From positions 1-60,958 of the forward strand of contig JAKFYD010000018.1 of the NCBI GenBank assembly GCA_021731025.1: DNA of 60,958 nt. Reading direction: 5' to 3'. This stretch comes from Pseudobdellovibrionaceae bacterium. Its GTDB lineage: Bacteria > Bdellovibrionota > Bdellovibrionia > Bdellovibrionales > Bdellovibrionaceae. A model generated the notes under the pieces. The model saw nothing but the letters and a program-made list of their open reading frames with translations. It ran no database searches and was not told the DNA's origin. Shown piece after piece: positions 1 to 60,958 of the stretch (position 1 is its first letter; each line of letters opens with the position of its first letter). The translations under genes and the position numbers were made by a program.

Positions 1-1
1 G

Positions 2-181
2 GCTTTTCAACTGCCCCACGACCAAAGCGTAGTGCTTGTTGGGCTACGTCGACTTGAGTGGCAGGGAGAAGATCTACGTATTGGTGCTGGATGCGGACTT
101 GTCTCCGAGAGTATTTTCGAGCGAGAATGGTCCGAACTCATGCGAAAAATTGATTCAGTCAAAAAGCTTTTGGGGATCTAA
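2..181 (+). CDS. menF: Isochorismate synthase MenF, C-terminal end (partial)
   Basis: The second forward frame is open from the window edge to a TAA at 179-181 and encodes 59 residues ending in a typical chorismate-enzyme tail. It contains the motif IGAGCGLVSES followed by an EREW-type helix, as seen at the C-termini of isochorismate and anthranilate synthases. The enzyme would convert chorismate to isochorismate, the first committed step of menaquinone synthesis. The identity as MenF rather than another chorismate enzyme follows from menD starting two bases downstream. Only the C-terminus is inside the window, so the active site cannot be checked. Confidence 0.85.
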   Translation, partial: AFQLPHDQSVVLVGLRRLEWQGEDLRIGAGCGLVSESIFEREWSELMRKIDSVKKLLGI

Positions 182-182
182 G

Positions 183-1754
183 ATGACCAATATGGAATTG
201 TCAGAGGAAGTGATTAAAGAACTTGTCTCTGTCGGCGTTCGTGAATTTTGTTTATGTGCGGGCGCTCGCAACAGCCCCTTAATTCATTTCTTTGATCACA
301 ACCAACATTTGAAAGCCTACCATTTTTTTGAAGAGCGCTCGGCTGCCTTTTTTGCTTTAGGTAAAATTGCTCAGACCCGTCGCCCTGTTGCCATCATTAC
401 GACTTCGGGAACGGCTGCTGCCGAACTTCTTCCTGCTGCCGTTGAAGCCACTTATTCTTCTTTACCTTTAATTCTTGTCACGGCAGATCGACCCAAATCT
501 TACCGTGGAAGTGGAGCTCCGCAGACCATCGATCAAATTGGTTTGTTTTCCTATTACATTGAAGCCTGTTTTGATTTGGATGAAGAAAACACACATATTT
601 CCCTGAAGGGATTGAGCTGGCGCAAACCTGTTCACATCAATATGTGTTTTAAAGAACCTTTGCTGGACGGAGAACCTTCTCAACTCAAATTGCCAGAGAA
701 GGAACAGAGAATTAGATTTCCCGAGTCTTTCCCCTTGAGCATGGTGGATGATATCCAAAATTTTTTGGAAACTCACAAACCCGTAGTTCTGTTAAGCACA
801 TTGCCGGAAAAGGCTAAAAAGTCCGTGCTTTCCTTTTTAAAGCAATTGAAAGCTCCGATTTATGCCGAGGGAATTTCTGGCCTTCGTGGCCATACCGAAT
901 TGAAAGATTATTTGCTGTTATCGGGAGAAAAAATGGTGGCCAGCCTGTTGGACGAAGGGCACTGCGATTCCGTTTTGCGCTTGGGAGGAACACCCACTTT
1001 AAGGCTGTGGAGAGATTTAGAAAACGAAAGAGTGGACACGCCAGTTTTATCAATTGGCTTTAATCATTTTACAGGGCTCAGTCGCGAGATTCTCCATTTT
1101 TCTGATTTGATGGATTTATCACGAATTCAAGTTAATGTTCAGAAAGCTTTGTTGCCAGAGATCAAGAGTCGCGATTTCCAACTTCACGCAGAAATGATTA
1201 AATTATTCCAAAAGTATCCTCGGTCCGAGCCAGCCATGGTCCATGGAATTTCGAAAATTATTAAACAGGATCTTGTTTATCTTGGAAACAGTTTGCCCGT
1301 GCGCGAGTGGGACTTGGCAGCTGATTTCACTCTGCAACCTGCAAATGTCGTTGCTAACCGGGGAGCTAATGGAATTGATGGACAAGTGTCGACCTATTTG
1401 GGTTGGGCTGCGCCTGAAAAAGAATCTTGGTGTTTGATTGGAGATTTGACCGCACTTTATGATTTATCAGCCTTATGGATAACGCCCCAGTTAACTCGTT
1501 CAAAGATGAGAATTGTCGTTATCAACAACAATGGTGGAATGATTTTTCAGCGCATATTTAAAAAGGAAATTTATTTAAACCGTCACCAAGTCGGGTTCGA
1601 AGAATGGGCCAAGATGTGGAAATGGGCTTATCAATCCTGGAATGAAGTTCCAAACACTTTGAATCTTCAAGATCGCCAGATCATCGAAGTTTTACCCTCC
1701 CACGAACAGACGGAAATGTTTTGGAATGAATGGGAAAGCTTGTGGAAAACTTAA
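183..1754 (+). CDS. menD: 2-succinyl-5-enolpyruvyl-6-hydroxy-3-cyclohexene-1-carboxylate synthase MenD
   Basis: This thiamine-diphosphate enzyme joins isochorismate and 2-oxoglutarate in menaquinone synthesis. The frame is open from 36, but the ATG at 183 lies just past the menF stop and puts the family N-terminus (MELSEEVIKEL) at the protein start, giving 523 residues, close to the usual 550. The N-terminal pyrimidine-binding domain has CAGARNSP (in place of the usual PGSRS) and the catalytic Glu51 in HFFEERSAA, followed by TTSGTAAAELLPA and LVTADRP. The C-terminal ThDP-binding part has NRGANGIDGQVST, the GDLTALYDLSAL stretch and VINNNGGMIFQ. The operon is menF-menD-menH; menH overlaps its last 25 bases, which suggests coupled translation. 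Confidence 0.95.
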   Translation: MTNMELSEEVIKELVSVGVREFCLCAGARNSPLIHFFDHNQHLKAYHFFEERSAAFFALGKIAQTRRPVAIITTSGTAAAELLPAAVEATYSSLPLILVTADRPKSYRGSGAPQTIDQIGLFSYYIEACFDLDEENTHISLKGLSWRKPVHINMCFKEPLLDGEPSQLKLPEKEQRIRFPESFPLSMVDDIQNFLETHKPVVLLSTLPEKAKKSVLSFLKQLKAPIYAEGISGLRGHTELKDYLLLSGEKMVASLLDEGHCDSVLRLGGTPTLRLWRDLENERVDTPVLSIGFNHFTGLSREILHFSDLMDLSRIQVNVQKALLPEIKSRDFQLHAEMIKLFQKYPRSEPAMVHGISKIIKQDLVYLGNSLPVREWDLAADFTLQPANVVANRGANGIDGQVSTYLGWAAPEKESWCLIGDLTALYDLSALWITPQLTRSKMRIVVINNNGGMIFQRIFKKEIYLNRHQVGFEEWAKMWKWAYQSWNEVPNTLNLQDRQIIEVLPSHEQTEMFWNEWESLWKT

Positions 1755-2506
1755 GCTTCGTTTTTTTGCACGGATTTTTGGGGCAGCCCAGCGATTGGGA
1801 TCCCATCATTGCCGATTTGCAGAAGGAATTTCCTGAACACAGTTATTTAGCCTTGGATTATTTTGCTCAACCTCCTCTGTCGCCCAAAGTTGATTTTGAT
1901 CTTTGGACAGAAAACTTCATAAATACTTTGGGAGCCGAATTCGGCGATAAACCCATTGTTTTGGTGGGCTATTCCTTGGGCGGCCGCCTGATCCTGAACG
2001 CCTTGCGTGCACAATCTGATCGTTTCCAATTCGCATTTTTGATTTCTACAAATCCTGGCTTTTTAGACACGCAGGCCGAAGAAAAAGAAAAGCGCTGGCA
2101 GCATGATCAACAGTGGGCTGAACGTTTTCTAACAGGTGATTGGGAACAGGTCGTGCGAGAATGGAATGCCCAACCGGTTTTTGCGGGCTCACGAAACGAG
2201 CCAGAAAGAATCGAGTCGCAATTTCGCCGAGACTTATTGGCGAAAGCCTTAACCCAGTGGAGCGTCAGCCATCAACCTGATTTGCGGTCTGTTCTTTTTA
2301 GAGAGCAAAAAAAAATCGGATGGATCGTCGGTGATTTAGATAAAAAGTATATCCAATTGACGAAAGAAATTTTTAAAGATTGCGCCGATATGACTTATCA
2401 CATTTGCCCAAACAGTTCACACCGAGTGCTCGTTGATAACCCCAACGAAGTGGCGCGTTCAATATCACGAACACTTCGCAAAGTTATTTTGAAATCTGGT
2501 TCTTAG
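1730..2506 (+). CDS. menH: Alpha/beta hydrolase, SHCHC synthase MenH
   Basis: The 258-residue protein has an alpha/beta-hydrolase fold: oxyanion region FLHGFLGQ near residues 12-19, the nucleophile elbow GYSLGGRL with Ser82, and a C-terminal catalytic His in PNSSHRVLVDNP. The GYSLGGR form of the elbow is characteristic of MenH, which eliminates pyruvate from the MenD product to give SHCHC. The ATG at 1730 lies within the end of menD (25-base overlap), and the protein begins right at the first beta strand. The gene runs tail-to-tail into the protease gene, overlapping it by 4 bases. The neighbouring menD makes the MenH assignment firm, although generic esterases share the fold. Confidence 0.9.
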   Translation: MGKLVENLSFVFLHGFLGQPSDWDPIIADLQKEFPEHSYLALDYFAQPPLSPKVDFDLWTENFINTLGAEFGDKPIVLVGYSLGGRLILNALRAQSDRFQFAFLISTNPGFLDTQAEEKEKRWQHDQQWAERFLTGDWEQVVREWNAQPVFAGSRNEPERIESQFRRDLLAKALTQWSVSHQPDLRSVLFREQKKIGWIVGDLDKKYIQLTKEIFKDCADMTYHICPNSSHRVLVDNPNEVARSISRTLRKVILKSGS

Positions 2507-3351
2507 CGAACTAGTGCTAATGTTTTATTTTGAGTTCGGATCCATGAAGCAAAAATATCAACTCGACTATAAATACCTTGTTTATCGCAGTGATCTTCCG
2601 CGCCGATGCTGTAACCGCGATTGATAACACCCCAAAGGTAATATTTTCCGCTAATATAAACATATGCTGGTCCGCCAGAGTCTCCTAAGCAAGCCCCACG
2701 GCCTTTTGATTGGTCCACTGACATTTCTAAATCTGAAAACTGGGGATTATCTAAAAGCACACTGGTTTGTCTTAAAATGCGGTGACCTTGTTTAGTTGTG
2801 GCATTGTTAACACCATAGCCAGCAATAACAACAGGTACGCCTTTTTTAAGAACAGTAAAATCCGTTAACAGAGATACAGGAATGTAGCCCGCAGGAACCG
2901 GGCCGTTAAATTTCAATAAACCAATGTCGCCTTGATTTTTAATAAGGTGCTCTTGACGCTTCCAAACTGGTGAAGCCATGGCTACAGTAACCTGGCGCAT
3001 TTTATACTGGCGAACCTGAGCGGAATCTGAAGAAGAAAAATCGGTTTCAAAGATTACATATAAGAAGCGAGGATCGGTCGTTGTGCAGTGAGCTGCTGTT
3101 AACACGAGATTGTTTGCTAATAACGAACCCGTACAAATTGTTTTAGCCAGATCATTATAAATAGCAACGACACTGCGGGCGATAGGATTGTTATTTGAAA
3201 CACTCGTTCCATTGATGATCGAGTCAGAAATCTTACCATTTTCTACTGAAATAAAATTTTCTTCGTTGGATTGGGGAAAGGGTGCGCAGGCCATCCCAGT
3301 TATGAGTAAACTCGCCAAACAAAACCAAGCAAGCCATTTTTTAAACTTCAT
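2503..3351 (-). CDS. Secreted trypsin-like serine protease (S1 family)
   Basis: The 282-residue protein starts with a basic N-terminus and hydrophobic segment (residues 5-21) followed by Cys22. The sequence before that Cys (ITGMAC) is only a weak lipobox, so it is either a lipoprotein or a soluble secreted protein. A SIINGT motif near residue 45 matches the activation site that precedes the mature N-terminus in trypsins. The catalytic triad is visible: His88 in LTAAHC, Asp in GDIGLLKF and Ser in GDSGGPAYV. A short propeptide of about 22 residues separates the export signal from the activation site, so it is probably made as a zymogen. A G-rich run directly upstream of the ATG could serve as ribosome binding site. 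Secreted trypsin-like proteases are common in predatory Bdellovibrio, but the target is unknown. Confidence 0.9.
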   Translation of the reverse strand: MKFKKWLAWFCLASLLITGMACAPFPQSNEENFISVENGKISDSIINGTSVSNNNPIARSVVAIYNDLAKTICTGSLLANNLVLTAAHCTTTDPRFLYVIFETDFSSSDSAQVRQYKMRQVTVAMASPVWKRQEHLIKNQGDIGLLKFNGPVPAGYIPVSLLTDFTVLKKGVPVVIAGYGVNNATTKQGHRILRQTSVLLDNPQFSDLEMSVDQSKGRGACLGDSGGPAYVYISGKYYLWGVINRGYSIGAEDHCDKQGIYSRVDIFASWIRTQNKTLALVR

Positions 3352-3503
3352 TTTCCCCCCGGAAAACTTCAGCGATTCCCCCTTGGAAAAGCTTGTGAAG
3401 AGCTAATGTTTTAACCGCTTTCGTCCCAATTTCAAAATTATTATTTTTTTTATGAGCATAAGCATTTTTTATCTGACAAAAATAGTTACACCCTTCGAAA
3501 GAA

Positions 3504-4454
3504 TTACAGTCTGCGAAAATCGTCGGCCGCTTGAATAAGAGCTGAGCGTATTCCTACCTCTGTCGCCGAATGACCCGCATCGGGAACCATTGTGAATTTT
3601 ACAGCGGGCCACGCCTTTTTCAGCTCCCACGCACTCTGGGCCGGGCAGACAACATCATAGCGACCTTGAATAATTGCGCCCGGAATGTGAGTGATTTTTT
3701 GGATATTTTCGAGAATCCAATTGTTCGTTGGGAAAAAGGCATTGTTAATAAAGTAATGACACTCGATGCGAGCAAAAGAGAGAGCTAGATTCGGTTCCTC
3801 AAAATCATGAATCGCTTTTTCATCGACAAGCAAACGCGAAGTTGCAGCTTCCCACTGACTCCAAACTCGGGCTGCATTCAAACGGATGTCAGAATTTTCT
3901 GAAGTCAAAAGTTTGTAATAAGCTTTCACCATATTGGCGCGTTCGCTTTCAGGAATCAAGCTGACATAAGTGTCCCAGTAATCAGGAAACAAGGCCGAAG
4001 TTCCACCCTCCGAGTAAAGCCAATCAATTTCCCAAGGACGACACAGAAAAATTCCGCGCAGAATGAGACCATTCACGCGATCAGGATGTTTGATGGCGTA
4101 GCTTAAGGACAAGGTCGAGCCCCAGCTTCCTCCAAAAACAATCCAGTTTTTAATTCCTAAATGTTCGCGAATTTTTTCGATGTCTTGAACTAAATCCCAA
4201 GTGGTGTTTTCGCGAAGCTCAGCTATAGGTTTGCTTTTTCCAGAGCCCCGTTGATCCAACAAAATAATGCGGTAGTGTTTAGGATCAAAAAAACGGCGAT
4301 GGTAAGGAGAAGTTCCCGAACCAGGTCCACCGTGCAAAAATAAAATCGCTTTGCCTTCGGGATTCCCAGATTGTTCGTAGTAAATTTCGTGAATGTCAGA
4401 AACTTTCAGCATGCCCTTTTGAAAAGGTTCAATTTCGGGATAAAATTCTCTCAT
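3504..4454 (-). CDS. pip: Proline iminopeptidase (alpha/beta hydrolase, peptidase family S33)
   Basis: The 316-residue protein cleaves N-terminal proline from peptides. It carries the family oxyanion motif HGGPGSGTSPYHRRFFDP, the nucleophile elbow GGSWGSTLSLSYA, the acid in GRYDVVCP and the catalytic His in PDAGHSATE. The length matches the approximately 313-residue bacterial family. No signal peptide is seen, so it acts in the cytoplasm. Its start codon overlaps the stop of the upstream adenosine deaminase gene by 4 bases (ATGA), so the two are translated as a pair. Together they suit scavenging of peptides and nucleosides, for example from prey; that link is inference. Confidence 0.93.
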   Translation of the reverse strand: MREFYPEIEPFQKGMLKVSDIHEIYYEQSGNPEGKAILFLHGGPGSGTSPYHRRFFDPKHYRIILLDQRGSGKSKPIAELRENTTWDLVQDIEKIREHLGIKNWIVFGGSWGSTLSLSYAIKHPDRVNGLILRGIFLCRPWEIDWLYSEGGTSALFPDYWDTYVSLIPESERANMVKAYYKLLTSENSDIRLNAARVWSQWEAATSRLLVDEKAIHDFEEPNLALSFARIECHYFINNAFFPTNNWILENIQKITHIPGAIIQGRYDVVCPAQSAWELKKAWPAVKFTMVPDAGHSATEVGIRSALIQAADDFRRL

Positions 4455-5500
4455 GATTTAGCCTCCGGTTGGATTTTTCTGGGCCAATATTTTTGTTTGA
4501 TATCGAGGGGAAGAAAAGAATGTGCAGCAGCGATGTCGTTGGCCCGTTGAAATTCTTCGCGAGTAAAGCCATGCACATGATGAAGAACTTCGTAATCATC
4601 ATTCAAAGTGGTCGCAAAAATTCCAGGATCATCCGAACCGAAACTGATGGGAACACCCGCGTCCCAAAGTTTTCGTACCGAATGATCCGCCCAACTTGGA
4701 AAAGCTTGAGTCAGCCAATTGCTCACAGGACAGATCTCGAGAAGAACTTGATTCTTGATCACCTTTTCAATCGCTTGTGGGGAATGAATGATTTGCACTC
4801 CGTGACCGATACGTTCAGCGCCAAGATGATCAATGGATTCCATCACCCAGCGCGGGGAATCTGGATGGGGGGATTCTCCGGAATGAACAGTGATGTGCAG
4901 ACCACTTTTCTTCGCTTTTAAAAAAGCTCCAGCAAAAGGAAGTGGATCAAAACCCACTTCGCTATCAGCTAAGTCCAAGGCAATAAAGGAATCTTTGTGA
5001 TCAATCGCAAAGTCGCAAATTCTTTGGGCTTCACTCACAGGATGATTTCTTTGGATGATGCAAATCAGACCAACGCCAATGGCGTATTTCTTTTGCGCTA
5101 TGTGAAGGCCTTTCACGAAAGCACTCTGAATTTTTTCGAAGGTCAGGTTCGAGTGACCTTCAGCAATAAAAGTGGGTGCGTATCTGAGCTCGAGCAGATG
5201 AATGCCCTCATTAAAGGCATCTTCGCAGGCTTCGAAGGCCAAGCGGGTTAAAATTTCTTCAGACGCCAGAACTTTTTGCGAACTTAAGAACTTTTTAAGA
5301 ACGCTGTCCAAATCCTTCATCGGCTGAGTGATTAAATAATGAGCTCGCTGCTGCGCCGGGAGGGCCGGCCATTCCAGGCCTAAAGAGGGAGCCAACTCGC
5401 AAAAGGTGCTCCAACGCATCGAGCAGTCCAAATGACGATGCAATTCCACCTTTGGGAGATCGCGAAACTGCTGGGCAAAAAGAAATTCTGGTGTTTTCAT
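4451..5500 (-). CDS. add: Adenosine deaminase family protein
   Basis: The 349-residue protein has the ADA metal and catalytic motifs: HRHLD near the N-terminus, VHSGES in the middle, IGHGVQI, LEICPVSNW and the C-terminal GSDDPGIF. It should hydrolyse adenosine (or a related aminopurine) to inosine with a bound zinc. After the HxHLD motif the sequence reads CSMR rather than the common GSLR. This variation occurs in some bacterial ADA-like branches, so the exact substrate is less certain than the family. The gene overlaps pip by 4 bases and is divergent from the transketolase gene, with 74 bases between the two starts that should hold both promoters. Confidence 0.9.
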   Translation of the reverse strand: MKTPEFLFAQQFRDLPKVELHRHLDCSMRWSTFCELAPSLGLEWPALPAQQRAHYLITQPMKDLDSVLKKFLSSQKVLASEEILTRLAFEACEDAFNEGIHLLELRYAPTFIAEGHSNLTFEKIQSAFVKGLHIAQKKYAIGVGLICIIQRNHPVSEAQRICDFAIDHKDSFIALDLADSEVGFDPLPFAGAFLKAKKSGLHITVHSGESPHPDSPRWVMESIDHLGAERIGHGVQIIHSPQAIEKVIKNQVLLEICPVSNWLTQAFPSWADHSVRKLWDAGVPISFGSDDPGIFATTLNDDYEVLHHVHGFTREEFQRANDIAAAHSFLPLDIKQKYWPRKIQPEAKS

Positions 5501-5574
5501 CTGAAAAAAGAGTTAACACCACTGGAAGAATCTGTCTTCTGAAAAACTTGATCCTCTAAGAAAGGCCCGAGCGA

Positions 5575-7617
5575 ATGACGCCCATGACTGAAAATTTATC
5601 GAAGCCCATCAGTGTTAAAACCAAATTAGCCGGAAATCCTTCAGGAGGTTTGCGCTACAAAGTGCAAGTTCAAGGACCCGGAAAAAAACCTCTCGAGGCC
5701 GCAGATCCTAAAGCCACTCGAGCTTTGGTGTCATTGATGGATATGGCTGCTGTCATCGGTGGCGCGGCGTCTCACTACGGAGGACCTGCCGCTTTAGCTG
5801 AACTGATGAGCGCTTTGCATGCTTTGGTTTTAATGGAAGCTCGTGAAAAAAATAAATCTTGGTATGAACTTTATCATGTCGTGAATGATGCTGGTCATTG
5901 TGAAAATGGTTTGTACGCCTTGAAAGCCAATTACGGAATGGCGGGATTGACGATTGAGTCTCTGAAAAAATTCCGCTCGATTGAATCGGGATTAACTGGG
6001 CACGGCGAAGTGCACTGTTTTCCTGAAGGTGTTTTCTTAAGCAATGGACCTTTGGGTTCTGCATTTCCTCAGAGCCAAGGTTTAGCATTAGGAGAAGCTT
6101 TATCTGGTCAAGGTCGCACAACAGTGTGTGTGATTTCTGATGGAGCTTGCATGGAAGGCGAAGCTAAAGAAGCTTTTGCAGCCATTCCGGGTTTAGCAGC
6201 GAATGGAAAGATGGCTCCTTTCGTAACTATCATCAGTGATAACAACACAAAACTTTCTGGCCGCATCGATAAAGAAAGTTTTTCGATGCAACCGACTTTC
6301 AAAAGTTTAGAAACTTTGGGTTGGAAAGTTCTGACTCTCGAGCAAGGAAATGATTTGCAAAAATGCGTGGACACTATCGCTCAGGCTCTCGAGTTAGCGC
6401 GCGCTAATCCAAAAGTTCCTGTCTGCGTGCATGCAAAAACTGTCAAAGGCATCGGCACGAAAAAAACAGCGGAATCTTCTTCGGGTGGTCACGGATTTCC
6501 TTTGAAGAGTCCTACGGAACTGTCCGCGTTCTTGAGTGAAATTTACGCGGGCGAAAAATATCCCGAAGAGTTCAATCAGTGGATCGAAGAATTAAAACGC
6601 TTGGAAGATGACAAGAAAAAAACTCCACCGCGAGAAAACAACGGCGAGAAAACTCAAAAAGGTGTTGCCGCCGCCATGATCAAAGCTCGTCGCGATGGTT
6701 TACCGGTGATTTCTGTGACTTCGGATTTACCAGGCTCCACGGGAGTCGCGGAGTTTCGCAAAGAATTTCCTGCAGACTCACTGGACGTTGGAGTTGCGGA
6801 AAGCAATATGATTTCGACCGCAGCAGGTTTGTCGAAGTTGGGTTACATTCCTGTGGTCGACACTTTCGCGCAATTCGGTGTGACGAAGGGAGCATTGCCA
6901 CTGATCATGTCTTCGCTGAGTGAAGCACCGATGGTTTGCATTTTTTCACACACGGGTTTTCAAGATGCGGCTGATGGAGCTTCTCATCAAGCCCTGAGTT
7001 ACTTTGCGATGGTGGGATCGATTCCTCATGTGGATGTGCATGCACTGACTTGCAGCGAAGAGGCCGAAGCTTTGGTGGGCCAAGCCTTGCGCAAGATCGC
7101 TGATGATCGCAAAGCCGGTCGAGTGCCTCACACGCAAATCTTTTTCTTGGGTCGCGAAAATTTCCCTCGCTCTTACGCTGTGGGTGTCGATTACAAATTG
7201 GGCCACGCTCAAGTCTTGGTGGACAACAGCGCTGACTTTGATAAAAAAGTTTTGATCGTCGCTGCAGGTTCGATGGTTCCCGAAGCCATCACAGCCTCGA
7301 AAATGTTGCGCGATAAAAAAGTGGGCGCCATGGTTGTTAATCCCAGTTGCTTGAATCACTTGGATCTTCAAGCTTTGCGAGTCGCCGTTGAAAAATGTCA
7401 GGGCCACGTGGTGACGGTGGAAGATCATCAATTGGTCGGCGGCTTTGGTCAGCTGCTTACACACCAATTGGTACTGGCTGGAGTTCGATTCCGCCTACAA
7501 TCCTTGGGCGTCAACGGAGCCTTCGGCCAGAGCGCCTACAACGCCATCGATCTCTACGAGAAACACAGAATGGATGCAAGCAGTATCGTCGAGGCTTCCG
7601 CAGCAGCCATCGGCTAA
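5575..7617 (+). CDS. tkt: Transketolase (divergent form)
   Basis: The 680-residue ThDP enzyme has the transketolase layout. The N-terminal PP domain has a GPLGSAFPQSQGLALGEAL stretch and the cofactor loop DGACMEGEAKEAF, ending in SDNNTKLSG where classical enzymes have DDN-ISIDG. The Pyr domain begins near residue 355 (TQKGVAAAMIKA) with the catalytic Glu in GVAESNMISTAAGLS and the segment HTGFQDAADGASHQ. The C-terminal domain has VTVEDHQLVGGFG. It differs from classical TktA: there is an approximately 45-residue N-terminal extension, and SHYGGPAALAE replaces the canonical SGHPGAPMG. It probably moves two-carbon units between sugar phosphates in the pentose phosphate pathway. ATG codons at 5575 and 5584 are both possible starts. 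Confidence 0.85.
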   Translation: MTPMTENLSKPISVKTKLAGNPSGGLRYKVQVQGPGKKPLEAADPKATRALVSLMDMAAVIGGAASHYGGPAALAELMSALHALVLMEAREKNKSWYELYHVVNDAGHCENGLYALKANYGMAGLTIESLKKFRSIESGLTGHGEVHCFPEGVFLSNGPLGSAFPQSQGLALGEALSGQGRTTVCVISDGACMEGEAKEAFAAIPGLAANGKMAPFVTIISDNNTKLSGRIDKESFSMQPTFKSLETLGWKVLTLEQGNDLQKCVDTIAQALELARANPKVPVCVHAKTVKGIGTKKTAESSSGGHGFPLKSPTELSAFLSEIYAGEKYPEEFNQWIEELKRLEDDKKKTPPRENNGEKTQKGVAAAMIKARRDGLPVISVTSDLPGSTGVAEFRKEFPADSLDVGVAESNMISTAAGLSKLGYIPVVDTFAQFGVTKGALPLIMSSLSEAPMVCIFSHTGFQDAADGASHQALSYFAMVGSIPHVDVHALTCSEEAEALVGQALRKIADDRKAGRVPHTQIFFLGRENFPRSYAVGVDYKLGHAQVLVDNSADFDKKVLIVAAGSMVPEAITASKMLRDKKVGAMVVNPSCLNHLDLQALRVAVEKCQGHVVTVEDHQLVGGFGQLLTHQLVLAGVRFRLQSLGVNGAFGQSAYNAIDLYEKHRMDASSIVEASAAAIG

Positions 7618-7667
7618 CACACGGATTTTCCCGAGCTCAGTTGTGAGTAATCCCTCCGAAATTTGAG

Positions 7668-7717
7668 TGTGACCTTTGCTTTCCCTCCCTCCAACGCGCG
7701 GGGGGGTATCGGTCACA
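7668..7717. other. Candidate stem-loop between tkt and the nuclease gene
   Basis: Outer arms TGTGACC (7668-7674) and GGTCACA (7711-7717) are perfect complements. Inside them CCCTCCC (7683-7689) can pair with a run of seven G (7700-7706). No U-tract follows, so it is not a classical intrinsic terminator. It may end or protect the tkt transcript. The rest of the 238-base gap (7618-7855) shows no gene and no convincing promoter. Confidence 0.35.
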
Positions 7718-7855
7718 TGCGAAGAACTCGACAGCAACTGGAATTTACTTTGGAGTTGAGCCCTCCGCCCTTAGCCCGGATTTAAATAAGTGGTCTGGCT
7801 TCGTGAATTAACCCTGGCTACACTTGGGTGAGTCATAATAACCGGGGAGTTTGGG

Positions 7856-8851
7856 ATGAAAATTAAATCTGTTGGCGCTTTGATCTGCGCTCTTGTCTAC
7901 AGTCATATAGCTTGGTCGTGGGGGGATTTAGGTCACTCTGCTGTTGGGGAGATAGCCGAAAGGAATTTAACTCCCAAAGCAAAAACTTTCGTTCAAAGTA
8001 TTATTGGCATCGAGCCTTTGGCGATCGCGGCGACATGGCCCGATCATGTGCGTGACGACAAACGATTTAAAGGCTTTACTCCATATCACTTCTGGGACCT
8101 GCCTCCGGGGTCTTCCTTTGCAGAGTTTCCAGATTCGCAAAGAGGTGAGCGAGATGCTCACACTATCGTGAGCCAAGCGCCTGAACTTCTAGTCAGTGAT
8201 AAGTTAAATATTAAACAGAAACAAATTTTACTTCGCTATTTCATACACATTTTAGGAGACGTTCATCAGCCTTTGCATCTGGGACATCCGATAGATCAAG
8301 GAGGAAATCATTGTGAAGTTAAAATGAGTGCTGAGGCAAAACCGACCAATCTTCATTCGGTGTGGGATAGTCAAATTATTGAGAAGATCAAATCGAAATC
8401 TAAAAGCACTGGCTACTTTACTTACAATGATCTCGTGAGCGTTATTTTGAAAGACGTTAAAGCTCCTCGCAAAGTCAAGGGCACTCCTTTAGAGTGGTAC
8501 GATGAAACCCGAAAGCTGTTAGTATTCGCCTATCCTGATGGAAAAGAAAATGTGAAACCTGAAGATCGCCCGTATTGTCGTCAAAGTGATCCCGTAAGTC
8601 ATAAAAAGATTGATGGAAAATATGATGCGACTAAAGTACCTGTCTTGGATGAGAAATTTTTTGAAACGGCCATTCCTCTAGTCGAAAAACAAATTCTTTT
8701 AGGTGGACTAAGACTTGCGCATTTATTGAATAAAATGGCTGAGAATTCCAATGTAACTGGTCATGATGATGAGCAAAAAATTATCTCTGAAATTTTAATC
8801 AAAAATGATCTCAGCGCGAATCGCACTCCTCAAAGTAAACCAAAGAAGTAA
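7856..8851 (+). CDS. Secreted S1/P1-type zinc nuclease
   Basis: The 331-residue protein has a signal peptide ending at AWS, so the mature protein would begin with Trp22. In S1/P1 nucleases the N-terminal Trp itself binds zinc, and the sixth mature residue is a His; here WGDLGH fits exactly. Other zinc-site motifs are visible: ATWPDHVRD, YHFWDLP, HILGDVHQPLH, GGNHCEV and NLHSVWDSQ. It should cut single-stranded DNA or RNA in the periplasm or outside the cell. The mature N-terminus works only after correct cleavage, which supports the chosen start. A strong terminator follows at 8928. Use in breaking down prey nucleic acid is plausible but inferred. Confidence 0.93.
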   Translation: MKIKSVGALICALVYSHIAWSWGDLGHSAVGEIAERNLTPKAKTFVQSIIGIEPLAIAATWPDHVRDDKRFKGFTPYHFWDLPPGSSFAEFPDSQRGERDAHTIVSQAPELLVSDKLNIKQKQILLRYFIHILGDVHQPLHLGHPIDQGGNHCEVKMSAEAKPTNLHSVWDSQIIEKIKSKSKSTGYFTYNDLVSVILKDVKAPRKVKGTPLEWYDETRKLLVFAYPDGKENVKPEDRPYCRQSDPVSHKKIDGKYDATKVPVLDEKFFETAIPLVEKQILLGGLRLAHLLNKMAENSNVTGHDDEQKIISEILIKNDLSANRTPQSKPKK

Positions 8852-8927
8852 ATGATCCTCCCCCACGTACTGTCTAATCTGTAGACGATCATGAAAAAAA
8901 TTTCTTAGTTTCAAAAAAATTAACTTC

Positions 8928-8963
8928 AAAAAAAGGAGATAAAGAAATTTATCTCCTTTTTTG
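8928..8963 (+). terminator. Intrinsic terminator after the S1/P1 nuclease gene
   Basis: A perfect 15-bp stem (8929-8943 with 8948-8962) is closed by a GAAA tetraloop, a stable GNRA type. The 3' arm ends in six T. The A-rich 5' arm would also let it work on the opposite strand. Confidence 0.9.
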
Positions 8964-9000
8964 TTATAGTCCTCATTCGAAAAAAAATGAGGAGTCAGCC

Positions 9001-9384
9001 GTGTTTAGATATGTTCTTTTATTAATCGCTGGTTTTGGTTCTGTTTCATTGGCTCAAGTGAATACACAGGATGCCACACTGAAATCGGTTGTGGTTGTTC
9101 GTGATGTTGTCGAGCTCAATTTTATTCCTCATTTTGTTCAATCAGCAATGGGCGATCTGCGTGATATGAAGACTGATCCTTCGTGCGCGACAGTGCGTGT
9201 GCAAGATAAATTTATCTACTGTGTATCTTCCGAAGGTAAATCAATTTTTGTGGGTTTACTTGATTCTATCTATGGATCTAGCAATGGGTGGGAAGTGATC
9301 AGCATCAAGTGGTTTGCCACCGCGGAAATTTCAGAAACAAAAGACGCTCAAGGCGGCCTGAGCTATTCAGTTCGAGTGAAGTAA
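9001..9384 (+). CDS. Small secreted protein of unknown function
   Basis: The 127-residue product starts at a GTG with a GAGGAG ribosome binding site 7-12 bases upstream; the nearby ATG at 8987 is out of frame. Residues 1-18 form a signal peptide ending SLA, so the mature protein begins QVNTQDATL. The rest has alternating short strands and two Cys (in PSCATVR and IYCVSSE) spaced for a disulfide. I do not recognise the family. A terminator separates it from the upstream nuclease, so it has its own promoter. Confidence 0.75.
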   Translation: MFRYVLLLIAGFGSVSLAQVNTQDATLKSVVVVRDVVELNFIPHFVQSAMGDLRDMKTDPSCATVRVQDKFIYCVSSEGKSIFVGLLDSIYGSSNGWEVISIKWFATAEISETKDAQGGLSYSVRVK

Positions 9385-9399
9385 TATCCGGATTTTGAG

Positions 9400-9424
9400 G
9401 CCAAATTCCGACTCGGTCTTTGGC
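9400..9424 (+). terminator. Weak hairpin after the small secreted protein gene
   Basis: GCCAAA at 9400-9405 pairs with TTTGGC at 9419-9424. The stem is short and no U-run follows, so terminator activity is doubtful. Confidence 0.25.
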
Positions 9425-9491
9425 GTTATCCTCGCATACCTACCTGGAATAAAGGACAGACAGCACTTAATTGGTTTTAGAGCTGTGAAGA

Positions 9492-9526
9492 GTCTCAAAA
9501 TGCGCGTCAGTGTATAATATTGAGAC
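9492..9526 (+). promoter_or_regulatory. Promoter with perfect -10 box flanked by an inverted repeat
   Basis: TATAAT lies at 9513-9518, 30 bases before the ATG at 9548. No good -35 box is found at 16-18 bases. The -10 box sits between GTCTCAA (9492-9498) and TTGAGAC (9520-9526), perfect complements. This could be an operator or a structured leader. A third copy, GTCTCAATA (9566-9574), lies inside the coding region and complements TATTGAGAC (9518-9526). Confidence 0.45.
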
Positions 9527-9547
9527 AGTCCTGAACGAGGAGTAGGT

Positions 9548-10036
9548 ATGTTATTAGCTCGTACAGTCTCAATAATCTTAAGCTTAATGCTTTCTATAAA
9601 CGCCTGGGCAATAAATCTGCGCGAAGGTGATATCTATCACGGAACAATTCACTCGGGTAAAACAAAGGGACAATCTTGTCAAATTCGAGTGCTCATGATT
9701 GACAACTCGAAGGGTATTTACAATTTGCTCATGTACAATAATAATATTTTGGATGGCAAGTCTTTCAATGCGCGACAGTATGAGACACAAATGACGGCCA
9801 TAGGAAGTTCGCGTTCTGTTCGAACTGAACAAGGAAAGTATATAACCAAATTTAACGAGCACGAAAATCTCCATGTGGATCTTAAAAATCAAGTTATCAG
9901 CGGTGCTACCATTTACAATCAAGCAAAGGAACTTCCAGAGGTAGTTATAAATTGCATCAACATGAAATTCCTACGTCGAGCAAATAGCCAGGTCTTAAGT
10001 TTAAAGCTGGGCCATAGCCAAGCCCCGCGTAATTGA
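9548..10036 (+). CDS. Secreted protein of unknown function
   Basis: The 162-residue product follows a GAGGAG site at 9537-9542, five bases from the ATG. Residues 1-21 are a signal peptide ending in NAWA. The mature part is beta-rich (for example YHGTIHSGKTKGQSCQIRVLM) and has Cys in GQSCQIRV and VINCINMK, which may form a disulfide. The family is not recognised. It is monocistronic, converges on pcnB with 29 bases between stops, and its start region is covered by an unusual set of inverted repeats that may control expression. Confidence 0.75.
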   Translation: MLLARTVSIILSLMLSINAWAINLREGDIYHGTIHSGKTKGQSCQIRVLMIDNSKGIYNLLMYNNNILDGKSFNARQYETQMTAIGSSRSVRTEQGKYITKFNEHENLHVDLKNQVISGATIYNQAKELPEVVINCINMKFLRRANSQVLSLKLGHSQAPRN

Positions 10037-10065
10037 TCACTCAAGTAGGACAACGTTGAACAGCC

Positions 10066-11265
10066 CTAAGATTTCAACTCATTCAACCAAAAATAAAAAT
10101 CATAACTCGGAATCAAGCCCTTTTGATAAGCGAAGGCCAAACTCAAAGGCAATGATTCATTCGATAGGAAAGCTTTTTTGCGTCGCTCGCCTTTTTTCAG
10201 GTAAAGATCTTTTCGGAGCAAGCTTGATTTCAGATGCAGAATTTTTAGGAAGACACTGATTTCCAATTTGAACATGCCCAGCTCTTCGCGGAAAAATTTG
10301 TTGAGCTGTGCATTTTCGGCAAGTGAATCATCGGAAAGATTCGCCTCGGGATTCATGGCGTGGAGATAACAGAAAGCTAAGATCGAAAATAAATCGACGG
10401 GCTCGGTCCAGGCTGCACAGGTTTTTTTAAGATCAATCAGAGTTTGCTCGAACAACAAAGACTTTTCTTTATCCAAGTACAAGCGGTGGATGCTGGGCAG
10501 GATCGCTGACAAAATATTTAAATCGAAAAGTTCGCTGAAAACTAAATGGGGTTCAGCCAGTTTCATAATTTTTAAATACTCTTCACGGCGGCGAGGCAGG
10601 GCCGATTTTTTAAGTTCGTCAGCGCAAGACACGGCAGCGGCGCGCAGCTCGGGTTCTAAACTGAAATTTAATTTATGAGCCAAGCGAATGGCTCGTAAGA
10701 TTCGAATCGAGTCTTCACAAAATCTTTCCTTGGGCGTGCCAATGACTCGAATGAGTCGCTTTTCAATGTCATCAAGGCCAGAGCAGTAATCAATTAAATT
10801 TTGTTTAACCGGATCATAGAATAAAGCATTTAAGGTAAAATCCCGACGTTGAGCATCCTCTTGAGCCGTTCCGAAATGATTGTCCCCTTGAATGGGTGCC
10901 GATGCCTTTTCTTCGATGGCCTCAGTGTTAGTTTCGATTTCGTTAAGAGTACTTTCTTCAGAAGAAATTTCCTCCACAGGAGCATTACGGCGAAAAGTGG
11001 CAACTTCATACTGTGTTGTCCCTCGCTTCACTAAAACTAAACGAAATCTTCGACCGATGATGTAGCTGTTGGAAACCTTTCGGCGAACTTGGTCAGGCAA
11101 TGCGCTGGTGGCGATATCATAATCTTTGGGATGTATTCCGACGATGAGATCGCGCACACATCCACCAACCAAATAACATTCAAACCCACTTTTTTGCAGT
11201 CGATCGACAATGGTGTAGGCTGTCGGATCAATCCAGTCTTGGTGAAGTGTTGGTTTGTGACTCAT
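10066..11265 (-). CDS. pcnB: Poly(A) polymerase / CCA-adding-type nucleotidyltransferase
   Basis: The 399-residue class II nucleotidyltransferase opens with YLVGGCVRDLIVG and PKDYDIATSA, which holds the two catalytic Asp. It continues with YIIGRRFRLVLV and EVATFRRN. The IIGRRFRL segment and the RRDFTLNALFYDP block, with the RIL-RAIRLAHKLNF helix after it, are typical of PcnB (poly(A) polymerase I) rather than bacterial CCA enzymes. An acidic insert of about 30 residues rich in Glu and Ser separates the head from the DNHFGTAQEDAQRRDF block. It should add 3' poly(A) tails to RNA and help its decay. In this lineage a closely related enzyme may do tRNA CCA addition, so activity needs direct test. 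Transcription is divergent from the hydrolase gene at 11375. Confidence 0.88.
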   Translation of the reverse strand: MSHKPTLHQDWIDPTAYTIVDRLQKSGFECYLVGGCVRDLIVGIHPKDYDIATSALPDQVRRKVSNSYIIGRRFRLVLVKRGTTQYEVATFRRNAPVEEISSEESTLNEIETNTEAIEEKASAPIQGDNHFGTAQEDAQRRDFTLNALFYDPVKQNLIDYCSGLDDIEKRLIRVIGTPKERFCEDSIRILRAIRLAHKLNFSLEPELRAAAVSCADELKKSALPRRREEYLKIMKLAEPHLVFSELFDLNILSAILPSIHRLYLDKEKSLLFEQTLIDLKKTCAAWTEPVDLFSILAFCYLHAMNPEANLSDDSLAENAQLNKFFREELGMFKLEISVFLKILHLKSSLLRKDLYLKKGERRKKAFLSNESLPLSLAFAYQKGLIPSYDFYFWLNELKS

Positions 11266-11374
11266 CGTTTTCGTTAACCTCGGATGCTGATGATCAACAA
11301 TGTACCTAATTTTCGCAATATTTAAAAGTTTCTCGAACGTGACTTTGAAAAAAGGAACTGTTGAAGTGGAATTT

Positions 11375-12187
11375 ATGGGATATTTACAGAAATTTCATTA
11401 CAAATTAACAGGTCCCGAAGCAGGGCGGCCTTGGGTTTTCTTGCACGGCCTAATGGGATATCTTCATAACTGGGCTTCGGTAATTCGAGCTCTTGATTCA
11501 ACCGAAAGGTGTTTGGTCTATGATCAGCGAGGTCATGGACAATCTTTCAAACCCGCTTCGGGGTTCAGTTCCCAAGATTATGCTCAGGATTTAAAAGAAA
11601 TAATTGATGAGCTTGGATTCCAAAAGATCACGCTTGTAGGTCACTCGATGGGGGGAAGAAACGCGCTGCACTTTGCATGGGCTTACCCAGACAGGGTTGA
11701 AAAATTGATCATTGAAGACATTGGACCCGAGAGTGATCCTCACAATTATCTTTACTATGAAAAAATGCTGAAGAGCATTCCGACGCCTTTTGCAACACGG
11801 ACCCAGGCTAAAGAATTTTTCGCAGAGGGCTTTTCCCAAGTTTTTCCAGTGAAAGAAGATCCACAAGTCTTAGCCAGTTTTTTGATCGCCAATTTGAAAG
11901 AAAATGATTCCGGTTTGTTGGATTGGCAGTTCTCTAGCATAGGAATGATTGATTCTGTACGCCAAGGTCGCTCTCAAGACTCTTGGAGTATGGTGCAAAG
12001 TTTAAAAATGCCGACTCTTTGGATCCGCGGCGAAAACTCGAAAGAGCTAAAGCCGGAGACTTTCCAAAAGATTTTAGAATCAAACAAGATGATTCAAGGC
12101 GTTACAGTTCCTCGAGCGGGCCATTGGGTTCATTCGGAGAATCGCGAAGACTTTGTAGCTGCGCTGAAAAAATTTGTGGGGTTATGA
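11375..12187 (+). CDS. Alpha/beta hydrolase (esterase-like)
   Basis: The frame is open from an ATG at 11300, but the family N-terminus (FHYKLTGPE followed by VFLHGLMG) fits a start at the ATG at 11375, giving 270 residues. Motifs are the oxyanion segment FLHGLMGYLHNW, an early Asp-rich DQRGHGQS, the nucleophile elbow GHSMGGRNA and the catalytic His in PRAGHWVHSE. The nearest family is the YbfF-like or epoxide-hydrolase-like group of carboxylesterases. The substrate cannot be told from sequence. It is not linked to any pathway by neighbours: pcnB is divergent and the helicase downstream has its own probable promoter. Confidence 0.85.
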   Translation: MGYLQKFHYKLTGPEAGRPWVFLHGLMGYLHNWASVIRALDSTERCLVYDQRGHGQSFKPASGFSSQDYAQDLKEIIDELGFQKITLVGHSMGGRNALHFAWAYPDRVEKLIIEDIGPESDPHNYLYYEKMLKSIPTPFATRTQAKEFFAEGFSQVFPVKEDPQVLASFLIANLKENDSGLLDWQFSSIGMIDSVRQGRSQDSWSMVQSLKMPTLWIRGENSKELKPETFQKILESNKMIQGVTVPRAGHWVHSENREDFVAALKKFVGL

Positions 12188-12193
12188 CAGGCT

Positions 12194-12222
12194 TTGACAA
12201 TAGGCCATGGGCTCAGTAGTTT
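12194..12222 (+). promoter_or_regulatory. Possible sigma-70 promoter for the DEAD-box helicase
   Basis: TTGACA at 12194-12199 is followed after 17 bases by TAGTTT at 12217-12222, a weak -10. The transcript would begin about 22 bases before the helicase start. Confidence 0.35.
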
Positions 12223-12250
12223 GAGTTTTTTCTGAGTTCAGGAGTTGTTT

Positions 12251-13879
12251 TTGAAGTTCGCCGAGTTAAATTTAGAATCAAGGTTACTGAAAAATATTGA
12301 GAATCTCGGGTATAAAGAAGCCACACCCATTCAAGAACAGGCCATTCCCCACATCATTAATGGGAAAGACGTTGCTGGTTTAGCGCAAACAGGAACAGGT
12401 AAAACTGCGGCCTTTGTCATTCCACTGATTGAAAGAATTTTGCTGGGTCAGAAAAATCCTACAGAGCTACAAGGGGAAGAAAAAGAAAGATACGAGCAAC
12501 GTGCCTTCAAAGACTGGAAGGGAAATCATTTCGTCATGATTTTAGTTCCTACTCGTGAGCTCGCCGAACAAGTCCAAGAAAATATTCAAAAACTGACTGT
12601 AGATACGGGATTAAAAGCTTTCGCTATCTATGGTGGTACTGGCTATGATCGACAGAAAGAAGCTTTTCGCAACGGTCTTCAATTTGTGGTCGCAACACCA
12701 GGCCGTCTGATCGATCTTTATAAAGAAAATGTTATCGATTTAAAACAAGTTCGCGGCGTTGTCTTTGATGAAGCTGATCGCATGTTCGATATGGGATTCA
12801 AAGATGACATGAGTTACCTGCTTCAACGAATTCCACGCGAGCGCCAATTTTTAGTTTTCAGCGCGACTTTAAATTTTGATGTTTTAAATACAGCTTACCA
12901 ATTTGGAGCTGATCCTGTTGAGTTCAATATCAGTCGCGATCAAACTAAGGCTGAAAATGTTCGCGACGAGATTTTTCATGTCGGCGACAACGAAAAACCT
13001 CTGCATCTCTTATCAGTTCTGAAAAAATATAAACCTCAACAGGCTATAATATTCACGAATTTCAAAGTGAATGTTGAAAGAATTGCGCAATTCCTGACGG
13101 AAAATGAACTTCCGGCGATGGCGATTTCCAGTTTGATCACTCAAGCGCAAAGAACCAAAGTCATGCAGCAATTTAAAGCTGAAAATCATTTAAACATTCT
13201 GGTTGCAACGGATGTAGCGGCCCGAGGTTTAGATATCAAAGGTGTTGATCTGGTCATCAATTACGAATTGCCTATGGATTGCGAATCTTACGTGCATCGT
13301 ATCGGTCGCACGGGTCGTGCTGGCAGTGAAGGAAGAGCTTTCAGTTTAGTTTCGGATCGAGATATTGATTCGCTTTCTCGCATTGAAGATTATTTGAAAC
13401 ACAAACTGACTATTGGGTTTTTAGAGAATCAAGATTTACTGACAGATTTTAAACCGTTCCCGCGGTACAATTCGGGATCGGTGAAACGCAGTCCTCATGC
13501 TCAGTCCGAGGGCGGGCGAGATCGCCGTCCTGAACGCAGTAAAAACTTCCGTCAACGTGAAGACCGGGGGCCTCGATCAGGCGGGCCGAAAGAGCCAAGA
13601 TCATCTGATCAAGATCAGCACCGCAACAAGCGTCACGCCAATACCAATGGCAAACATCCTCCAACTTCGCGACCTGCGGGCGAGGGCAGCAGTAAAGCTC
13701 CTCATGCTAAAGCAGCTCACGGAGCTAAATCTCATGCTCACAAAGAACAACGTCATCCCAAATCCGCGGGATCGTCCCATCCACGACGAGATTTCAAACG
13801 TCAGGCTCCAACATTGAAAAAACAAACTTCAATGAAACAAAAAGTCGTAGGATTTTTTAAATCTATAATTGGTAAATAA
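12251..13879 (+). CDS. DEAD-box ATP-dependent RNA helicase
   Basis: The protein is about 542 residues. The frame also allows a TTG at 12245, but AGGAG at 12240-12244 would touch that codon, whereas it is six bases from the TTG at 12251, which I prefer. The Q motif (FAELNLESRLL, ATPIQEQAIP), motif I AQTGTGKTA, Ia PTRELAEQV, II DEADRMFDMGF, III SATLNF, V ATDVAARGLDIKGVD and VI HRIGRTGRAG are all present. Motif I is followed by an insert of about 35 residues rich in Lys and Glu before VPTRELA. The last 125 residues or so form a basic, low-complexity tail rich in Arg, Ser, His and Gly that should bind RNA. It resembles RhlE/RhlB-type helicases that remodel ribosomal RNA or assist mRNA decay. TTG starts often lower expression. 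Confidence 0.93.
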   Translation: MKFAELNLESRLLKNIENLGYKEATPIQEQAIPHIINGKDVAGLAQTGTGKTAAFVIPLIERILLGQKNPTELQGEEKERYEQRAFKDWKGNHFVMILVPTRELAEQVQENIQKLTVDTGLKAFAIYGGTGYDRQKEAFRNGLQFVVATPGRLIDLYKENVIDLKQVRGVVFDEADRMFDMGFKDDMSYLLQRIPRERQFLVFSATLNFDVLNTAYQFGADPVEFNISRDQTKAENVRDEIFHVGDNEKPLHLLSVLKKYKPQQAIIFTNFKVNVERIAQFLTENELPAMAISSLITQAQRTKVMQQFKAENHLNILVATDVAARGLDIKGVDLVINYELPMDCESYVHRIGRTGRAGSEGRAFSLVSDRDIDSLSRIEDYLKHKLTIGFLENQDLLTDFKPFPRYNSGSVKRSPHAQSEGGRDRRPERSKNFRQREDRGPRSGGPKEPRSSDQDQHRNKRHANTNGKHPPTSRPAGEGSSKAPHAKAAHGAKSHAHKEQRHPKSAGSSHPRRDFKRQAPTLKKQTSMKQKVVGFFKSIIGK

Positions 13880-13948
13880 TGAATATTCTGAGGACGCCGC
13901 AGGGAGGCCGACGGAGGAGAACGCGGAGATTTAAGTTTTAATAGATGC

Positions 13949-14485
13949 TTAGAGCCAGTTGAAGTTGCTCATCATCTGATTGCATTGAGTTAATGTTTTT
14001 TTGAAACTGGCTCTTTCATCCGTGCAAGTCAGGATAACGATTTTTGAACCTTTGTGAAAAATAAGTTGTCTGACCTGCTGATTTTTATTTTTTTGATAGA
14101 GATCCACCAGCAGAGCATTGCTGCCGCCCATCTTCAAAGGCTTAGTTCCCAAAATCTCGAAACCAAATTGAGGGTATTCTTTCATCCACTTCTTCGCGTA
14201 AGAATCTAAGTTTTGTTTGCTCGAGACTTGATCCATCTTCAGTGAAAGTTCAGCGCTCTTTGAGAGAGATTTGCTTTTAGAGATGTATTTGTAACTCATC
14301 GGGGAAGAAAGATTTTCATCGGGCGCAAGAACCCAATCGGTGCCCACTGTTTTTAAAGAAAAACCATGGCCTCGATAAAACAAACCAAACGAAGGGTCAG
14401 TTAAAATTGAAGAACTTGTAACCGGGAAAGGTGCTGCAAGAACTTGAGAGCTAAAAAATAAAAACAGCAGTGCAAAACATTTCAT
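13949..14485 (-). CDS. Secreted protein of unknown function
   Basis: The 178-residue product has a signal peptide (residues 1-17, ending VLAA). The mature part has a two-layer alpha/beta pattern: GHGFSLKTVGTDWVL near the start, then SALLVDLYQ-type strands, a CTDER motif and a C-terminal helix with Cys. The pattern recalls the PsbP/DcrB-like small domains, but I cannot confirm this by eye. Its start lies two bases after the stop of the MutY-propeller gene, so the two share a transcript. No terminator is evident in the 69 bases between it and the convergent helicase gene. Confidence 0.75.
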   Translation of the reverse strand: MKCFALLFLFFSSQVLAAPFPVTSSSILTDPSFGLFYRGHGFSLKTVGTDWVLAPDENLSSPMSYKYISKSKSLSKSAELSLKMDQVSSKQNLDSYAKKWMKEYPQFGFEILGTKPLKMGGSNALLVDLYQKNKNQQVRQLIFHKGSKIVILTCTDERASFKKTLTQCNQMMSNFNWL

Positions 14486-14487
14486 TC

Positions 14488-16506
14488 TTAAATTTTAGCT
14501 TGTTTTGGAGCCTCAAGGCAAGGGCCTCTCTCTTTCGGCCATTCCATCAAATAAATATGAGAGCTTTCCCCTTTGCGAACTGTAAAGACAAGCAAGCGGG
14601 GATTGTTTTGATTCACAATAGGATCGAATAAAGATTGCCCTGGAGCTGATAAAAGCACCTGAGTGCACTGTTTTTTAAGATCATAAAGAATAATGCGGTA
14701 GTTAGCAGCGCCCGCAGGCTTTTCACTGATAAGCCATTGATCGTCTTCGGGACCCCAGCTGGCGCTTTGCCAATCTCCTTGCGTGGTTAAAAGCTCTTGG
14801 ACGTTAGCCTTGCTTGAGCTTTTTAAACGCAAAGACTGAGTCCGGGTGGCTTCATCTTTTTCGATCCAAAGTATCTCTGGACCTGTTGGAGCAACTTCAG
14901 GGCGCAGAATAAGGCTTTTTCCCTGAGCTTGAATCAATTTGGGCGCTTGCAAGGGCGCAGTCAGGGAATATAGCCCGGCTGGTTGTCGACTTCGCGAAAT
15001 GAAATAAACAGAATTTTGTTTATCATAATTTTTAAGCTGACTGGTGGGCTCGCTATCGAGCCCTGGCGACTTGGTCCATCTATGAATTTCGTTTCCAAAA
15101 AAATCACTGCTGTAAATTTCCAATCGATCCTGATGGCGGGCCAGTTCTTCACGGCTGATAAAGGATTCTTTAATTTCATCCGTGGTGGAACTGTAAACAA
15201 TTTCATTCATATTCAAGTAGTGAGGATAATAGACATCGCCATCCTGAAAGGTCACTCGACGCTCAGTCAGCTTTTGGAAGTTCAATTCGTAAGCTTGGTT
15301 GTTCTTGTGCTGAGGGCGCTGACTGCTGACATAAAGTAAGCGATCCCCATTGCGATTAAATTGGGGAGAATGATTCTGACCTAAAAAAGTTAATGGTCGA
15401 GCGCCGATTCCTAAGATGGCATCAGGTCCCTGAATGGTCAGCTGATTGGGGAGAACTTTTTTATTCTGACAAGCGCCTAAAAGGAGTGTGGCGATAAAAA
15501 GACTCAGCGTGCCTGATTTGCGCGCCCAATTTAAAACTTTTTGTAAAAGGGAAGAAGGATTTATTTTTTTAAGTTCATCGGGACTCACCCATTTTAAATT
15601 TCCTGATTTTTTACTCAGCGAGGTTTTTTCACTCAGACGAACAAAGATATTATACTTCGTGATGTTGTGTCGCAAATGATAGTCCTTTGGCTTTTTTTCT
15701 AACTTTTGAAACTCTCCTGGAAAAACCCAGTGGCTTTTCAAAAAAGGCGCTGTTTCATTCTGCACCAAAACAAATTTATCGTCTTTAAAAATCAAGTCGG
15801 GTTGCCAAATCCAGTTCTCTAATTTTTCTTTGGGTTTCGATAAGGGCAATACTGAGGTCAAGTTTTCAGCGTAAGCCACACAAGTTTTTTGCCAAGGACA
15901 AAGTAAACAGGATGGACTTCGGGGAGTGCAAATAGTTGCACCCAACTCCATCAAAGCCTGGTTCACCAAATGAGGTTCATCGCTTTGTGCAAGATCATCG
16001 GCAAGACTTTGCAATTGTAATCTTTCTGCCGTCTTCCACCACTCTAATTTTAAACCATAATAACGTGAAAGTACGCGAATGACATTGCCATCAAGGACGC
16101 CCACTTTTTCACCAAAGGCGAGACTGGCCACAGCACGTGAGGTGTAAGGACCAAAACCAGGGAGTTCGATCAATTCATCAGCTCGATTCGGAAAACCTTC
16201 TTGGTGCAAGTGCTGTGCGGATTTGTGCAGATTGCGTGCGCGACTGTAATAGCCAAGACCAGCCCATTGCTCGTAAACTTCTTGAAGCTCAGCTAGGGCT
16301 AAGCTTTTGAGAGTTGGAAATTGGCGCAGAAATCTTTCGTAGTAAGGTAAAACAGCTTGCACAGTTGTTTGTTGCAGCATCACTTCAGAGATCCAAATTT
16401 TGTAAGGATCGCGATCAATACGCCATGGCAGAGGTCTAAAAACTCTTTGATACCACTCCAAAAGGAGTTGCCGAGTTTTTGTTAGCGAAATTTTTGTTTT
16501 GGCCAT
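14488..16506 (-). CDS. mutY: MutY adenine glycosylase fused in frame to a lipoprotein-like beta-propeller
   Basis: Residues 1 to about 330 form a complete MutY, which removes adenine from 8-oxoG:A pairs. It has the catalytic Glu in SEVMLQQTTV, the helix-hairpin-helix ELPGFGPYTSRAV, the catalytic Asp in VLDGNVIRV, the 4Fe-4S cluster Cys pattern C-x6-C-x2-C-x5-C (ICTPRSPSCLLCPWQKTC) and a short NUDIX-like 8-oxoG recognition domain ending WVSPDELKKI. Without a stop the frame continues into a hydrophobic stretch and a canonical lipobox LGAC (Cys346), then about 325 residues with TolB/PD40-type beta-propeller repeats (for example FNRNGDRLLYVSSQ). No ATG or TTG lies just before the signal; a GTG (in WVSPDEL) would give a 38-residue leader. 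Either one membrane-anchored fusion or two products from one frame is possible. It forms an operon with the gene at 13949. Confidence 0.88.
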   Translation of the reverse strand: MAKTKISLTKTRQLLLEWYQRVFRPLPWRIDRDPYKIWISEVMLQQTTVQAVLPYYERFLRQFPTLKSLALAELQEVYEQWAGLGYYSRARNLHKSAQHLHQEGFPNRADELIELPGFGPYTSRAVASLAFGEKVGVLDGNVIRVLSRYYGLKLEWWKTAERLQLQSLADDLAQSDEPHLVNQALMELGATICTPRSPSCLLCPWQKTCVAYAENLTSVLPLSKPKEKLENWIWQPDLIFKDDKFVLVQNETAPFLKSHWVFPGEFQKLEKKPKDYHLRHNITKYNIFVRLSEKTSLSKKSGNLKWVSPDELKKINPSSLLQKVLNWARKSGTLSLFIATLLLGACQNKKVLPNQLTIQGPDAILGIGARPLTFLGQNHSPQFNRNGDRLLYVSSQRPQHKNNQAYELNFQKLTERRVTFQDGDVYYPHYLNMNEIVYSSTTDEIKESFISREELARHQDRLEIYSSDFFGNEIHRWTKSPGLDSEPTSQLKNYDKQNSVYFISRSRQPAGLYSLTAPLQAPKLIQAQGKSLILRPEVAPTGPEILWIEKDEATRTQSLRLKSSSKANVQELLTTQGDWQSASWGPEDDQWLISEKPAGAANYRIILYDLKKQCTQVLLSAPGQSLFDPIVNQNNPRLLVFTVRKGESSHIYLMEWPKERGPCLEAPKQAKI

Positions 16507-16563
16507 AGCTTGTCACTTGATAAAGTCTTTGTTTCTGTTCTCTTTATCTACAATAATAGGTCT

Positions 16564-17496
16564 ATGGAATTCAAGCCTTTGAGTGGACGCTTAAGTCCAA
16601 GATTTGCTGCAGTTAAGACTTTCTTTCGATTGCCTCACGTTCCCATTGAAGAAAATTACGATGTGGGAATTTTTGGTATTCCTTCGGATTTAGGAGTCTC
16701 TTACCGTCCCGGAGCGCGATTCGCGCCGACTCAGGTGCGAGAATTCTCCAGTTTAGGCCGAGGCTTTCATTGGTCTCGTGGGGTTAACATCTTCGAAAAG
16801 CTAAAAGCTGCTGATATTGGGGATTGTCCTGTGACACCCTTGAGTATCGATCAAACCATGAAGCAAATTGAAGACTACGTTAGTCAACTGTTGAAGCTTA
16901 AGAAAAAGTTTCTTGCTGTTGGGGGAGATCACTCAAACACTTTGCCCATTTTGCGAGCTTTGAAAAAACATTACGGTCAACCTTTGGCCTTCATTCACTT
17001 TGACGCTCACTTGGACACCTATCCTGCAGCTTGGGGCTGTGAGTATCATCACGGAGCTTTTGCTCGTCATGCGGTGGAAGAGGGGTTAGTTGATCCCACG
17101 CAAATGCTGCAAATTGGGTTGCGTGGTCCTTTGGCAGCGCCTGAAGATTTAGACTTTGCGAAAAAACATAAGATCACGGCGATAACTGTGGATGATGTGC
17201 GTGCTGGTCATTTGAATGACTTTGTAAAAAAATTGCCAGTTTTCAAATCAACGCCAACTTATATTAGTTATGATATTGATTGTTTAGATCCTGCTTATGC
17301 TCCGGGAACGGGAACGCCGGTGCCTGGAGGATTGACGACTTACGAAACTCAAAAAATTCTTCAGAATTTAAAAATCCCAAATCTTGTGGGTGCTGATCTG
17401 GTCGAGATTTGTCCTGCCTATGATCCTTCGAACATCACGGCATTAGCGGGAGTGGATTTTATGTTCGAAGCACTGTCGCTGATGGCCCTTAATTAA
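16564..17496 (+). CDS. speB: Agmatinase / arginase-family ureohydrolase
   Basis: The frame is open from a TTG at 16510, but the ATG at 16564, preceded by AGGT, fits the family length (310 residues) and avoids the mutY start. Manganese-site motifs are present: GGDHSNTLP, HFDAHLDTYP and YDIDCLDPAYAPGTGTP. YRPGARFAPTQVRE near the N-terminus is also diagnostic. The likely reaction is hydrolysis of agmatine to putrescine and urea, though guanidinobutyrase and similar enzymes share all these motifs. No arginine decarboxylase is in view. The 3' end overlaps the convergent response-regulator gene by 8 bases. Confidence 0.9.
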   Translation: MEFKPLSGRLSPRFAAVKTFFRLPHVPIEENYDVGIFGIPSDLGVSYRPGARFAPTQVREFSSLGRGFHWSRGVNIFEKLKAADIGDCPVTPLSIDQTMKQIEDYVSQLLKLKKKFLAVGGDHSNTLPILRALKKHYGQPLAFIHFDAHLDTYPAAWGCEYHHGAFARHAVEEGLVDPTQMLQIGLRGPLAAPEDLDFAKKHKITAITVDDVRAGHLNDFVKKLPVFKSTPTYISYDIDCLDPAYAPGTGTPVPGGLTTYETQKILQNLKIPNLVGADLVEICPAYDPSNITALAGVDFMFEALSLMALN

Positions 17497-18904
17497 AAGC
17501 GTCGAAAGCTTCTTCCCCATTGGCAGGGCGTAAGCCTTTTTTCTTAATTTTTTCCACCAAGGTCGTGCGATTCAGCTTCAGCAGCATCGCGGCTTGATTG
17601 CGATTCCATCCTGTTTTTTCGAGAGCTTTAAGAATGATGGAGTTTTCGAAAGCATCAACCGCCGAATTAAAATCCAATCCCGATTCAGGAATATCCATGG
17701 GCTCTGCCGGGCGATGAACTAATTTTCCTGAACGGTATTTTTCGGGAAGGTCGCTGACTTCCAATTGGCCGTGGCCTTTCAGAATCGTCATGCGCTCGAC
17801 GAAATTTTCAAGCTCGCGAATATTTCCAGGCCAAGCGTAATTCATTAAACATTCCATGGCTTCTGCGGAAATGCCATTAAGGCCTCGGCCTTTGCTTTTG
17901 CTGAAACTCTCGACAAAATGACCGAACAGTTGAGGAATATCTGATTTTCTTTCGCGCAAAGCGGGAAGAATCACGGGTATCACGTTCAATCGATAGTAAA
18001 GATCTTCACGGAAATTTCCGTTTTCAACGGCCTCTTCCAAATTGATGTTGGTTGCCGCAATCACTTTCACATTCACTTGAACCGTTTTCGTACTGCCAAC
18101 AGGTTCGAAGCATCTTTCCTGAAGAGCTCGCAAAATTTTCACCTGCATCGAAGGGCTGAGATCACCAATTTCATCCAGGAAAAGAGTTCCTTCGTCCGCC
18201 ATTTCAAAACGACCAAGGCGATTCGAAATCGCGCCGGTGAAAGCGCCTTTGATATGACCAAATAACTCACTCTCTAAAAGTTCAGAAGGAATCGCGCCAC
18301 AGTTGATGGCGACAAATGGTCCCGAACGACGAGGAGAATTGTAATGAATCGCTCGTGCGATCAATTCTTTTCCTGTCCCACTTTCGCCCGTAATCATCAC
18401 TGTCGAATCGGAATCGGCAACTCGCTCGACCAGTTTTAAAACACTTTGGATTTCAGGACTGCTGCCGATGATTTGTGAAAAATTGTATTTCTTATTGAGC
18501 TCTTGGCGCAGCTGTTGATTTTCTTGTTGCAGCTGTTTGTGAGTCAAGGCCTTGTCAATCAGGCTGAGAAGCTCATCCAAATTGAAAGGCTTTGTTACAA
18601 AATGAAAAGCGCCTTTTTGAGTTGCGCGAATCGCTGATTCAATCGTGCCGTGACCCGTGAGGATAATAACTTGAGTGGAAGGAGAAAGTCCTTTCAAGTA
18701 AGACATGAATTCGATGCCATCACCATCGGGCAAATTGAGATCGACGATAGCAAGATCAACCGGTGTGTCGCCCTGACAAAGCACCTTAGCCTCTTCAATA
18801 CGATGAGCGGTAATAACTTTGAGCCCCTTTTTATCGAGGACTCTAAAGAGTGCCGTCCTTAAGGTGGATTCGTCGTCTAATATAAGGGCGCGATTAATCT
18901 TCAT
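17489..18904 (-). CDS. NtrC-family sigma-54-dependent response regulator
   Basis: The 471-residue protein has three modules. Residues 1-120 form a receiver with acidic pocket DDE (10-12), phospho-acceptor Asp55 in IVDLNLPDGDG and the Lys in FVTKPF. The central AAA+ domain has Walker A GESGTGKE, the sigma-54 contact loop GAFTGA, Walker B LFLDEIGDL, the arginine-finger region FREDLYYRLNV and sensor II WPGNIRELENF. The C-terminal Fis-type helix-turn-helix is NRNQAAMLLKLNRTTLVEKI. All motifs needed for ATP-driven sigma-54 activation are present. The gene lies 125 bases downstream of the histidine kinase gene, so they probably form a pair. A target of interest is the sigma-54 promoter at 34602, though there is no direct evidence of a link. 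Confidence 0.95.
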   Translation of the reverse strand: MKINRALILDDESTLRTALFRVLDKKGLKVITAHRIEEAKVLCQGDTPVDLAIVDLNLPDGDGIEFMSYLKGLSPSTQVIILTGHGTIESAIRATQKGAFHFVTKPFNLDELLSLIDKALTHKQLQQENQQLRQELNKKYNFSQIIGSSPEIQSVLKLVERVADSDSTVMITGESGTGKELIARAIHYNSPRRSGPFVAINCGAIPSELLESELFGHIKGAFTGAISNRLGRFEMADEGTLFLDEIGDLSPSMQVKILRALQERCFEPVGSTKTVQVNVKVIAATNINLEEAVENGNFREDLYYRLNVIPVILPALRERKSDIPQLFGHFVESFSKSKGRGLNGISAEAMECLMNYAWPGNIRELENFVERMTILKGHGQLEVSDLPEKYRSGKLVHRPAEPMDIPESGLDFNSAVDAFENSIILKALEKTGWNRNQAAMLLKLNRTTLVEKIKKKGLRPANGEEAFDAFN

Positions 18905-18987
18905 GAACCTTCCTTCCTGGTTAGTTCTTGATGGTGATTGAGAGGCTCACAAGTAAGAGTCATGAGCTCTGAATATAGGCTAATTCA

Positions 18988-19009
18988 TTTTTGACGGGAC
19001 TGTCAAAAA
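18988..19009. repeat. Inverted repeat between kinase and regulator genes
   Basis: TTTTTGAC (18988-18995) and GTCAAAAA (19002-19009) flank six bases. The T-rich side comes first on either strand, so it lacks the 3' U-tract of an intrinsic terminator. It lies about 85 bases upstream of the regulator start and could be an operator. One arm contains TTGACA on the minus strand, a possible -35 box, without a good -10 at normal spacing. Confidence 0.4.
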
Positions 19010-19029
19010 AACCGCGACGGCGCTGCTTT

Positions 19030-20880
19030 TCAGGACCCTAAAACTGGACGAGAGAATGAAATTTTTGCAGCAGAAACTCGACTGGACAGGGACGAAATTT
19101 CCAACTCGGCATTTTGTTCTTTCAAAATTTGGGCAGCCATGGACCAGCTGTAATTCTGAGAAGAGTTCATACTTTTTAAACTGGTCACAAAAGGCATAAA
19201 AGTAATTTCGGTGCTTTTCTCGTTATTAAAAATTTGGATGATAATCTTTCTGTTGTTTTTTTGAGATTCCGAATCGCTTCGTAAAGTTTCCAAAGCAATT
19301 TGCATTAAGCTTTTAAAAGCCTGAGCCAAGAGATTGCGATGGCCAAAAATGCGTGGTGGAGGAACGGCTTGGATCATTTGGATTTCAATGCCTAAAGACT
19401 TGGTTTGCAGCTCCATAATTTTGTAAGCCCGATGAAGAACTTCGCTGATATCTAAATCTTGCACGGTATCCACTTCAGGATTTCGCGTAAAGACCAACAT
19501 ATTCTGAATGATATCTCGACAGCGCTGGGCGCCCTTTTCAATTTCGGCAATGTCGTTGTACAAAGGATCACGAGAATCTAAATCCATCTTGATCAGCTGG
19601 GCAAACGTCAGAATCCCACCAAGTGGATTGTTCAATTCATGAGCAATACTGCTGCTGATGGTTCCCAATTCGGCCAAGCGAGCTGTTTCTAAAATCAGTC
19701 GCTCCATTTTCAAGTTATTGGAAACATCTTTATAGAGATTAACGCTGATGGTTTTATTTTCACCTTCTAAACGAAGGGTTTGACTGGTGACCTCAAAAGT
19801 TTTTGACTGAGTGTTATTGACCAAGCGAAAGTTCTGTCCAATCTGACAGCCGTCGCAAATCTTTTTTGATCCAAACAAAACTTCGTGGCACTTTAATTTT
19901 TTTTCAGCCGCTGGTTCTGTCGTTAAAGAACCATAGAAACTTTCATTGGCCTGAACAATTTCAAAATTTTCATCGATCAAAGCGACCGGCTCGGCCATGG
20001 CATTAAAAGTGGATTCCCACTGGTCTTTGATGACTTCGAGCTCTTGGGTCTTGGAAATGCGATCCAAGGACAAAGCCACGGCCTCACTGACCCGAGTCAG
20101 AAAGTTCGTTTCTTCGCGATTAAACTTTTGCTCGGGGGAGCGCATGAAGAAGACGGAGCCAATGCGAACGTTTTGCGAAAAAAGAGGAATTTGCAGCTGA
20201 TGAAATTGCAATTGGCTTCCGACCTGCTGTTGGAAGACCTGATCCTGCGGAGAAAAAAGAATTCTAATCCACGACGTTTTTAGGCTGCTGTTCAAAGAGT
20301 CATTGAGATACTTCTCTATTTCAGGAACCGATTTCGCTTCATGGATCGAAAGTAAGGTCTTGCGAAAAGATTCAATTCGGGAATTAGTCACGTAGAGTTT
20401 CCGACGAGCCTCTGTCAGAAATTTGGTGCGTTTCTCTACGCGATCTTCCAGATCACTGTACAGTAAAGCCAAATCCCGGTTTTGTTCTTGAATTAATTTT
20501 TCTAAATTTTCCTGCTGTTTTAAATTTTGAGATTTTTCTAGAGCCAAGTACAAAGCATTTTCAATCTGGGTTTCGCTGAAAGAATTCAGAACCGCAAAGA
20601 AACGATACTTGCGATGAAACTCTAAAAAATTCTTTGAAGAGTAATCAGGAGGAACAACGGCGATCATCTGCAGGAAAGGATTGTCTTTCAGTAAGGACTC
20701 ATAAAAAGCTTGGAATTTTTTTTCCATCAGACTGGTGATTGAAACTCCTAAAACATCAATCATCGAAGGAGACCATTTTTTGATGGTGTGAGTGAGATCA
20801 CTCTGCAAGATGGCACCAATTTCTTGAAGCTGAGATGGCCATGGTCCAATCAAAAGAAAAGAGTTTTTTAAAGTCTGCAT
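19030..20880 (-). CDS. Histidine-kinase-like sensor with degenerate ATPase domain
   Basis: The 616-residue protein has no membrane segment. In order it has: a receiver-like N-terminus without a clear phospho-acceptor (1-115); a coiled coil (115-165); a GAF-like domain (180-275); a PAS domain (285-370) with Cys in KCHEVLFG and ICDGCQIG, a pattern seen in redox or metal-sensing PAS domains; and a dimerisation domain with phospho-acceptor His414 in SSIAHELNNPLGG. The C-terminal ATPase region is eroded. The N-box aligns to QIALETL with Ile528 where Asn is required, and neither a DxGxG box nor a GxGLGL box is found. It may act as a phosphatase or a partner for another kinase. It overlaps the HAD gene by 13 bases and precedes the NtrC-type regulator. 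Confidence 0.88.
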   Translation of the reverse strand: MQTLKNSFLLIGPWPSQLQEIGAILQSDLTHTIKKWSPSMIDVLGVSITSLMEKKFQAFYESLLKDNPFLQMIAVVPPDYSSKNFLEFHRKYRFFAVLNSFSETQIENALYLALEKSQNLKQQENLEKLIQEQNRDLALLYSDLEDRVEKRTKFLTEARRKLYVTNSRIESFRKTLLSIHEAKSVPEIEKYLNDSLNSSLKTSWIRILFSPQDQVFQQQVGSQLQFHQLQIPLFSQNVRIGSVFFMRSPEQKFNREETNFLTRVSEAVALSLDRISKTQELEVIKDQWESTFNAMAEPVALIDENFEIVQANESFYGSLTTEPAAEKKLKCHEVLFGSKKICDGCQIGQNFRLVNNTQSKTFEVTSQTLRLEGENKTISVNLYKDVSNNLKMERLILETARLAELGTISSSIAHELNNPLGGILTFAQLIKMDLDSRDPLYNDIAEIEKGAQRCRDIIQNMLVFTRNPEVDTVQDLDISEVLHRAYKIMELQTKSLGIEIQMIQAVPPPRIFGHRNLLAQAFKSLMQIALETLRSDSESQKNNRKIIIQIFNNEKSTEITFMPFVTSLKSMNSSQNYSWSMAAQILKEQNAELEISSLSSRVSAAKISFSRPVLGS

Positions 20881-21557
20881 GTACTCACCAGCTCTGAATG
20901 ATGCGCGACTTCGTAATCCGGTTGCTCGTCAGGCTCGGTAGGAGATTCGTCAGCATGTTCGCCAAATTTAAACCAGCAGGTGTGTAAGCCAAGAGATTTG
21001 GAAACACGAATTTCATCCTTAAGCCGATTGCCAATGCTTAAAGTTTTTTCAGGTTCAATTTTTTTCTGGCGAATCCATTCGGTAATGGATTCTTTTTTAT
21101 CCTGCTTCTCGAGGGCGCCCACAATTTTAATTTCGTGAAAAAAATCTTTCACACCGGAGCGAATCACTTTTTTCATTTGAGTGTTCTCTTCGCCTGCGGT
21201 CAGAAGGAAAAGCCGGTACCGCGGCACCAAATATTTCAGTGTGGCCTCGGCGTCGGGCAATAAGGGAATTTGTGCGGGGAGGTCCACTTCGTAAAAGGCC
21301 TTCAGACAACTTTCAAAAATGTGACTTTTTGGACTCAAATGATTTTCGTCGATGATGTTTTTGATAATTTCTCGATGGGACCAGCGAGCCATGTGCTTTT
21401 TGCGATACGCTTCAAATGTTTTGAAATCCCAACTCAAACCATTGGACGAAAGGATTTCAAAAACCTGCTGCACAGCCTGGGGGATCAGGACTTCAGAGGT
21501 TGGGATCAAAGTGTCATCCAAGTCAAAAATCAAAGTTTGAAAACGTTCCGTGGCCAT
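20868..21557 (-). CDS. HAD-superfamily hydrolase
   Basis: The 229-residue phosphatase-like protein has HAD motif I in FDLDDTLIPT, motif II in LLTAGEE, motif III Lys in the KQDKKESI region and motif IV in GNRLKDEI. A helical cap lies between motifs I and II (residues 25-90), as in subfamily I enzymes of the Gph/YjjG type. The substrate cannot be assigned. Its end overlaps the kinase gene by 13 bases, suggesting coupled translation and one transcript HAD-kinase-regulator. It is divergent from glmU, with 44 bases between starts. Confidence 0.88.
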   Translation of the reverse strand: MATERFQTLIFDLDDTLIPTSEVLIPQAVQQVFEILSSNGLSWDFKTFEAYRKKHMARWSHREIIKNIIDENHLSPKSHIFESCLKAFYEVDLPAQIPLLPDAEATLKYLVPRYRLFLLTAGEENTQMKKVIRSGVKDFFHEIKIVGALEKQDKKESITEWIRQKKIEPEKTLSIGNRLKDEIRVSKSLGLHTCWFKFGEHADESPTEPDEQPDYEVAHHSELVSTCRL

Positions 21558-21601
21558 GAGATTATTAGGCCTGATTTTTCGTCAAAAGAAAAGGGTGGAT
21601 C

Positions 21602-22996
21602 ATGAGCTCAAACAGCAATCCAGATCTGACATGCATTATTTTAGCGGCGGGCAAAGGAACGCGGATGAAATCACCTTTGCCGAAGGTGCTGCATCCCGTG
21701 GCTGGGCGCCCAATGATCGAAAGAATCGCTTTAGCTAGCCAAGCGGCTGGTTGCGGTGAAATCCGCGTGGTTGTCGGGCATGGACAGAATTTGGTGCGCA
21801 CTCTTACGGAACCTTTGGGTCTTTTGACATTCGTTCAGAAAGAAGCCATGGGAACAGCTCACGCTGTCAGAGCGGCTGATATTGATAGCATTGAAGGTGA
21901 TGTGCTGATTATGAATGGGGACCATCCCTTGATTCAAGCCAGTGATATTCAAAATATTGTGCGGGAATTTCGCGACGAAAAATGCGATTTGGCGGTCGTG
22001 ACTGCCGTCGTTAAAGATCCCAAAGAAATGGGGCGTATTGTTCGTCATCATGGTGAATTAAAAGCCATTGTCGAAGCTAAAGATGCTTCATCGGAAACTT
22101 TAAAAATTAAAGAAATCAACACGGGTATTTATGTGATCAAAGCGGAATATTTAAAAGATATTCTGCCTAAAATTAACAATCAAAATTCCAAGAAAGAATA
22201 TTACTTAACAGATATTGTGAGTTTGGGCATCGACGAGGGTCTTAAAATCCGTCCTATCACGGCGCCAGCCCACGTTGCCGTGGGAGTCAATTCCCAGCAA
22301 GAGCTTGCAAAAGCGACCCGCTCTGTTTTCAAAAGAAAAATTGTGGCGCTTATGGAATCAGGAGTGATGGTCATTGATCCTCGATCAACTTATGTGGAAG
22401 ACTCGGTCGAGGTCGGTCCCGGAAGCGTGCTTTATCCCAATTGTTTTTTGCGAGGCAAAACAAAAATTGGCTCCTTCACCGTTGTTGAATCTCAAGCTTT
22501 TATTTCTGATTCGGTGATCGGCGATAGCGTGCAAATCAAAGCGGGAAGTTATCTTGAATTGGTGCAAGTTCACAGTAAATGCAGCGTAGGTCCTTATGCC
22601 CGGCTACGACCCGAGACTGTCATGCACGAGGATTCCCACGTGGGTAATTTTGTCGAACTCAAAAAAGTTCAATTCGGAAAAAAATCAAAAGCAGGACATT
22701 TGACTTATTTGGGTGATGCTGAAATTGGCGAAGGTGTAAATGTAGGTTGCGGGACAATCACCTGTAACTATGCTGTTGATCGCAGCAAGTACAAAACGAA
22801 AATTGGTAACAATGTTTTTATTGGCAGTGATACCCAGTTCGTAGCTCCGGTGACGATTGGAGATCACGCCGTGATTGGTTCGGGTTCAACCATCACTAAA
22901 GATGTTCCTGCCCGCGCTCTTGCTGTGGCTCGCGGAAAACAATTCGTGAAGGAAAACTACGTGCCGGTCGAGGACGAAAAAGAAAAGGAATCTTAA
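21602..22996 (+). CDS. glmU: Bifunctional UDP-GlcNAc pyrophosphorylase / glucosamine-1-phosphate N-acetyltransferase GlmU
   Basis: The 464-residue protein makes UDP-GlcNAc, needed for peptidoglycan and lipopolysaccharide. The N-terminal uridylyltransferase has ILAAGKGTRMKSPLPKVLH, MGTAHAV and the metal Asp in MNGDHPL. The C-terminal half is a left-handed beta-helix acetyltransferase with hexapeptide repeats. It contains YARLRPETVMHEDSHVGNFVE and the catalytic His in AGHLTYLGD. Length matches the family (about 456). The start is preceded by an AAAGGG-type site. glmS follows after three bases, so the two steps around glucosamine-1-phosphate are made together; GlmM is not in the window. Confidence 0.97.
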   Translation: MSSNSNPDLTCIILAAGKGTRMKSPLPKVLHPVAGRPMIERIALASQAAGCGEIRVVVGHGQNLVRTLTEPLGLLTFVQKEAMGTAHAVRAADIDSIEGDVLIMNGDHPLIQASDIQNIVREFRDEKCDLAVVTAVVKDPKEMGRIVRHHGELKAIVEAKDASSETLKIKEINTGIYVIKAEYLKDILPKINNQNSKKEYYLTDIVSLGIDEGLKIRPITAPAHVAVGVNSQQELAKATRSVFKRKIVALMESGVMVIDPRSTYVEDSVEVGPGSVLYPNCFLRGKTKIGSFTVVESQAFISDSVIGDSVQIKAGSYLELVQVHSKCSVGPYARLRPETVMHEDSHVGNFVELKKVQFGKKSKAGHLTYLGDAEIGEGVNVGCGTITCNYAVDRSKYKTKIGNNVFIGSDTQFVAPVTIGDHAVIGSGSTITKDVPARALAVARGKQFVKENYVPVEDEKEKES

Positions 22997-22999
22997 GCT

Positions 23000-24886
23000 A
23001 TGTGTGGAATTGTTGGTTATCTTGGACCATTGGATCCCAAAGAGGTTATCATTACGGGTCTGAAAAAATTAGAATACCGTGGCTATGACAGTGCCGGTGT
23101 TGCTATTCTTCATGATGGGAAAACAAAACAAATTCGCGCCTTGGGTAAATTGAAATCTCTCGAAGATAAACTTTCTTCCGAAAAGTTCAACGGCCGTTTA
23201 GGTATCGGTCACACTCGATGGGCGACCCATGGAGCACCTTCGGAACGCAATGCTCATCCTCATCAGGTGGGTGATATCAGTCTGGTTCACAACGGAATTA
23301 TTGAAAACTTCGAAGAGATCCGCGAAGAGCTTTTAAAACAAGGGGCAAAAATCAATTCCGACACCGACAGTGAGTTGGTTGCCCATCTTATTTGCATTGA
23401 AAATAAAAAAACTAAAAATCTGCTGACAGCGGTGCAAAATATTTTGCCTCGGCTGGTCGGTGCTTTTTCGATCGTCGTCTTTTCCGAGGATCAGCCCGAA
23501 GAGATCGTCGCCTTTAAAGATGGACCTCCTTTGGTGGTGGGCATTTTGCCTGACCAGCTCTTTGTGGCCAGCGATGTTCAAGCTTTACTTCCATATACAC
23601 AAAATTTTGTTTACCTTGATGATCGGGAAATTGTCCATATTCAAAAAAATAAATTCACGGTGTTTGGACCAAAGGGGAAAGCCGTTAACAAAGAGATCGT
23701 GGAATTGAATTGGAGTCCAGAGCTGACCGAGAAGCAGGGTTATGCTCATTACATGTTGAAAGAAATTTACGAGCAGCCCCGAGCTGTTGCCCAAGCTTTG
23801 GAGCCTCATCTGGATGTTTCACAATTTTGCGTGAAGCTTAAAAAATTAGGTTTCGGCACGACATCCACTCAACAGCTGGAGTCTTTAAATTCCGCTGAAG
23901 ATTGGAAAAAAACTCAGGAAGTTTTTAAACAGACGGAGCGTGTTTTTATCATTGCTTGTGGCACCAGTTATTACGCGGCAATGATTGGTAAATATCTTTT
24001 AGAATCTTTGGCAAAAATTCCCGTTGAAATTGATATCGCCAGCGAATTTCGTTATCGCAGTCCTGTTATTCCAAAAAACACTTTGGTTCTGACCATTTCA
24101 CAGAGCGGAGAAACCGCTGACACATTAGCGGCTTTACGTTTAGCTAAATCCAATGGAGCAACAGCTTTAAGCCTGTGCAACGTTAGAAACTCAAGCATTG
24201 ATCGCGAAGCCCATGGACATCTTTATATGAATTGCGGTCCTGAAATTGGAGTCGCCAGCACGAAAGCTTTTATTTCGACTTTGGCTTTGTTGAATGCCCT
24301 GTCCGTCGCTTGGGGACGAATCAAAGGAGCACTGACCGAGGCTCAAGAGCAAGAGCATGTGAAAGCTTTGCTCGCTGTACCCAGTCAGTTGGAAGTGGTT
24401 TTATCTTACGACAAATATTTTGCCCAAGCTGCCGATCGATTGAAAGAGTTCAAAGGCTTTTTGTACATGGGCCGAGGCCTTCAATATCCCATCGCGATGG
24501 AGGGGGCATTGAAGCTGAAAGAGTTAGCTTATATGCACGCTGAAGGTTATGCCGCAGGGGAAATGAAACATGGTCCCTTGGCTTTGATTGATGATCGCAT
24601 GGCCATCGTGATGTTGGCCCCTAGCGATCAGTGGTACGAAAAGACCATCAGCAATTTGGAAGAAGCTCGCGCTCGTGGGGGCCACGTGATTTCTATTGGT
24701 ACGGGAGATAATGAAAAGTTAAAACGGGTCAGTCTTTATTATCTGTCTTTGCCGAAATCTCACTGGACCACCAGCATGCTGTTGTCCGTAGTGCCTTTGC
24801 AATTGATGGCCTATCATTTGGCCGACAACTTAGGTTACGATGTGGATCAACCGCGCAATTTAGCAAAATCCGTTACGGTCGAGTAA
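23000..24886 (+). CDS. glmS: Glutamine--fructose-6-phosphate aminotransferase GlmS
   Basis: The 628-residue enzyme starts with MCGIVGYLG, so after Met removal Cys2 is the N-terminal nucleophile of the glutaminase domain. RWATHGAPSERNAHP and HNGIIENFEEIR follow. The C-terminal isomerase has two SIS domains: GTSYYAAMIGKY with TISQSGETADT, then MGRGLQYPIAMEGALKLKELAY. It ends QPRNLAKSVTVE, the conserved tail. It makes glucosamine-6-phosphate, feeding GlmU. It is about 20 residues longer than E. coli GlmS. No glmS ribozyme is possible in the three-base glmU-glmS gap. Confidence 0.97.
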   Translation: MCGIVGYLGPLDPKEVIITGLKKLEYRGYDSAGVAILHDGKTKQIRALGKLKSLEDKLSSEKFNGRLGIGHTRWATHGAPSERNAHPHQVGDISLVHNGIIENFEEIREELLKQGAKINSDTDSELVAHLICIENKKTKNLLTAVQNILPRLVGAFSIVVFSEDQPEEIVAFKDGPPLVVGILPDQLFVASDVQALLPYTQNFVYLDDREIVHIQKNKFTVFGPKGKAVNKEIVELNWSPELTEKQGYAHYMLKEIYEQPRAVAQALEPHLDVSQFCVKLKKLGFGTTSTQQLESLNSAEDWKKTQEVFKQTERVFIIACGTSYYAAMIGKYLLESLAKIPVEIDIASEFRYRSPVIPKNTLVLTISQSGETADTLAALRLAKSNGATALSLCNVRNSSIDREAHGHLYMNCGPEIGVASTKAFISTLALLNALSVAWGRIKGALTEAQEQEHVKALLAVPSQLEVVLSYDKYFAQAADRLKEFKGFLYMGRGLQYPIAMEGALKLKELAYMHAEGYAAGEMKHGPLALIDDRMAIVMLAPSDQWYEKTISNLEEARARGGHVISIGTGDNEKLKRVSLYYLSLPKSHWTTSMLLSVVPLQLMAYHLADNLGYDVDQPRNLAKSVTVE

Positions 24887-24943
24887 GAACTTAAATGGTT
24901 AAATTCATTTAAAAATAAATAAACTGTTGAAGTTGTGCTAGAC

Positions 24944-24976
24944 CAAGATCGGGAGAAAAACAGGATCTTGTTTATT
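24944..24976 (+). terminator. Possible terminator after glmS
   Basis: CAAGATC (24944-24950) pairs with GATCTTG (24964-24970) across a 13-base loop, followed by TTTATT. The stem is only 7 bp, so strength is uncertain. Confidence 0.4.
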
Positions 24977-25037
24977 AACGCGATCATGAAATTTTAACAA
25001 TCTCTCAATTACTCCTCGACAGAGTTATCCATTTTTC

Positions 25038-25070
25038 ATCACACTTTAAAAGTGATCGTTCTTTTACAAT
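25038..25070 (+). promoter_or_regulatory. Candidate promoter with adjacent palindrome
   Basis: TACAAT at 25065-25070 resembles a -10 box, 36 bases before the lipoprotein ATG. At the -35 position lies the palindrome CACTTTAAAAGTG (25042-25054), flanked by ATC and AT so that ATCAC and GTGAT arms also match. No TTGACA-like -35 is present, so an activator or repressor may bind here. Confidence 0.35.
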
Positions 25071-25106
25071 AAAATTTCATTAACATGACAACATGGAGGT
25101 TTTTTA

Positions 25107-25814
25107 ATGAAGAAAATCGTGATGGGCTTTTTAGCCATTGCTGCAGCCGTCGGATGTTCGAGTCAACCTAAACCAGAGGCAACGGTTCAGTCACCAGCGC
25201 CTGCGGCTTTTCCTACTTACGAGGAAGCTGGGTATTTAACTTGGAAGAATACTCGTGGACCAGCATCAAATGAAAGATGCCGAAGTGCTGTTGAGCGTAT
25301 TCAAGAGGCCGGCTGTTACTTATCAAAAAATAATGCGGATCGTATCAAAGAAAATGGTGATATCTGTAGACACTTGGAAAGCGGCAGCGGCAAAACTGAA
25401 ATGGAAGTCATTCTTTTAAAAGATTCCGATAAGGTTGTTACTGTGGCAACAAAGGGAGCGAATCGAGATGGTAACTGGTGCCCTACTGTAAAGTACGATG
25501 TTGACCATTCAGGAATTAAAGAAGTTAAGGTTATCAAAAACAAAACTTTTATGCTTTCGAAAGATGGACAAGTTTACTTTATGTACACTGATGGCCAATT
25601 TTACGAGCTGTTAACCTCTGATAGAAATTCTTATAAGGGCGTGAAGGATATCAAAGGAATTAACAACGGAACCGGCGTTGAACTTGTTATGCATAGCGGT
25701 CGCCCGGTTAAAATTGATGAGGATAAATTTGCTGATAAAATCAGTGCTGGCCAAGCACGTAAGATTAAGTTTCATAATCTATCAACGAATGAATCTCTTT
25801 TCCGAGATAGATAG
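25107..25814 (+). CDS. Lipoprotein of unknown function
   Basis: The 235-residue product follows a GGAGG site and begins with a lipoprotein signal: MKKIVMGFLAIAAAVGC, with Cys17 as the acylated residue. SSQ after the Cys (no Asp at +2) favours transfer to the outer membrane. A Pro/Ala-rich linker leads to a globular domain with four or more Cys (ERCRSA, AGCYLSK, DICRHLE, NWCPTVKY), which could form two disulfides. Repeated short strands (VILLKDSDKVV, TFMLSKDGQVYFMY) suggest a beta fold. I do not recognise the family. It is monocistronic, with a promoter-like region upstream and a good terminator after it. Confidence 0.8.
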   Translation: MKKIVMGFLAIAAAVGCSSQPKPEATVQSPAPAAFPTYEEAGYLTWKNTRGPASNERCRSAVERIQEAGCYLSKNNADRIKENGDICRHLESGSGKTEMEVILLKDSDKVVTVATKGANRDGNWCPTVKYDVDHSGIKEVKVIKNKTFMLSKDGQVYFMYTDGQFYELLTSDRNSYKGVKDIKGINNGTGVELVMHSGRPVKIDEDKFADKISAGQARKIKFHNLSTNESLFRDR

Positions 25815-25839
25815 TCTTTAGAATTTAAAAGTTAAAATG

Positions 25840-25867
25840 AAAGGGGCCTCACAAGGGCCCTTTTTTT
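25840..25867 (+). terminator. Intrinsic terminator after the lipoprotein gene
   Basis: A 9-bp stem with one mismatch (25840-25848 with 25855-25863), loop TCACAA, ends in seven T (25861-25867). Confidence 0.85.
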
Positions 25868-25879
25868 ATCCTTTTTACC

Positions 25880-25896
25880 TGTCAAAACTTTTGACA
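25880..25896. repeat. Perfect palindrome TGTCAAAAcTTTTGACA
   Basis: Eight-base arms around a single C, about 112 bases upstream of the secreted-protein gene at 26009. The right arm contains TTGACA, so it could also be a -35 box covered by an operator; no convincing -10 stands 16-18 bases downstream. The same half-site occurs in the inverted repeat at 18988-19009. Confidence 0.45.
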
Positions 25897-26008
25897 CTGT
25901 TGGAATCACTCAAAATCAATTATCTTGCGGAGGAATTAAAACTCGCTGGTTTTCCTGTTGGGAAATTAATCCCACAAGCCGCGAAATTCTGTCACGTAAG
26001 GAGTGGTC

Positions 26009-26446
26009 ATGAAAAAAGTTTTGTGTTTAGGTTTAGTTTCTTTGTTTTCGGTTGCTGCTTTAGCTGCGAAAAGTCCTGAATCTGCTTGTCGAGTTAACTA
26101 CCGCGGTGTAACCGTGGATCTCACTGCTGGAAATGAATTCTTCCAAGAAGTTCATAATCTAGCTCAACGAGATAATGTTTGTATTCACGCTAAAATCGCC
26201 TTCTTGGGCAATTCAGGACGGGTCTACTCTGGCCGTGACAATGGTAAATTGTTGCAAACTCGCACTGGTAAAAAACGTGATCTTTCGAATGCAGAAGCTT
26301 CTGAAGCTGCTCGTCTTGCTGGCGAAAGCTGCATGGCATTGAGCTGCGACGAAATCGGTGTTCTCCGTAATAACGAACCCGTGATTAACGAAATTCCTAT
26401 GATCGTTATCCCTTCTGGTCCTAACACAGGCACTGGCGGATATTAA
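26009..26446 (+). CDS. Small secreted protein of unknown function
   Basis: The frame is open from a GTG at 26003, but AAGGAG at 25998-26003 is five bases from the ATG at 26009, giving 145 residues. Residues 1-19 are a signal peptide ending ALAA. The mature part has four Cys (SACRVNY, NVCIHAK, ESCMALSCDE). The C-terminal tail is rich in Gly, Pro and Thr. I do not recognise it. Its stop is four bases from the start of the next secreted-protein gene, so both are made from one mRNA and may work together outside the cytoplasm. Confidence 0.8.
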   Translation: MKKVLCLGLVSLFSVAALAAKSPESACRVNYRGVTVDLTAGNEFFQEVHNLAQRDNVCIHAKIAFLGNSGRVYSGRDNGKLLQTRTGKKRDLSNAEASEAARLAGESCMALSCDEIGVLRNNEPVINEIPMIVIPSGPNTGTGGY

Positions 26447-26450
26447 TTTT

Positions 26451-27653
26451 ATGAAACCAGCTTTGAATACAGAACGTCGTTTTTCCCAAAGCTGGTTTTT
26501 TCTTTTCTTTTTCGTTTTGAGTTTTTCCGTTCACAGTGCTCAAGCTCTGTCTAACATCGAAAAATTGACCGAACAAAATTATCGAACTCTTTCTGGTCGG
26601 CTTCGGGTCATTTTGGAAACTCGATTTCAGGGTCTATCTCAATGCTCTTCCGAAACGCAGGAGTCTTTTACCGAGCGCTTAGATTCGACACCAGCTTATT
26701 CAAATAAAAAGTCAGATGTCGTTCAGGTTTTAGAGCTCTACCAAGATTCTCTTCAGGTTGAAATAAATTGTCGTCAGTCCTTAGACCAAGCGGAAATGAA
26801 ATTTCATTCTTTAGAGAGAAATAAATTTTCAATTGTTCATTCAACAATCAATACGCTTTGTGATTCAGACACCTCACTGATTGACCCGTCGAAAAAATCT
26901 CTGTGTCTTACAGGGTTGATGGGCATTGTTAGGGAGATTGATCCTCATTGCATGTCTGTTCATGTGCCAAATCCCAAAGCTTATTATGATGGATTTCCTT
27001 GTATCTCCGGCGACAACTTGATTGGTAAGTTTTTGCATCAAGGTGCTTCATCCAACTTAGCAGTGGAAATTAAAGATTTTCTACAGAACCTTCGTGCTTC
27101 CTTAGCGGATGTTGAAAAGCGGAAGTCCGGAATTGAACTTTACTGGGACTATCTTGGTGAGCGCCAAGATTCACTCATTGAAAGAAAACGATTTCTTGCT
27201 GTCCTTGCTTTATTAACATCATCAACTTCGTCTTATGGTTCTTACATCGAAGGTTATCATGATCATTCGTGGCGAAGTCAGTTGCTCTTGACGGGCGACG
27301 CGGAAACAGCTCTTGATACTTTTAATCAGGTGCGTTTAACCACCGATGATTTTCGCACTTTGAATGAATTTACTCAGAAAAATAAATTTAAGATCACGCT
27401 GGCTTCGCAAAACATGTATCGAATCAATCGTCACGATATTATGTCGGCCTTTTTGGCTTGTTATTACACAGAGCAAGGCTCTGCCGTGCAAAACTTAATT
27501 CCTAAAGCCTTGGGTTACTCTTACGAATTTTTTGATTTTGCTTCTCATCTGCGAGAAGGAACATCGATTAAAGCTTCGAAAAAAAGTTTTGTTCGAGATA
27601 CCGGCAGATATCGTGAAGGCGCGGCCTGGGGCGCGGCTTTTTGTCGTCAGTAA
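26451..27653 (+). CDS. Secreted helical protein of unknown function
   Basis: The 400-residue product has a signal peptide (hydrophobic WFFLFFFVLSFSVHSA, residues 15-30). The mature protein is mainly helical with seven or more Cys. It has an aromatic and polar central region (SYIEGYHDHSWRSQ) and ends GRYREGAAWGAAFCRQ. No known domain is evident by eye. Start choice: the ATG follows the previous stop by four bases, and no strong ribosome binding site is seen, so translation may depend on the upstream gene. It ends one base before the convergent transglycosylase gene. Secreted pairs like this are frequent in predatory bacteria, but a role is not shown. Confidence 0.78.
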   Translation: MKPALNTERRFSQSWFFLFFFVLSFSVHSAQALSNIEKLTEQNYRTLSGRLRVILETRFQGLSQCSSETQESFTERLDSTPAYSNKKSDVVQVLELYQDSLQVEINCRQSLDQAEMKFHSLERNKFSIVHSTINTLCDSDTSLIDPSKKSLCLTGLMGIVREIDPHCMSVHVPNPKAYYDGFPCISGDNLIGKFLHQGASSNLAVEIKDFLQNLRASLADVEKRKSGIELYWDYLGERQDSLIERKRFLAVLALLTSSTSSYGSYIEGYHDHSWRSQLLLTGDAETALDTFNQVRLTTDDFRTLNEFTQKNKFKITLASQNMYRINRHDIMSAFLACYYTEQGSAVQNLIPKALGYSYEFFDFASHLREGTSIKASKKSFVRDTGRYREGAAWGAAFCRQ

Positions 27654-27654
27654 A

Positions 27655-29055
27655 TTAATCTCGTAATACTAACAAATGATAATAAGATTTTGTTCGCTCA
27701 ACGTACTGAACAGTTTCATATCCGCGAGCATAACCAAAAGATGTGCGGGAAAAATATTTTTCCTTAGTGAGCAAAGGCAAAACGGTTTTTAAATCTTTCC
27801 AGGATTCTGGATTTTTTCCCAAAGAAACGGCAAGCTTTTGCGCATCCAGGAGATGGCCATAACCGATGTTGTAAGCCGCCAAAGTCAAAGCTAAGCGATC
27901 TTTGGTATTTAAATGCGACGGCATTTTTTCGTAAAGATATTTAATGTATTTCGTTCCGCCCCAAATACTTTGTCTGGGATCAAGACGATTTTCAACGCCA
28001 ACCATGCGAGCTGTTTCTTCCGTCAACTGCATGATTCCGCGAACACCGGTGTAACTTCTTGCAATGGGGTTCCATTTAGATTCTTGATAGGACACGGCAG
28101 CTATCAGTTGCCAAGGAATCTGATGAGCTCGCGCTGCTTTTTTTATATTTCTGATATAGCTGGGTAAAGTGCTGCGTGAGCGTTTTAGAAACATGCGCAC
28201 ATCGCTCTCGTTCAATTCGCGCACGTACAATTGATAGCGATCTTGGATGCGGCTTAACTCATCTTTGCGGCTCGCGCGAACTAACCAAGATCTCAACAAA
28301 TTCAATAAACCATTGTTTGAAGGATGAACTAACCAATTCAGCGAGTAGTTTTCACTGAGAGGCGCGATCTTTTCGACAGTCAGAAAAGTCTCCATCCAAA
28401 AGGCCGCTTCAAAATTTTCTGCAATCAAGCAGTCGGCCTTTTTGACAGAAAGCTCACGGAAAGCTGTTGGAATATTTCCATTCACCCAAATATCAAATTG
28501 AGCTGAATTTTCATGTCCTTCGCGCAAGCGAGATTTAATAATTTGAATGGGGTGCAGATCCTGATCTTTTTCAAAAGTGATGATGCGTTTACCTTCAAGA
28601 TCTTCAAGCTTCTGAATTTTCTGATTCTTGCGGCAGAATAAACTGAGATGACTGTCTTCGATAGCGGGTGCGACCAAAAAAGGTTTCGAAAGAAGTGACG
28701 AGCCTCTTAATCTTCCGACGGCCATGTCGGCTTCACCACTCGCTAACGTTTCAACTAATTCTTGTTCCGATTTAACGGGAATCCATTGCAAGCGCAATTT
28801 GTAGTCGCGTGCGAAGCTTTGCAAAAGATCGTGATCAATTCCGTATTTTTCATTATTTTTTCCAAGCCGATAAACCAGAGGACCTTCGAGGGCCACAATT
28901 TTCAAAGGACTTTGTGATTGAACTTCTGCAATATCTTGCGCCGAAGCGGCCCAGATCCCATCACAACCGTTTGTAGTTAAGATGCACAAGCCAAGAGCGG
29001 CGAAGAGATAAAGGCGCAGGCTAAGTTTGTGCGAGGCATTACGTATCCAATTCAT
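27655..29055 (-). CDS. mltF: MltF-like lytic murein transglycosylase
   Basis: A longer frame reaches back to 29145, but the ATG at 29055 places a signal sequence at the N-terminus (MNWIRNASHK then a hydrophobic stretch and GCDG), so I prefer 466 residues. The Cys in TNGCDG could be lipid-modified, although the lipobox is imperfect. Residues 50-280 resemble a family-3 solute-binding domain (GLRLQWIP-like strands, GEADMAVGRLR). The C-terminal domain is a goose-type SLT lysozyme fold with catalytic Glu in SYQESKWNPIARSYTGVRGIMQLT and later LAAYNIGYGHL. It cuts glycan strands between MurNAc and GlcNAc in the periplasm. The gene is divergent from tdk. Confidence 0.9.
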   Translation of the reverse strand: MNWIRNASHKLSLRLYLFAALGLCILTTNGCDGIWAASAQDIAEVQSQSPLKIVALEGPLVYRLGKNNEKYGIDHDLLQSFARDYKLRLQWIPVKSEQELVETLASGEADMAVGRLRGSSLLSKPFLVAPAIEDSHLSLFCRKNQKIQKLEDLEGKRIITFEKDQDLHPIQIIKSRLREGHENSAQFDIWVNGNIPTAFRELSVKKADCLIAENFEAAFWMETFLTVEKIAPLSENYSLNWLVHPSNNGLLNLLRSWLVRASRKDELSRIQDRYQLYVRELNESDVRMFLKRSRSTLPSYIRNIKKAARAHQIPWQLIAAVSYQESKWNPIARSYTGVRGIMQLTEETARMVGVENRLDPRQSIWGGTKYIKYLYEKMPSHLNTKDRLALTLAAYNIGYGHLLDAQKLAVSLGKNPESWKDLKTVLPLLTKEKYFSRTSFGYARGYETVQYVERTKSYYHLLVLRD

Positions 29056-29213
29056 GTGGGGTCTTCGTAGACGATGCTGAATGTGTAGGCAAGTTGGGGT
29101 GACAATATTCGTGAAGTTTGTGGTCCACTCAGGAAAAAATTTCATGTCAGAAAATGCGAGGGATGGTATGAGGTTACCTCGAGTGATTTAAATGCATTTG
29201 GAGGGGGAAAGTC

Positions 29214-29825
29214 ATGGCCGAGTTTTCGCGTGGAAATACTGCCCGTGGCTGGATTGAAGTGATTGTAGGATCCATGTTCAGTGGGAAAACGGAAGAGCTA
29301 ATTCGACGAATTCGTCGAGCTCAATTTGCTCGACAAAAAGTTCAAGTCTTCAAACCAAAAATTGATAATCGCTATCACATCACTCGCGTGACCTCTCACG
29401 ATCAAACCAGTATTGAAGCTCATATCGTCGATTCCATCGAAGAGATCTGGGAAAAGTTATCAGAGCGAACTCAGATCGTCGCCATTGATGAAGGCCAATT
29501 TTTTTCCAAAGAATTAGTTAAAGTGGCTCAAGATCTTGCGGATCGGGGCTTGCGGGTGATCGTCGCTGGTTTAGATACGGATTGGCAGGGACAAGCTTTT
29601 GAACCCATGCCGACCTTGATGGCCGTTGCCGAAAACGTGACTAAACAACATGCTGTTTGCATGGTTTGCGGAGCTACCGCCAATCGTACCCAAAAAATTG
29701 CGGGTGGAGATTCAAAGATTGAAGTGGGTGCGGCTGAAGCTTACGAAGCTCGATGTCGTGAACATTTTAAACCGCAGGTGGACCAAGCCTTTTCCAACTT
29801 TGATGAGCCTGTCTTGCACGTCTAA
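29214..29825 (+). CDS. tdk: Thymidine kinase (type II)
   Basis: The 203-residue enzyme phosphorylates thymidine with ATP in the salvage pathway. Walker A is [14 protein letters not shown], followed by the Arg-rich helix and [10 protein letters not shown]. The Walker B region is AIDEGQFF. A zinc-binding pair is seen as CMVCG and the C-terminal RCREHF. A strong GGAGGGGG site precedes the ATG. The last 59 bases are shared tail-to-tail with trmFO on the other strand. Thymidine salvage suits a host-nucleotide-using lifestyle, but the enzyme is common. Confidence 0.95.
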
Positions 29826-31098
29826 GTTGTTCTAACTTTTTTTCCTTCTTCGCGCGGATTTCCCGTTTGTCGATGTTTGGAAGCAAACCAAAATTAATAT
29901 TTGTCGGCTGAAAATTTTTGGCTCGCTCGGGATCAGTGATGGCTTCGAGCAGGGATCCCATCGCGCTCGCCCGAGGTGGCGGTGCAAAGGGAACGTCTTT
30001 CAGCTTTTGATCTAAAAATTCAGCGACCAGTAAACCTGTGCAGGTCGATTCAAAATATCCTTCCACTCCGGTGATCTGTCCTGCGAAAAAAAGCCAGGGA
30101 TCTTTTTGGCTGGATAAATCTTTTTCCAAACGTCGGGGAGAATTTATGTACAAATTGCGATGGATACTTCCCAATTTTAAAAATTCAGCTTTTTCTAAGC
30201 CAGGAATTTTTCGAAACACCCGCGCCTGTTCGTCGTAAGCCATGCGAGTCTGAAAACCCACCATGTTGTAAGCGGTAGCTTCGCGATTGTCTTGGCGAAG
30301 TTGCACGATGGCGTGAGCTTCGCGCCCCGTGCGGGGATTGACAAGTCCCACAGGCTTCATTGGACCAAAGCGGGGAGTTTCACGCCCGCGTTCGACCATG
30401 ACTTCAATGGGCATGCAGCCTTCAAAAAAATCCGTGGTTTCAAAATGTTTCGGAGTGATCTTTCGAGCTTGTTCAATTTCAGTGATAAAATTTTCGTACT
30501 CTTCTTTATTCAGAGGACAATTCCAATAGTCAGGTGTGCCCTTGTCGTAGCGATCGGCCTTCCACGCGACTTCTTCGTTGATGGAATCGGCATCAATGAT
30601 GGGCGCGATGGCATCGAAGAAATACAAAAACTCATCGCCAAAATTTTTTTGCATGGACTGAGCTAAACTTTCATCAGTCAAAGGGCCCGTCGCGATAACA
30701 GCGGGTCGAGGAACTTCATCCAGCGAGCGAACAACTTGTTCATGAAAATGAATGCGGGGATGCTGACGAAGTTTTTCGGTGACGAACTGAGCGAAACGCT
30801 CGCGATCAACTCCTAAGGCTTGTCCTGCAGGGACATGGGCTTCTTTCGCGCATTGAAGAATCAGAGAATTCATTTGTTCAGCTTCCCACTTCAATTGCCC
30901 GGGAGCGCTTTCTTCCGAAAGACTCCCGAAGGAATTCGAGCAAACCAATTCCGCGCAATCCGAAGTCTTATGAGCTGGCGTCATGGTCTTTGGCCGCATT
31001 TCATAGAGGTCAACTTCGTAACCTCGCTGAGCGAGCTGATAAGCGCATTCAGATCCCGCTAAACCGCCACCCACAACGCTGATCCGCGAAAATTTCAT
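29767..31098 (-). CDS. trmFO: tRNA (uracil-54-C5) methyltransferase TrmFO, folate-dependent
   Basis: The 443-residue flavoprotein uses methylenetetrahydrofolate and FAD to make ribothymidine at tRNA position 54. The N-terminal FAD fold [17 protein letters not shown] is followed by the family signature [25 protein letters not shown]. Later blocks include [10 protein letters not shown], the IATGPLT strand, [15 protein letters not shown] with a conserved Cys, and [19 protein letters not shown] site lies six bases before the ATG. The C-terminus ends in a basic helix and overlaps tdk by 59 bases. It is divergent from the DciA-like gene, with 42 bases between starts. Confidence 0.96.
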
Positions 31099-31140
31099 TC
31101 TTAGTTCCTCTTCCCGGTCGCCCGTGATAAATACTTAGGC

Positions 31141-31536
31141 ATGGCGAAACATGACCTTAAAACTAAATTCAATAACAGCGCTCAAGTCCTACAAAGTCTT
31201 TTCGAAAATGGCAAGTCCCCACTTTCCGAGCAATTTGTGCGTTGGAAATTATGGGCGAACTGGGCCGAGATTGTTGGACCCACCATCGCAAGTCAAACCG
31301 AGCCTGTAGGAATTTCAAAAAAAGTTCTTATCCTGTGGGTGAAGAGCAGTCCCTGGATGCAGCAGCTGTACTACATGAAAGAACAAATTCGCCGCACCAT
31401 TATTTTGAAAACAGGATTGGATCATATTTCTGATATTCAGTTTACTTTAGACCGCCGAGCGGTGCCTCAAGATGCCAGTCAGCAGAATGAGATTAAGAAA
31501 TTTATTAATGAGTTGGTGCCTGAGACTGAGGATTGA
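31141..31536 (+). CDS. DUF721 / DciA-like protein
   Basis: The 131-residue protein matches the DUF721 pattern: an N-terminal helix, KLWANWAEIVGPTIASQTEPVGISKKVLILWVKSSPWMQQLYYMK and a final strand. The W-x-x-W-x-x-I-VG core and the L-x-V-x-V-x-S-x-x-W-x-x-x-L segment are diagnostic. DciA proteins of this family help load the replicative helicase DnaB in bacteria without DnaC or DnaI. The role here is inferred from family knowledge. It ends 51 bases from the convergent mlaD, in a gap holding a palindrome. Confidence 0.8.
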   Translation: MAKHDLKTKFNNSAQVLQSLFENGKSPLSEQFVRWKLWANWAEIVGPTIASQTEPVGISKKVLILWVKSSPWMQQLYYMKEQIRRTIILKTGLDHISDIQFTLDRRAVPQDASQQNEIKKFINELVPETED

Positions 31537-31555
31537 GTCGGTGGGTTTGGTTTTT

Positions 31556-31572
31556 ACTGCCACGGTGGCAGT
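31556..31572. repeat. Palindrome between convergent DUF721 and mlaD genes
   Basis: ACTGCCAC and GTGGCAGT flank one G. T5 precedes it on the plus strand, so neither direction shows a U-tract after the hairpin. It may act as a weak bidirectional transcription block or be a protein site. Confidence 0.35.
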
Positions 31573-31587
31573 GGAATCTAAATATCT

Positions 31588-32403
31588 CTAATCCTTCTCA
31601 GACTTCTCAATCGAAGTTCGAATAATCGATTTCACCTGATCGCGACGTTGAGCTCCGCCCAAGAAAGATTTCAGCTGATCATGCAAACTGGAATCATTAA
31701 TCAGCGCACCCAGTGTTCCTTGTCCCTTATCAATCTTCGTCATAATTTTATCCAGATGATTGATACTGGAAGAAAACTTTTCTCCACTCACACCAAAATT
31801 CGCCTGCGCGGTAAAGTCTTTTGCCTGATTGCTCACTTTGTTTAAATTGATGCTAGCTTGGCTTAAATTCTCGATGATCTTCCCAACTTTATTATCAGCG
31901 TTGATAGTTTTAGTGAGGATCAACATCTCATTCAGAATATCGAAAATCTTTTCCGTATCTTTTCCTCGGCCCGAGATGATGTTGAAAAAATCGGTGGCCT
32001 TTGCAACTTCCAGAGTTTCACCGTCTTTTACGGATTCGCTGTGATTATCGCCGGGAATGATATAGATGAACTTGTCGCCCAAAGCCCCTTGAGTGCGAAT
32101 CTCAACCTGTGAGCCTTTCGGAATGCGTGGCAAGAAAGCCATTTCCACTTTCATGGTGACGTTCAGATTTTTATTTCCAGGAACAAAATTAATTTCTTCG
32201 ATATTGCCGACGACAACTCCAGACAATGAGACAACGCTTCCTCGAGCTAAGCCTTGGACTTGATCAAATTCAGAGTGCAGTCGGGCGTGGCGAGTGAAGA
32301 AAGATTTGTCGGCTCCCAACAAGAAGATCGCGCTTAAGATAACGACTAATCCCGAGAAGACAAATATTCCAACCTTAAGATTAATTTTAAGTGAGTGTTC
32401 CAT
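31588..32403 (-). CDS. mlaD: MCE-family lipid transport protein MlaD
   Basis: The 271-residue protein has a single N-terminal membrane helix (about 10-30, KVGIFVFSGLVVILSAIFLLG). It is followed by an MCE domain (about 38-115) with VQGLARGSVVSLSGVVVGNIEEI and the RTQGALGDKFIYI block. A long helical C-terminal part follows, as in MlaD-like proteins that form hexameric rings in the periplasm. It should be the lipid-handling subunit of the ABC complex encoded just upstream. The mlaF stop and the mlaD start share one base (TAATG). Confidence 0.9.
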   Translation of the reverse strand: MEHSLKINLKVGIFVFSGLVVILSAIFLLGADKSFFTRHARLHSEFDQVQGLARGSVVSLSGVVVGNIEEINFVPGNKNLNVTMKVEMAFLPRIPKGSQVEIRTQGALGDKFIYIIPGDNHSESVKDGETLEVAKATDFFNIISGRGKDTEKIFDILNEMLILTKTINADNKVGKIIENLSQASINLNKVSNQAKDFTAQANFGVSGEKFSSSINHLDKIMTKIDKGQGTLGALINDSSLHDQLKSFLGGAQRRDQVKSIIRTSIEKSEKD

Positions 32404-33134
32404 TAGCTGGCCTCCCCATTGATAAACCGAGAAATCAATCCTGCAGAGTCTTTTTCTAATTCGCTCATTGTGCCCTGGGCCGAGATGACCCCATCCAAAA
32501 GGAAAGCCATTTTATCACAGACCGCAAAAGCCGTTGGCATATCGTGTGTGACTAGAATTGAAGTTTTCCCTTTGTTTTTCAGACGTAGAATGTGCTCTTG
32601 AATTTTTTTAGTGTTGTAGGGATCCAGTCCCGCGGTGGGTTCATCGTACAGGACAATTTCGGGTTCCATCATCATCGAGCGGGCCAGACCCACACGCTTC
32701 TGCATTCCTCCGGAAAGATTGCCGGGAAAAAGCTGATCACAACCACTCAAGCCAAATTCTTCCAACTGAGTCATGATGCGTTTTCTAATTTCACTTTCAG
32801 AATACTTGAAGTGCTCTCGTAAAGGATAAGCTAAGTTTTCATACACTGTCATGGAATCAAAAAGGGCGCCGCCTTGAAAGACGTAAGCCATCTTCTTGCG
32901 AATTTCCGAAAGCTCGCGTTCATCCATGCTTGTGATTTCTTGATCGTCGATAACAATACTTCCTGAATCTGGTTTCTCGAGACCAATAAGACTTCTTAAG
33001 ATCACACTTTTCCCAACGCCCGAACCGCCAATCAGTCCTAAGCATTCGCCTTTGTGAACATAAAAAGTCACGTCCCGGTGAACCAGCTTTTTGCCGAAGG
33101 ATTTTTTAAAGTTTTTGACTTCAATGATTCCCAT
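32403..33134 (-). CDS. mlaF: MlaF-type ABC transporter ATP-binding protein
   Basis: The 243-residue ATPase has Walker A GGSGVGKS, Q-loop YVFQGGALFDSMTVYENL, signature LSGGMQKRV, Walker B VLYDEPTAGLDP and the switch His in LVTHDM. GGALFDSMTV in the Q-loop is typical of MlaF/Ttg2A, the energy unit of MCE-linked phospholipid transporters. It lies between mlaE and mlaD and shares a base with mlaD. Confidence 0.93.
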   Translation of the reverse strand: MGIIEVKNFKKSFGKKLVHRDVTFYVHKGECLGLIGGSGVGKSVILRSLIGLEKPDSGSIVIDDQEITSMDERELSEIRKKMAYVFQGGALFDSMTVYENLAYPLREHFKYSESEIRKRIMTQLEEFGLSGCDQLFPGNLSGGMQKRVGLARSMMMEPEIVLYDEPTAGLDPYNTKKIQEHILRLKNKGKTSILVTHDMPTAFAVCDKMAFLLDGVISAQGTMSELEKDSAGLISRFINGEAS

Positions 33135-33140
33135 GCAGCC

Positions 33141-33932
33141 TCAGTTGAGTTTCTCGATGATCCAGAAAAACTTGGTTAAGAAAAAATTTCCCACTAAAAT
33201 TAAAATTGAAGAAACAACGACAGCCTTTGTGGTAGCGATACCAACTTCCTTTGTCCCGTTCTTCACGGTAAGACCGTAGTAACAAGATGGAATAGAAATA
33301 AACATCGCGAAGAAAAAGCTTTTAGAAAATCCCGACATATAATCAGAAAGAGTCACTGTGGTGAGAACTTTTAAAACATAAAAGTGGGGATTCAATTGAA
33401 GCTCAGTCGCACCAATCACAAGCCCGCCGATGTTACCGACAAGATTTGCAAAGGCGATAAGGATGGGAAGAACAACCAAGCACGCTAAGACTCGGGGAAC
33501 GACAATTCTTTTTATGGGTGAAGTCCCTAGGGCACGAATAGCATCCACCTGTTGAGTGACCACCATTGAGCCAATCTCACTGGCAAAGCCAGCACCAATT
33601 CGCGCGGCTAACATAAGGCTTGTGAACACGGGTCCCATCTCGCGAAGAATAGTGAGACTGACCAGCTTAGGAACATAAAGCTTTCCGCCGAATTTCTCTA
33701 ATCCCAATCCATACTGGAGTGCCATCACCATGCCCGTACTGAAAGCGGTAATCAGTATCAAAGGAAAAGATTTGTAACCCACTTGGTAGATTTGATCGAC
33801 GAGCAGACGAACATAGACTTTTCCCCGAACAGTATCGCGCGCAACTTGGTACATCAATACGCCCATGCCGCCCATAAACTCGAGGCACTCTCTGATGTAA
33901 ATAAAGAATGATTGGGTAACGGTTTGTATCAT
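33141..33932 (-). CDS. mlaE: MlaE-family ABC transporter permease
   Basis: The 263-residue membrane protein has about five hydrophobic segments and the MlaE hallmarks: QIYQVGYKSFPLILITAFSTGMVMALQYG, REMGPVFTSLMLAARIGAGFASEIGSMVVTQQVDA and VLACLVVLPIL. It forms the channel part of the MCE lipid transporter with MlaF and MlaD. Its start overlaps the end of the upstream lipoprotein gene by 4 bases (ATGA), so translation is coupled to it. Confidence 0.93.
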   Translation of the reverse strand: MIQTVTQSFFIYIRECLEFMGGMGVLMYQVARDTVRGKVYVRLLVDQIYQVGYKSFPLILITAFSTGMVMALQYGLGLEKFGGKLYVPKLVSLTILREMGPVFTSLMLAARIGAGFASEIGSMVVTQQVDAIRALGTSPIKRIVVPRVLACLVVLPILIAFANLVGNIGGLVIGATELQLNPHFYVLKVLTTVTLSDYMSGFSKSFFFAMFISIPSCYYGLTVKNGTKEVGIATTKAVVVSSILILVGNFFLTKFFWIIEKLN

Positions 33933-34417
33933 GGGGCCTTAAAATTATCGATGAAGGTTTGGAAATGCTTTTGTTCTTTATCGAAAGTTTTGGCGATGCC
34001 ACCGTAGATCAAAGTGTAGTTGCAGTTATTTTTTTTCAAAGTCAGAAGACTCAGTTTAACTTTAACTCCATCCACTTTTCCTTCAGCGATGGTTTTCAGA
34101 GCTTCGCGGCTGTTGTAAGGAAATTTTTCGGTTTGCACAATTTTTAAATCAACCAGGCTGGCCAGAGCTTCGTTTTCCAATTGTTCTAAGCTGGGCTCCT
34201 GTGCGCCACCACAATCGGAAAGATAGGAAATTGAATTCCCAGATTCCGTGCTGATCCAAAGACGATCTGAACTCTTTGATGAGGAAGGTTTAAAAGGCAA
34301 GGCAGGCTCTGAATAAGTAACGTTTTTAGCTGGAGCCGATTTAGGGCCGCCAACATCAACGGTCACACAACCCATAGATCCTAAACAAAGTGCTGCAATT
34401 ACAAGATGAAATCTCAT
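33929..34417 (-). CDS. Lipoprotein in the mla operon, unknown function
   Basis: The 162-residue product starts with a lipoprotein signal, with Cys17 after CLGSMG. The linker is rich in Pro, Ser and Lys. The globular domain (75-160) has strands and helices, with Cys in LSDCGGA and KKNNCNYTLIYGG that may pair. It is not an MlaC or MlaA homologue by eye. Its position as first gene of lipoprotein-mlaE-mlaF-mlaD, with a 4-base overlap, argues for a role in the same transport system, perhaps as an outer-membrane or periplasmic partner. Confidence 0.78.
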   Translation of the reverse strand: MRFHLVIAALCLGSMGCVTVDVGGPKSAPAKNVTYSEPALPFKPSSSKSSDRLWISTESGNSISYLSDCGGAQEPSLEQLENEALASLVDLKIVQTEKFPYNSREALKTIAEGKVDGVKVKLSLLTLKKNNCNYTLIYGGIAKTFDKEQKHFQTFIDNFKAP

Positions 34418-34601
34418 GGCTTACTCTTCGGCATCTTTTTAAAATCCTTGTGCTTTTTATCTTCAAAAGTTCCCGCAAAAAGGATTCGATCCCTCGGTTA
34501 GTCCAGTCGAGTCCTAGTCATGTCTTTGTCAGGTCTGACAGAAATCCGATGCTTCTTTTTCTTCCTGATAGAGCCAATTTTTCCCTAGCCCAGGAAACTT
34601 T

Positions 34602-34617
34602 TGGCATTTGATGTGCA
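34602..34617 (+). promoter_or_regulatory. Sigma-54 (-24/-12) promoter of the flagellar cluster
   Basis: TGGCATTTGATGTGCA matches the sigma-54 consensus (TGGCAC-N5-TTGCA) with GG at 34603-34604 and GC at 34615-34616, exactly ten bases between them. A start near 34628 would leave about 39 bases before the ATG at 34667. The rest of the 34418-34666 gap shows no gene. Confidence 0.8.
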
Positions 34618-34666
34618 TTGCTTAAGTTCGAAACAACTTTAAAAAATTTCTCAATTTTCGTCCAGG

Positions 34667-37465
34667 ATGGTGAAGTTGAAATTGGCTTTGAAAAAAATCA
34701 TTTACGTTGGGCTGCTTTCTTTAGCATTTTCAGCCAAGGCGGCAGAGTCCTTACGTGGACAAATTGCTTTTCAAGAAGACACGGTTCATTTTGAGCTTAA
34801 TGGAGCAAAAGACTGGGTCTATGATCTGCAAAAGAAACAGGTTGGGAAAAAATGGCAAGCCGAAATGCTTGTTCAAGGCTTAGACGAGAAAACAGAACAG
34901 AACCTACTTAAGTTCAAAAATGATTTAATTTCTTCGATTAAAGTTTCACGCCAAGAGATTGATGGCAAAGTGAAAATTGTTTTTAATTTAGCTCATGGGG
35001 ATGTCGAAGTTTTTGATTATCTGACAGATCAGCCTTCACGGCTGATTGTAGATTTCTACGAGAACGAAAAAAGTAAACCTGTTGCGAAAGCAAATGCAGC
35101 TCTTCCGGAAAAGGCAGTGACAAAAAAATCAAACATCGCTGAAAAGAAAAAGGGTAGCCAACGAAAGCCAGCGACGGCAGATTATTTAGCCGTTAATGAT
35201 CAAGGTGCATTGTCTGCACAAATGACTGAAACTAAAGGCTCTTCTTTAAACCGCGGAATTTTTGACGGAGCCGATCCCTTTTTCGAGCGTTTCAGTATGA
35301 AAGACCATGAAATTAAGGAAGACGCGATCATTAAGAGCAAAGAAAATTACTATATTTCTTTCCCTCAGGTTGATTTTGTCCCGGTGGATTTTGAAAAAAT
35401 CATTCAGGCACCAAATGTTTATTCGATAGCTCCTAAAGACACGGCTGAAAATAAACAAGCTCGTTTGCTAATGACTCTTTTTGAACGTCGACGAAATCTT
35501 GTTTATTTAAAAACTTTGGCCTGGTTCAACGAAAAATATCCTGAATCTGAATACAACGAAGTCTTAGATATGATGACGGCTGATATCTATCTGCGCGAGT
35601 GGAGAGAGAAAAATGATGCCCGAGCTTTTTCATTGGCTCAACAAAAGCTGCAAAGCTATGTGCAAAAAAATCCAACCTCTTTAAAAACAGAAAAGGCCTC
35701 CTTTCTTTTAGGAGCCTTAAATTACGTTAAGGGGGATTACTTTGAAGCTCTGCGATTTTTCCTGACCCATAAAGAAAATAAAGACTTTCCAGAAAAAGCT
35801 CATTCGAAAGACCTGGCTCAGTTGGGAATGGCTCTGTCTTTTATGAAAATAAAAAAATACAAAGAAGCAGCCGACACCATGACCGAGCTTCAGGAAAAAA
35901 CGCCTTCAGAGCAGATAAAAAAGGAAGCTGCCTTTCGTATGGGAGACATTCATTTCGCCGCCCAAGATCATAAAAAGGCGATCGAAGAATATCAGAAAGC
36001 TCATAAATTATTTCCAGCCGCAATTCCTGATTTCCCCAACTCTATTTACAATCAAGCGCAGGCCTATTTTGATTTGGGTCAGTTTCGCGAAAGCCTTAAT
36101 GTTTTTCGAGAATTTATTAAGCTTAACCCCAATCATGAAAATATCGCCTACGCGATGACTCGGATTGGGGAAATTTTAGAAATTTTGGGTGCCGATCGTG
36201 AAAAAGTTCTTGGTGCTTATTTGGAAACTTATTTCCGAAACGGTGAAAGTCCAACGGCTATCGTTGCTCGCTTGCGTATGCTCAGTGCGCGCATGGCCGG
36301 CATGAAGGCCAAAGAAGTCGATCAAACCACGCAACAGATTTTAGATCTGTCGAAAAAAGTTAGTTTGCCTGGAATAGAACAGTTTTCAACAGTGATGATT
36401 GCTGATGGATTTAAAAATCGGGGAGAGCATCAAAAAGCCATCGATCTTCTTTCCTCTTATTACCAACTGAATCCAAACACTGTGGATACAAAACTCTTTC
36501 AAAAGCGAATTATCGCCAACATCAATGAAAAGATTGTCGACGAATTGAATCAAGGCCGCTTTATTCAAGCTTTGAAAACTCACAAAAAATACACCGAAAC
36601 CTGGTTAAAATTTTCGCAAAGGACAGACACCACTTACCATTTAGGGCGAGCCTACGAAATGGCGGGTGCTCCTCAAGAAGCTGCGAAATACTATCAGACT
36701 GTATTGAATAAGCTTTATGCCTTACAGGGAACTCAAGAAGGTAAAGAAAAATTTGTGAATGAAAAACTACCTTCATTGGAAACCTTGAACTTACGAATGG
36801 CCCAAGTTGAACAGCATCAGTCACGGTGGAATCAAGCTTATAACTTTTTAAAGAATATTAAAAATCCAGAACAGATGAGTGAAGATGATCAAATCGAACG
36901 CATTTTGTTGGCCGTGAAAGTTTTTGAAAATCGGGGCGATTTAAGTTCAGCTGTCAGATATTTAACAGAAGTTTTAAATGTATGGCGGGGACAAGCTGAA
37001 AAAGTGGCTTCACCTTATTATCAATTGGGTCTTCTGGAAGAAAAGCAAAACCGCAAAGACCAAGCTATGGCTTCTTTTGAAAAAGTTCGCACTTTGATGA
37101 ATGATACTCAATCAGTGGATGCGGAAGTGTACTTCAGATCTCTCGAAAAATTAGCCAGTCTTCAGTTGGAAAAAAACAATAAAGAAGAAGCCGTAAAAAT
37201 TTATTCAGAGATTTTGGAAAAATTCGAAGACAAACGTCCTTTGGCTTCCATGCGCTACCGTCTAGGAAAAATTCAGTTTGATCAGGGGAATTTACAAAAG
37301 GCCAACGAAATTTGGTCGCAATTCAAGGGAAATAATTCAGATTTCTGGAAGAATCTAGCCCAGGAGCAGTTGCAAAGTTCTGACTGGAAACAAAATTACA
37401 AAAAATATATCCAACGTATTCCTGCAATGACCGATAAGGAGGCAAAACCAAATGCCATCAATTGA
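34667..37465 (+). CDS. Large secreted AMIN-like / TPR protein at the head of the flagellar cluster
   Basis: The 932-residue protein has a signal peptide (about residues 1-25, ending AKAAE). Its N-terminal domain (26-135) looks like an AMIN domain, with alternating strands ending RLIVDFYENE; AMIN domains bind peptidoglycan in amidases and secretins. A Lys/Ala-rich linker follows. Residues 260-920 are helical TPR-like repeats (for example FRMGDIHFAAQDHKKAIEEYQKA and YNQAQAYFDLGQFRESLNVF). ATG at 34667, GTG at 34670 and TTG at 34676 are all possible starts; an AGGA site best suits the last. A periplasmic scaffold or motor-linked role is inferred from its place as first gene after a sigma-54 promoter, overlapping the next gene by 14 bases. 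Confidence 0.85.
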   Translation: MVKLKLALKKIIYVGLLSLAFSAKAAESLRGQIAFQEDTVHFELNGAKDWVYDLQKKQVGKKWQAEMLVQGLDEKTEQNLLKFKNDLISSIKVSRQEIDGKVKIVFNLAHGDVEVFDYLTDQPSRLIVDFYENEKSKPVAKANAALPEKAVTKKSNIAEKKKGSQRKPATADYLAVNDQGALSAQMTETKGSSLNRGIFDGADPFFERFSMKDHEIKEDAIIKSKENYYISFPQVDFVPVDFEKIIQAPNVYSIAPKDTAENKQARLLMTLFERRRNLVYLKTLAWFNEKYPESEYNEVLDMMTADIYLREWREKNDARAFSLAQQKLQSYVQKNPTSLKTEKASFLLGALNYVKGDYFEALRFFLTHKENKDFPEKAHSKDLAQLGMALSFMKIKKYKEAADTMTELQEKTPSEQIKKEAAFRMGDIHFAAQDHKKAIEEYQKAHKLFPAAIPDFPNSIYNQAQAYFDLGQFRESLNVFREFIKLNPNHENIAYAMTRIGEILEILGADREKVLGAYLETYFRNGESPTAIVARLRMLSARMAGMKAKEVDQTTQQILDLSKKVSLPGIEQFSTVMIADGFKNRGEHQKAIDLLSSYYQLNPNTVDTKLFQKRIIANINEKIVDELNQGRFIQALKTHKKYTETWLKFSQRTDTTYHLGRAYEMAGAPQEAAKYYQTVLNKLYALQGTQEGKEKFVNEKLPSLETLNLRMAQVEQHQSRWNQAYNFLKNIKNPEQMSEDDQIERILLAVKVFENRGDLSSAVRYLTEVLNVWRGQAEKVASPYYQLGLLEEKQNRKDQAMASFEKVRTLMNDTQSVDAEVYFRSLEKLASLQLEKNNKEEAVKIYSEILEKFEDKRPLASMRYRLGKIQFDQGNLQKANEIWSQFKGNNSDFWKNLAQEQLQSSDWKQNYKKYIQRIPAMTDKEAKPNAIN

Positions 37466-38312
37466 TCTTGATCGAGTCCATTTTGAATCCAATGAACTCA
37501 GCCAGTTATTTTCATTTTTAAAACGGACTGTGCAGACTGCAGCTCCAATTCATATTTCAGGGCCAGCCGGTGTAGGTAAGACAACATGGGCGCAATGGCT
37601 TATGACTCAATGGCCCAGCCTAAGTGTTAAAGAAATGGATGGACGTGAAGTCACTTTGCAATTCTTTCGTCGTATGACTGAAGCGATGAGCTCGGGTCTC
37701 ATTTGCATTGAAAATGTGGATATGGTGGATTTGTCCACGCAAAAAGAGATTGCTGATTTCTTAGAGCAAAGAAATCATGGTCAACAAATTAAGGTAATTA
37801 CAACTTCGCGAAAGAAGCTCAGAGACCTAGTGGCTGAGGAGCAATTCCGTTTGGATCTTTTTTGCCGTCTGAGCGTCTTGCAAGTTGAACTTCCGTCATT
37901 AAAAAATATCCGAGAAGAAGTTCTACCCGTGGCTCATTTTTATCTGCGTGTTTTCGAGATTCTTTACAAAAAGGGTCCACTGAATTTCACAGACGGAGCT
38001 ATGAATAAATTAGCTCAGGCTTCTTGGGCAGGAAATTTCACCGAGCTGGAAAGTGTTGTTGAAAGATCGGTTGTGCTCGCTCAAAGTCCCACTATTGGCG
38101 AAGAGAATATTGTTTTTCAATTTCAAGACAACCGAACTCAATCAGCCGATATGCCCGCTGGTCTGTCTCTTTCTGAAATGGAAAGACGTCTTATTTTACA
38201 AACCTTGAAACTCACCGATCAAAACCGCACCAAGGCGGCACAGATTTTAGGAATTAGTATTAGAACTTTAAGAAACAAACTTCACGAATACAAAGAGGCA
38301 GGTCATTTATGA
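37452..38312 (+). CDS. Degenerate sigma-54 activator-like regulator (AAA+ and Fis-type helix-turn-helix)
   Basis: The 286-residue protein resembles the central and DNA-binding domains of NtrC/FleQ-type activators but lacks a receiver. Walker A is intact (GPAGVGKTT, 37-45). The stretch from Walker A to Walker B is about 20 residues too short and has no GAFTGA loop, the element that contacts sigma-54. Walker B reads ICIEN instead of LFLDE, and sensor II reads GNFTELES, losing the conserved Arg of GNIRELEN. The C-terminal helix-turn-helix is complete (NRTKAAQILGISIRTLRNKL). It should bind DNA but is unlikely to open sigma-54 complexes. It may be a repressor, anti-activator or partner of an active activator. 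It overlaps genes on both sides (14 and 4 bases). Confidence 0.88.
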   Translation: MPSIDLDRVHFESNELSQLFSFLKRTVQTAAPIHISGPAGVGKTTWAQWLMTQWPSLSVKEMDGREVTLQFFRRMTEAMSSGLICIENVDMVDLSTQKEIADFLEQRNHGQQIKVITTSRKKLRDLVAEEQFRLDLFCRLSVLQVELPSLKNIREEVLPVAHFYLRVFEILYKKGPLNFTDGAMNKLAQASWAGNFTELESVVERSVVLAQSPTIGEENIVFQFQDNRTQSADMPAGLSLSEMERRLILQTLKLTDQNRTKAAQILGISIRTLRNKLHEYKEAGHL

Positions 38313-38713
38313 GTTTATTTGATAAAACCAGTGCAGCCTTGCAAACATCGCTTTCCATGCGGCAGCTTCGACACAACGTCACGGCTTCGAACATCGCCAA
38401 TGCAGAAACACCGGGATATCACGCTCAAAAGATGGATTTTGAAGAAGCTTTGGCTCGGTCAGTGGATTTGGACGGGCTGCGTGGAATGAGCACCTCCAAC
38501 GAAAAGCATTTTTCAGTTGGTGGACCAACAGCAAAAGTTCGCCCCGATATTTATGAAAACCCCGAAGGTGCTATCAACAATGATGGCAACACCGTTGACC
38601 TGGAAAAAGAAATGTCGGCCTTGTCAGAGAATGCCATTCTGTACAAAGCGGCTTTGCAAATGATCAATAAAAAAATGGCGGCTTTAAAATACGCTGCTTC
38701 GGAAGGTCGGTAA
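38309..38713 (+). CDS. flgB: Flagellar proximal rod protein FlgB
   Basis: The 134-residue rod protein has the family N-terminus with LRHNVTASNIANAETPGYHAQK and a C-terminal helix (ENAILYKAALQMINKK) that pairs in the rod. It overlaps the preceding regulator gene by 4 bases, and flgC follows after three. FlgB, FlgC and FliE build the base of the rod on the MS ring. Confidence 0.95.
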   Translation: MSLFDKTSAALQTSLSMRQLRHNVTASNIANAETPGYHAQKMDFEEALARSVDLDGLRGMSTSNEKHFSVGGPTAKVRPDIYENPEGAINNDGNTVDLEKEMSALSENAILYKAALQMINKKMAALKYAASEGR

Positions 38714-38716
38714 TCT

Positions 38717-39160
38717 ATGGCTGATTTTTTAACGGGAATGAGAATCAGTGGCAGCGGAATGACAGCGCAACGAACGCGCTTGAATACCATTTCTAGCAAT
38801 ATCGCGAACATCAATACGACACAAACTCCTGAAGGTGGACCCTATCGTAAAAAAGATGTGGTGTTCGAAGCCATGCCCGATGCCAGAAATTTTGGTGAAA
38901 TTATCTCTTCGACGGATCCTAAAGGAAGTTTTCAACGGGTCCAGGTCACCGATGTGATTTCTGATCGAAAAGCTCCCATTTTGAAGTACGAGCCAGACCA
39001 TCCGGATGCAAATCCCGAAGGCTATGTGGCTTATCCCAATATTAATTTAATGGAAGAAATGACAAACATGATTCAAGCTTCGCGAGCTTACGAGGCTAAC
39101 GTCTCGGCTTTGCAGGCAAGTAAAGATATGGCTCTGAGTTCTTTAGAAATTGGCAGATAA
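38717..39160 (+). CDS. flgC: Flagellar proximal rod protein FlgC
   Basis: The 147-residue rod protein shows GSGMTAQRTRLNTISSNIANINTTQTPEG near the start, a YVAYPNINLMEEMTNMIQASRAYEANVSAL block and a C-terminal helix, all typical of FlgC. It sits between flgB and fliE in the usual order. Confidence 0.95.
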   Translation: MADFLTGMRISGSGMTAQRTRLNTISSNIANINTTQTPEGGPYRKKDVVFEAMPDARNFGEIISSTDPKGSFQRVQVTDVISDRKAPILKYEPDHPDANPEGYVAYPNINLMEEMTNMIQASRAYEANVSALQASKDMALSSLEIGR

Positions 39161-39179
39161 TAAGAATTGAGGTTTAACC

Positions 39180-39536
39180 ATGGATGGTTTTACGGTCTCG
39201 AATTCAAATAAGTTTTTAAATACCGGTTTGTCATCGGCAGAGGGGCAATCTCTTCGCGTTGATAAACCATCGATCAGTGGCCCCTCGGTCACGGGTGAAA
39301 CTTCGTCGACCGATGGGAAAAGCTTTGCGGACACGTTGAAAGACGCTGTCGGTAACGTGAATCAGTTGCAAAAAACATCAGATAAAAAAATGCAAGATTT
39401 GGCGACGGGACGTACAGACAATGTGGCCGACGTGATGATCACTGCGGAAAAAGCAGACATCGCTTTGCGAGTGATGGTGCAAGTTCGCAATAAAATTATC
39501 GACGCTTATAACGAAATAATGAAAATGCAAGTTTAG
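39180..39536 (+). CDS. fliE: Flagellar hook-basal body protein FliE
   Basis: The 118-residue protein has the FliE C-terminal domain: FADTLKDAVGNVNQLQKTSDKKMQDLATG, then VADVMITAEKADIALRVMVQVRNKIIDAYNEIMKMQV. The first 45 residues are poorly conserved, as usual. It joins the rod to the MS ring. Confidence 0.93.
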   Translation: MDGFTVSNSNKFLNTGLSSAEGQSLRVDKPSISGPSVTGETSSTDGKSFADTLKDAVGNVNQLQKTSDKKMQDLATGRTDNVADVMITAEKADIALRVMVQVRNKIIDAYNEIMKMQV

Positions 39537-39553
39537 GTTCATGGAGGGGTGAG

Positions 39554-41206
39554 TTGAATAAAATTATTGGTGGAATCGTCCTGCAGTTCAGAGAGTTCTT
39601 TAAAAATTTGGGTCCAACCAAAAGACTTTCGATTATTACCGTTTCTGCCATTGCTGTCGCAGCCATTGTGGCGATGGGTATAATGGTTTCCGGAAAAGAT
39701 TACGTTCCTTTGTTGACGAATGTCCCTTCGGAACAAATGCCTGCCATTGTTGCTAAGCTGAATGAAAAGAATGTGCCTTTTCAAATTAAGGAAGACGGAA
39801 AAACCATTTCAATTCCCAAAGAAATTTTACACTCGACACAAATGACCCTCATGTCAGAGATGGGCTCAAGCCGTGTAGGAACAATCGGTTTAGAAATTTT
39901 TGAAAAGCAAGATTTTGGAATTAATTCTTACGCTCAAAAAATTAATTATCAGCGGGCCTTACAAGGCGAGCTGATGCGTGCGATCAATACTTTGACAGCA
40001 GTAAAGCAGTCAAAAGTGATTTTAGCTTTACCCAATAAGAAAACTTTTCTAGAAGAAGGCGGTCAACCCTCGGCTTCCGTTGTCGTTGAACTTCACCAAG
40101 GCAAAGAACTTTCTCCGGAACAGATCCGTGGGATTCGATACCTGGTGGCCAATGCCGTAGAAAATATGGACAGTGAAAAAGTCACCGTTCTGGATGAAAA
40201 GGGAAAAGTTTTGACCCGTCATTCTGATGGATCAACAGCGGGTTCTAACGAAATTTTGGATTTGAAACAAAAAATTGAATCTGAAATGGAAGGTCGGATT
40301 GAATCGCTGCTCAGCAAAATAGTGGGACAAGCCAAAGTTATTGCCAAAGTGAACGCTTCCCTGAATCACAAAATTGTTCAGTCCGTGGAAGAATCTGTGG
40401 ATCCCGAAAAAACCGCGATCCGCAGCCAACAGAGTGAAGAGGAATCTTTGGATGGAGCAAGAACAAATCCTGCCGGAGTTCCAGGTTCGCGATCGAATTT
40501 GCCCGGTGCCGAAGATGCCGGCCAAGTGGGTTTCAAACAAGACGTTAAAAAAGAAATCAAAACGACAAACTACGACGTTCCTAAAACTGTGAGAAATATT
40601 AAAGAAGCCGCGGGTAACGTAGAAAGAATCAGTGTTGCTGTCGTTGTTGATGGGGCTATGAAGACCATCACGAAAGAAGACGGAACAACAGAGATTCAAT
40701 ATGTTCCCAGAACGGCCGACGAGCTTCAAAAGTATGAAGCCTTAGTGAAAAGCACCATCGGTTTCAGTCAAAGCCGTGGGGACTCGGTAAAAATTGAAAA
40801 CATGCAGTTTCAACCCGAAGATTTTTCAGAAGCTGAAAAGTTGTTAACCAACTTGGAGCGAAGAAAACTTTTGCATGCCTTGTTTAAATGGGCCTTGCTG
40901 GGATTTAGTTTAGCTCTTTTCTTTTTCATCGTTGTTCGTCCTTTCATGCAGTGGATTACCGACAGCTTCCAAGACACTGTTGAAGAGATGTTGCCACGAA
41001 CAATTGAAGAGCTTGAAGAGTTGCAATCTGTAGATAACACATTACCTGGGATGTCGTCGGCCTTACCTGTCTTACAGGAATCCATTGATCCTGAAAAAGC
41101 CGAGAGTGAATTACTGAAAGATCGAATTATGAGCTTAATGCAAAAAGATGAAGAAAAGGCAGCGAATGCTTTTGGAATGTGGTTAGTCAGAAGGGACGAG
41201 AGATAA
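39554..41206 (+). CDS. fliF: Flagellar MS-ring protein FliF
   Basis: The 550-residue protein starts at a TTG after a strong GGAGGGG site (39543-39549). It has two membrane helices (about 25-45 and 438-458), bracketing the periplasmic ring-building domains (YVPLLTNVPSEQMPAIVAKLNEKNVPF and ALQGELMRAINTL). The cytoplasmic C-terminal tail, which holds FliG, follows the second helix. The middle region has an unstructured stretch of Asn, Pro and Gly near 300. Its stop and the fliG start share one base (TAATG), so stoichiometry may be set by coupling. Confidence 0.96.
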   Translation: MNKIIGGIVLQFREFFKNLGPTKRLSIITVSAIAVAAIVAMGIMVSGKDYVPLLTNVPSEQMPAIVAKLNEKNVPFQIKEDGKTISIPKEILHSTQMTLMSEMGSSRVGTIGLEIFEKQDFGINSYAQKINYQRALQGELMRAINTLTAVKQSKVILALPNKKTFLEEGGQPSASVVVELHQGKELSPEQIRGIRYLVANAVENMDSEKVTVLDEKGKVLTRHSDGSTAGSNEILDLKQKIESEMEGRIESLLSKIVGQAKVIAKVNASLNHKIVQSVEESVDPEKTAIRSQQSEEESLDGARTNPAGVPGSRSNLPGAEDAGQVGFKQDVKKEIKTTNYDVPKTVRNIKEAAGNVERISVAVVVDGAMKTITKEDGTTEIQYVPRTADELQKYEALVKSTIGFSQSRGDSVKIENMQFQPEDFSEAEKLLTNLERRKLLHALFKWALLGFSLALFFFIVVRPFMQWITDSFQDTVEEMLPRTIEELEELQSVDNTLPGMSSALPVLQESIDPEKAESELLKDRIMSLMQKDEEKAANAFGMWLVRRDER

Positions 41207-42240
41207 TGAAAATTCAAAAAGCCGAAAATATAGAATATGAAGGCTTGAAAGGTTTCGATAAAGCCGCAATCCTGATTAATTATTTAGGCCGTGATGCTGT
41301 TAAAATTCTATTACGACGTATGGATGACGGTGATATCCGCAAACTTATCAGCGTGATGTCAAAATATCGCGTTGTTCCTGTGCACGTCACTAAAAGGGTG
41401 CTTGAAGAATTTTACGAAATGATCAGTGAATCTGACGAATATATCTTTTCAGAATCCATCTCTAACAAAGATACAATAGTTGATGCCTTAGGAGAAGAAA
41501 GAGCCCGTGGAATTCTTGGGGGTTTAAATATCGGTGGTGCAACTCAAAAATCAATCGAGTCTCTGGAAATGGTGGATGCAAAGTCTTTGGCGACCTTCTT
41601 AGTGAACGAACATCCACAAACGGTTGCAGTTATTTTGGCCCATCTTGAGCCCGAGAAAAAAGGCGAAGTTCTTAAACGTTTGCCTGAAGCTCTTCAAGCT
41701 GAAGTGGTTCTGCGAATGGCGAATCTTGAGCATGTTGATCCCGAACTGATCAATGAAATTGATCGCGTTCTTAAAAATCAATTGGCGAATTCAGCGACGG
41801 TCGAACAATCGGCACTGGGCGGAGTTCAACCCGTGGCAGAGATGCTCAACGTTATGGATAAAAATACAGAAACATCGATCATGTCCCGCTTGGAAGAAAA
41901 AGATCCCTTGCTGGCCGAAGAGATTCGCAAACTTATGTTTGTCTTTGATGATATTGCTAAAATTGATGATCGTGGTATTCAAACTCTTCTTAAAGAAGTT
42001 CCCAACGACAAATTGCTGTTGGCTCTTAAAACTTCCACTGAAGAAATTAGGAATAAGATTTTCAAAAATATTTCACAACGTGCGGCCGAGATGTTGCGAG
42101 AAGATTTATCCAATATGGGACCTTCACGCTTATCCGATGTTGAAGGCGCGCAGCAAGAGATTGTCAATACGGCCCGCCGTTTAGAGGCCGAAGGCAAGAT
42201 CTTGATCGCAAGAGGTGGTTCAGAAGATGCCATGGTCTAA
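41206..42240 (+). CDS. fliG: Flagellar motor switch protein FliG
   Basis: The frame is open from 41179, inside fliF, but the ATG at 41206 overlaps the fliF stop and follows a GGGACGAG site; 344 residues is the usual length. FliG-N begins at LKGFDKAAILINYLG. The middle domain has NEHPQTVAVILAHLEPEKKGEVLKRLP, with the EHPQ motif that binds FliM. The C-terminal torque domain has FVFDDIAKIDDRGIQTLLKEV and TEEIRNKIFKNISQRAAEMLREDL, including the charged residues that meet the stator. It is the rotor part that transmits torque. Confidence 0.97.
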   Translation: MKIQKAENIEYEGLKGFDKAAILINYLGRDAVKILLRRMDDGDIRKLISVMSKYRVVPVHVTKRVLEEFYEMISESDEYIFSESISNKDTIVDALGEERARGILGGLNIGGATQKSIESLEMVDAKSLATFLVNEHPQTVAVILAHLEPEKKGEVLKRLPEALQAEVVLRMANLEHVDPELINEIDRVLKNQLANSATVEQSALGGVQPVAEMLNVMDKNTETSIMSRLEEKDPLLAEEIRKLMFVFDDIAKIDDRGIQTLLKEVPNDKLLLALKTSTEEIRNKIFKNISQRAAEMLREDLSNMGPSRLSDVEGAQQEIVNTARRLEAEGKILIARGGSEDAMV

Positions 42241-43006
42241 AGCCGTCCTTAAAAAGATTTCTGCTGAAAAGCGAGTGCTCGAGTTCATTCCCCAAAAGTT
42301 TGAGCTGGGCACGCCCTCACAAGCTATGGACTATCTGGATAAAAAAGAACAAGGTTCAGATTTTCGCATGAACGATGTCGTGCGAAGACAGACAGGCGTT
42401 GATCGCATTGAAGAAAAAAATCTTCAACGCACCATTGAAGAACGAGCCATTGAAAAATTAAAAAGCATTGAAGAAGAAGCCTATAAAGCGGCTTACCAAT
42501 TGGGTTTGGATGAAGGTGCAAAAAAAGCATTTGAAGAAAGCTCGAAGGTGATTACAGATCATCTGCAAGAATTGAGTAAAGTTTTAAATTCTTTGTCGAC
42601 GATGAAAAAGGATGTTTTTAATGCGAACGAAAGTCATCTGATGCAACTTTTGTTCACGATGGCTGCGAAAATTGCCCAACATCAACTTGATATAAATCCA
42701 GATGCAGTGACTGAGGTCATTCGCAATGCCGTACGTTTAGCCCAGGACGAAGAAGAGATCCGCGTTCAAGTGTCTCAAAATCAGTTTGATTTTATCATGG
42801 GACTTAAAAATGAAACGGGACGTGAATTTGAGTTCTTAAAGAAAATAAAATTTGAAGCCAATCCCAGCATTCGCGATGGAGGTTGTTTAGTTGAAACCAA
42901 CTTCGGTGAAGTTGATGCCCGTGTTGAGCAACGAATTTCTTTGCTCTGGGATGACCTTAAAGAATCTTTGCCCCGAGTAAAAACAAAATTAGTGAGTAAT
43001 TCTTAA
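42227..43006 (+). CDS. fliH: Flagellar export regulator FliH
   Basis: A GTG at 42215 and an ATG at 42227 are both in frame; the ATG gives 259 residues and overlaps fliG by 14 bases. The N-terminus is variable. The middle is a long Glu-rich coiled region with AYQLGLDEGAKKAFEESSK, matching the FliH Ala/Gly-rich helix. The C-terminal domain has MAAKIAQHQLDINPDAVTEVIRNAVRLA and GGCLVETNFGEVDARVEQRISLLWD, typical of FliH/YscL, which holds the FliI ATPase. It shares one base with fliI. Confidence 0.9.
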   Translation: MPWSKAVLKKISAEKRVLEFIPQKFELGTPSQAMDYLDKKEQGSDFRMNDVVRRQTGVDRIEEKNLQRTIEERAIEKLKSIEEEAYKAAYQLGLDEGAKKAFEESSKVITDHLQELSKVLNSLSTMKKDVFNANESHLMQLLFTMAAKIAQHQLDINPDAVTEVIRNAVRLAQDEEEIRVQVSQNQFDFIMGLKNETGREFEFLKKIKFEANPSIRDGGCLVETNFGEVDARVEQRISLLWDDLKESLPRVKTKLVSNS

Positions 43007-44334
43007 TGCCATTGACGATTGATCATCAAAAATACAATGAACTGATTCAGAACAGCCGATTTTCTATGGATCGTGGGAAGGTCACTGAAGTTCAAGGACT
43101 TTTGATCAAAGGATATCTACCCGGAGCTAGTTTAGGCAGTTTAGTGCAAATTGTCCCGCTTGGAAGTGACAAAGGATTTTTTGCCGAAGTTGTCGGCTTT
43201 AAAGATAAAAATGTTTTAATGATGGCCCTTGGAGAAATGCGTGGAGTTGGATTAGGAGCTAAAATTCACCTTGCACGTCAAATAGCTACAGTGCGGGTCA
43301 GTGAAGAGCTCCTCGGTCGAGTTGTTGATGCTCTTGGAAGACCATTGGATCATCACGGCGAAATGGAATTTTTTCGTGATGTTCCTCTGTACAGCGAAAT
43401 TCGCAATCCTTTAGGACGTCGACCTATTCGCGAAGCTTTAGATCTGGGTGTGCGCTCGATAAATTCAACAGTAGCCATTGGACGTGGTCAGCGAGTCTCG
43501 ATCATGGCCGGTTCGGGTGTGGGAAAGTCAGTGCTTTTGGGAATGATGGCTCGCAATTCTGATGCTGATGTTAACGTTATTGCTCTGATTGGCGAGCGGG
43601 GCCGAGAGGTTCGTGAATTTATCGAAAACGATTTGGGCCCTGAAGGTATGGCCAAATCCGTGGTTATTTGCGTAACCAGTGATCAAAGCCCATTGCTACG
43701 AATGCGGGGAGCTTACGTGGCTACGGCCGTCGCCGAGTATTTTTGTGCCAGCGGAAAAAATGTTTTACTGATGATGGATTCGATCACTCGTTTTGCCATG
43801 GCCCAAAGGGAAATTGGTTTAAGCACTGGTGAGCCTCCATCGAGCAAAGGTTATACTCCAAGCGTATTTGCATCTTTACCAAAACTTCTCGAACGAGCAG
43901 GGTCTTTCGAAAACGAAGGAAGCATCACGGGACTGTACACCACATTGGTTGAAGGCGATGACATGAATGATGTTATCGGGGATGCCGTCCGTTCTATCGT
44001 CGACGGACATATCGTTTTAAGTCGAACTTTATCACAGCGGGGACATTTCCCTGCAGTTGATGTTTTACAAAGCTCAAGCCGGGTCATGAAGAGTGTAGCG
44101 AATGAAGAGCAAATGCGTTTAGCTCAAAAGATTCGTGAAACACTTGCGGTGTACCGGGAAGCTGAAGATCTTATTAATATTGGCGCTTATAAACCTGGCG
44201 CTAATCCAAAAATTGACCAAGCCGTGAAGTTGATTGATCCACTGAATGATTTTCTCCGTCAACGCGTGGATGATCCAACGAGTGTCGTATCAGGAACTCG
44301 GGAACTTCAAAGAATATTCATGGGTGTTTCGTAA
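43006..44334 (+). CDS. fliI: Flagellum-specific ATPase FliI
   Basis: The 442-residue ATPase powers unfolding and unlocking of export substrates. Walker A is AGSGVGKSVLLGMMA, Walker B LLMMDSITRFAMAQRE. ALIGERGREVREF supplies the catalytic Glu, with GRVVDALGRPLD before it and YTPSVFASLPKLLERAG after it. These motifs separate FliI from F1-ATPase beta, and the location between fliH and fliJ settles it. Confidence 0.97.
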   Translation: MPLTIDHQKYNELIQNSRFSMDRGKVTEVQGLLIKGYLPGASLGSLVQIVPLGSDKGFFAEVVGFKDKNVLMMALGEMRGVGLGAKIHLARQIATVRVSEELLGRVVDALGRPLDHHGEMEFFRDVPLYSEIRNPLGRRPIREALDLGVRSINSTVAIGRGQRVSIMAGSGVGKSVLLGMMARNSDADVNVIALIGERGREVREFIENDLGPEGMAKSVVICVTSDQSPLLRMRGAYVATAVAEYFCASGKNVLLMMDSITRFAMAQREIGLSTGEPPSSKGYTPSVFASLPKLLERAGSFENEGSITGLYTTLVEGDDMNDVIGDAVRSIVDGHIVLSRTLSQRGHFPAVDVLQSSSRVMKSVANEEQMRLAQKIRETLAVYREAEDLINIGAYKPGANPKIDQAVKLIDPLNDFLRQRVDDPTSVVSGTRELQRIFMGVS

Positions 44335-44345
44335 AGGATTAAAAA

Positions 44346-44798
44346 ATGAAATTTAAATTTTCGTTGCAAAAAGTTTTAGAGCATCGAAAAACTTTAGAAG
44401 ATATTGCTCAAAGAGACTTGCAGCAAGCCTTGGTGAATTACCGTAATGAATTGACCAGTTTGGAAAATATGAAAAAGCGACGTCACGACGCTCTTCACAG
44501 TGGATTTCGAATCTCGACGAAAGACGCGAAAAATATTTCGCCGAGACTGCAACAGACCCACGAATATCTTTTAGGCCAGGACATGAGGATTGAAATCCAA
44601 TCGGCTAAGGTCCAACAGTTAAGTGAAGAAGTCGAGAAAGTGCGTGAAATTTTGCGGCAGCGGGCGATTTCGTTTAAAATTATAGAGAAGCTTAAGGAAA
44701 AGAAATTTCGAGATTTCATCGCTGAGCAAAATTTGAAGGAACAAAAAGAGTTGGATGAAATCAGTGTGATTCGTCATCCGCGAGAGGGTTCAAGATGA
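44346..44798 (+). CDS. fliJ: Flagellar export protein FliJ
   Basis: The 150-residue protein is a near-continuous coiled coil (FKFSLQKVLEHRKTLEDIAQRDLQQ and on to the C-terminus), as in FliJ, the stalk that fits into the FliI ring. Sequence is weakly conserved in this family, so the call rests on length, N-terminal pattern and place after fliI. It overlaps the following gene by 4 bases. Confidence 0.88.
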   Translation: MKFKFSLQKVLEHRKTLEDIAQRDLQQALVNYRNELTSLENMKKRRHDALHSGFRISTKDAKNISPRLQQTHEYLLGQDMRIEIQSAKVQQLSEEVEKVREILRQRAISFKIIEKLKEKKFRDFIAEQNLKEQKELDEISVIRHPREGSR

Positions 44799-45709
44799 AG
44801 AATGGCTATGATCAATTTTTTAAAAATGCCCGGCGAGCCTCTGACGCTGCGGGGACTCCTCAGCCATCCGTCAAAGCGGCTCCTCGAAAAACCGTCAATA
44901 AAACAAAATTTACTGTGAATGAAGAAAGAGTTCTAAGTCAGCTTTTACCTAAGAAGAAAAGAAAAGCTCAATTTCCGTGGAAGCTTACTAGCTTTTCATT
45001 TATTGGTTTTACCTTGGCCTTATGGGGTTTTCAAAATCATGAACAGATCGAAAGCTTTACTAAAAATTTCGAAATCAGTTTTCTAGGATTGGCTTCAGCG
45101 GAAAATGCTCCCGCAACCGCAAATAAAAAAGATCACAAAGATGATAAAAAACAAAGCGCAGCGGGTCAGGTTCCATTGGCTGACGAAAAATCAAAAAAAG
45201 AAGCTGAAAAAAATATCGCAGAAAATCAAGACACCGGAAATTTGGATTATCTGCAAAAATTAAACGAAAGAAAAAAAAGTTTGGACGAGCGAGAGCAGGA
45301 ATTAGCTCGGCAGGATGAGGAATTGCAAAAGCAACGATCTGAAATTGAAAAACGTCTGGCCGAACTTAAAGACCTTCGCGGACAAATTTCAACCGTACTC
45401 GACGACCGAGTGAAAGTTGATGATCAAAAGTTAGAAGTTCTCGTGCAAACCTACTCGAACATGAAGCCTCCTCAAGCTGCGAAAATTTTAGAATCTATGG
45501 ATGAAGATCTTGCCGTTGAAATTCTGGGACGCATGAAAAAGAAAAATGCTGCTGATGTCATGAATCTAATCAAGCCGGAAAAAGCTCAAGTGATCACCGA
45601 AAAGTTTGCTGGATATAAAAGAAAACCTGCGGCTTCGGCAGCGCCAACACCTGGCAGTGCAAAGGCCCCAGTCAGTAATGAAAGTGAAACAGAAAACAAC
45701 AAGAATTAG
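44795..45709 (+). CDS. MotE-like flagellar protein with MgtE_N-like domain
   Basis: The 304-residue protein has a basic N-terminus (1-65), one membrane helix (about 66-84, LTSFSFIGFTLALWGF), a Lys/Glu-rich linker, a coiled coil (about 155-205, SLDEREQELARQDEELQKQ) and a C-terminal domain with MKPPQAAKILESMDEDLAVEILGRMKKKNAADVMNLI. This last part resembles the MgtE intracellular N-domain found in MotE proteins, which chaperone flagellar assembly factors. It follows fliJ with a 4-base overlap. The call is family-level; the name motE is not safe. Confidence 0.8.
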   Translation: MKNGYDQFFKNARRASDAAGTPQPSVKAAPRKTVNKTKFTVNEERVLSQLLPKKKRKAQFPWKLTSFSFIGFTLALWGFQNHEQIESFTKNFEISFLGLASAENAPATANKKDHKDDKKQSAAGQVPLADEKSKKEAEKNIAENQDTGNLDYLQKLNERKKSLDEREQELARQDEELQKQRSEIEKRLAELKDLRGQISTVLDDRVKVDDQKLEVLVQTYSNMKPPQAAKILESMDEDLAVEILGRMKKKNAADVMNLIKPEKAQVITEKFAGYKRKPAASAAPTPGSAKAPVSNESETENNKN

Positions 45710-45721
45710 AAAGGAGAATTT

Positions 45722-47608
45722 TTGATCAATACCGTCAGTGTCGGTCCTCCCCTAATGGGAGCTCCCGATCTGAGATCCGCGAAGCCGGAGACGGATGAAG
45801 ATAAAGTGAGTCAGAAATCCACTTTTGCCGAAGCTCTCGAAAGAAAAATTTCTTCGAAGCCCGAAGTGAAAGAAGGAAAGATGATGAAGCGAGAAGACTC
45901 ATCCTACGAAAAGCCGGAAAGTGAGATCAAAGACAAGCCGCCTTCTTTGGGGATATCGACAAAAAAGACCCAGTTGGCCAGGGAAAAAGAGATTCAAAAG
46001 TTCATGGACTCATTCGAGAGTGAATTTGGAATCCCCCCCACGCGACTCGTGGAGGCCATGGCCCAACTCAAAATATCAGACCAGCAAGAGTCTCCTCCCG
46101 AGACCGCTGATCAGCTCATGTCTTTGCTGCCCTTGGATCAAGAAGATCAAGATCGAGCCAAAGACATGTATCTGGGATTTCTATTCAATCTGCAAACGAT
46201 TGAACAGACTCCTCGAGCGCCATTAGCGGTTCCGGTTAATCCTGAAAATTTAATGACAGCCCAGGTGAATGAAAAATTCTTGGCTGTTCAGGATAAACGA
46301 CAGACCTTGCAAAGTTCATTGGAAACGATGAATGAAAAATTCTGGATGAAGACTTCAGCCGTACCCATCACGGCGCCGATAGGATTGGACACCGAAGTTG
46401 TGTCTGCTCAAAAGGCGCTGACGATTGGAGACCTTTTGCGTGAGCAAGAGACCGCAGCGGAAGTTTCACCGGAAACAGCTATCGATCCAAGAGTTTTGGA
46501 TGCACCTCCGTCAGTTGAAGAGATTCAGACTTTAACTCAAGAGGTTGATCCTCAAATTCTCGAAAAGATGAGCCCATCGGATTTACAGCAAATTGTTAAA
46601 GAATTGCGAATAGCCAAACTGCAGGATGCAAGGAATAAAGATTTATCTTTCAATCCAGATCCAAGCGCAGCTGGCATCGCGGCTTCGTCACAAGTTTTAT
46701 CAAAAGATAAAATGCAAAACAAAGTGACTCCTGAAAATAGTTTGGCTGTTGGAAAATCGGGCCCATCGACTTTGGAAACTGTTCAGCGAGAAACATTAAA
46801 GCCAGTGACTGCTGGGTTGAATGTCGCCGAACAGCCCGCAAAAATTTCGAAAGAAATTTTGCAGAGTCAATTTTCGGGAATGAACTCGGGCCAACAAGAT
46901 TCAGGTTCACAGGCGAAATCGAATTTAAAAACCGGAGAGTTGGATTCTAAGAAAAAATCAGGATTGAGTTCTGATGAAATCACTTATGGATCCGCTGCAG
47001 GACTAAGTTCGTTAACGCCTTTGAAATCAGAAACAAGTTTGCACGGACAAGCGCCATTAGCGCCAGTGACACCTCAAGAAAAGCAGGAAAATATTCAGCA
47101 GATCATGAATCAGGCCCAATACCTTGTAAAAAAAGGTGGCGGCGAGATGAAAGTGAAGTTGAGTCCTGAAGGGCTTGGGGACATGCATTTAAAGATCATG
47201 GTGGAAAATGGTAAAGTGAATGTGCAAATGTCGACCGAGACCAGCGAAGCTAAGAAGTTAGTTGAATCGAGCATGAGTGATCTTAAAAACTCGCTCTCGG
47301 CTCATCGTCTTTCCGTCGAAAACGTTAAAATTGATGTGGTGAATTCCACTTCGACAGACGTAGCGACAAGACAGGATTCTAATAATTTGAATTCGCAAGG
47401 TCAGTTCCAAGGACACAAGGACACGCGCCAGTTTTGGAATCAGTTCCAAGAACAATTTGGCAGTCGTAATCAACGGGATGCTTTTTTCGAAGTTCCTAAT
47501 ATCAAAGGATATGGACAAAAGAAAAGGGATGCCTTGACTCCATTGACTGAAGCCCAGCGCCCGCGCCGAGCAGATGGTCGAGGAAGTTCGATTGATGTCG
47601 TGGCTTAA
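45722..47608 (+). CDS. fliK: Flagellar hook-length control protein FliK
   Basis: The 628-residue protein begins at a TTG following an AAAGGAGAA site. The first 460 residues are low in hydrophobics and rich in Gln, Pro and Ser, the ruler-like part. The C-terminal domain has the Flg_hook signature GGGEMKVKLSPEGLGDMHLKIMVENGKVNVQMST and continues SSMSDLKNSLSAHRLSVENVKIDVV. FliK measures the hook and switches the export gate from hook to filament substrates. It is longer than the 400-residue E. coli form, which may matter for hook length. A terminator-like hairpin follows at 47628. Confidence 0.92.
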   Translation: MINTVSVGPPLMGAPDLRSAKPETDEDKVSQKSTFAEALERKISSKPEVKEGKMMKREDSSYEKPESEIKDKPPSLGISTKKTQLAREKEIQKFMDSFESEFGIPPTRLVEAMAQLKISDQQESPPETADQLMSLLPLDQEDQDRAKDMYLGFLFNLQTIEQTPRAPLAVPVNPENLMTAQVNEKFLAVQDKRQTLQSSLETMNEKFWMKTSAVPITAPIGLDTEVVSAQKALTIGDLLREQETAAEVSPETAIDPRVLDAPPSVEEIQTLTQEVDPQILEKMSPSDLQQIVKELRIAKLQDARNKDLSFNPDPSAAGIAASSQVLSKDKMQNKVTPENSLAVGKSGPSTLETVQRETLKPVTAGLNVAEQPAKISKEILQSQFSGMNSGQQDSGSQAKSNLKTGELDSKKKSGLSSDEITYGSAAGLSSLTPLKSETSLHGQAPLAPVTPQEKQENIQQIMNQAQYLVKKGGGEMKVKLSPEGLGDMHLKIMVENGKVNVQMSTETSEAKKLVESSMSDLKNSLSAHRLSVENVKIDVVNSTSTDVATRQDSNNLNSQGQFQGHKDTRQFWNQFQEQFGSRNQRDAFFEVPNIKGYGQKKRDALTPLTEAQRPRRADGRGSSIDVVA

Positions 47609-47627
47609 GAGAAAATTCGTTATACTG

Positions 47628-47660
47628 AAAAGAGAGGGATCGCAAAGATCTCTCTCTTTT
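47628..47660 (+). terminator. Terminator-like hairpin between fliK and flgD
   Basis: A 14-bp stem with one G-U pair (47628-47641 with 47647-47660), loop GCAAA, ends in four T. It sits 17 bases upstream of the flgD start, and the flgD ribosome binding site follows immediately. It may reduce read-through into flgD-flgE or protect mRNA ends. Confidence 0.65.
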
Positions 47661-47676
47661 GTTTGAAGGAGGAAAT

Positions 47677-48723
47677 ATGGGAGTTATGAATACCAGTCTT
47701 GGTGTTAAGGCTTTCGGGCAAACTCAGACCGCTCCGACATCGGTGAATTCACAACCGCAAACAATGAGTGCCCAAGATAAACAAAAAATGAATGGCGAAG
47801 ATGTCGGCGATATTTTGAACAAAGTGGCTGACCCGAATTGGGTTGATCCTTCAAAAAAAATGCGCGCTGTTGGTAATGATCAGTTGGACAAAGATGCTTT
47901 TTTTAAATTGATGCTGGCGCAAATGAAAAATCAAGATCCTACAAATCCGATGAAGTCGCACGAGATGGCCGCTCAGCTGGCGAATTTCTCGGGTCTTGAG
48001 CAAATGCAAAACGTCAATAAAACCTTGACCGAAATGCAAGCGGGACAAAAACCTCTCGAGCAGTATCAAAGTTTAAATTTTATTGGTAAAGCTGTTTCAG
48101 GAGATTCATCGCGATTGGCGCGCATGAAGGGTGATAAATCCCATGATTTCCTGTTTACTCTGCCGGGCCCCGCAACCGATGTGAAAGTGGTTGTAAAGAA
48201 TGCGGATGGCGAAGTTGTTAAAAATTACGATTTAAAAAATTTGAAGCAAGGTGAAAATAGTCTCAGTTGGAGTGGAGAAGACGAGAAAGGAAATAAAATG
48301 CCTGCAGGCGAATATCAATTCGCAGTCGAAGCTAAAAATGCAAATGGACAAAAATTTAATGTAAAAACAGATTTCTCGGGAACAATCACCGGAGTTAACT
48401 ATACTCCTGAAGGACCCATCCTTTTAGTTGGAAATCAGTCAGTTCGTCTGCGTGATGTGAAGAAGATTGTCGACCCAAGTCTTATGAACAATGACCAGAA
48501 ATCAAATAATGTTGCAGGACCAGACTTGAAAAATGCGAACGCAGTCGGTCATACTGAAGAGAAGAAAGCAATGACTCAAACTCAGCCTCAGGCTCCGACT
48601 GAAGAAAAAAAATCAGTTGAAGACGAGGGAGCTCCCGCAGCGCCGATGAAATCGAAGCTGTTCGAGAGTGTTGGGCTCTCCAGTGAGATGATGGGAAGAA
48701 TTGCGAAAGAGACACAAAAGTAA
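47677..48723 (+). CDS. flgD: Flagellar hook capping protein FlgD
   Basis: A longer frame reaches 47659, but AAGGAGG at 47666-47672 is right for the ATG at 47677, giving 348 residues. The N-terminal region has DKDAFFKLMLAQMKNQDPTNPMKSHEMAAQLANFSGLEQMQNVN, the export and capping signature. The middle has FlgD Ig-like and tudor-like domains (NLKQGENSLSWSGEDEKGNKMPAGEYQFAVEA). The last 75 residues are a low-complexity extension rich in Pro, Gln and Lys not found in short FlgD proteins. It assists hook subunit assembly. Confidence 0.94.
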   Translation: MGVMNTSLGVKAFGQTQTAPTSVNSQPQTMSAQDKQKMNGEDVGDILNKVADPNWVDPSKKMRAVGNDQLDKDAFFKLMLAQMKNQDPTNPMKSHEMAAQLANFSGLEQMQNVNKTLTEMQAGQKPLEQYQSLNFIGKAVSGDSSRLARMKGDKSHDFLFTLPGPATDVKVVVKNADGEVVKNYDLKNLKQGENSLSWSGEDEKGNKMPAGEYQFAVEAKNANGQKFNVKTDFSGTITGVNYTPEGPILLVGNQSVRLRDVKKIVDPSLMNNDQKSNNVAGPDLKNANAVGHTEEKKAMTQTQPQAPTEEKKSVEDEGAPAAPMKSKLFESVGLSSEMMGRIAKETQK

Positions 48724-48725
48724 TT

Positions 48726-49151
48726 ATGGATATAAAGCGTATACCCGGTTTTGAAAATTCGATTCAGCCTTCGACAACGAAGGGCAACGGCGCTGTAACG
48801 CCAGGGCCATCGTTTCAAGAGACGATGAATCAAGTTGGACAGGTTCCTACGCAGGTTGGAAAAGAAAATGTTTCTTCGGCTTTAAAGAACATGGCCGATG
48901 GAGTGAAGTTTTCTAACCATGCTGTGGAAAGAATGCGTTCACGGGGAATTTCTTTCAAACCTGAAGATATGGGTCGCTTGAACGAAGCGGTGGGACGTGC
49001 GGCTGCTAAAGGATCGAAAGATTCTCTGATACTGATGAATGATTCGGCTTTAATTGTGAGTGTGAAAAATAAAACTGTGGTGACAGTGATGGACAAGTCC
49101 GCATTGAAAGAGAATGTCTTCACTAACATTGACAGTACGATCGTGATGTAA
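48726..49151 (+). CDS. Flagellar operon protein (TIGR02530-like)
   Basis: The 141-residue protein starts two bases after flgD. After a disordered N-terminus it has the block VKFSNHAVERMRSRGISFKPEDMGRLNEAVGRAAAKGSKDSLILMNDSALIVSVKNKTVVTVMD, typical of the small flg_new/TIGR02530 family found between flgD and flgE in spirochaetes, Gram-positives and delta-type bacteria. The precise job is not settled; position suggests hook assembly. Confidence 0.85.
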   Translation: MDIKRIPGFENSIQPSTTKGNGAVTPGPSFQETMNQVGQVPTQVGKENVSSALKNMADGVKFSNHAVERMRSRGISFKPEDMGRLNEAVGRAAAKGSKDSLILMNDSALIVSVKNKTVVTVMDKSALKENVFTNIDSTIVM

Positions 49152-49190
49152 GTTTTAAACTTTTGGGATGGATCCTGAAAGAAAATTAAT

Positions 49191-49217
49191 AGGGCTGGTC
49201 CTCGTAGAGGGGGCCCT
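49191..49217 (+). other. Stem-loop upstream of flgE
   Basis: AGGGC (49191-49195) pairs with GCCCT (49213-49217); inside, CCTC (49200-49203) pairs with GAGG (49207-49210). It lies 52 bases before the flgE ATG. Not a U-tract terminator. It may affect stability or flgE translation. Confidence 0.35.
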
Positions 49218-49268
49218 TCAAAATAGAGACGGTGGATTGATTGAAGCCGTCAATGACATGGAGGTCAT

Positions 49269-50552
49269 ATGGGTATTCTTTCTTCGTTATATACCGGTGT
49301 ATCCGGGCTCGCGGCGCAAGGGGAAGCGTTGGGAGTTATCGGCGATAATATCGCCAATGCAAATACGGTAGGGTTCAAAGCCAGCCGGGCCGAATTTCAA
49401 GACATTATCTCTAAAAGTTTAAAAGGGATCCTTGGGGGAAATCAGATTGGTCGCGGGGTGAAAATCGGTGCGGTCAATCCTATCCTTGTTCAAGGTAACG
49501 TGGATGCCACTGAAAAAGTCACGGACTTAGCAGTTTCTGGTGATGGATATTTTAAAGTGCGCGGCAGTGACGGCGAATCTTTTTCGCGAGATGGATCATT
49601 CCACTTTGACCGTGAAGGTTACTTGGTTACGAATGACAATCAAAAAGTTCAAGGTTTTAAAGCCGATGAAAAAGGACAAATCATCAATAAGCTTGATGAC
49701 ATCAAGTTTCCTCGCGCCATGATTCCAGCAAAGGCGACGGCCGAAATCAAAATGGATCTGAACTTGGATTCTCGTGTCGAGCCGACAAAAAAATTCAACC
49801 TTGAAGATCCCTATGCGACTTCACATTATTCAACGGGTGTTGAGATGTACGATTCTCAAGGGAATAAACATCTGGTCAGTTTCTTCTTTAATAAAACTGC
49901 TGATCGCGAGTGGGAATACAAAGGCTTAGTTGACGGAAAAGAAATCGCTGGTGGAGACGAAGGAAAACTTTCCCAAGTTGCAGCCGGGAAATTAACTTTC
50001 TCTGTCGATGGTAAATTGCAAACTCAAGAAATGACCGAGAGCACTTTCAACTTTAAAGGTGGAGCGCTTCAAGATCAAAAGATTAAAATCAACTTCGGTG
50101 ATGATATCGCCAGTGGTGGTAAAGGTTTGGATGGAACCAAACAGTACGGTAAAAACTCTGACATGATCAGTTGGATCCAAGACGGAGCTGGAGCCGGTAC
50201 AATCACAGGTTTATCCTTCAATGACGAAGGTATCTTAACAGCGGTTTACTCGAATGGTTTAACGGCAGATTTAGCGCAGATTGCTTTAGCCAAATTCGAA
50301 AATCCTGAAGCCTTATTCAAAGTGGGTAACAACCGCTTGAAAGAGTCACGGGATTCTGGCGGACCTTCAATGGGTGCTCCTGGAGCTGCTGGTCGCGGTA
50401 AGATCTACGCAAAGTCTCTCGAGAGATCAACGGTGGATTTAGCGACTGAGTTCGTAAATATGATTCAGAACCAACGGGGTTTCCAAGCGAACTCGAAAAC
50501 CATCACCACGACAGATGAGTTGCTGAACGAAATCATTCAGTTGAAACGATAA
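49269..50552 (+). CDS. flgE: Flagellar hook protein FlgE
   Basis: The 427-residue protein follows a GGAGG site. The N-terminal helix SLYTGVSGLAAQGEALGVIGDNIANANTVGFKASRAEF and C-terminal ATEFVNMIQNQRGFQANSKTITTTDELLNEIIQLKR are the conserved hook/rod termini. The central part includes VEMYDSQGNKHLVSFFF-type domain D1/D2. It polymerises into the hook. It is the last gene before the cluster terminator at 50616. Confidence 0.96.
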   Translation: MGILSSLYTGVSGLAAQGEALGVIGDNIANANTVGFKASRAEFQDIISKSLKGILGGNQIGRGVKIGAVNPILVQGNVDATEKVTDLAVSGDGYFKVRGSDGESFSRDGSFHFDREGYLVTNDNQKVQGFKADEKGQIINKLDDIKFPRAMIPAKATAEIKMDLNLDSRVEPTKKFNLEDPYATSHYSTGVEMYDSQGNKHLVSFFFNKTADREWEYKGLVDGKEIAGGDEGKLSQVAAGKLTFSVDGKLQTQEMTESTFNFKGGALQDQKIKINFGDDIASGGKGLDGTKQYGKNSDMISWIQDGAGAGTITGLSFNDEGILTAVYSNGLTADLAQIALAKFENPEALFKVGNNRLKESRDSGGPSMGAPGAAGRGKIYAKSLERSTVDLATEFVNMIQNQRGFQANSKTITTTDELLNEIIQLKR

Positions 50553-50615
50553 TAGTTTTTTAAGGGAGTCGGGTTAATGCTACTCCCAGTTTCTAAAATG
50601 TAGACCCAATGACTG

Positions 50616-50647
50616 AAGCCTCTGGTCCCCAAACCAGAGGCTTTTTA
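50616..50647 (+). terminator. Strong intrinsic terminator closing the flagellar cluster
   Basis: A perfect 11-bp stem (50616-50626 with 50633-50643), loop CCCCAA, ending in five T (50642-50646). It stops transcription after flgE. Confidence 0.93.
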
Positions 50648-50691
50648 TTATGGGCTTTAACTCCTGGCTCAACTAATTCCATGAGTTTTTT

Positions 50692-50786
50692 GTAGTCGTT
50701 TGACTACGAATAATGAAAATATTGTAAACATTATCATATATTTAATGCCTGTCGTCGTGTAACTTCGGTTTCGATTTTAATGTTTA
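50692..50786 (+). promoter_or_regulatory. Leader with two inverted repeats upstream of the secreted-protein gene
   Basis: GTAGTC (50692-50697) and GACTAC (50702-50707) make a small hairpin. Further on, TAAACATTA (50725-50733) and TAATGTTTA (50778-50786) are perfect 9-base complements 44 bases apart. They end 20 bases before the ATG at 50806 and could be an operator pair or leader structure. No clear -10/-35 pair is found. Confidence 0.35.
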
Positions 50787-50805
50787 ACTAATTAAGGAGT
50801 TTCAT

Positions 50806-51186
50806 ATGTTAAAAATATTTTTAAGTGTACTTACGGTATCATTCACTCAATTGGCGCAGGCGACTTCCTTGCATCCGTGCACGCCGACGGTTCAGGCTCA
50901 GCCGACCATCATGTATTGTGCTGACGGTGTAAAACGTTATTCCATCGTGATTCAAACACTGATGTCAAAACCATTGCCCATGTGCCAAGGTGCTAATCAT
51001 TTCGAGCGCCATACGGCTCAAATAAAGCTTTCTATTAATGGCGTGGTGAGCGGAACAGCTACTCTTAATCACGACAGCTTCAAACATTCTTTAGCAGCGG
51101 GTACCTTTATAAGCCCTAAAAATTCTTTGTACTTAAAAAATTGCATATCACCCATTCATGGCGGTGGATTTTCCATTGGCAATTAA
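50806..51186 (+). CDS. Small secreted protein of unknown function
   Basis: The 126-residue product follows an AAGGAG site. Residues 1-19 form a signal peptide (ending AQA). Four Cys (LHPCTPT, IMYCADG, LPMCQGA, LKNCISP) are evenly spaced and may make two disulfides, suggesting a compact beta domain. I do not recognise it. Its last 29 bases overlap the start of the TIGR02147 regulator gene in another frame, so the pair is co-transcribed and perhaps co-regulated. Confidence 0.78.
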   Translation: MLKIFLSVLTVSFTQLAQATSLHPCTPTVQAQPTIMYCADGVKRYSIVIQTLMSKPLPMCQGANHFERHTAQIKLSINGVVSGTATLNHDSFKHSLAAGTFISPKNSLYLKNCISPIHGGGFSIGN

Positions 51187-52015
51187 TCCAACTTTGCAGG
51201 ATCCAGAATGGAGCGCTCTAAAAAATGCGGCTGATTACCGCATTTTTTTGCGCTCTTACCTTGAAATTCGTGCTCTCAATTTTTCTGATTTTGCTCGCGC
51301 AACAGGTTTCGTTCGCAGTTATCCCGCCGATATAATTTCTGGTAAAAGACGTCTCACTTCCAAATCCTTTTATGCTTTCGAAAAAGCCTTAAAGATTCCA
51401 CAACCAGGAAAAAAATTATTCCGGCTCTTAGTTGCAGAAAAAGAAAATGATTTATTCCCAGAAATGGATCGTCAGCACATCAAGGAGTCCATTGAGGTTT
51501 TACGAAAAAAGCCCTGGACTCGTCTTCGAAAGAATTTGCACACTTCAGAGACCCCATCGGCATTGAGCCTTTTAGAAAATCCCGATACGGCGTCCGTTTT
51601 TGCGGCGACAGGCTCTCCGGATGTTGGTGCTAACATCGAAGAGATCCAAAGACGAACAGGCCTGTCTGCAGCTCATTTAAATTCAGTGCTTTTGCAATTA
51701 CGATCCAGCGGACTTATCGAGTTCACCAATGGAAGATATTTGAGCAAGGATCTGCATATATTCATGGATGGAGCTGACAAGCAGAAACTCTTTTCGAATA
51801 GTTTTAAGCAAAACACGGCTAAAACTATGGAACGTGTCGAAAAGGCCTGGAACTCCGAGTCTGAATTCTTCTTCTCGTCAGCATTTTGCATCGAAGAAAG
51901 TCGCATGCCAAATTTAAAAAATGCCCTTAAAGAAACTATTCTTTCCTTTATTGATAATTCCATTCAGGCGGATGGCGATAAAGTAGTTCAACTTATAGTC
52001 GCTTTTCATAAGTAA
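51158..52015 (+). CDS. TIGR02147-family putative regulator (DUF4423)
   Basis: The 285-residue protein matches the TIGR02147 pattern. An N-terminal helical part begins DYRIFLRSYLEIRALNFSDFARATGFVRSYPADIISGKRRLTSKSF, an XRE-like helix-turn-helix that reads like a lambda-repressor fold. This is followed by a winged part (EEIQRRTGLSAAHLNSVLLQLRSSGLIEFTNGRYL). This family is expanded in Bdellovibrio and Fibrobacter and often sits beside a small secreted or signal-peptide protein, as here. The start is inside the previous gene. Function is inferred as transcription control. Confidence 0.88.
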   Translation: MAVDFPLAINPTLQDPEWSALKNAADYRIFLRSYLEIRALNFSDFARATGFVRSYPADIISGKRRLTSKSFYAFEKALKIPQPGKKLFRLLVAEKENDLFPEMDRQHIKESIEVLRKKPWTRLRKNLHTSETPSALSLLENPDTASVFAATGSPDVGANIEEIQRRTGLSAAHLNSVLLQLRSSGLIEFTNGRYLSKDLHIFMDGADKQKLFSNSFKQNTAKTMERVEKAWNSESEFFFSSAFCIEESRMPNLKNALKETILSFIDNSIQADGDKVVQLIVAFHK

Positions 52016-52093
52016 CAAAAGTTTATATTCAGGCTTTAAGTCTAGGTTAAGTAAGAAATTTATTACTAGCCAACATCAAAAAAAATAAGAAAT

Positions 52094-52120
52094 AATATCC
52101 AAAAACCAACCAAGGATATT
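52094..52120 (+). promoter_or_regulatory. Hairpin that may mask the ribosome binding site of the porin-like gene
   Basis: AATATCC (52094-52100) and GGATATT (52114-52120) are perfect complements around a 13-base loop. The ribosome binding site AAGGA (52112-52116) lies partly in the 3' arm, and the ATG follows at 52122. Confidence 0.45.
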
Positions 52121-52121
52121 T

Positions 52122-52766
52122 ATGAAGTTAAATAAGATTCTATTTGTTTCCGTACTGTTATCTTTTTCGCAAAGTCTACTAGCTTACACTCCGGTGAATC
52201 AAAATGTAGTTCGTCAAAGTGCACCTTTAGAATTGGACGAACCAATGATGAATAGCCGCTTCACCTTAGCTCCATTCATGATGAGTTCTGACAACAGAGA
52301 GTTTGGGTTCGCTGTTGATTTTGTTGTTAATGATAATTTCATGGTTGGTCCACAGCTAAGTTACCATAAATATACCGCGCATATGTATGATGTGAGTGCC
52401 TATGGCATTGGCTTGAGTACGACCTACAGCTTAACTGAAAATTTCGACGATGGCTGGTTTATCAATTCTGGTTTAAAACTTTACTCGTATAAATCTAAAG
52501 TTACAAATGTATCGGATTCTTCGTCGGAAGTACCTAACGACGTGATTAATGCGAGTTTAATGTATGGGTATAAATGGTTTTTTAAAGATGGGTTTAATGT
52601 CCGCTTGTCTGCGGGACTTCAGTACAACACCGATGATACTTTCCAAGAGACAAATGCATTTAGCAATAATAGTGGCAATAGTGATTATAGTATAAGTCGA
52701 GCGGAGCTAAGAGGCGGTTCAGGGTTAACGATGGATTCTAATATCAGTGTGGGTTTAATTTTCTAA
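52122..52766 (+). CDS. Outer-membrane beta-barrel protein
   Basis: The 214-residue protein has a signal peptide (1-21, ending LLA). The remainder shows about eight amphipathic strands with aromatic girdles (FGFAVDFVVNDNFMVGPQLSYHKY, YGIGLSTTYSL, WFINSGLKLYSYKS, VRLSAGLQYNT). It ends with the outer-membrane insertion signal ISVGLIF. It is an OmpW/opacity-type small porin or adhesin, probably eight-stranded. The substrate is unknown. A hairpin over its ribosome binding site suggests translational control. Confidence 0.85.
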   Translation: MKLNKILFVSVLLSFSQSLLAYTPVNQNVVRQSAPLELDEPMMNSRFTLAPFMMSSDNREFGFAVDFVVNDNFMVGPQLSYHKYTAHMYDVSAYGIGLSTTYSLTENFDDGWFINSGLKLYSYKSKVTNVSDSSSEVPNDVINASLMYGYKWFFKDGFNVRLSAGLQYNTDDTFQETNAFSNNSGNSDYSISRAELRGGSGLTMDSNISVGLIF

Positions 52767-52783
52767 TTAACACATAGTTTAAT

Positions 52784-52814
52784 CTTTAGGGAGACTTACT
52801 TTGTCTTCCTAAAG
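52784..52814 (+). terminator. Stem-loop after the outer-membrane protein gene
   Basis: A 12-bp stem with one G-U pair (52784-52795 with 52803-52814), loop TTACTTT, without a following U-tract. It may mark a transcript end or a processing site. Confidence 0.45.
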
Positions 52815-52840
52815 GTAGAAATTTAAGGTAGTTATTCCTT

Positions 52841-53041
52841 ATGCAGGGATCCATCAAAGTTTTATCTGAAAATCGTGATAAACTCGAAAGGACCGAGCTC
52901 ATCCAACGTCAAAATATGTCTTATGAAGAGCGGATCGAAGCTCATGAAAATGCCCGCCAACTTCTAGAGGATTTAAAAAAAGCCGGTGAGTCACTGAATG
53001 CAAAATCTCAAGGAACTGCTCCAACTTCTCTTAAAAAATAA
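52841..53041 (+). CDS. Small helical protein paired with a nucleotidyltransferase
   Basis: The 66-residue product is highly charged and helical (MSYEERIEAHENARQLLEDL) and has no signal or membrane segment. It overlaps the nucleotidyltransferase gene by 44 bases in another frame. Its ribosome binding site is weak (AAGG about 12 bases upstream). Such a small partner beside a nucleotidyltransferase recalls toxin-antitoxin organisation, but the sequence is not a known antitoxin to me. Confidence 0.65.
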   Translation: MQGSIKVLSENRDKLERTELIQRQNMSYEERIEAHENARQLLEDLKKAGESLNAKSQGTAPTSLKK

Positions 53042-53486
53042 GACTGATTTTGTTCTCGTTGGTGGGTTCGCCAGTGTTGTTCATGGCTCTATCGCGGTCA
53101 CACAGGATCTTGATATTTGTATGGCTATAACTTCTGAAAGTATTGATCAACTTCGGGCCACTTTAAGTGAGGTAGCACCGGTCCATCGAATGAATCCCAA
53201 TTTCCAACCTTCTTTTTTAAACTACCCAGAAGATTTAGCTGGAGTAAAAAATATTTATTTAAAAACAAAACTTGGTGTTCTTGATATTCTTTCTGAACTG
53301 CCACCAGCAGGTGACTTTGATGAGATAAAGAAAAGATCGATTGCGGTCGATCTCTACAACTATCAATGCCGAGTGATTAGTCTTGAGGATCTTATTGAAA
53401 TTAAAAAATCAATGGGCCGGGCGAAAGATAAAGAAGTTTTAGAACAACTTCTAAAAATTAAAGAACTGCGTTTAAATCCTAAATGA
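52998..53486 (+). CDS. Nucleotidyltransferase-fold protein (AbiEii/MNT-like)
   Basis: The 162-residue protein opens with the minimal nucleotidyltransferase pattern: FVLVGGFASVVHGS then DLDICM, a GG-x-A...D-x-D arrangement. A third acidic residue lies in GVLDIL, and a C-terminal helix RAKDKEVLEQLLKI follows. Such proteins can add nucleotides to tRNA or proteins and are found as toxins (AbiEii) or antitoxins (MNT). Its start lies within the small upstream gene, and its end overlaps the oxidoreductase gene by 4 bases. Which molecule it modifies cannot be told. Confidence 0.8.
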   Translation: MQNLKELLQLLLKNKTDFVLVGGFASVVHGSIAVTQDLDICMAITSESIDQLRATLSEVAPVHRMNPNFQPSFLNYPEDLAGVKNIYLKTKLGVLDILSELPPAGDFDEIKKRSIAVDLYNYQCRVISLEDLIEIKKSMGRAKDKEVLEQLLKIKELRLNPK

Positions 53487-54517
53487 AAAAAATAAAAGTC
53501 GGGCTCATTGGTTTTGGGTTATCTGGTCGATTCTTTCACAGCCCATTGATGTTGGCTCACGGTGGTTACGAAGTGCTGGCCCTCAGCACTTCACGCCATG
53601 AAGAAGCGAAGTCCATTTTCCCAAAGGCCAAGATCGCCAGTCCAGAACAAATATTGAATGATATCGAAATTGAATTAATCATCAATTGCGCGCCCAATAT
53701 TTTTCATTACTCTTATTCTGCAGAGGCCCTGAAAAATGGAAAACACGTGGTGGTTGAAAAGCCTTTCGTGAATTCCGTGGAAGAGGGAGAAAAGCTTGTA
53801 TCCTTATCTGAACGCTTAGGAAAAACAATAACAGTCTTTCACAATCGACGCTGGGATTCGGATTTCCTGACGATTAAAAAATTAATTTCCGAAAATGCCT
53901 TTGGAGAAATTAAACAATTCGAGTCCCACTTTGATCGTTGGCGACCTTCGCAACGAAATGAAAGATGGCGTGAGCAATCCTTGGAAGGCTCGGGGATACT
54001 TTACGATTTAGGTTCCCACTTAATGGACCAAGCTTTGGTTCTTTTTGGAAAACCTCAATCAGTTATGGCCGACATCGAGATTCAAAAGCCAGGCGGACAG
54101 AGTGATGACTATTTTCATATTGTCTTCAAATACGACAAAATGAGAGTGATTCTTCACTCTTCTTCCTTTTCGAATTTCACTCCACGTTTCCAAATTCTTG
54201 GCGATAAAAAATCTTATATTAAATACGGTTTAGATCCTCAAGAGGAGCAGATGAAGCAGGGACTATCCCCACAAGCGCCGAATTTTGGTGTTGAGGAAAA
54301 GTCCGCTCAGGGTCAACTTCACGATCCAACAGCAAATCGGTTTGATGCCATCCCCTCAGAGAAGGGAAACTATCTCCAATTTTACAGTGGTTTGTATGAT
54401 CATATTGCTCTTAAAAAAAATACAATACCTGTCACATCTTTAGACGCTCTCGAGGTGATAAGACTGATCCAAATCGTTAAGAGAAGTTCGGAACTGAAAA
54501 CCAGTCTTACACTTTAA
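53483..54517 (+). CDS. Gfo/Idh/MocA-family oxidoreductase
   Basis: The 344-residue NAD(P)-dependent enzyme has the Rossmann motif VGLIGFGLSGRFFHSP, the EKP motif in HVVVEKPFVNSVEEG and a second domain with RWDSDFLTIKKLI, RPSQRNERWREQ and the catalytic His region LYDLGSHLMDQAL. It is close to YdgJ/scyllo-inositol-dehydrogenase-like members; the sugar or polyol substrate is not known. It overlaps the nucleotidyltransferase gene by 4 bases (ATGA), so the three genes from 52841 share a transcript. Convergent with livF. Confidence 0.88.
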   Translation: MKKIKVGLIGFGLSGRFFHSPLMLAHGGYEVLALSTSRHEEAKSIFPKAKIASPEQILNDIEIELIINCAPNIFHYSYSAEALKNGKHVVVEKPFVNSVEEGEKLVSLSERLGKTITVFHNRRWDSDFLTIKKLISENAFGEIKQFESHFDRWRPSQRNERWREQSLEGSGILYDLGSHLMDQALVLFGKPQSVMADIEIQKPGGQSDDYFHIVFKYDKMRVILHSSSFSNFTPRFQILGDKKSYIKYGLDPQEEQMKQGLSPQAPNFGVEEKSAQGQLHDPTANRFDAIPSEKGNYLQFYSGLYDHIALKKNTIPVTSLDALEVIRLIQIVKRSSELKTSLTL

Positions 54518-54537
54518 ATTTTTGGAATGAATACGAA

Positions 54538-55278
54538 CTAAACCCCTAAATAACTTCGGCGGACTTCATCATTATTCAGCAGATCTTCTCCACGGCCTGA
54601 TAAAGTAATACGACCTGTCTCTAACACATAAGCACGGTGCGAGACTTTCAGGGCCATGCGGGCGTTTTGCTCGACCAATAAGATGGTCATGCCTTCGGCA
54701 TTGAGTTTTTTAATAATATCAAAAATTTGTGAAACTATCAGTGGAGCTAAACCCAAAGAGGGCTCGTCCAACAACAGCAATCGAGGTCGACACATCAGTG
54801 CGCGGGAAATCGCCAGCATCTGCTGTTCTCCACCCGACAAAGTCCCAGCCATTTGCCAGAGACGTTCTTTGAGGCGAGGAAAAAGCGTCAGGCAGTGATC
54901 GTAATCTTTTTTAATTTGCTCTTTGTCTTTGCGAGAATAGGCACCCAGCTCCAAATTTTCTTGCACACTCATTTGCTGAAAGACACCGCGACCTTCGGGA
55001 GATTGTGCCAGCCCATACAGAACTCGTTCGTGGGTCGGTACGCCAATCAAATTCATATCCCGGGAATTTTTCTCGCCAACCAGGCTGGAATTAAAAGTGA
55101 TCTGACCACGCACATCGACCAGGCCAGAAATTGCTCGCAGCGTAGTTGTTTTTCCAGCGCCATTGGCCCCGATCAAAGAAACAATTTCGCCTTCTTTGAC
55201 TTCGAAGCTAACACCTTTCAGTGCGTGAATCGCTCCGTAATAAACATTTAAGGCTTCAGCCTTCAAAATTGTTTTCAT
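54538..55278 (-). CDS. livF: Branched-chain amino acid ABC transporter ATP-binding protein LivF
   Basis: A TTG at 55281 is in frame, but the ATG at 55278 shares a base with the livG stop (TGATG), giving 246 residues. Walker A is GANGAGKTT, signature LSGGEQQML, Walker B LLLDEPSLGLAP and the switch His region is LVEQNAR, as in LivF. It pairs with LivG to power uptake of Leu, Ile and Val or related amphipathic amides. It is the last gene of the liv operon. Confidence 0.95.
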   Translation of the reverse strand: MKTILKAEALNVYYGAIHALKGVSFEVKEGEIVSLIGANGAGKTTTLRAISGLVDVRGQITFNSSLVGEKNSRDMNLIGVPTHERVLYGLAQSPEGRGVFQQMSVQENLELGAYSRKDKEQIKKDYDHCLTLFPRLKERLWQMAGTLSGGEQQMLAISRALMCRPRLLLLDEPSLGLAPLIVSQIFDIIKKLNAEGMTILLVEQNARMALKVSHRAYVLETGRITLSGRGEDLLNNDEVRRSYLGV

Positions 55279-56078
55279 CAATGATGGCCTTTCGGAGGAT
55301 GATCTTTGTCGTCATCGACACCCAAATAAGCTTCGATCACTTTTTTAGAATTTTGCACGCGCTCGGGATTTCCCTCTTCAATTTTGCAACCGTGATCCAA
55401 AACAAAAATATTTTCACAGATTCCCATAACTAACTTCATATCGTGTTCGATCAACAAAACTGTCAGATCAAATTCTTTACGAATACGCGCGATCAAGTCC
55501 ATAAGCTTATGAGTTTCAGAGTGATTCATTCCTGCTGCTGGTTCGTCCAACAAAATCATTTTTGGCTTGGTCATCAGAGCACGAACGATTTCTAGTTTTC
55601 GTTGTTCTCCGTAAGGCAATGATCCTGCCTTTTCATTTTCTTTTTCGGCAAGGCCAAAGAGCTTCAGCAGAGTGCGGGCCCGCTCGAAAAGTTCATCTTC
55701 CTGCTTACGAAAATGGGGCGCTAAGAAAAAGCTACTGAATAAACCGTAGGTCACATGCTGATGTCCCGCAATCAGAACGTTTTCGATAACACTCAAACCT
55801 CTAAACAAGCGGATGTTTTGAAAGGTTCGGGTCAAACCAAGGCGAGAAATTTGGTAAGGCTTTTTTTCGTTCAACATCAAACCATCTAAAAGCACAGAGC
55901 CTTGTGTCGGGCAGTAAACGCCGGTGAGCATATTAAATACGGTTGTCTTGCCAGCCCCATTAGGACCAATCAATCCAGCAAGCTCGCCTTTTCTCACTTG
56001 GAAAGAAAGACTATCGACAGCCTTAAGACCACCGAACTGCATGGTTAGGTTTTTGACCTCAAGAAGAACGTTTGACAT
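55278..56078 (-). CDS. livG: Branched-chain amino acid ABC transporter ATP-binding protein LivG
   Basis: The frame is open to 56114, but the ATG at 56078 has a GGAG site six bases upstream and gives MSNVLLEV, the usual N-terminus; 266 residues. Walker A GPNGAGKTT, a LivG-type signature LPYGEQRKLEI and Walker B ILLDEPAAGMNHSE are clear. It overlaps livM by 20 bases. Confidence 0.95.
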   Translation of the reverse strand: MSNVLLEVKNLTMQFGGLKAVDSLSFQVRKGELAGLIGPNGAGKTTVFNMLTGVYCPTQGSVLLDGLMLNEKKPYQISRLGLTRTFQNIRLFRGLSVIENVLIAGHQHVTYGLFSSFFLAPHFRKQEDELFERARTLLKLFGLAEKENEKAGSLPYGEQRKLEIVRALMTKPKMILLDEPAAGMNHSETHKLMDLIARIRKEFDLTVLLIEHDMKLVMGICENIFVLDHGCKIEEGNPERVQNSKKVIEAYLGVDDDKDHPPKGHH

Positions 56079-57060
56079 AACGTCTCCATAAATCCGTAAT
56101 TTCTTCTTCGCCAAACATTCCCTGAGGTCGTAGCAACATCACTAAAATCAAAGATAAAGAATAGATCACCATGCGCAGATCAACGCCAGTGACGTCTTTC
56201 AAAGAACGCAAAGCCTCGGGCAAGATAGTTATAAACAAAGCGGCGCAGATGGATCCCGACATGCTACCCATGCCCCCTAAGACAACCATGATGATAGCAT
56301 TCACACTCATCAAAAATGTAAAAGAGAGGGGAGAGATATAATTTGTAAAGTGAGCAAACATGGCTCCCGCAACTCCGGCGAAAAAACTCGAAAGCACGAA
56401 AGCGCGTACCTTAGTTTTTGTCGTATCAATGCCCATGGCTTCAGCGGCAATCTCATCTTCACGCACACTTAAGAAGCTGCGACCGTGACTGGATTTCATC
56501 ATTCGCCAAATCACGAAAAAACAAACTAAGCACCAAGCGATAGCGAAAGCGTAGCTGATCAGAAAGCGGTCTAAAACTAAACTGCCAATTCGAATCTCAG
56601 GTAACGAGGGAATTCCCGAAAGCCCGCGAGCACCGCCAAGAAAATCGAGATTTTGTAAAGCAACGCGAATGATTTCGCCGAAGCCTAAAGTAACGATGGC
56701 CAAGTAATCCCCTTTAAGGCGCAGGGAAGGTAAGCCAACCAAGTATCCAAAAAGGGCAGCCAATAAACCACCGAGAGTTGCATAGATTGTAAAACTCAAA
56801 ATTGCGAACACTCCGGGAAGTACTGGAAAATTCAAACTGGCAAAAGCAGAAAAATAAGCGCCGATGGCCATAAAGCCGGCGTGACCTAATGAAAATTGCC
56901 CAGTGTAACCATTCACTAAATTTAAACTCATAGCCATCATGGCGTTGACTAAAACAAAGAGCATCGTCAACTGAATGTAGGCATTGAAACCAAAATCTAA
57001 AACGAAACCCAAAACAAGAAGCGAAAAAAATGAAATGACAGGATTTCTTAAAAACTTCAT
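56059..57060 (-). CDS. livM: Branched-chain amino acid ABC transporter permease LivM
   Basis: The 333-residue permease has about nine hydrophobic segments and the family blocks NGYTGQFSLGHAGFMAIGAYFSA, LRLKGDYLAIVTLGFGEIIRV and MVVLGGMGSMSGSICAALFI, the last close to the ATPase-coupling EAA loop. It forms the channel with LivH. Its start shares a base with the livH stop. Confidence 0.95.
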   Translation of the reverse strand: MKFLRNPVISFFSLLVLGFVLDFGFNAYIQLTMLFVLVNAMMAMSLNLVNGYTGQFSLGHAGFMAIGAYFSAFASLNFPVLPGVFAILSFTIYATLGGLLAALFGYLVGLPSLRLKGDYLAIVTLGFGEIIRVALQNLDFLGGARGLSGIPSLPEIRIGSLVLDRFLISYAFAIAWCLVCFFVIWRMMKSSHGRSFLSVREDEIAAEAMGIDTTKTKVRAFVLSSFFAGVAGAMFAHFTNYISPLSFTFLMSVNAIIMVVLGGMGSMSGSICAALFITILPEALRSLKDVTGVDLRMVIYSLSLILVMLLRPQGMFGEEEITDLWRRYVKRSS

Positions 57061-57962
57061 TACACTTTCTCCACGGAAGACTTACCAAAAAGCCCGGAAG
57101 GTTTAAAAATAAGCACAACGATTAATATACCAAAAGCCAAAGCATCTCGATAAGTCGAAGATAAATAGCCAACCACCATCTCTTCAGAAAGTCCCATCAT
57201 GATTCCACCCAACACGGCGCCGGGCACGCTGCCGATGCCCCCCAAGACTGCAGCAACAAAGGCTTTGAGACCAATCATCATTCCCATTAAGGGATCAATT
57301 TTTGGATATTTCATTCCCACAAGCACACTGCCAATACCAGCGAGCGATGAGCCAATCACGAAGGTCAGTGAAATGATTCGATTGACATTAATACCTAAAA
57401 GACTTGCGACCGGTGCGTTTAAACTAACGGCGCGCATAGCTTTGCCTACCTTTGTTGATTGAATCAACCAGTGCAGCACCAACATGGCGATCAAGCTCAC
57501 GCCTAAAACTGTAATATCAGAAAGTTTCAATTGCACGATTCCAACTTCAGCCAAAATACTGTCATTCAAAATTTCAGGGAAAACTTTGGGGTCAGCTCCA
57601 AAGATAACCTGTCCTGAGTACTGAAGGAAAAGACTGACACCGATAGCAGTAATCAAAATATTTAGTTTAGGAGCTTTCCGAAGTGGTCGGTAAGCCAGGC
57701 GTTCGATCGTTAAGGCCAAAAGACTGCAGGTGATCATCGAAACAAGTAAAAGAATAATTAATGTTGAAAAGCCCGGAGAGTTTTCGATTCCAAACCATTT
57801 AGCTGCGTAGAAGGCAGCGAAGGCACCCACCATGTAGACATCAGAATGGGCAAAGTTGATCATCTGTAGAATGCCGTAAACCATCGTGTAGCCAAGGGCA
57901 ATAAGGGCATAGATGCTACCCAAACTGAGGCCGTTGATCATGTGCTGTAAAAAATCTTGCAT
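57060..57962 (-). CDS. livH: Branched-chain amino acid ABC transporter permease LivH
   Basis: The 300-residue permease has INGLSLGSIYALIALGYTMVYGILQMINFAHSDVYMVGAFAA at the N-terminus, characteristic of LivH. The coupling region near the C-terminus is AVLGGIGSVPGAVLGGIMMG. About eight hydrophobic segments fit the family. A hairpin sits between the binding-protein gene and livH. Confidence 0.96.
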   Translation of the reverse strand: MQDFLQHMINGLSLGSIYALIALGYTMVYGILQMINFAHSDVYMVGAFAAFYAAKWFGIENSPGFSTLIILLLVSMITCSLLALTIERLAYRPLRKAPKLNILITAIGVSLFLQYSGQVIFGADPKVFPEILNDSILAEVGIVQLKLSDITVLGVSLIAMLVLHWLIQSTKVGKAMRAVSLNAPVASLLGINVNRIISLTFVIGSSLAGIGSVLVGMKYPKIDPLMGMMIGLKAFVAAVLGGIGSVPGAVLGGIMMGLSEEMVVGYLSSTYRDALAFGILIVVLIFKPSGLFGKSSVEKV

Positions 57963-57980
57963 TGATGTCCTTGAAACTCT

Positions 57981-58002
57981 GGGTGTAGGGCTTACTACAC
58001 CC
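57981..58002 (-). other. Hairpin between the binding-protein gene and livH
   Basis: GGGTGTAG (57981-57988) and CTACACCC (57995-58002) are perfect complements around a six-base loop. No U-run follows on the minus strand. Similar hairpins after binding-protein genes protect the upstream mRNA so more binding protein than permease is made. Confidence 0.55.
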
Positions 58003-58017
58003 GAAAGGTATTTTGAA

Positions 58018-59151
58018 TCAAGGGTTTATCGTTGTTACGTATTTTCTTTTTGGGCCATCGACTTGAACAACCACAGCGCTTTTTACGGCGTTGCGTTCCG
58101 CATTGATGGTGATCTTGCCGGTGACTCCAGCAAAGTCTTTTGTTTTAGCAATTTCATCGCGAATTGCTTTTGAAGTCAGCTCAGGAGCTTTCTCCATAGC
58201 TTGTGCTAAAATTTTAGCAGCATCGTAACCTAAAGCAGCTAAACCATCTGGAGTTTCTTTGTACTTCTCTTGGAATTTCTTGATGAATTCCACAACAACG
58301 GGATCAGTTGACTCTGTGGTGTAGTGATTTGAAAAATAGCTTCCGTTGATCGCGTCTTTTCCTATTTCATGCAACTTCGGACTGTCCCAACCGTCACCGC
58401 CCAAAAGTGGAGCTTTAATTCCTAAATCTTTAGCCTGCTTCGCGATCAAGCCCACTTCGGTGTAGTATCCAGGAACAAAAATCACATCAGGTTTTTTCGA
58501 GCGCAACTGGGTGAGCTGAGCTTTAAAATCCACATCGTTATCTTGGTAAGAAAGATCGGCAACAATTTCTCCACCCATTTTTTTGAATTCAGCAGCGAAG
58601 ACATCGGCTAAACCGACACTGTATTCATTTCCAACAGAGCGCATAACTGCAGCTTTTTTTGCTTTCAAATGTCCGCTTGCAAATTTAGCCATAACTAAAC
58701 CTTGAAAGGGATCGATAAAACAAACTCGAAAAATATTGTCACCGACTTTTGTAACATCGGGATTTGTAGAGCTGGGGCTAATCATCGGTATACCGTGCTG
58801 TTGGGCAATGGGTGCCGCCGCTTTTGATCGGCCTGAGGCGACTTCACCAATGATCGCAATAACTTTATTTTGAGTGATCAATCGAGTGACAGAAGCTGCA
58901 GCTTCTTCGGTTTTTCCTTGATTGTCTTCGGTGATCAATTTGATTTTTTTTCCTTTGATTCCGCCTTTTTCGTTGATCTCGTCAAAGGCCATTTTAATGC
59001 CTTTATTTGTCGAGATCCCGAAAGTGGCTTGACCCCCGGTCAAGGAACCAAATTCTCCGACCAAAATCATATTTTCGTTTTTTGTGCAGCCTAAAAAACT
59101 GAAGCAGAAAATCAGTGCTGATGTTATCCAAAGCGTCTTCATTTGTATCAT
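58018..59151 (-). CDS. Branched-chain amino acid ABC transporter substrate-binding lipoprotein
   Basis: The frame is open to 59172, but GAGGAGG lies six bases before the ATG at 59151, giving 377 residues. A lipoprotein signal ends FSFLGC, with Cys as the acyl site. The mature part has the type I periplasmic-binding fold of LivJ/LivK: GEFGSLTGGQATFGISTNKGIKMAFDEINEKGGIKG, IIGEVASGRSKAAAPIAQ and PGYYTEVGLIAKQAKDLG. It captures the substrate and passes it to LivH/LivM; the ligand could be a branched-chain amino acid, an amide or urea, which cannot be fixed from sequence. It starts 25 bases after pfkA. Confidence 0.92.
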   Translation of the reverse strand: MIQMKTLWITSALIFCFSFLGCTKNENMILVGEFGSLTGGQATFGISTNKGIKMAFDEINEKGGIKGKKIKLITEDNQGKTEEAAASVTRLITQNKVIAIIGEVASGRSKAAAPIAQQHGIPMISPSSTNPDVTKVGDNIFRVCFIDPFQGLVMAKFASGHLKAKKAAVMRSVGNEYSVGLADVFAAEFKKMGGEIVADLSYQDNDVDFKAQLTQLRSKKPDVIFVPGYYTEVGLIAKQAKDLGIKAPLLGGDGWDSPKLHEIGKDAINGSYFSNHYTTESTDPVVVEFIKKFQEKYKETPDGLAALGYDAAKILAQAMEKAPELTSKAIRDEIAKTKDFAGVTGKITINAERNAVKSAVVVQVDGPKRKYVTTINP

Positions 59152-59176
59152 TAGTGCCTCCTCAAAAAGCAAAAAA

Positions 59177-60166
59177 TCATTTTGCGAGCCGGTAACTCAA
59201 AGAAATAAGTTCCGGATCATTTTTCTTTTCTGTTCCCGTTGCGACATCGAAAGGAACCTGAACCAGACTTCCTTTTTCAATCCCAATCATCACGTTACAG
59301 ACTCCATTCATCAAGCCGTCAACAGCCATAGCACCCATACGGCTCGCAAGAATGCGATCAGTGGCTGTTGGTGCGCCACCTCGTTGCTGGTGACCTAAAA
59401 TAGCGACTTTTGCATCAAGACCCGATTTTTTTCTTAAGCTCTCTGCTAGGTCGTAGGCTCGGCCTGGTTTTTGGCCTTCAGAGGTAATAATGATACTGCT
59501 TCGTTTGCCATTTTTTTGAGCTTCTCTGATTCGATCGACAGCTTTATCAACGGTCGTGTTTCCATCAGAAGTAAAAATCTCTTCAGCTCCGCCAGCAAGA
59601 CCGGCGTAGGTAGCAATAAATCCCGAATTTCTTCCCATAACTTCAACAATGAAAACGCGATCGTGGCTATCAGCCGTGTCTCTGATTTTATCAATGGCAA
59701 ATAATGCGGTATTCACTGCTGTGTCGAAACCGACCGTTAAGTCCGTACCGAATATATCATTATCTATGGTTCCAGGAACTCCCGTGATAGGAATTTGGTG
59801 TTCTTTCCAGAGTGATAGAGCTCCACGAAAAGAGCCATCTCCTCCGATGCAAACTAGGGCATCAATTTCATGTTTTTTTAAAGTCTCGACAGCCTTGGCG
59901 CGAAATTCTGCTTTTTGAAATTCAGGACAACGGCCGGTTTTTAAAATGGTCCCGCCACGTTGAATAATGTTGGCCATGTCCCGAACGCTGAGAGGTTTAA
60001 CAATATCTTCGAGCATTCCGATATAGCCTTGGAGAATTCCGAGGACCTCAAGTTGATGGCCTCGAGCTGTGCGAACGACAGCACGAAGGGCCGCATTCAT
60101 TCCGGGGGCATCGCCGCCGCTGGTGTAAACTGCAATTTTTTTAAGCTGCTTTGTAAATTGAGCCAT
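59177..60166 (-). CDS. pfkA: ATP-dependent 6-phosphofructokinase
   Basis: The frame extends to 60241, across the hup terminator; the ATG at 60166 (MAQFTKQLKKIAVYTSGGDAPG) fits the family and gives 329 residues. Motifs are SGGDAPGMNAALRA for ATP, CIGGDGSFRGA, the catalytic Asp in TIDNDIFGTD, VEVMGRNSGFIA and LGHQQRGGAPTATDRILA. Gly in GGDGS, rather than an Asp, favours ATP over pyrophosphate as donor. It commits glucose to glycolysis. It is 25 bases upstream of the binding-protein gene with no terminator between, so part of the liv transcript may start here. Confidence 0.95.
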   Translation of the reverse strand: MAQFTKQLKKIAVYTSGGDAPGMNAALRAVVRTARGHQLEVLGILQGYIGMLEDIVKPLSVRDMANIIQRGGTILKTGRCPEFQKAEFRAKAVETLKKHEIDALVCIGGDGSFRGALSLWKEHQIPITGVPGTIDNDIFGTDLTVGFDTAVNTALFAIDKIRDTADSHDRVFIVEVMGRNSGFIATYAGLAGGAEEIFTSDGNTTVDKAVDRIREAQKNGKRSSIIITSEGQKPGRAYDLAESLRKKSGLDAKVAILGHQQRGGAPTATDRILASRMGAMAVDGLMNGVCNVMIGIEKGSLVQVPFDVATGTEKKNDPELISLSYRLAK

Positions 60167-60204
60167 GACCCGCACACTCTCATAAGCATGGGCTTTGTGA
60201 CAAT

Positions 60205-60233
60205 AAAAAAAGCCAGGTTTAGAACCTGGCTTT
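60205..60233 (-). terminator. Intrinsic terminator after hup
   Basis: Read on the minus strand, an 11-bp perfect stem (60223-60233 with 60209-60219) with a three-base loop ends in seven T. It sits between the hup stop and the pfkA ATG. Confidence 0.9.
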
Positions 60234-60258
60234 AGAAACAAAACTAAAAATCGATCAA

Positions 60259-60531
60259 TTAGTTAAGCAATGATTTAAATTCTGCACCAGCGCGGAATTT
60301 AGGAGCGTAAGAAGCTGGGATTTTGATCGCTTTTCCAGTTTGCGGATTGCGGCCCATACGAGCTTTACGCTTAGCTTTAGTGAAAGTACCAAAGCCAACA
60401 AGTTTAACATCATCGCCTTTTTTCACAGCTTTTTTTACATTCTCAACCATGCAATCAAGAATTGTTTCTGCTTGTGCTTTAGAAACTTTTGTCTCTTCGG
60501 CGATTTTTTCGATCAATTGCGCTTTATTCAT
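60259..60531 (-). CDS. hup: DNA-binding protein HU
   Basis: The 90-residue histone-like protein starts MNKAQLIEKIAEETKVSK and has VKLVGFGTFTKAKRKARMGRNPQTGKAIKIPASYAPKF, with the DNA-intercalating arm GRNPQTG and its conserved Pro. A strong GAGGAG site lies before the ATG. It bends and compacts DNA. It is single-gene, with terminator downstream and a possible promoter upstream. Confidence 0.97.
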   Translation of the reverse strand: MNKAQLIEKIAEETKVSKAQAETILDCMVENVKKAVKKGDDVKLVGFGTFTKAKRKARMGRNPQTGKAIKIPASYAPKFRAGAEFKSLLN

Positions 60532-60580
60532 TTTGACTCCTCATTGTGTCAATGTTGTTGTTCTTCCTTTGAAGAAAATA

Positions 60581-60609
60581 ATCAGAAAACAAAATTAAAT
60601 TCCCGTCAA
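60581..60609 (-). promoter_or_regulatory. Possible hup promoter
   Basis: On the minus strand TTGACG (60609-60604) is followed after 17 bases by TCTGAT (60586-60581). The predicted start is about 43 bases before the ATG. The -10 match is weak. Confidence 0.4.
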
Positions 60610-60645
60610 TAGAAAATTTTTAAGGATTTCAAAATTCGTGGAAAA

Positions 60646-60852
60646 TTATTCCTCTTCATCCTGGGACGGGTGCTGATTTTGCGGGTTTTCGGTATCTTCT
60701 GTGGGAACACGAAAGCTTTCATCAGCCCATTCACCCAAATCGATCAAACGACAACGTTCCGAACAAAAGGGTCGGAAGGGATTATCTAAAGAATAAATGG
60801 TGTCTTTCTTACATTGGGGACAGCGGATTTGGCGTTCAGGAATAGAGCTCAT
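60646..60852 (-). CDS. yacG: YacG-like zinc-binding protein (DNA gyrase inhibitor family)
   Basis: The ATG at 60852 gives 68 residues, the usual length of YacG. The zinc motif is CPQCKKDTIYSLDNPFRPFCSERCRLIDLGEWADESFRVP, with C-x2-C ... C-x3-C. The tail is acidic. E. coli YacG binds GyrB and limits gyrase. Upstream TTG codons at 60891 (after GAGGAG) and 60912 are also in frame, but they would overlap a possible gene end at 60863. Confidence 0.85.
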   Translation of the reverse strand: MSSIPERQIRCPQCKKDTIYSLDNPFRPFCSERCRLIDLGEWADESFRVPTEDTENPQNQHPSQDEEE

Positions 60853-60862
60853 ATGAGCTCTA

Positions 60863-60958
60863 TTAATATCGTCTAAATGTTCCTGTGGCAAACACTTCTC
60901 CTCGGAATGCAATTTGGTATTGCAACCCAGGCAAGTTCATATTCGTTGGATCTGCATA
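60863..60958 (-). CDS. Possible C-terminal end of an unknown gene (partial)
   Basis: A minus-strand frame is open from the window edge to a TAA at 60865-60863 and would end in residues reading FRGEVFATGTFRRY. It stops 10 bases before the yacG ATG, a spacing normal within operons. Thirty-one residues are too few to name it. Confidence 0.35.
   Translation of the reverse strand, partial: YADPTNMNLPGLQYQIAFRGEVFATGTFRRY

Follow-up and report, generated by a model that had tools for sequence, protein, structure and literature searches.

A degenerate FlbD-type regulator, probably repressive, in a sigma-54-associated flagellar operon of a Pseudobdellovibrionaceae bacterium

The window, that is the whole stretch of 60,958 nucleotides analysed here from a Pseudobdellovibrionaceae bacterium, contains a flagellar operon whose second gene encodes a 286-aa protein resembling sigma-54 enhancer-binding proteins (EBPs). 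The features are listed in Table 1. The first gene encodes a 932-aa TPR-repeat protein, which opened the flagellar operon in all the flagellated genomes of the order that were examined. The second gene overlaps the TPR gene at its 5′ end and flgB at its 3′ end, and these coordinates agree with its description in an earlier note on this DNA, made from the sequence alone, as the second gene of the operon. Downstream of flgB the operon continues with flgC, fliE, fliF, fliG, fliH, fliI, fliJ, fliK, flgD and flgE, of which fliK, flgD and flgE were assigned by Pfam and the other flagellar genes by sequence and order. In most of the order's genomes, a small gene and divergent transporter-like genes (Mla-like by resemblance; here at 31588-34417 on the minus strand) adjoin the flagellar operon.

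Table 1. Features of the flagellar operon, its promoter region and the candidate activator locus in the window.
Feature	Position	Strand	Details
Intact NtrC-type response regulator	17489..18904	-	GAFTGA and receiver present; candidate flagellar sigma-54 activator
HisKA-domain protein	19030..20880	-	beside the regulator at 17489; candidate cognate sensor kinase
Site A	34515..34540	+	TAGTCATGTCTTTGTCAGGTCTGACA; candidate enhancer of the full activator
Site B	34572..34585	+	AGCCAATTTTTCCC; consensus GGmAA-N4-TTkCC; candidate site of the degenerate FlbD
Sigma-54 promoter	34602..34617	+	TGGCATTTGATGTGCA; conserved in 38 genomes
TPR-repeat protein	34667..37465	+	first operon gene
Degenerate FlbD-type enhancer-binding protein	37452..38312	+	286 aa, without receiver domain; Pfam domains, NCBIfam FlbD
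Walker A	37560..37583	+	GPAGVGKT, residues 37-44
21-residue deletion junction	37658..37659	+	loop 1 (GAFTGA) gone; between residues 69/70 in the alignment used
Degenerate Walker B	37710..37715	+	E87-N88 replacing D-E
10-residue deletion junction	37778..37779	+	second-loop region; between residues 109/110 in the alignment used
Fis-type helix-turn-helix	38157..38297	+	LGISIRTLRNKLHEYKE; residues 236-282; near-invariant
flgB	38309..38713	+

The 286-aa protein contains the Pfam domains Sigma54_activ_2, AAA_lid_14 and HTH_8, and the fold of the AAA+ sigma-54 interaction domain was recognised in it (PF14532, E 1.4e-16). The Walker A motif, with its lysine at K43, and the Fis-type helix-turn-helix (HTH) are retained, as the earlier note had read them. 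When aligned with intact relatives, the protein has 44 residues between Walker A and Walker B as compared with 65, so the shortening of about 20 residues noticed earlier amounts to 21 residues and accounts for the loss of the GAFTGA loop; no GAFTGA occurs elsewhere in the protein. In addition, the spacing between Walker B and sensor I is 28 residues as compared with 38, and this 10-residue deletion, which the earlier note did not list, takes away the second sigma-54-facing loop region. The reported loss of the Walker B D-E pair and of the sensor II arginine, which serve ATP hydrolysis, was also borne out by the alignment, where the protein has E-N in place of the D-E of intact relatives and a threonine at the sensor II position. 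The two arginine-finger positions are arginine in the window protein and not in several orthologs. The AlphaFold model of the protein has a mean pLDDT of 88 and matches the AAA domains of NtrC1 and FlrC with a TM-score of up to 0.77 by target length. The retained HTH and the lost motifs together support the earlier suggestion of a protein that is expected to bind DNA and, on its own, not to activate sigma-54.

The best NCBIfam profile for the whole protein was FlbD (NF050807, E 1.5e-37), and the HTH alone also matched FlbD best (E 2.7e-16), followed by Fis (E 8.6e-9). The 129.5 bits scored by the protein lie below the 750-bit equivalog cut-off of the FlbD profile, which is also not reached by the intact relatives L030 (403 bits) and L002 (423 bits). 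By these scores the protein resembles the FlbD lineage and is not an FlbD equivalog. It is likewise not a stand-alone HTH dimer of the Fis type (~98 aa), as it has 286 aa with an AAA domain that is predicted to be folded. Like FlbD of Caulobacter crescentus and its homolog DVU1063 of Desulfovibrio vulgaris, the window protein appears to have its role in flagellar operons, but it differs from both in lacking a receiver, GAFTGA, the second sigma-54-facing segment and the D-E of Walker B. The receiver domain is also absent from the intact orthologs of the order.

Orthologs of the gene were found directly 5′ of flgB in most of the flagellated genomes searched. In the families of the order other than that of the window (f1), they are about 310-360 aa long and as a rule have an intact GAFTGA and no receiver. 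The orthologs of distant deltaproteobacteria are longer and have a receiver-type N-terminus; those of L002-L006 carry ~150 extra N-terminal residues, which in L002 align with receiver-domain families. By position and sequence, the window gene is an ortholog of the intact receiver-less FlbD-like activators of the sister families. All the orthologs found in f1 lack both sigma-54-contacting segments, and since each of them shares these losses and lies directly 5′ of flgB, which the earlier note had proposed to check, the losses are not a matter of chance. The erosion goes further in some orthologs: the Walker A lysine is replaced by arginine in G019 and G015, the AAA core is mostly gone and the HTH kept in G003, and the 141-aa ortholog of G022 is essentially the HTH with a remnant, without the AAA core.

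The gene has been lost from G004, G008, G010, G011, G016, G017, G018 and G020 in f1 and from G030 in another family (f7), and in the genomes without it the TPR gene runs straight into flgB. The independent losses were too weakly supported on a tree of a single protein, which was replaced by a tree of seven concatenated proteins (2653 columns), on which the losses correspond to at least five independent events on supported branches. The repeated loss shows that the gene is dispensable, and it is what would be expected if the protein were an activator made redundant by a sufficient regulator at 17489 and now heading to loss without a present function. The eroding AAA domain fits such a vestige too, and so does the separate erosion of GAFTGA that the sequences indicate for another family, f2, where the G025 ortholog (L024) has GAFVGA with D-D in Walker B and that of G033 (L018) has no recognisable GAFTGA. 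The conservation of the HTH makes this explanation quite unlikely, however. Within f1 the AAA cores share a pairwise identity of 0.26, as compared with 0.61 among the intact relatives of other families, whereas for the HTH the value is 0.71 between the genera of f1 as compared with 0.75. A low AAA-core identity with a high HTH identity suggests that selection acts on DNA binding, and neither this pattern nor a minimal form of 141 aa in which precisely the HTH is retained is expected in the absence of selection.

The same relatives bear on the possibility, raised in the earlier note, that the protein is a hetero-oligomer poison. FleQ/FleT and HrpR/HrpS are paired EBPs that serve one set of sigma-54 promoters, and the window protein could similarly tether or poison the activator encoded at 17489 through AAA-AAA contacts in a mixed ring; its Walker A, its arginine fingers and the NtrC1-like AAA fold of its model would permit this. 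These pairs need their AAA contacts, but some orthologs of the window protein can do without the AAA core, and its absence from G022, its near absence from G003, the Walker A substitutions of G019 and G015 and the loss of arginine fingers in several orthologs, with the HTH kept, make a mixed ring the least probable of the readings weighed here. None of the other full EBPs of the genome whose C-termini were compared, a set without those at C54:8432 and C25:52423, carries the same HTH; this also counts against the poison, and a second full activator with this HTH was rejected as a competitor.

The sigma-54 promoter which the earlier note had placed at 34602 is real, as a site of the TGGCAY-N6-TGCW type was found 5′ of the operon in 26/26 genomes first compared and in 12/12 added genomes. 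The weakest of these sites is TGGCATAGTTTTAGCT in G016. In all the genomes examined the site is kept with or without the gene and irrespective of whether the protein is intact. Site A begins 87 bases 5′ of the TGG of this promoter in the window and lies at -87/-88 in most f1 genomes, with exceptions of one helical turn (-76 and -98) in two genomes. Its core, GTCA-N6-TG[ATG]C, was found 5′ of the promoter in 28 of 38 genomes as against about 0.2 expected in all, i.e. in 12 of 17 genomes keeping the gene, 6 of 9 that have lost it and 10 of 12 other relatives. The core resembles GTCA-N6-TGAC, the motif predicted for FlrA/FleQ-like regulators (PMC4641369). Site A as the sole site of the degenerate protein was rejected, as it is still present in genomes lacking the gene; since site A outlasts the gene, activation must come from another protein. 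The best candidate is the intact regulator at 17489, which the earlier note had named as a possible full activator and which tracks flagellation: its orthologs (51-84% identical) are present in the flgB-positive genomes searched (partial in G038, G011 and G016), and in the flgB-negative genomes the ortholog has an internal stop (G027) or is missing (G026, a genome 83% complete). Together with its HisKA neighbour, this regulator is likely the flagellar two-component activator of the group.

The genome of the window has a second flagellar operon with a sigma-54 promoter, fliL-fliM-fliN at L145, where the promoter TGGCACTTGTGTTGCT and elements like site A and site B lie at L145:3862-3989 (minus strand). 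The sigma-54 promoter 5′ of fliL is conserved in 35/36 genomes and weak in G016, and a core of the site A kind also precedes many fliL operons.

Site B occupies the interval from site A to the promoter in those f1 genomes where the gene is kept. The motif was derived from these keepers, is T-rich and of low information, and was scored against mononucleotide shuffles; with half of the keepers held out of training, it was detected at p≤0.05 in 13/17 keepers and in 0/9 genomes that have lost the gene (Fisher 2e-4). The relatives of other families, on which it was not trained, had it at the TPR promoter in 5/12 cases at the same threshold, as against 0/9 losers (p 0.04). At the fliL promoter, also untrained, it was found at p≤0.01 in 8/17 keepers and 0/9 losers (p 0.016), and at the looser cut-off of p≤0.05 the contrast weakened to 11/27 as against 1/9 (p 0.11). 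On the 2653-column tree, 4.3 of 5 independent pairs show site B tracking the gene and none shows the reverse, with a median p of 0.125 in a sign test which with five pairs cannot reach 0.05. Chance conservation of the promoter elements was rejected, as the motif content of site A (22.6 bits) and site B (12.2 bits) exceeds that of shuffled sequence (11-13 and 6.6-8.1 bits, respectively). Site B is similar to the GGCA-N4/5-TGCC motif of the FlbD group, for which GGCA-N4-TGCC was obtained by DAP-chip with DVU1063 and GGCA-N5-TGCC is the motif of FlbD itself (PMC3333781). The TPR promoter has approximate matches only to the exact FlbD consensus GGCA-N-TGCC, and exact GGCA-N5-TGCC was found in the fliL promoters of G007 and G034 only. 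Co-occurrence with the gene and family resemblance thus support site B as a candidate target of the degenerate FlbD.

We propose, with a probability of roughly 0.55, that the window protein is an FlbD-type operon regulator that has lost its activator half, binds site B and damps the operon, which the regulator at 17489 activates through site A. The intact two-component activator would bind site A and drive the sigma-54 promoter, and the degenerate FlbD, produced from the second gene of the operon, would occupy site B, which is flanked by site A and the promoter core. When enough of the protein has been made, the contact between site A and the promoter would be disturbed and the operon damped by its own product; fliL-fliM-fliN would probably be damped as well, since sites A and B are both present there in the window genome. 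Caulobacter FlbD is an activator of middle and later genes and a repressor of the early fliF operon, on which it acts at ftr4 (PMC3930126), and the arm retained here would correspond to the repressive arm seen at fliF. As the activation machinery is gone, only the repressor role of FlbD can remain, and the protein is probably a repressive FlbD with only its DNA-binding arm left. The feedback on its own operon suggested in the earlier note is plausible, given that its own promoter carries an FlbD-like element and that fliF offers a precedent.

Repression is argued here from position and from Caulobacter, and a site with the enhancer on one side and the promoter on the other might just as well assist looping. 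The main rival of the repressor reading is accordingly an architectural helper that bends the DNA at site B as IHF or Fis does, so that the activator reaches the polymerase and expression is raised. IHF commonly binds between the enhancer and the promoter of RpoN-dependent promoters (PMC7962754), and site B has this placement, with spacings about one helical turn apart (-62, -51, -41 and -30). The fixed spacing of site A with its one-turn exceptions, the Fis-like form of the end-point ortholog and the fact that the HTH matched no NCBIfam family besides FlbD and Fis also agree with such a helper. It is unlikely nevertheless, because the promoter, and in most cases site A, remain in genomes that lack the gene, with no evident replacement site, and site B is out of phase (-36) in G024 and G006. 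The only ortholog near Fis in size, that of G022, closely resembles Fis with its 98 residues in design; unlike Fis, however, the protein keeps its AAA domain in most species and is likely to have few sites per genome.

Regulators with the EBP fold and without the sigma-54 loop are known to act as DNA-binding regulators, some of them as repressors (PMC10274813, PMC3162934). The GAFTGA-less NtrC of Caulobacter and Rhodobacter, TyrR, DhaR, HupR and VpsR have lost the sigma-54 loop like the window protein, which differs from them in also lacking the second loop region and in the further erosion of its ATPase motifs. In addition, the NtrC proteins of Caulobacter and Rhodobacter depend on phosphorylation of a receiver (PMC10274813), which the window protein does not have. 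All these regulators have been reported at sigma-70 promoters, and a switch to sigma-70 promoters elsewhere, as in TyrR or the NtrC of Rhodobacter capsulatus and Caulobacter, is the documented fate of GAFTGA-less EBPs (PMC10274813, PMC3162934). For the window protein such a switch is very unlikely, since the promoter associated with it is a conserved one of the sigma-54 type.

Loss of GAFTGA in such proteins is therefore already known, and it is the lineage and the graded series that appear new. We did not find in the open-access literature searched a description of a member of the FlbD lineage that lacks both sigma-54-facing segments, is still tied to a sigma-54 promoter and grades to a near-Fis form and to loss of the gene, nor FlbD or flagellar sigma-54 EBPs named together with Bdellovibrio. 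Tentatively, at slightly under even odds, the orthologs can be read as a series within one order, from an intact activator through loss of both sigma-54-contacting loops and decay of the ATPase to a 141-aa HTH protein and finally to loss of the gene; its middle stages would be a dual activator and repressor cut down to the repressor arm, at a promoter that stays sigma-54 dependent and is driven by another activator. Such a series would separate by natural experiment the activation and repression that are combined in FlbD, and graded EBP intermediates in which the motor is lost and the DNA-binding end kept are relevant to the origin of Fis-like proteins. The sites and partners described here are testable ones for flagellar control in Bdellovibrio-type predators. 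Elsewhere, at L221 (about 1350-1560), a sigma-54 promoter and a site A-like element precede a TPR gene, and the gene after this TPR gene looks like a motility accessory (Maf-like) factor.
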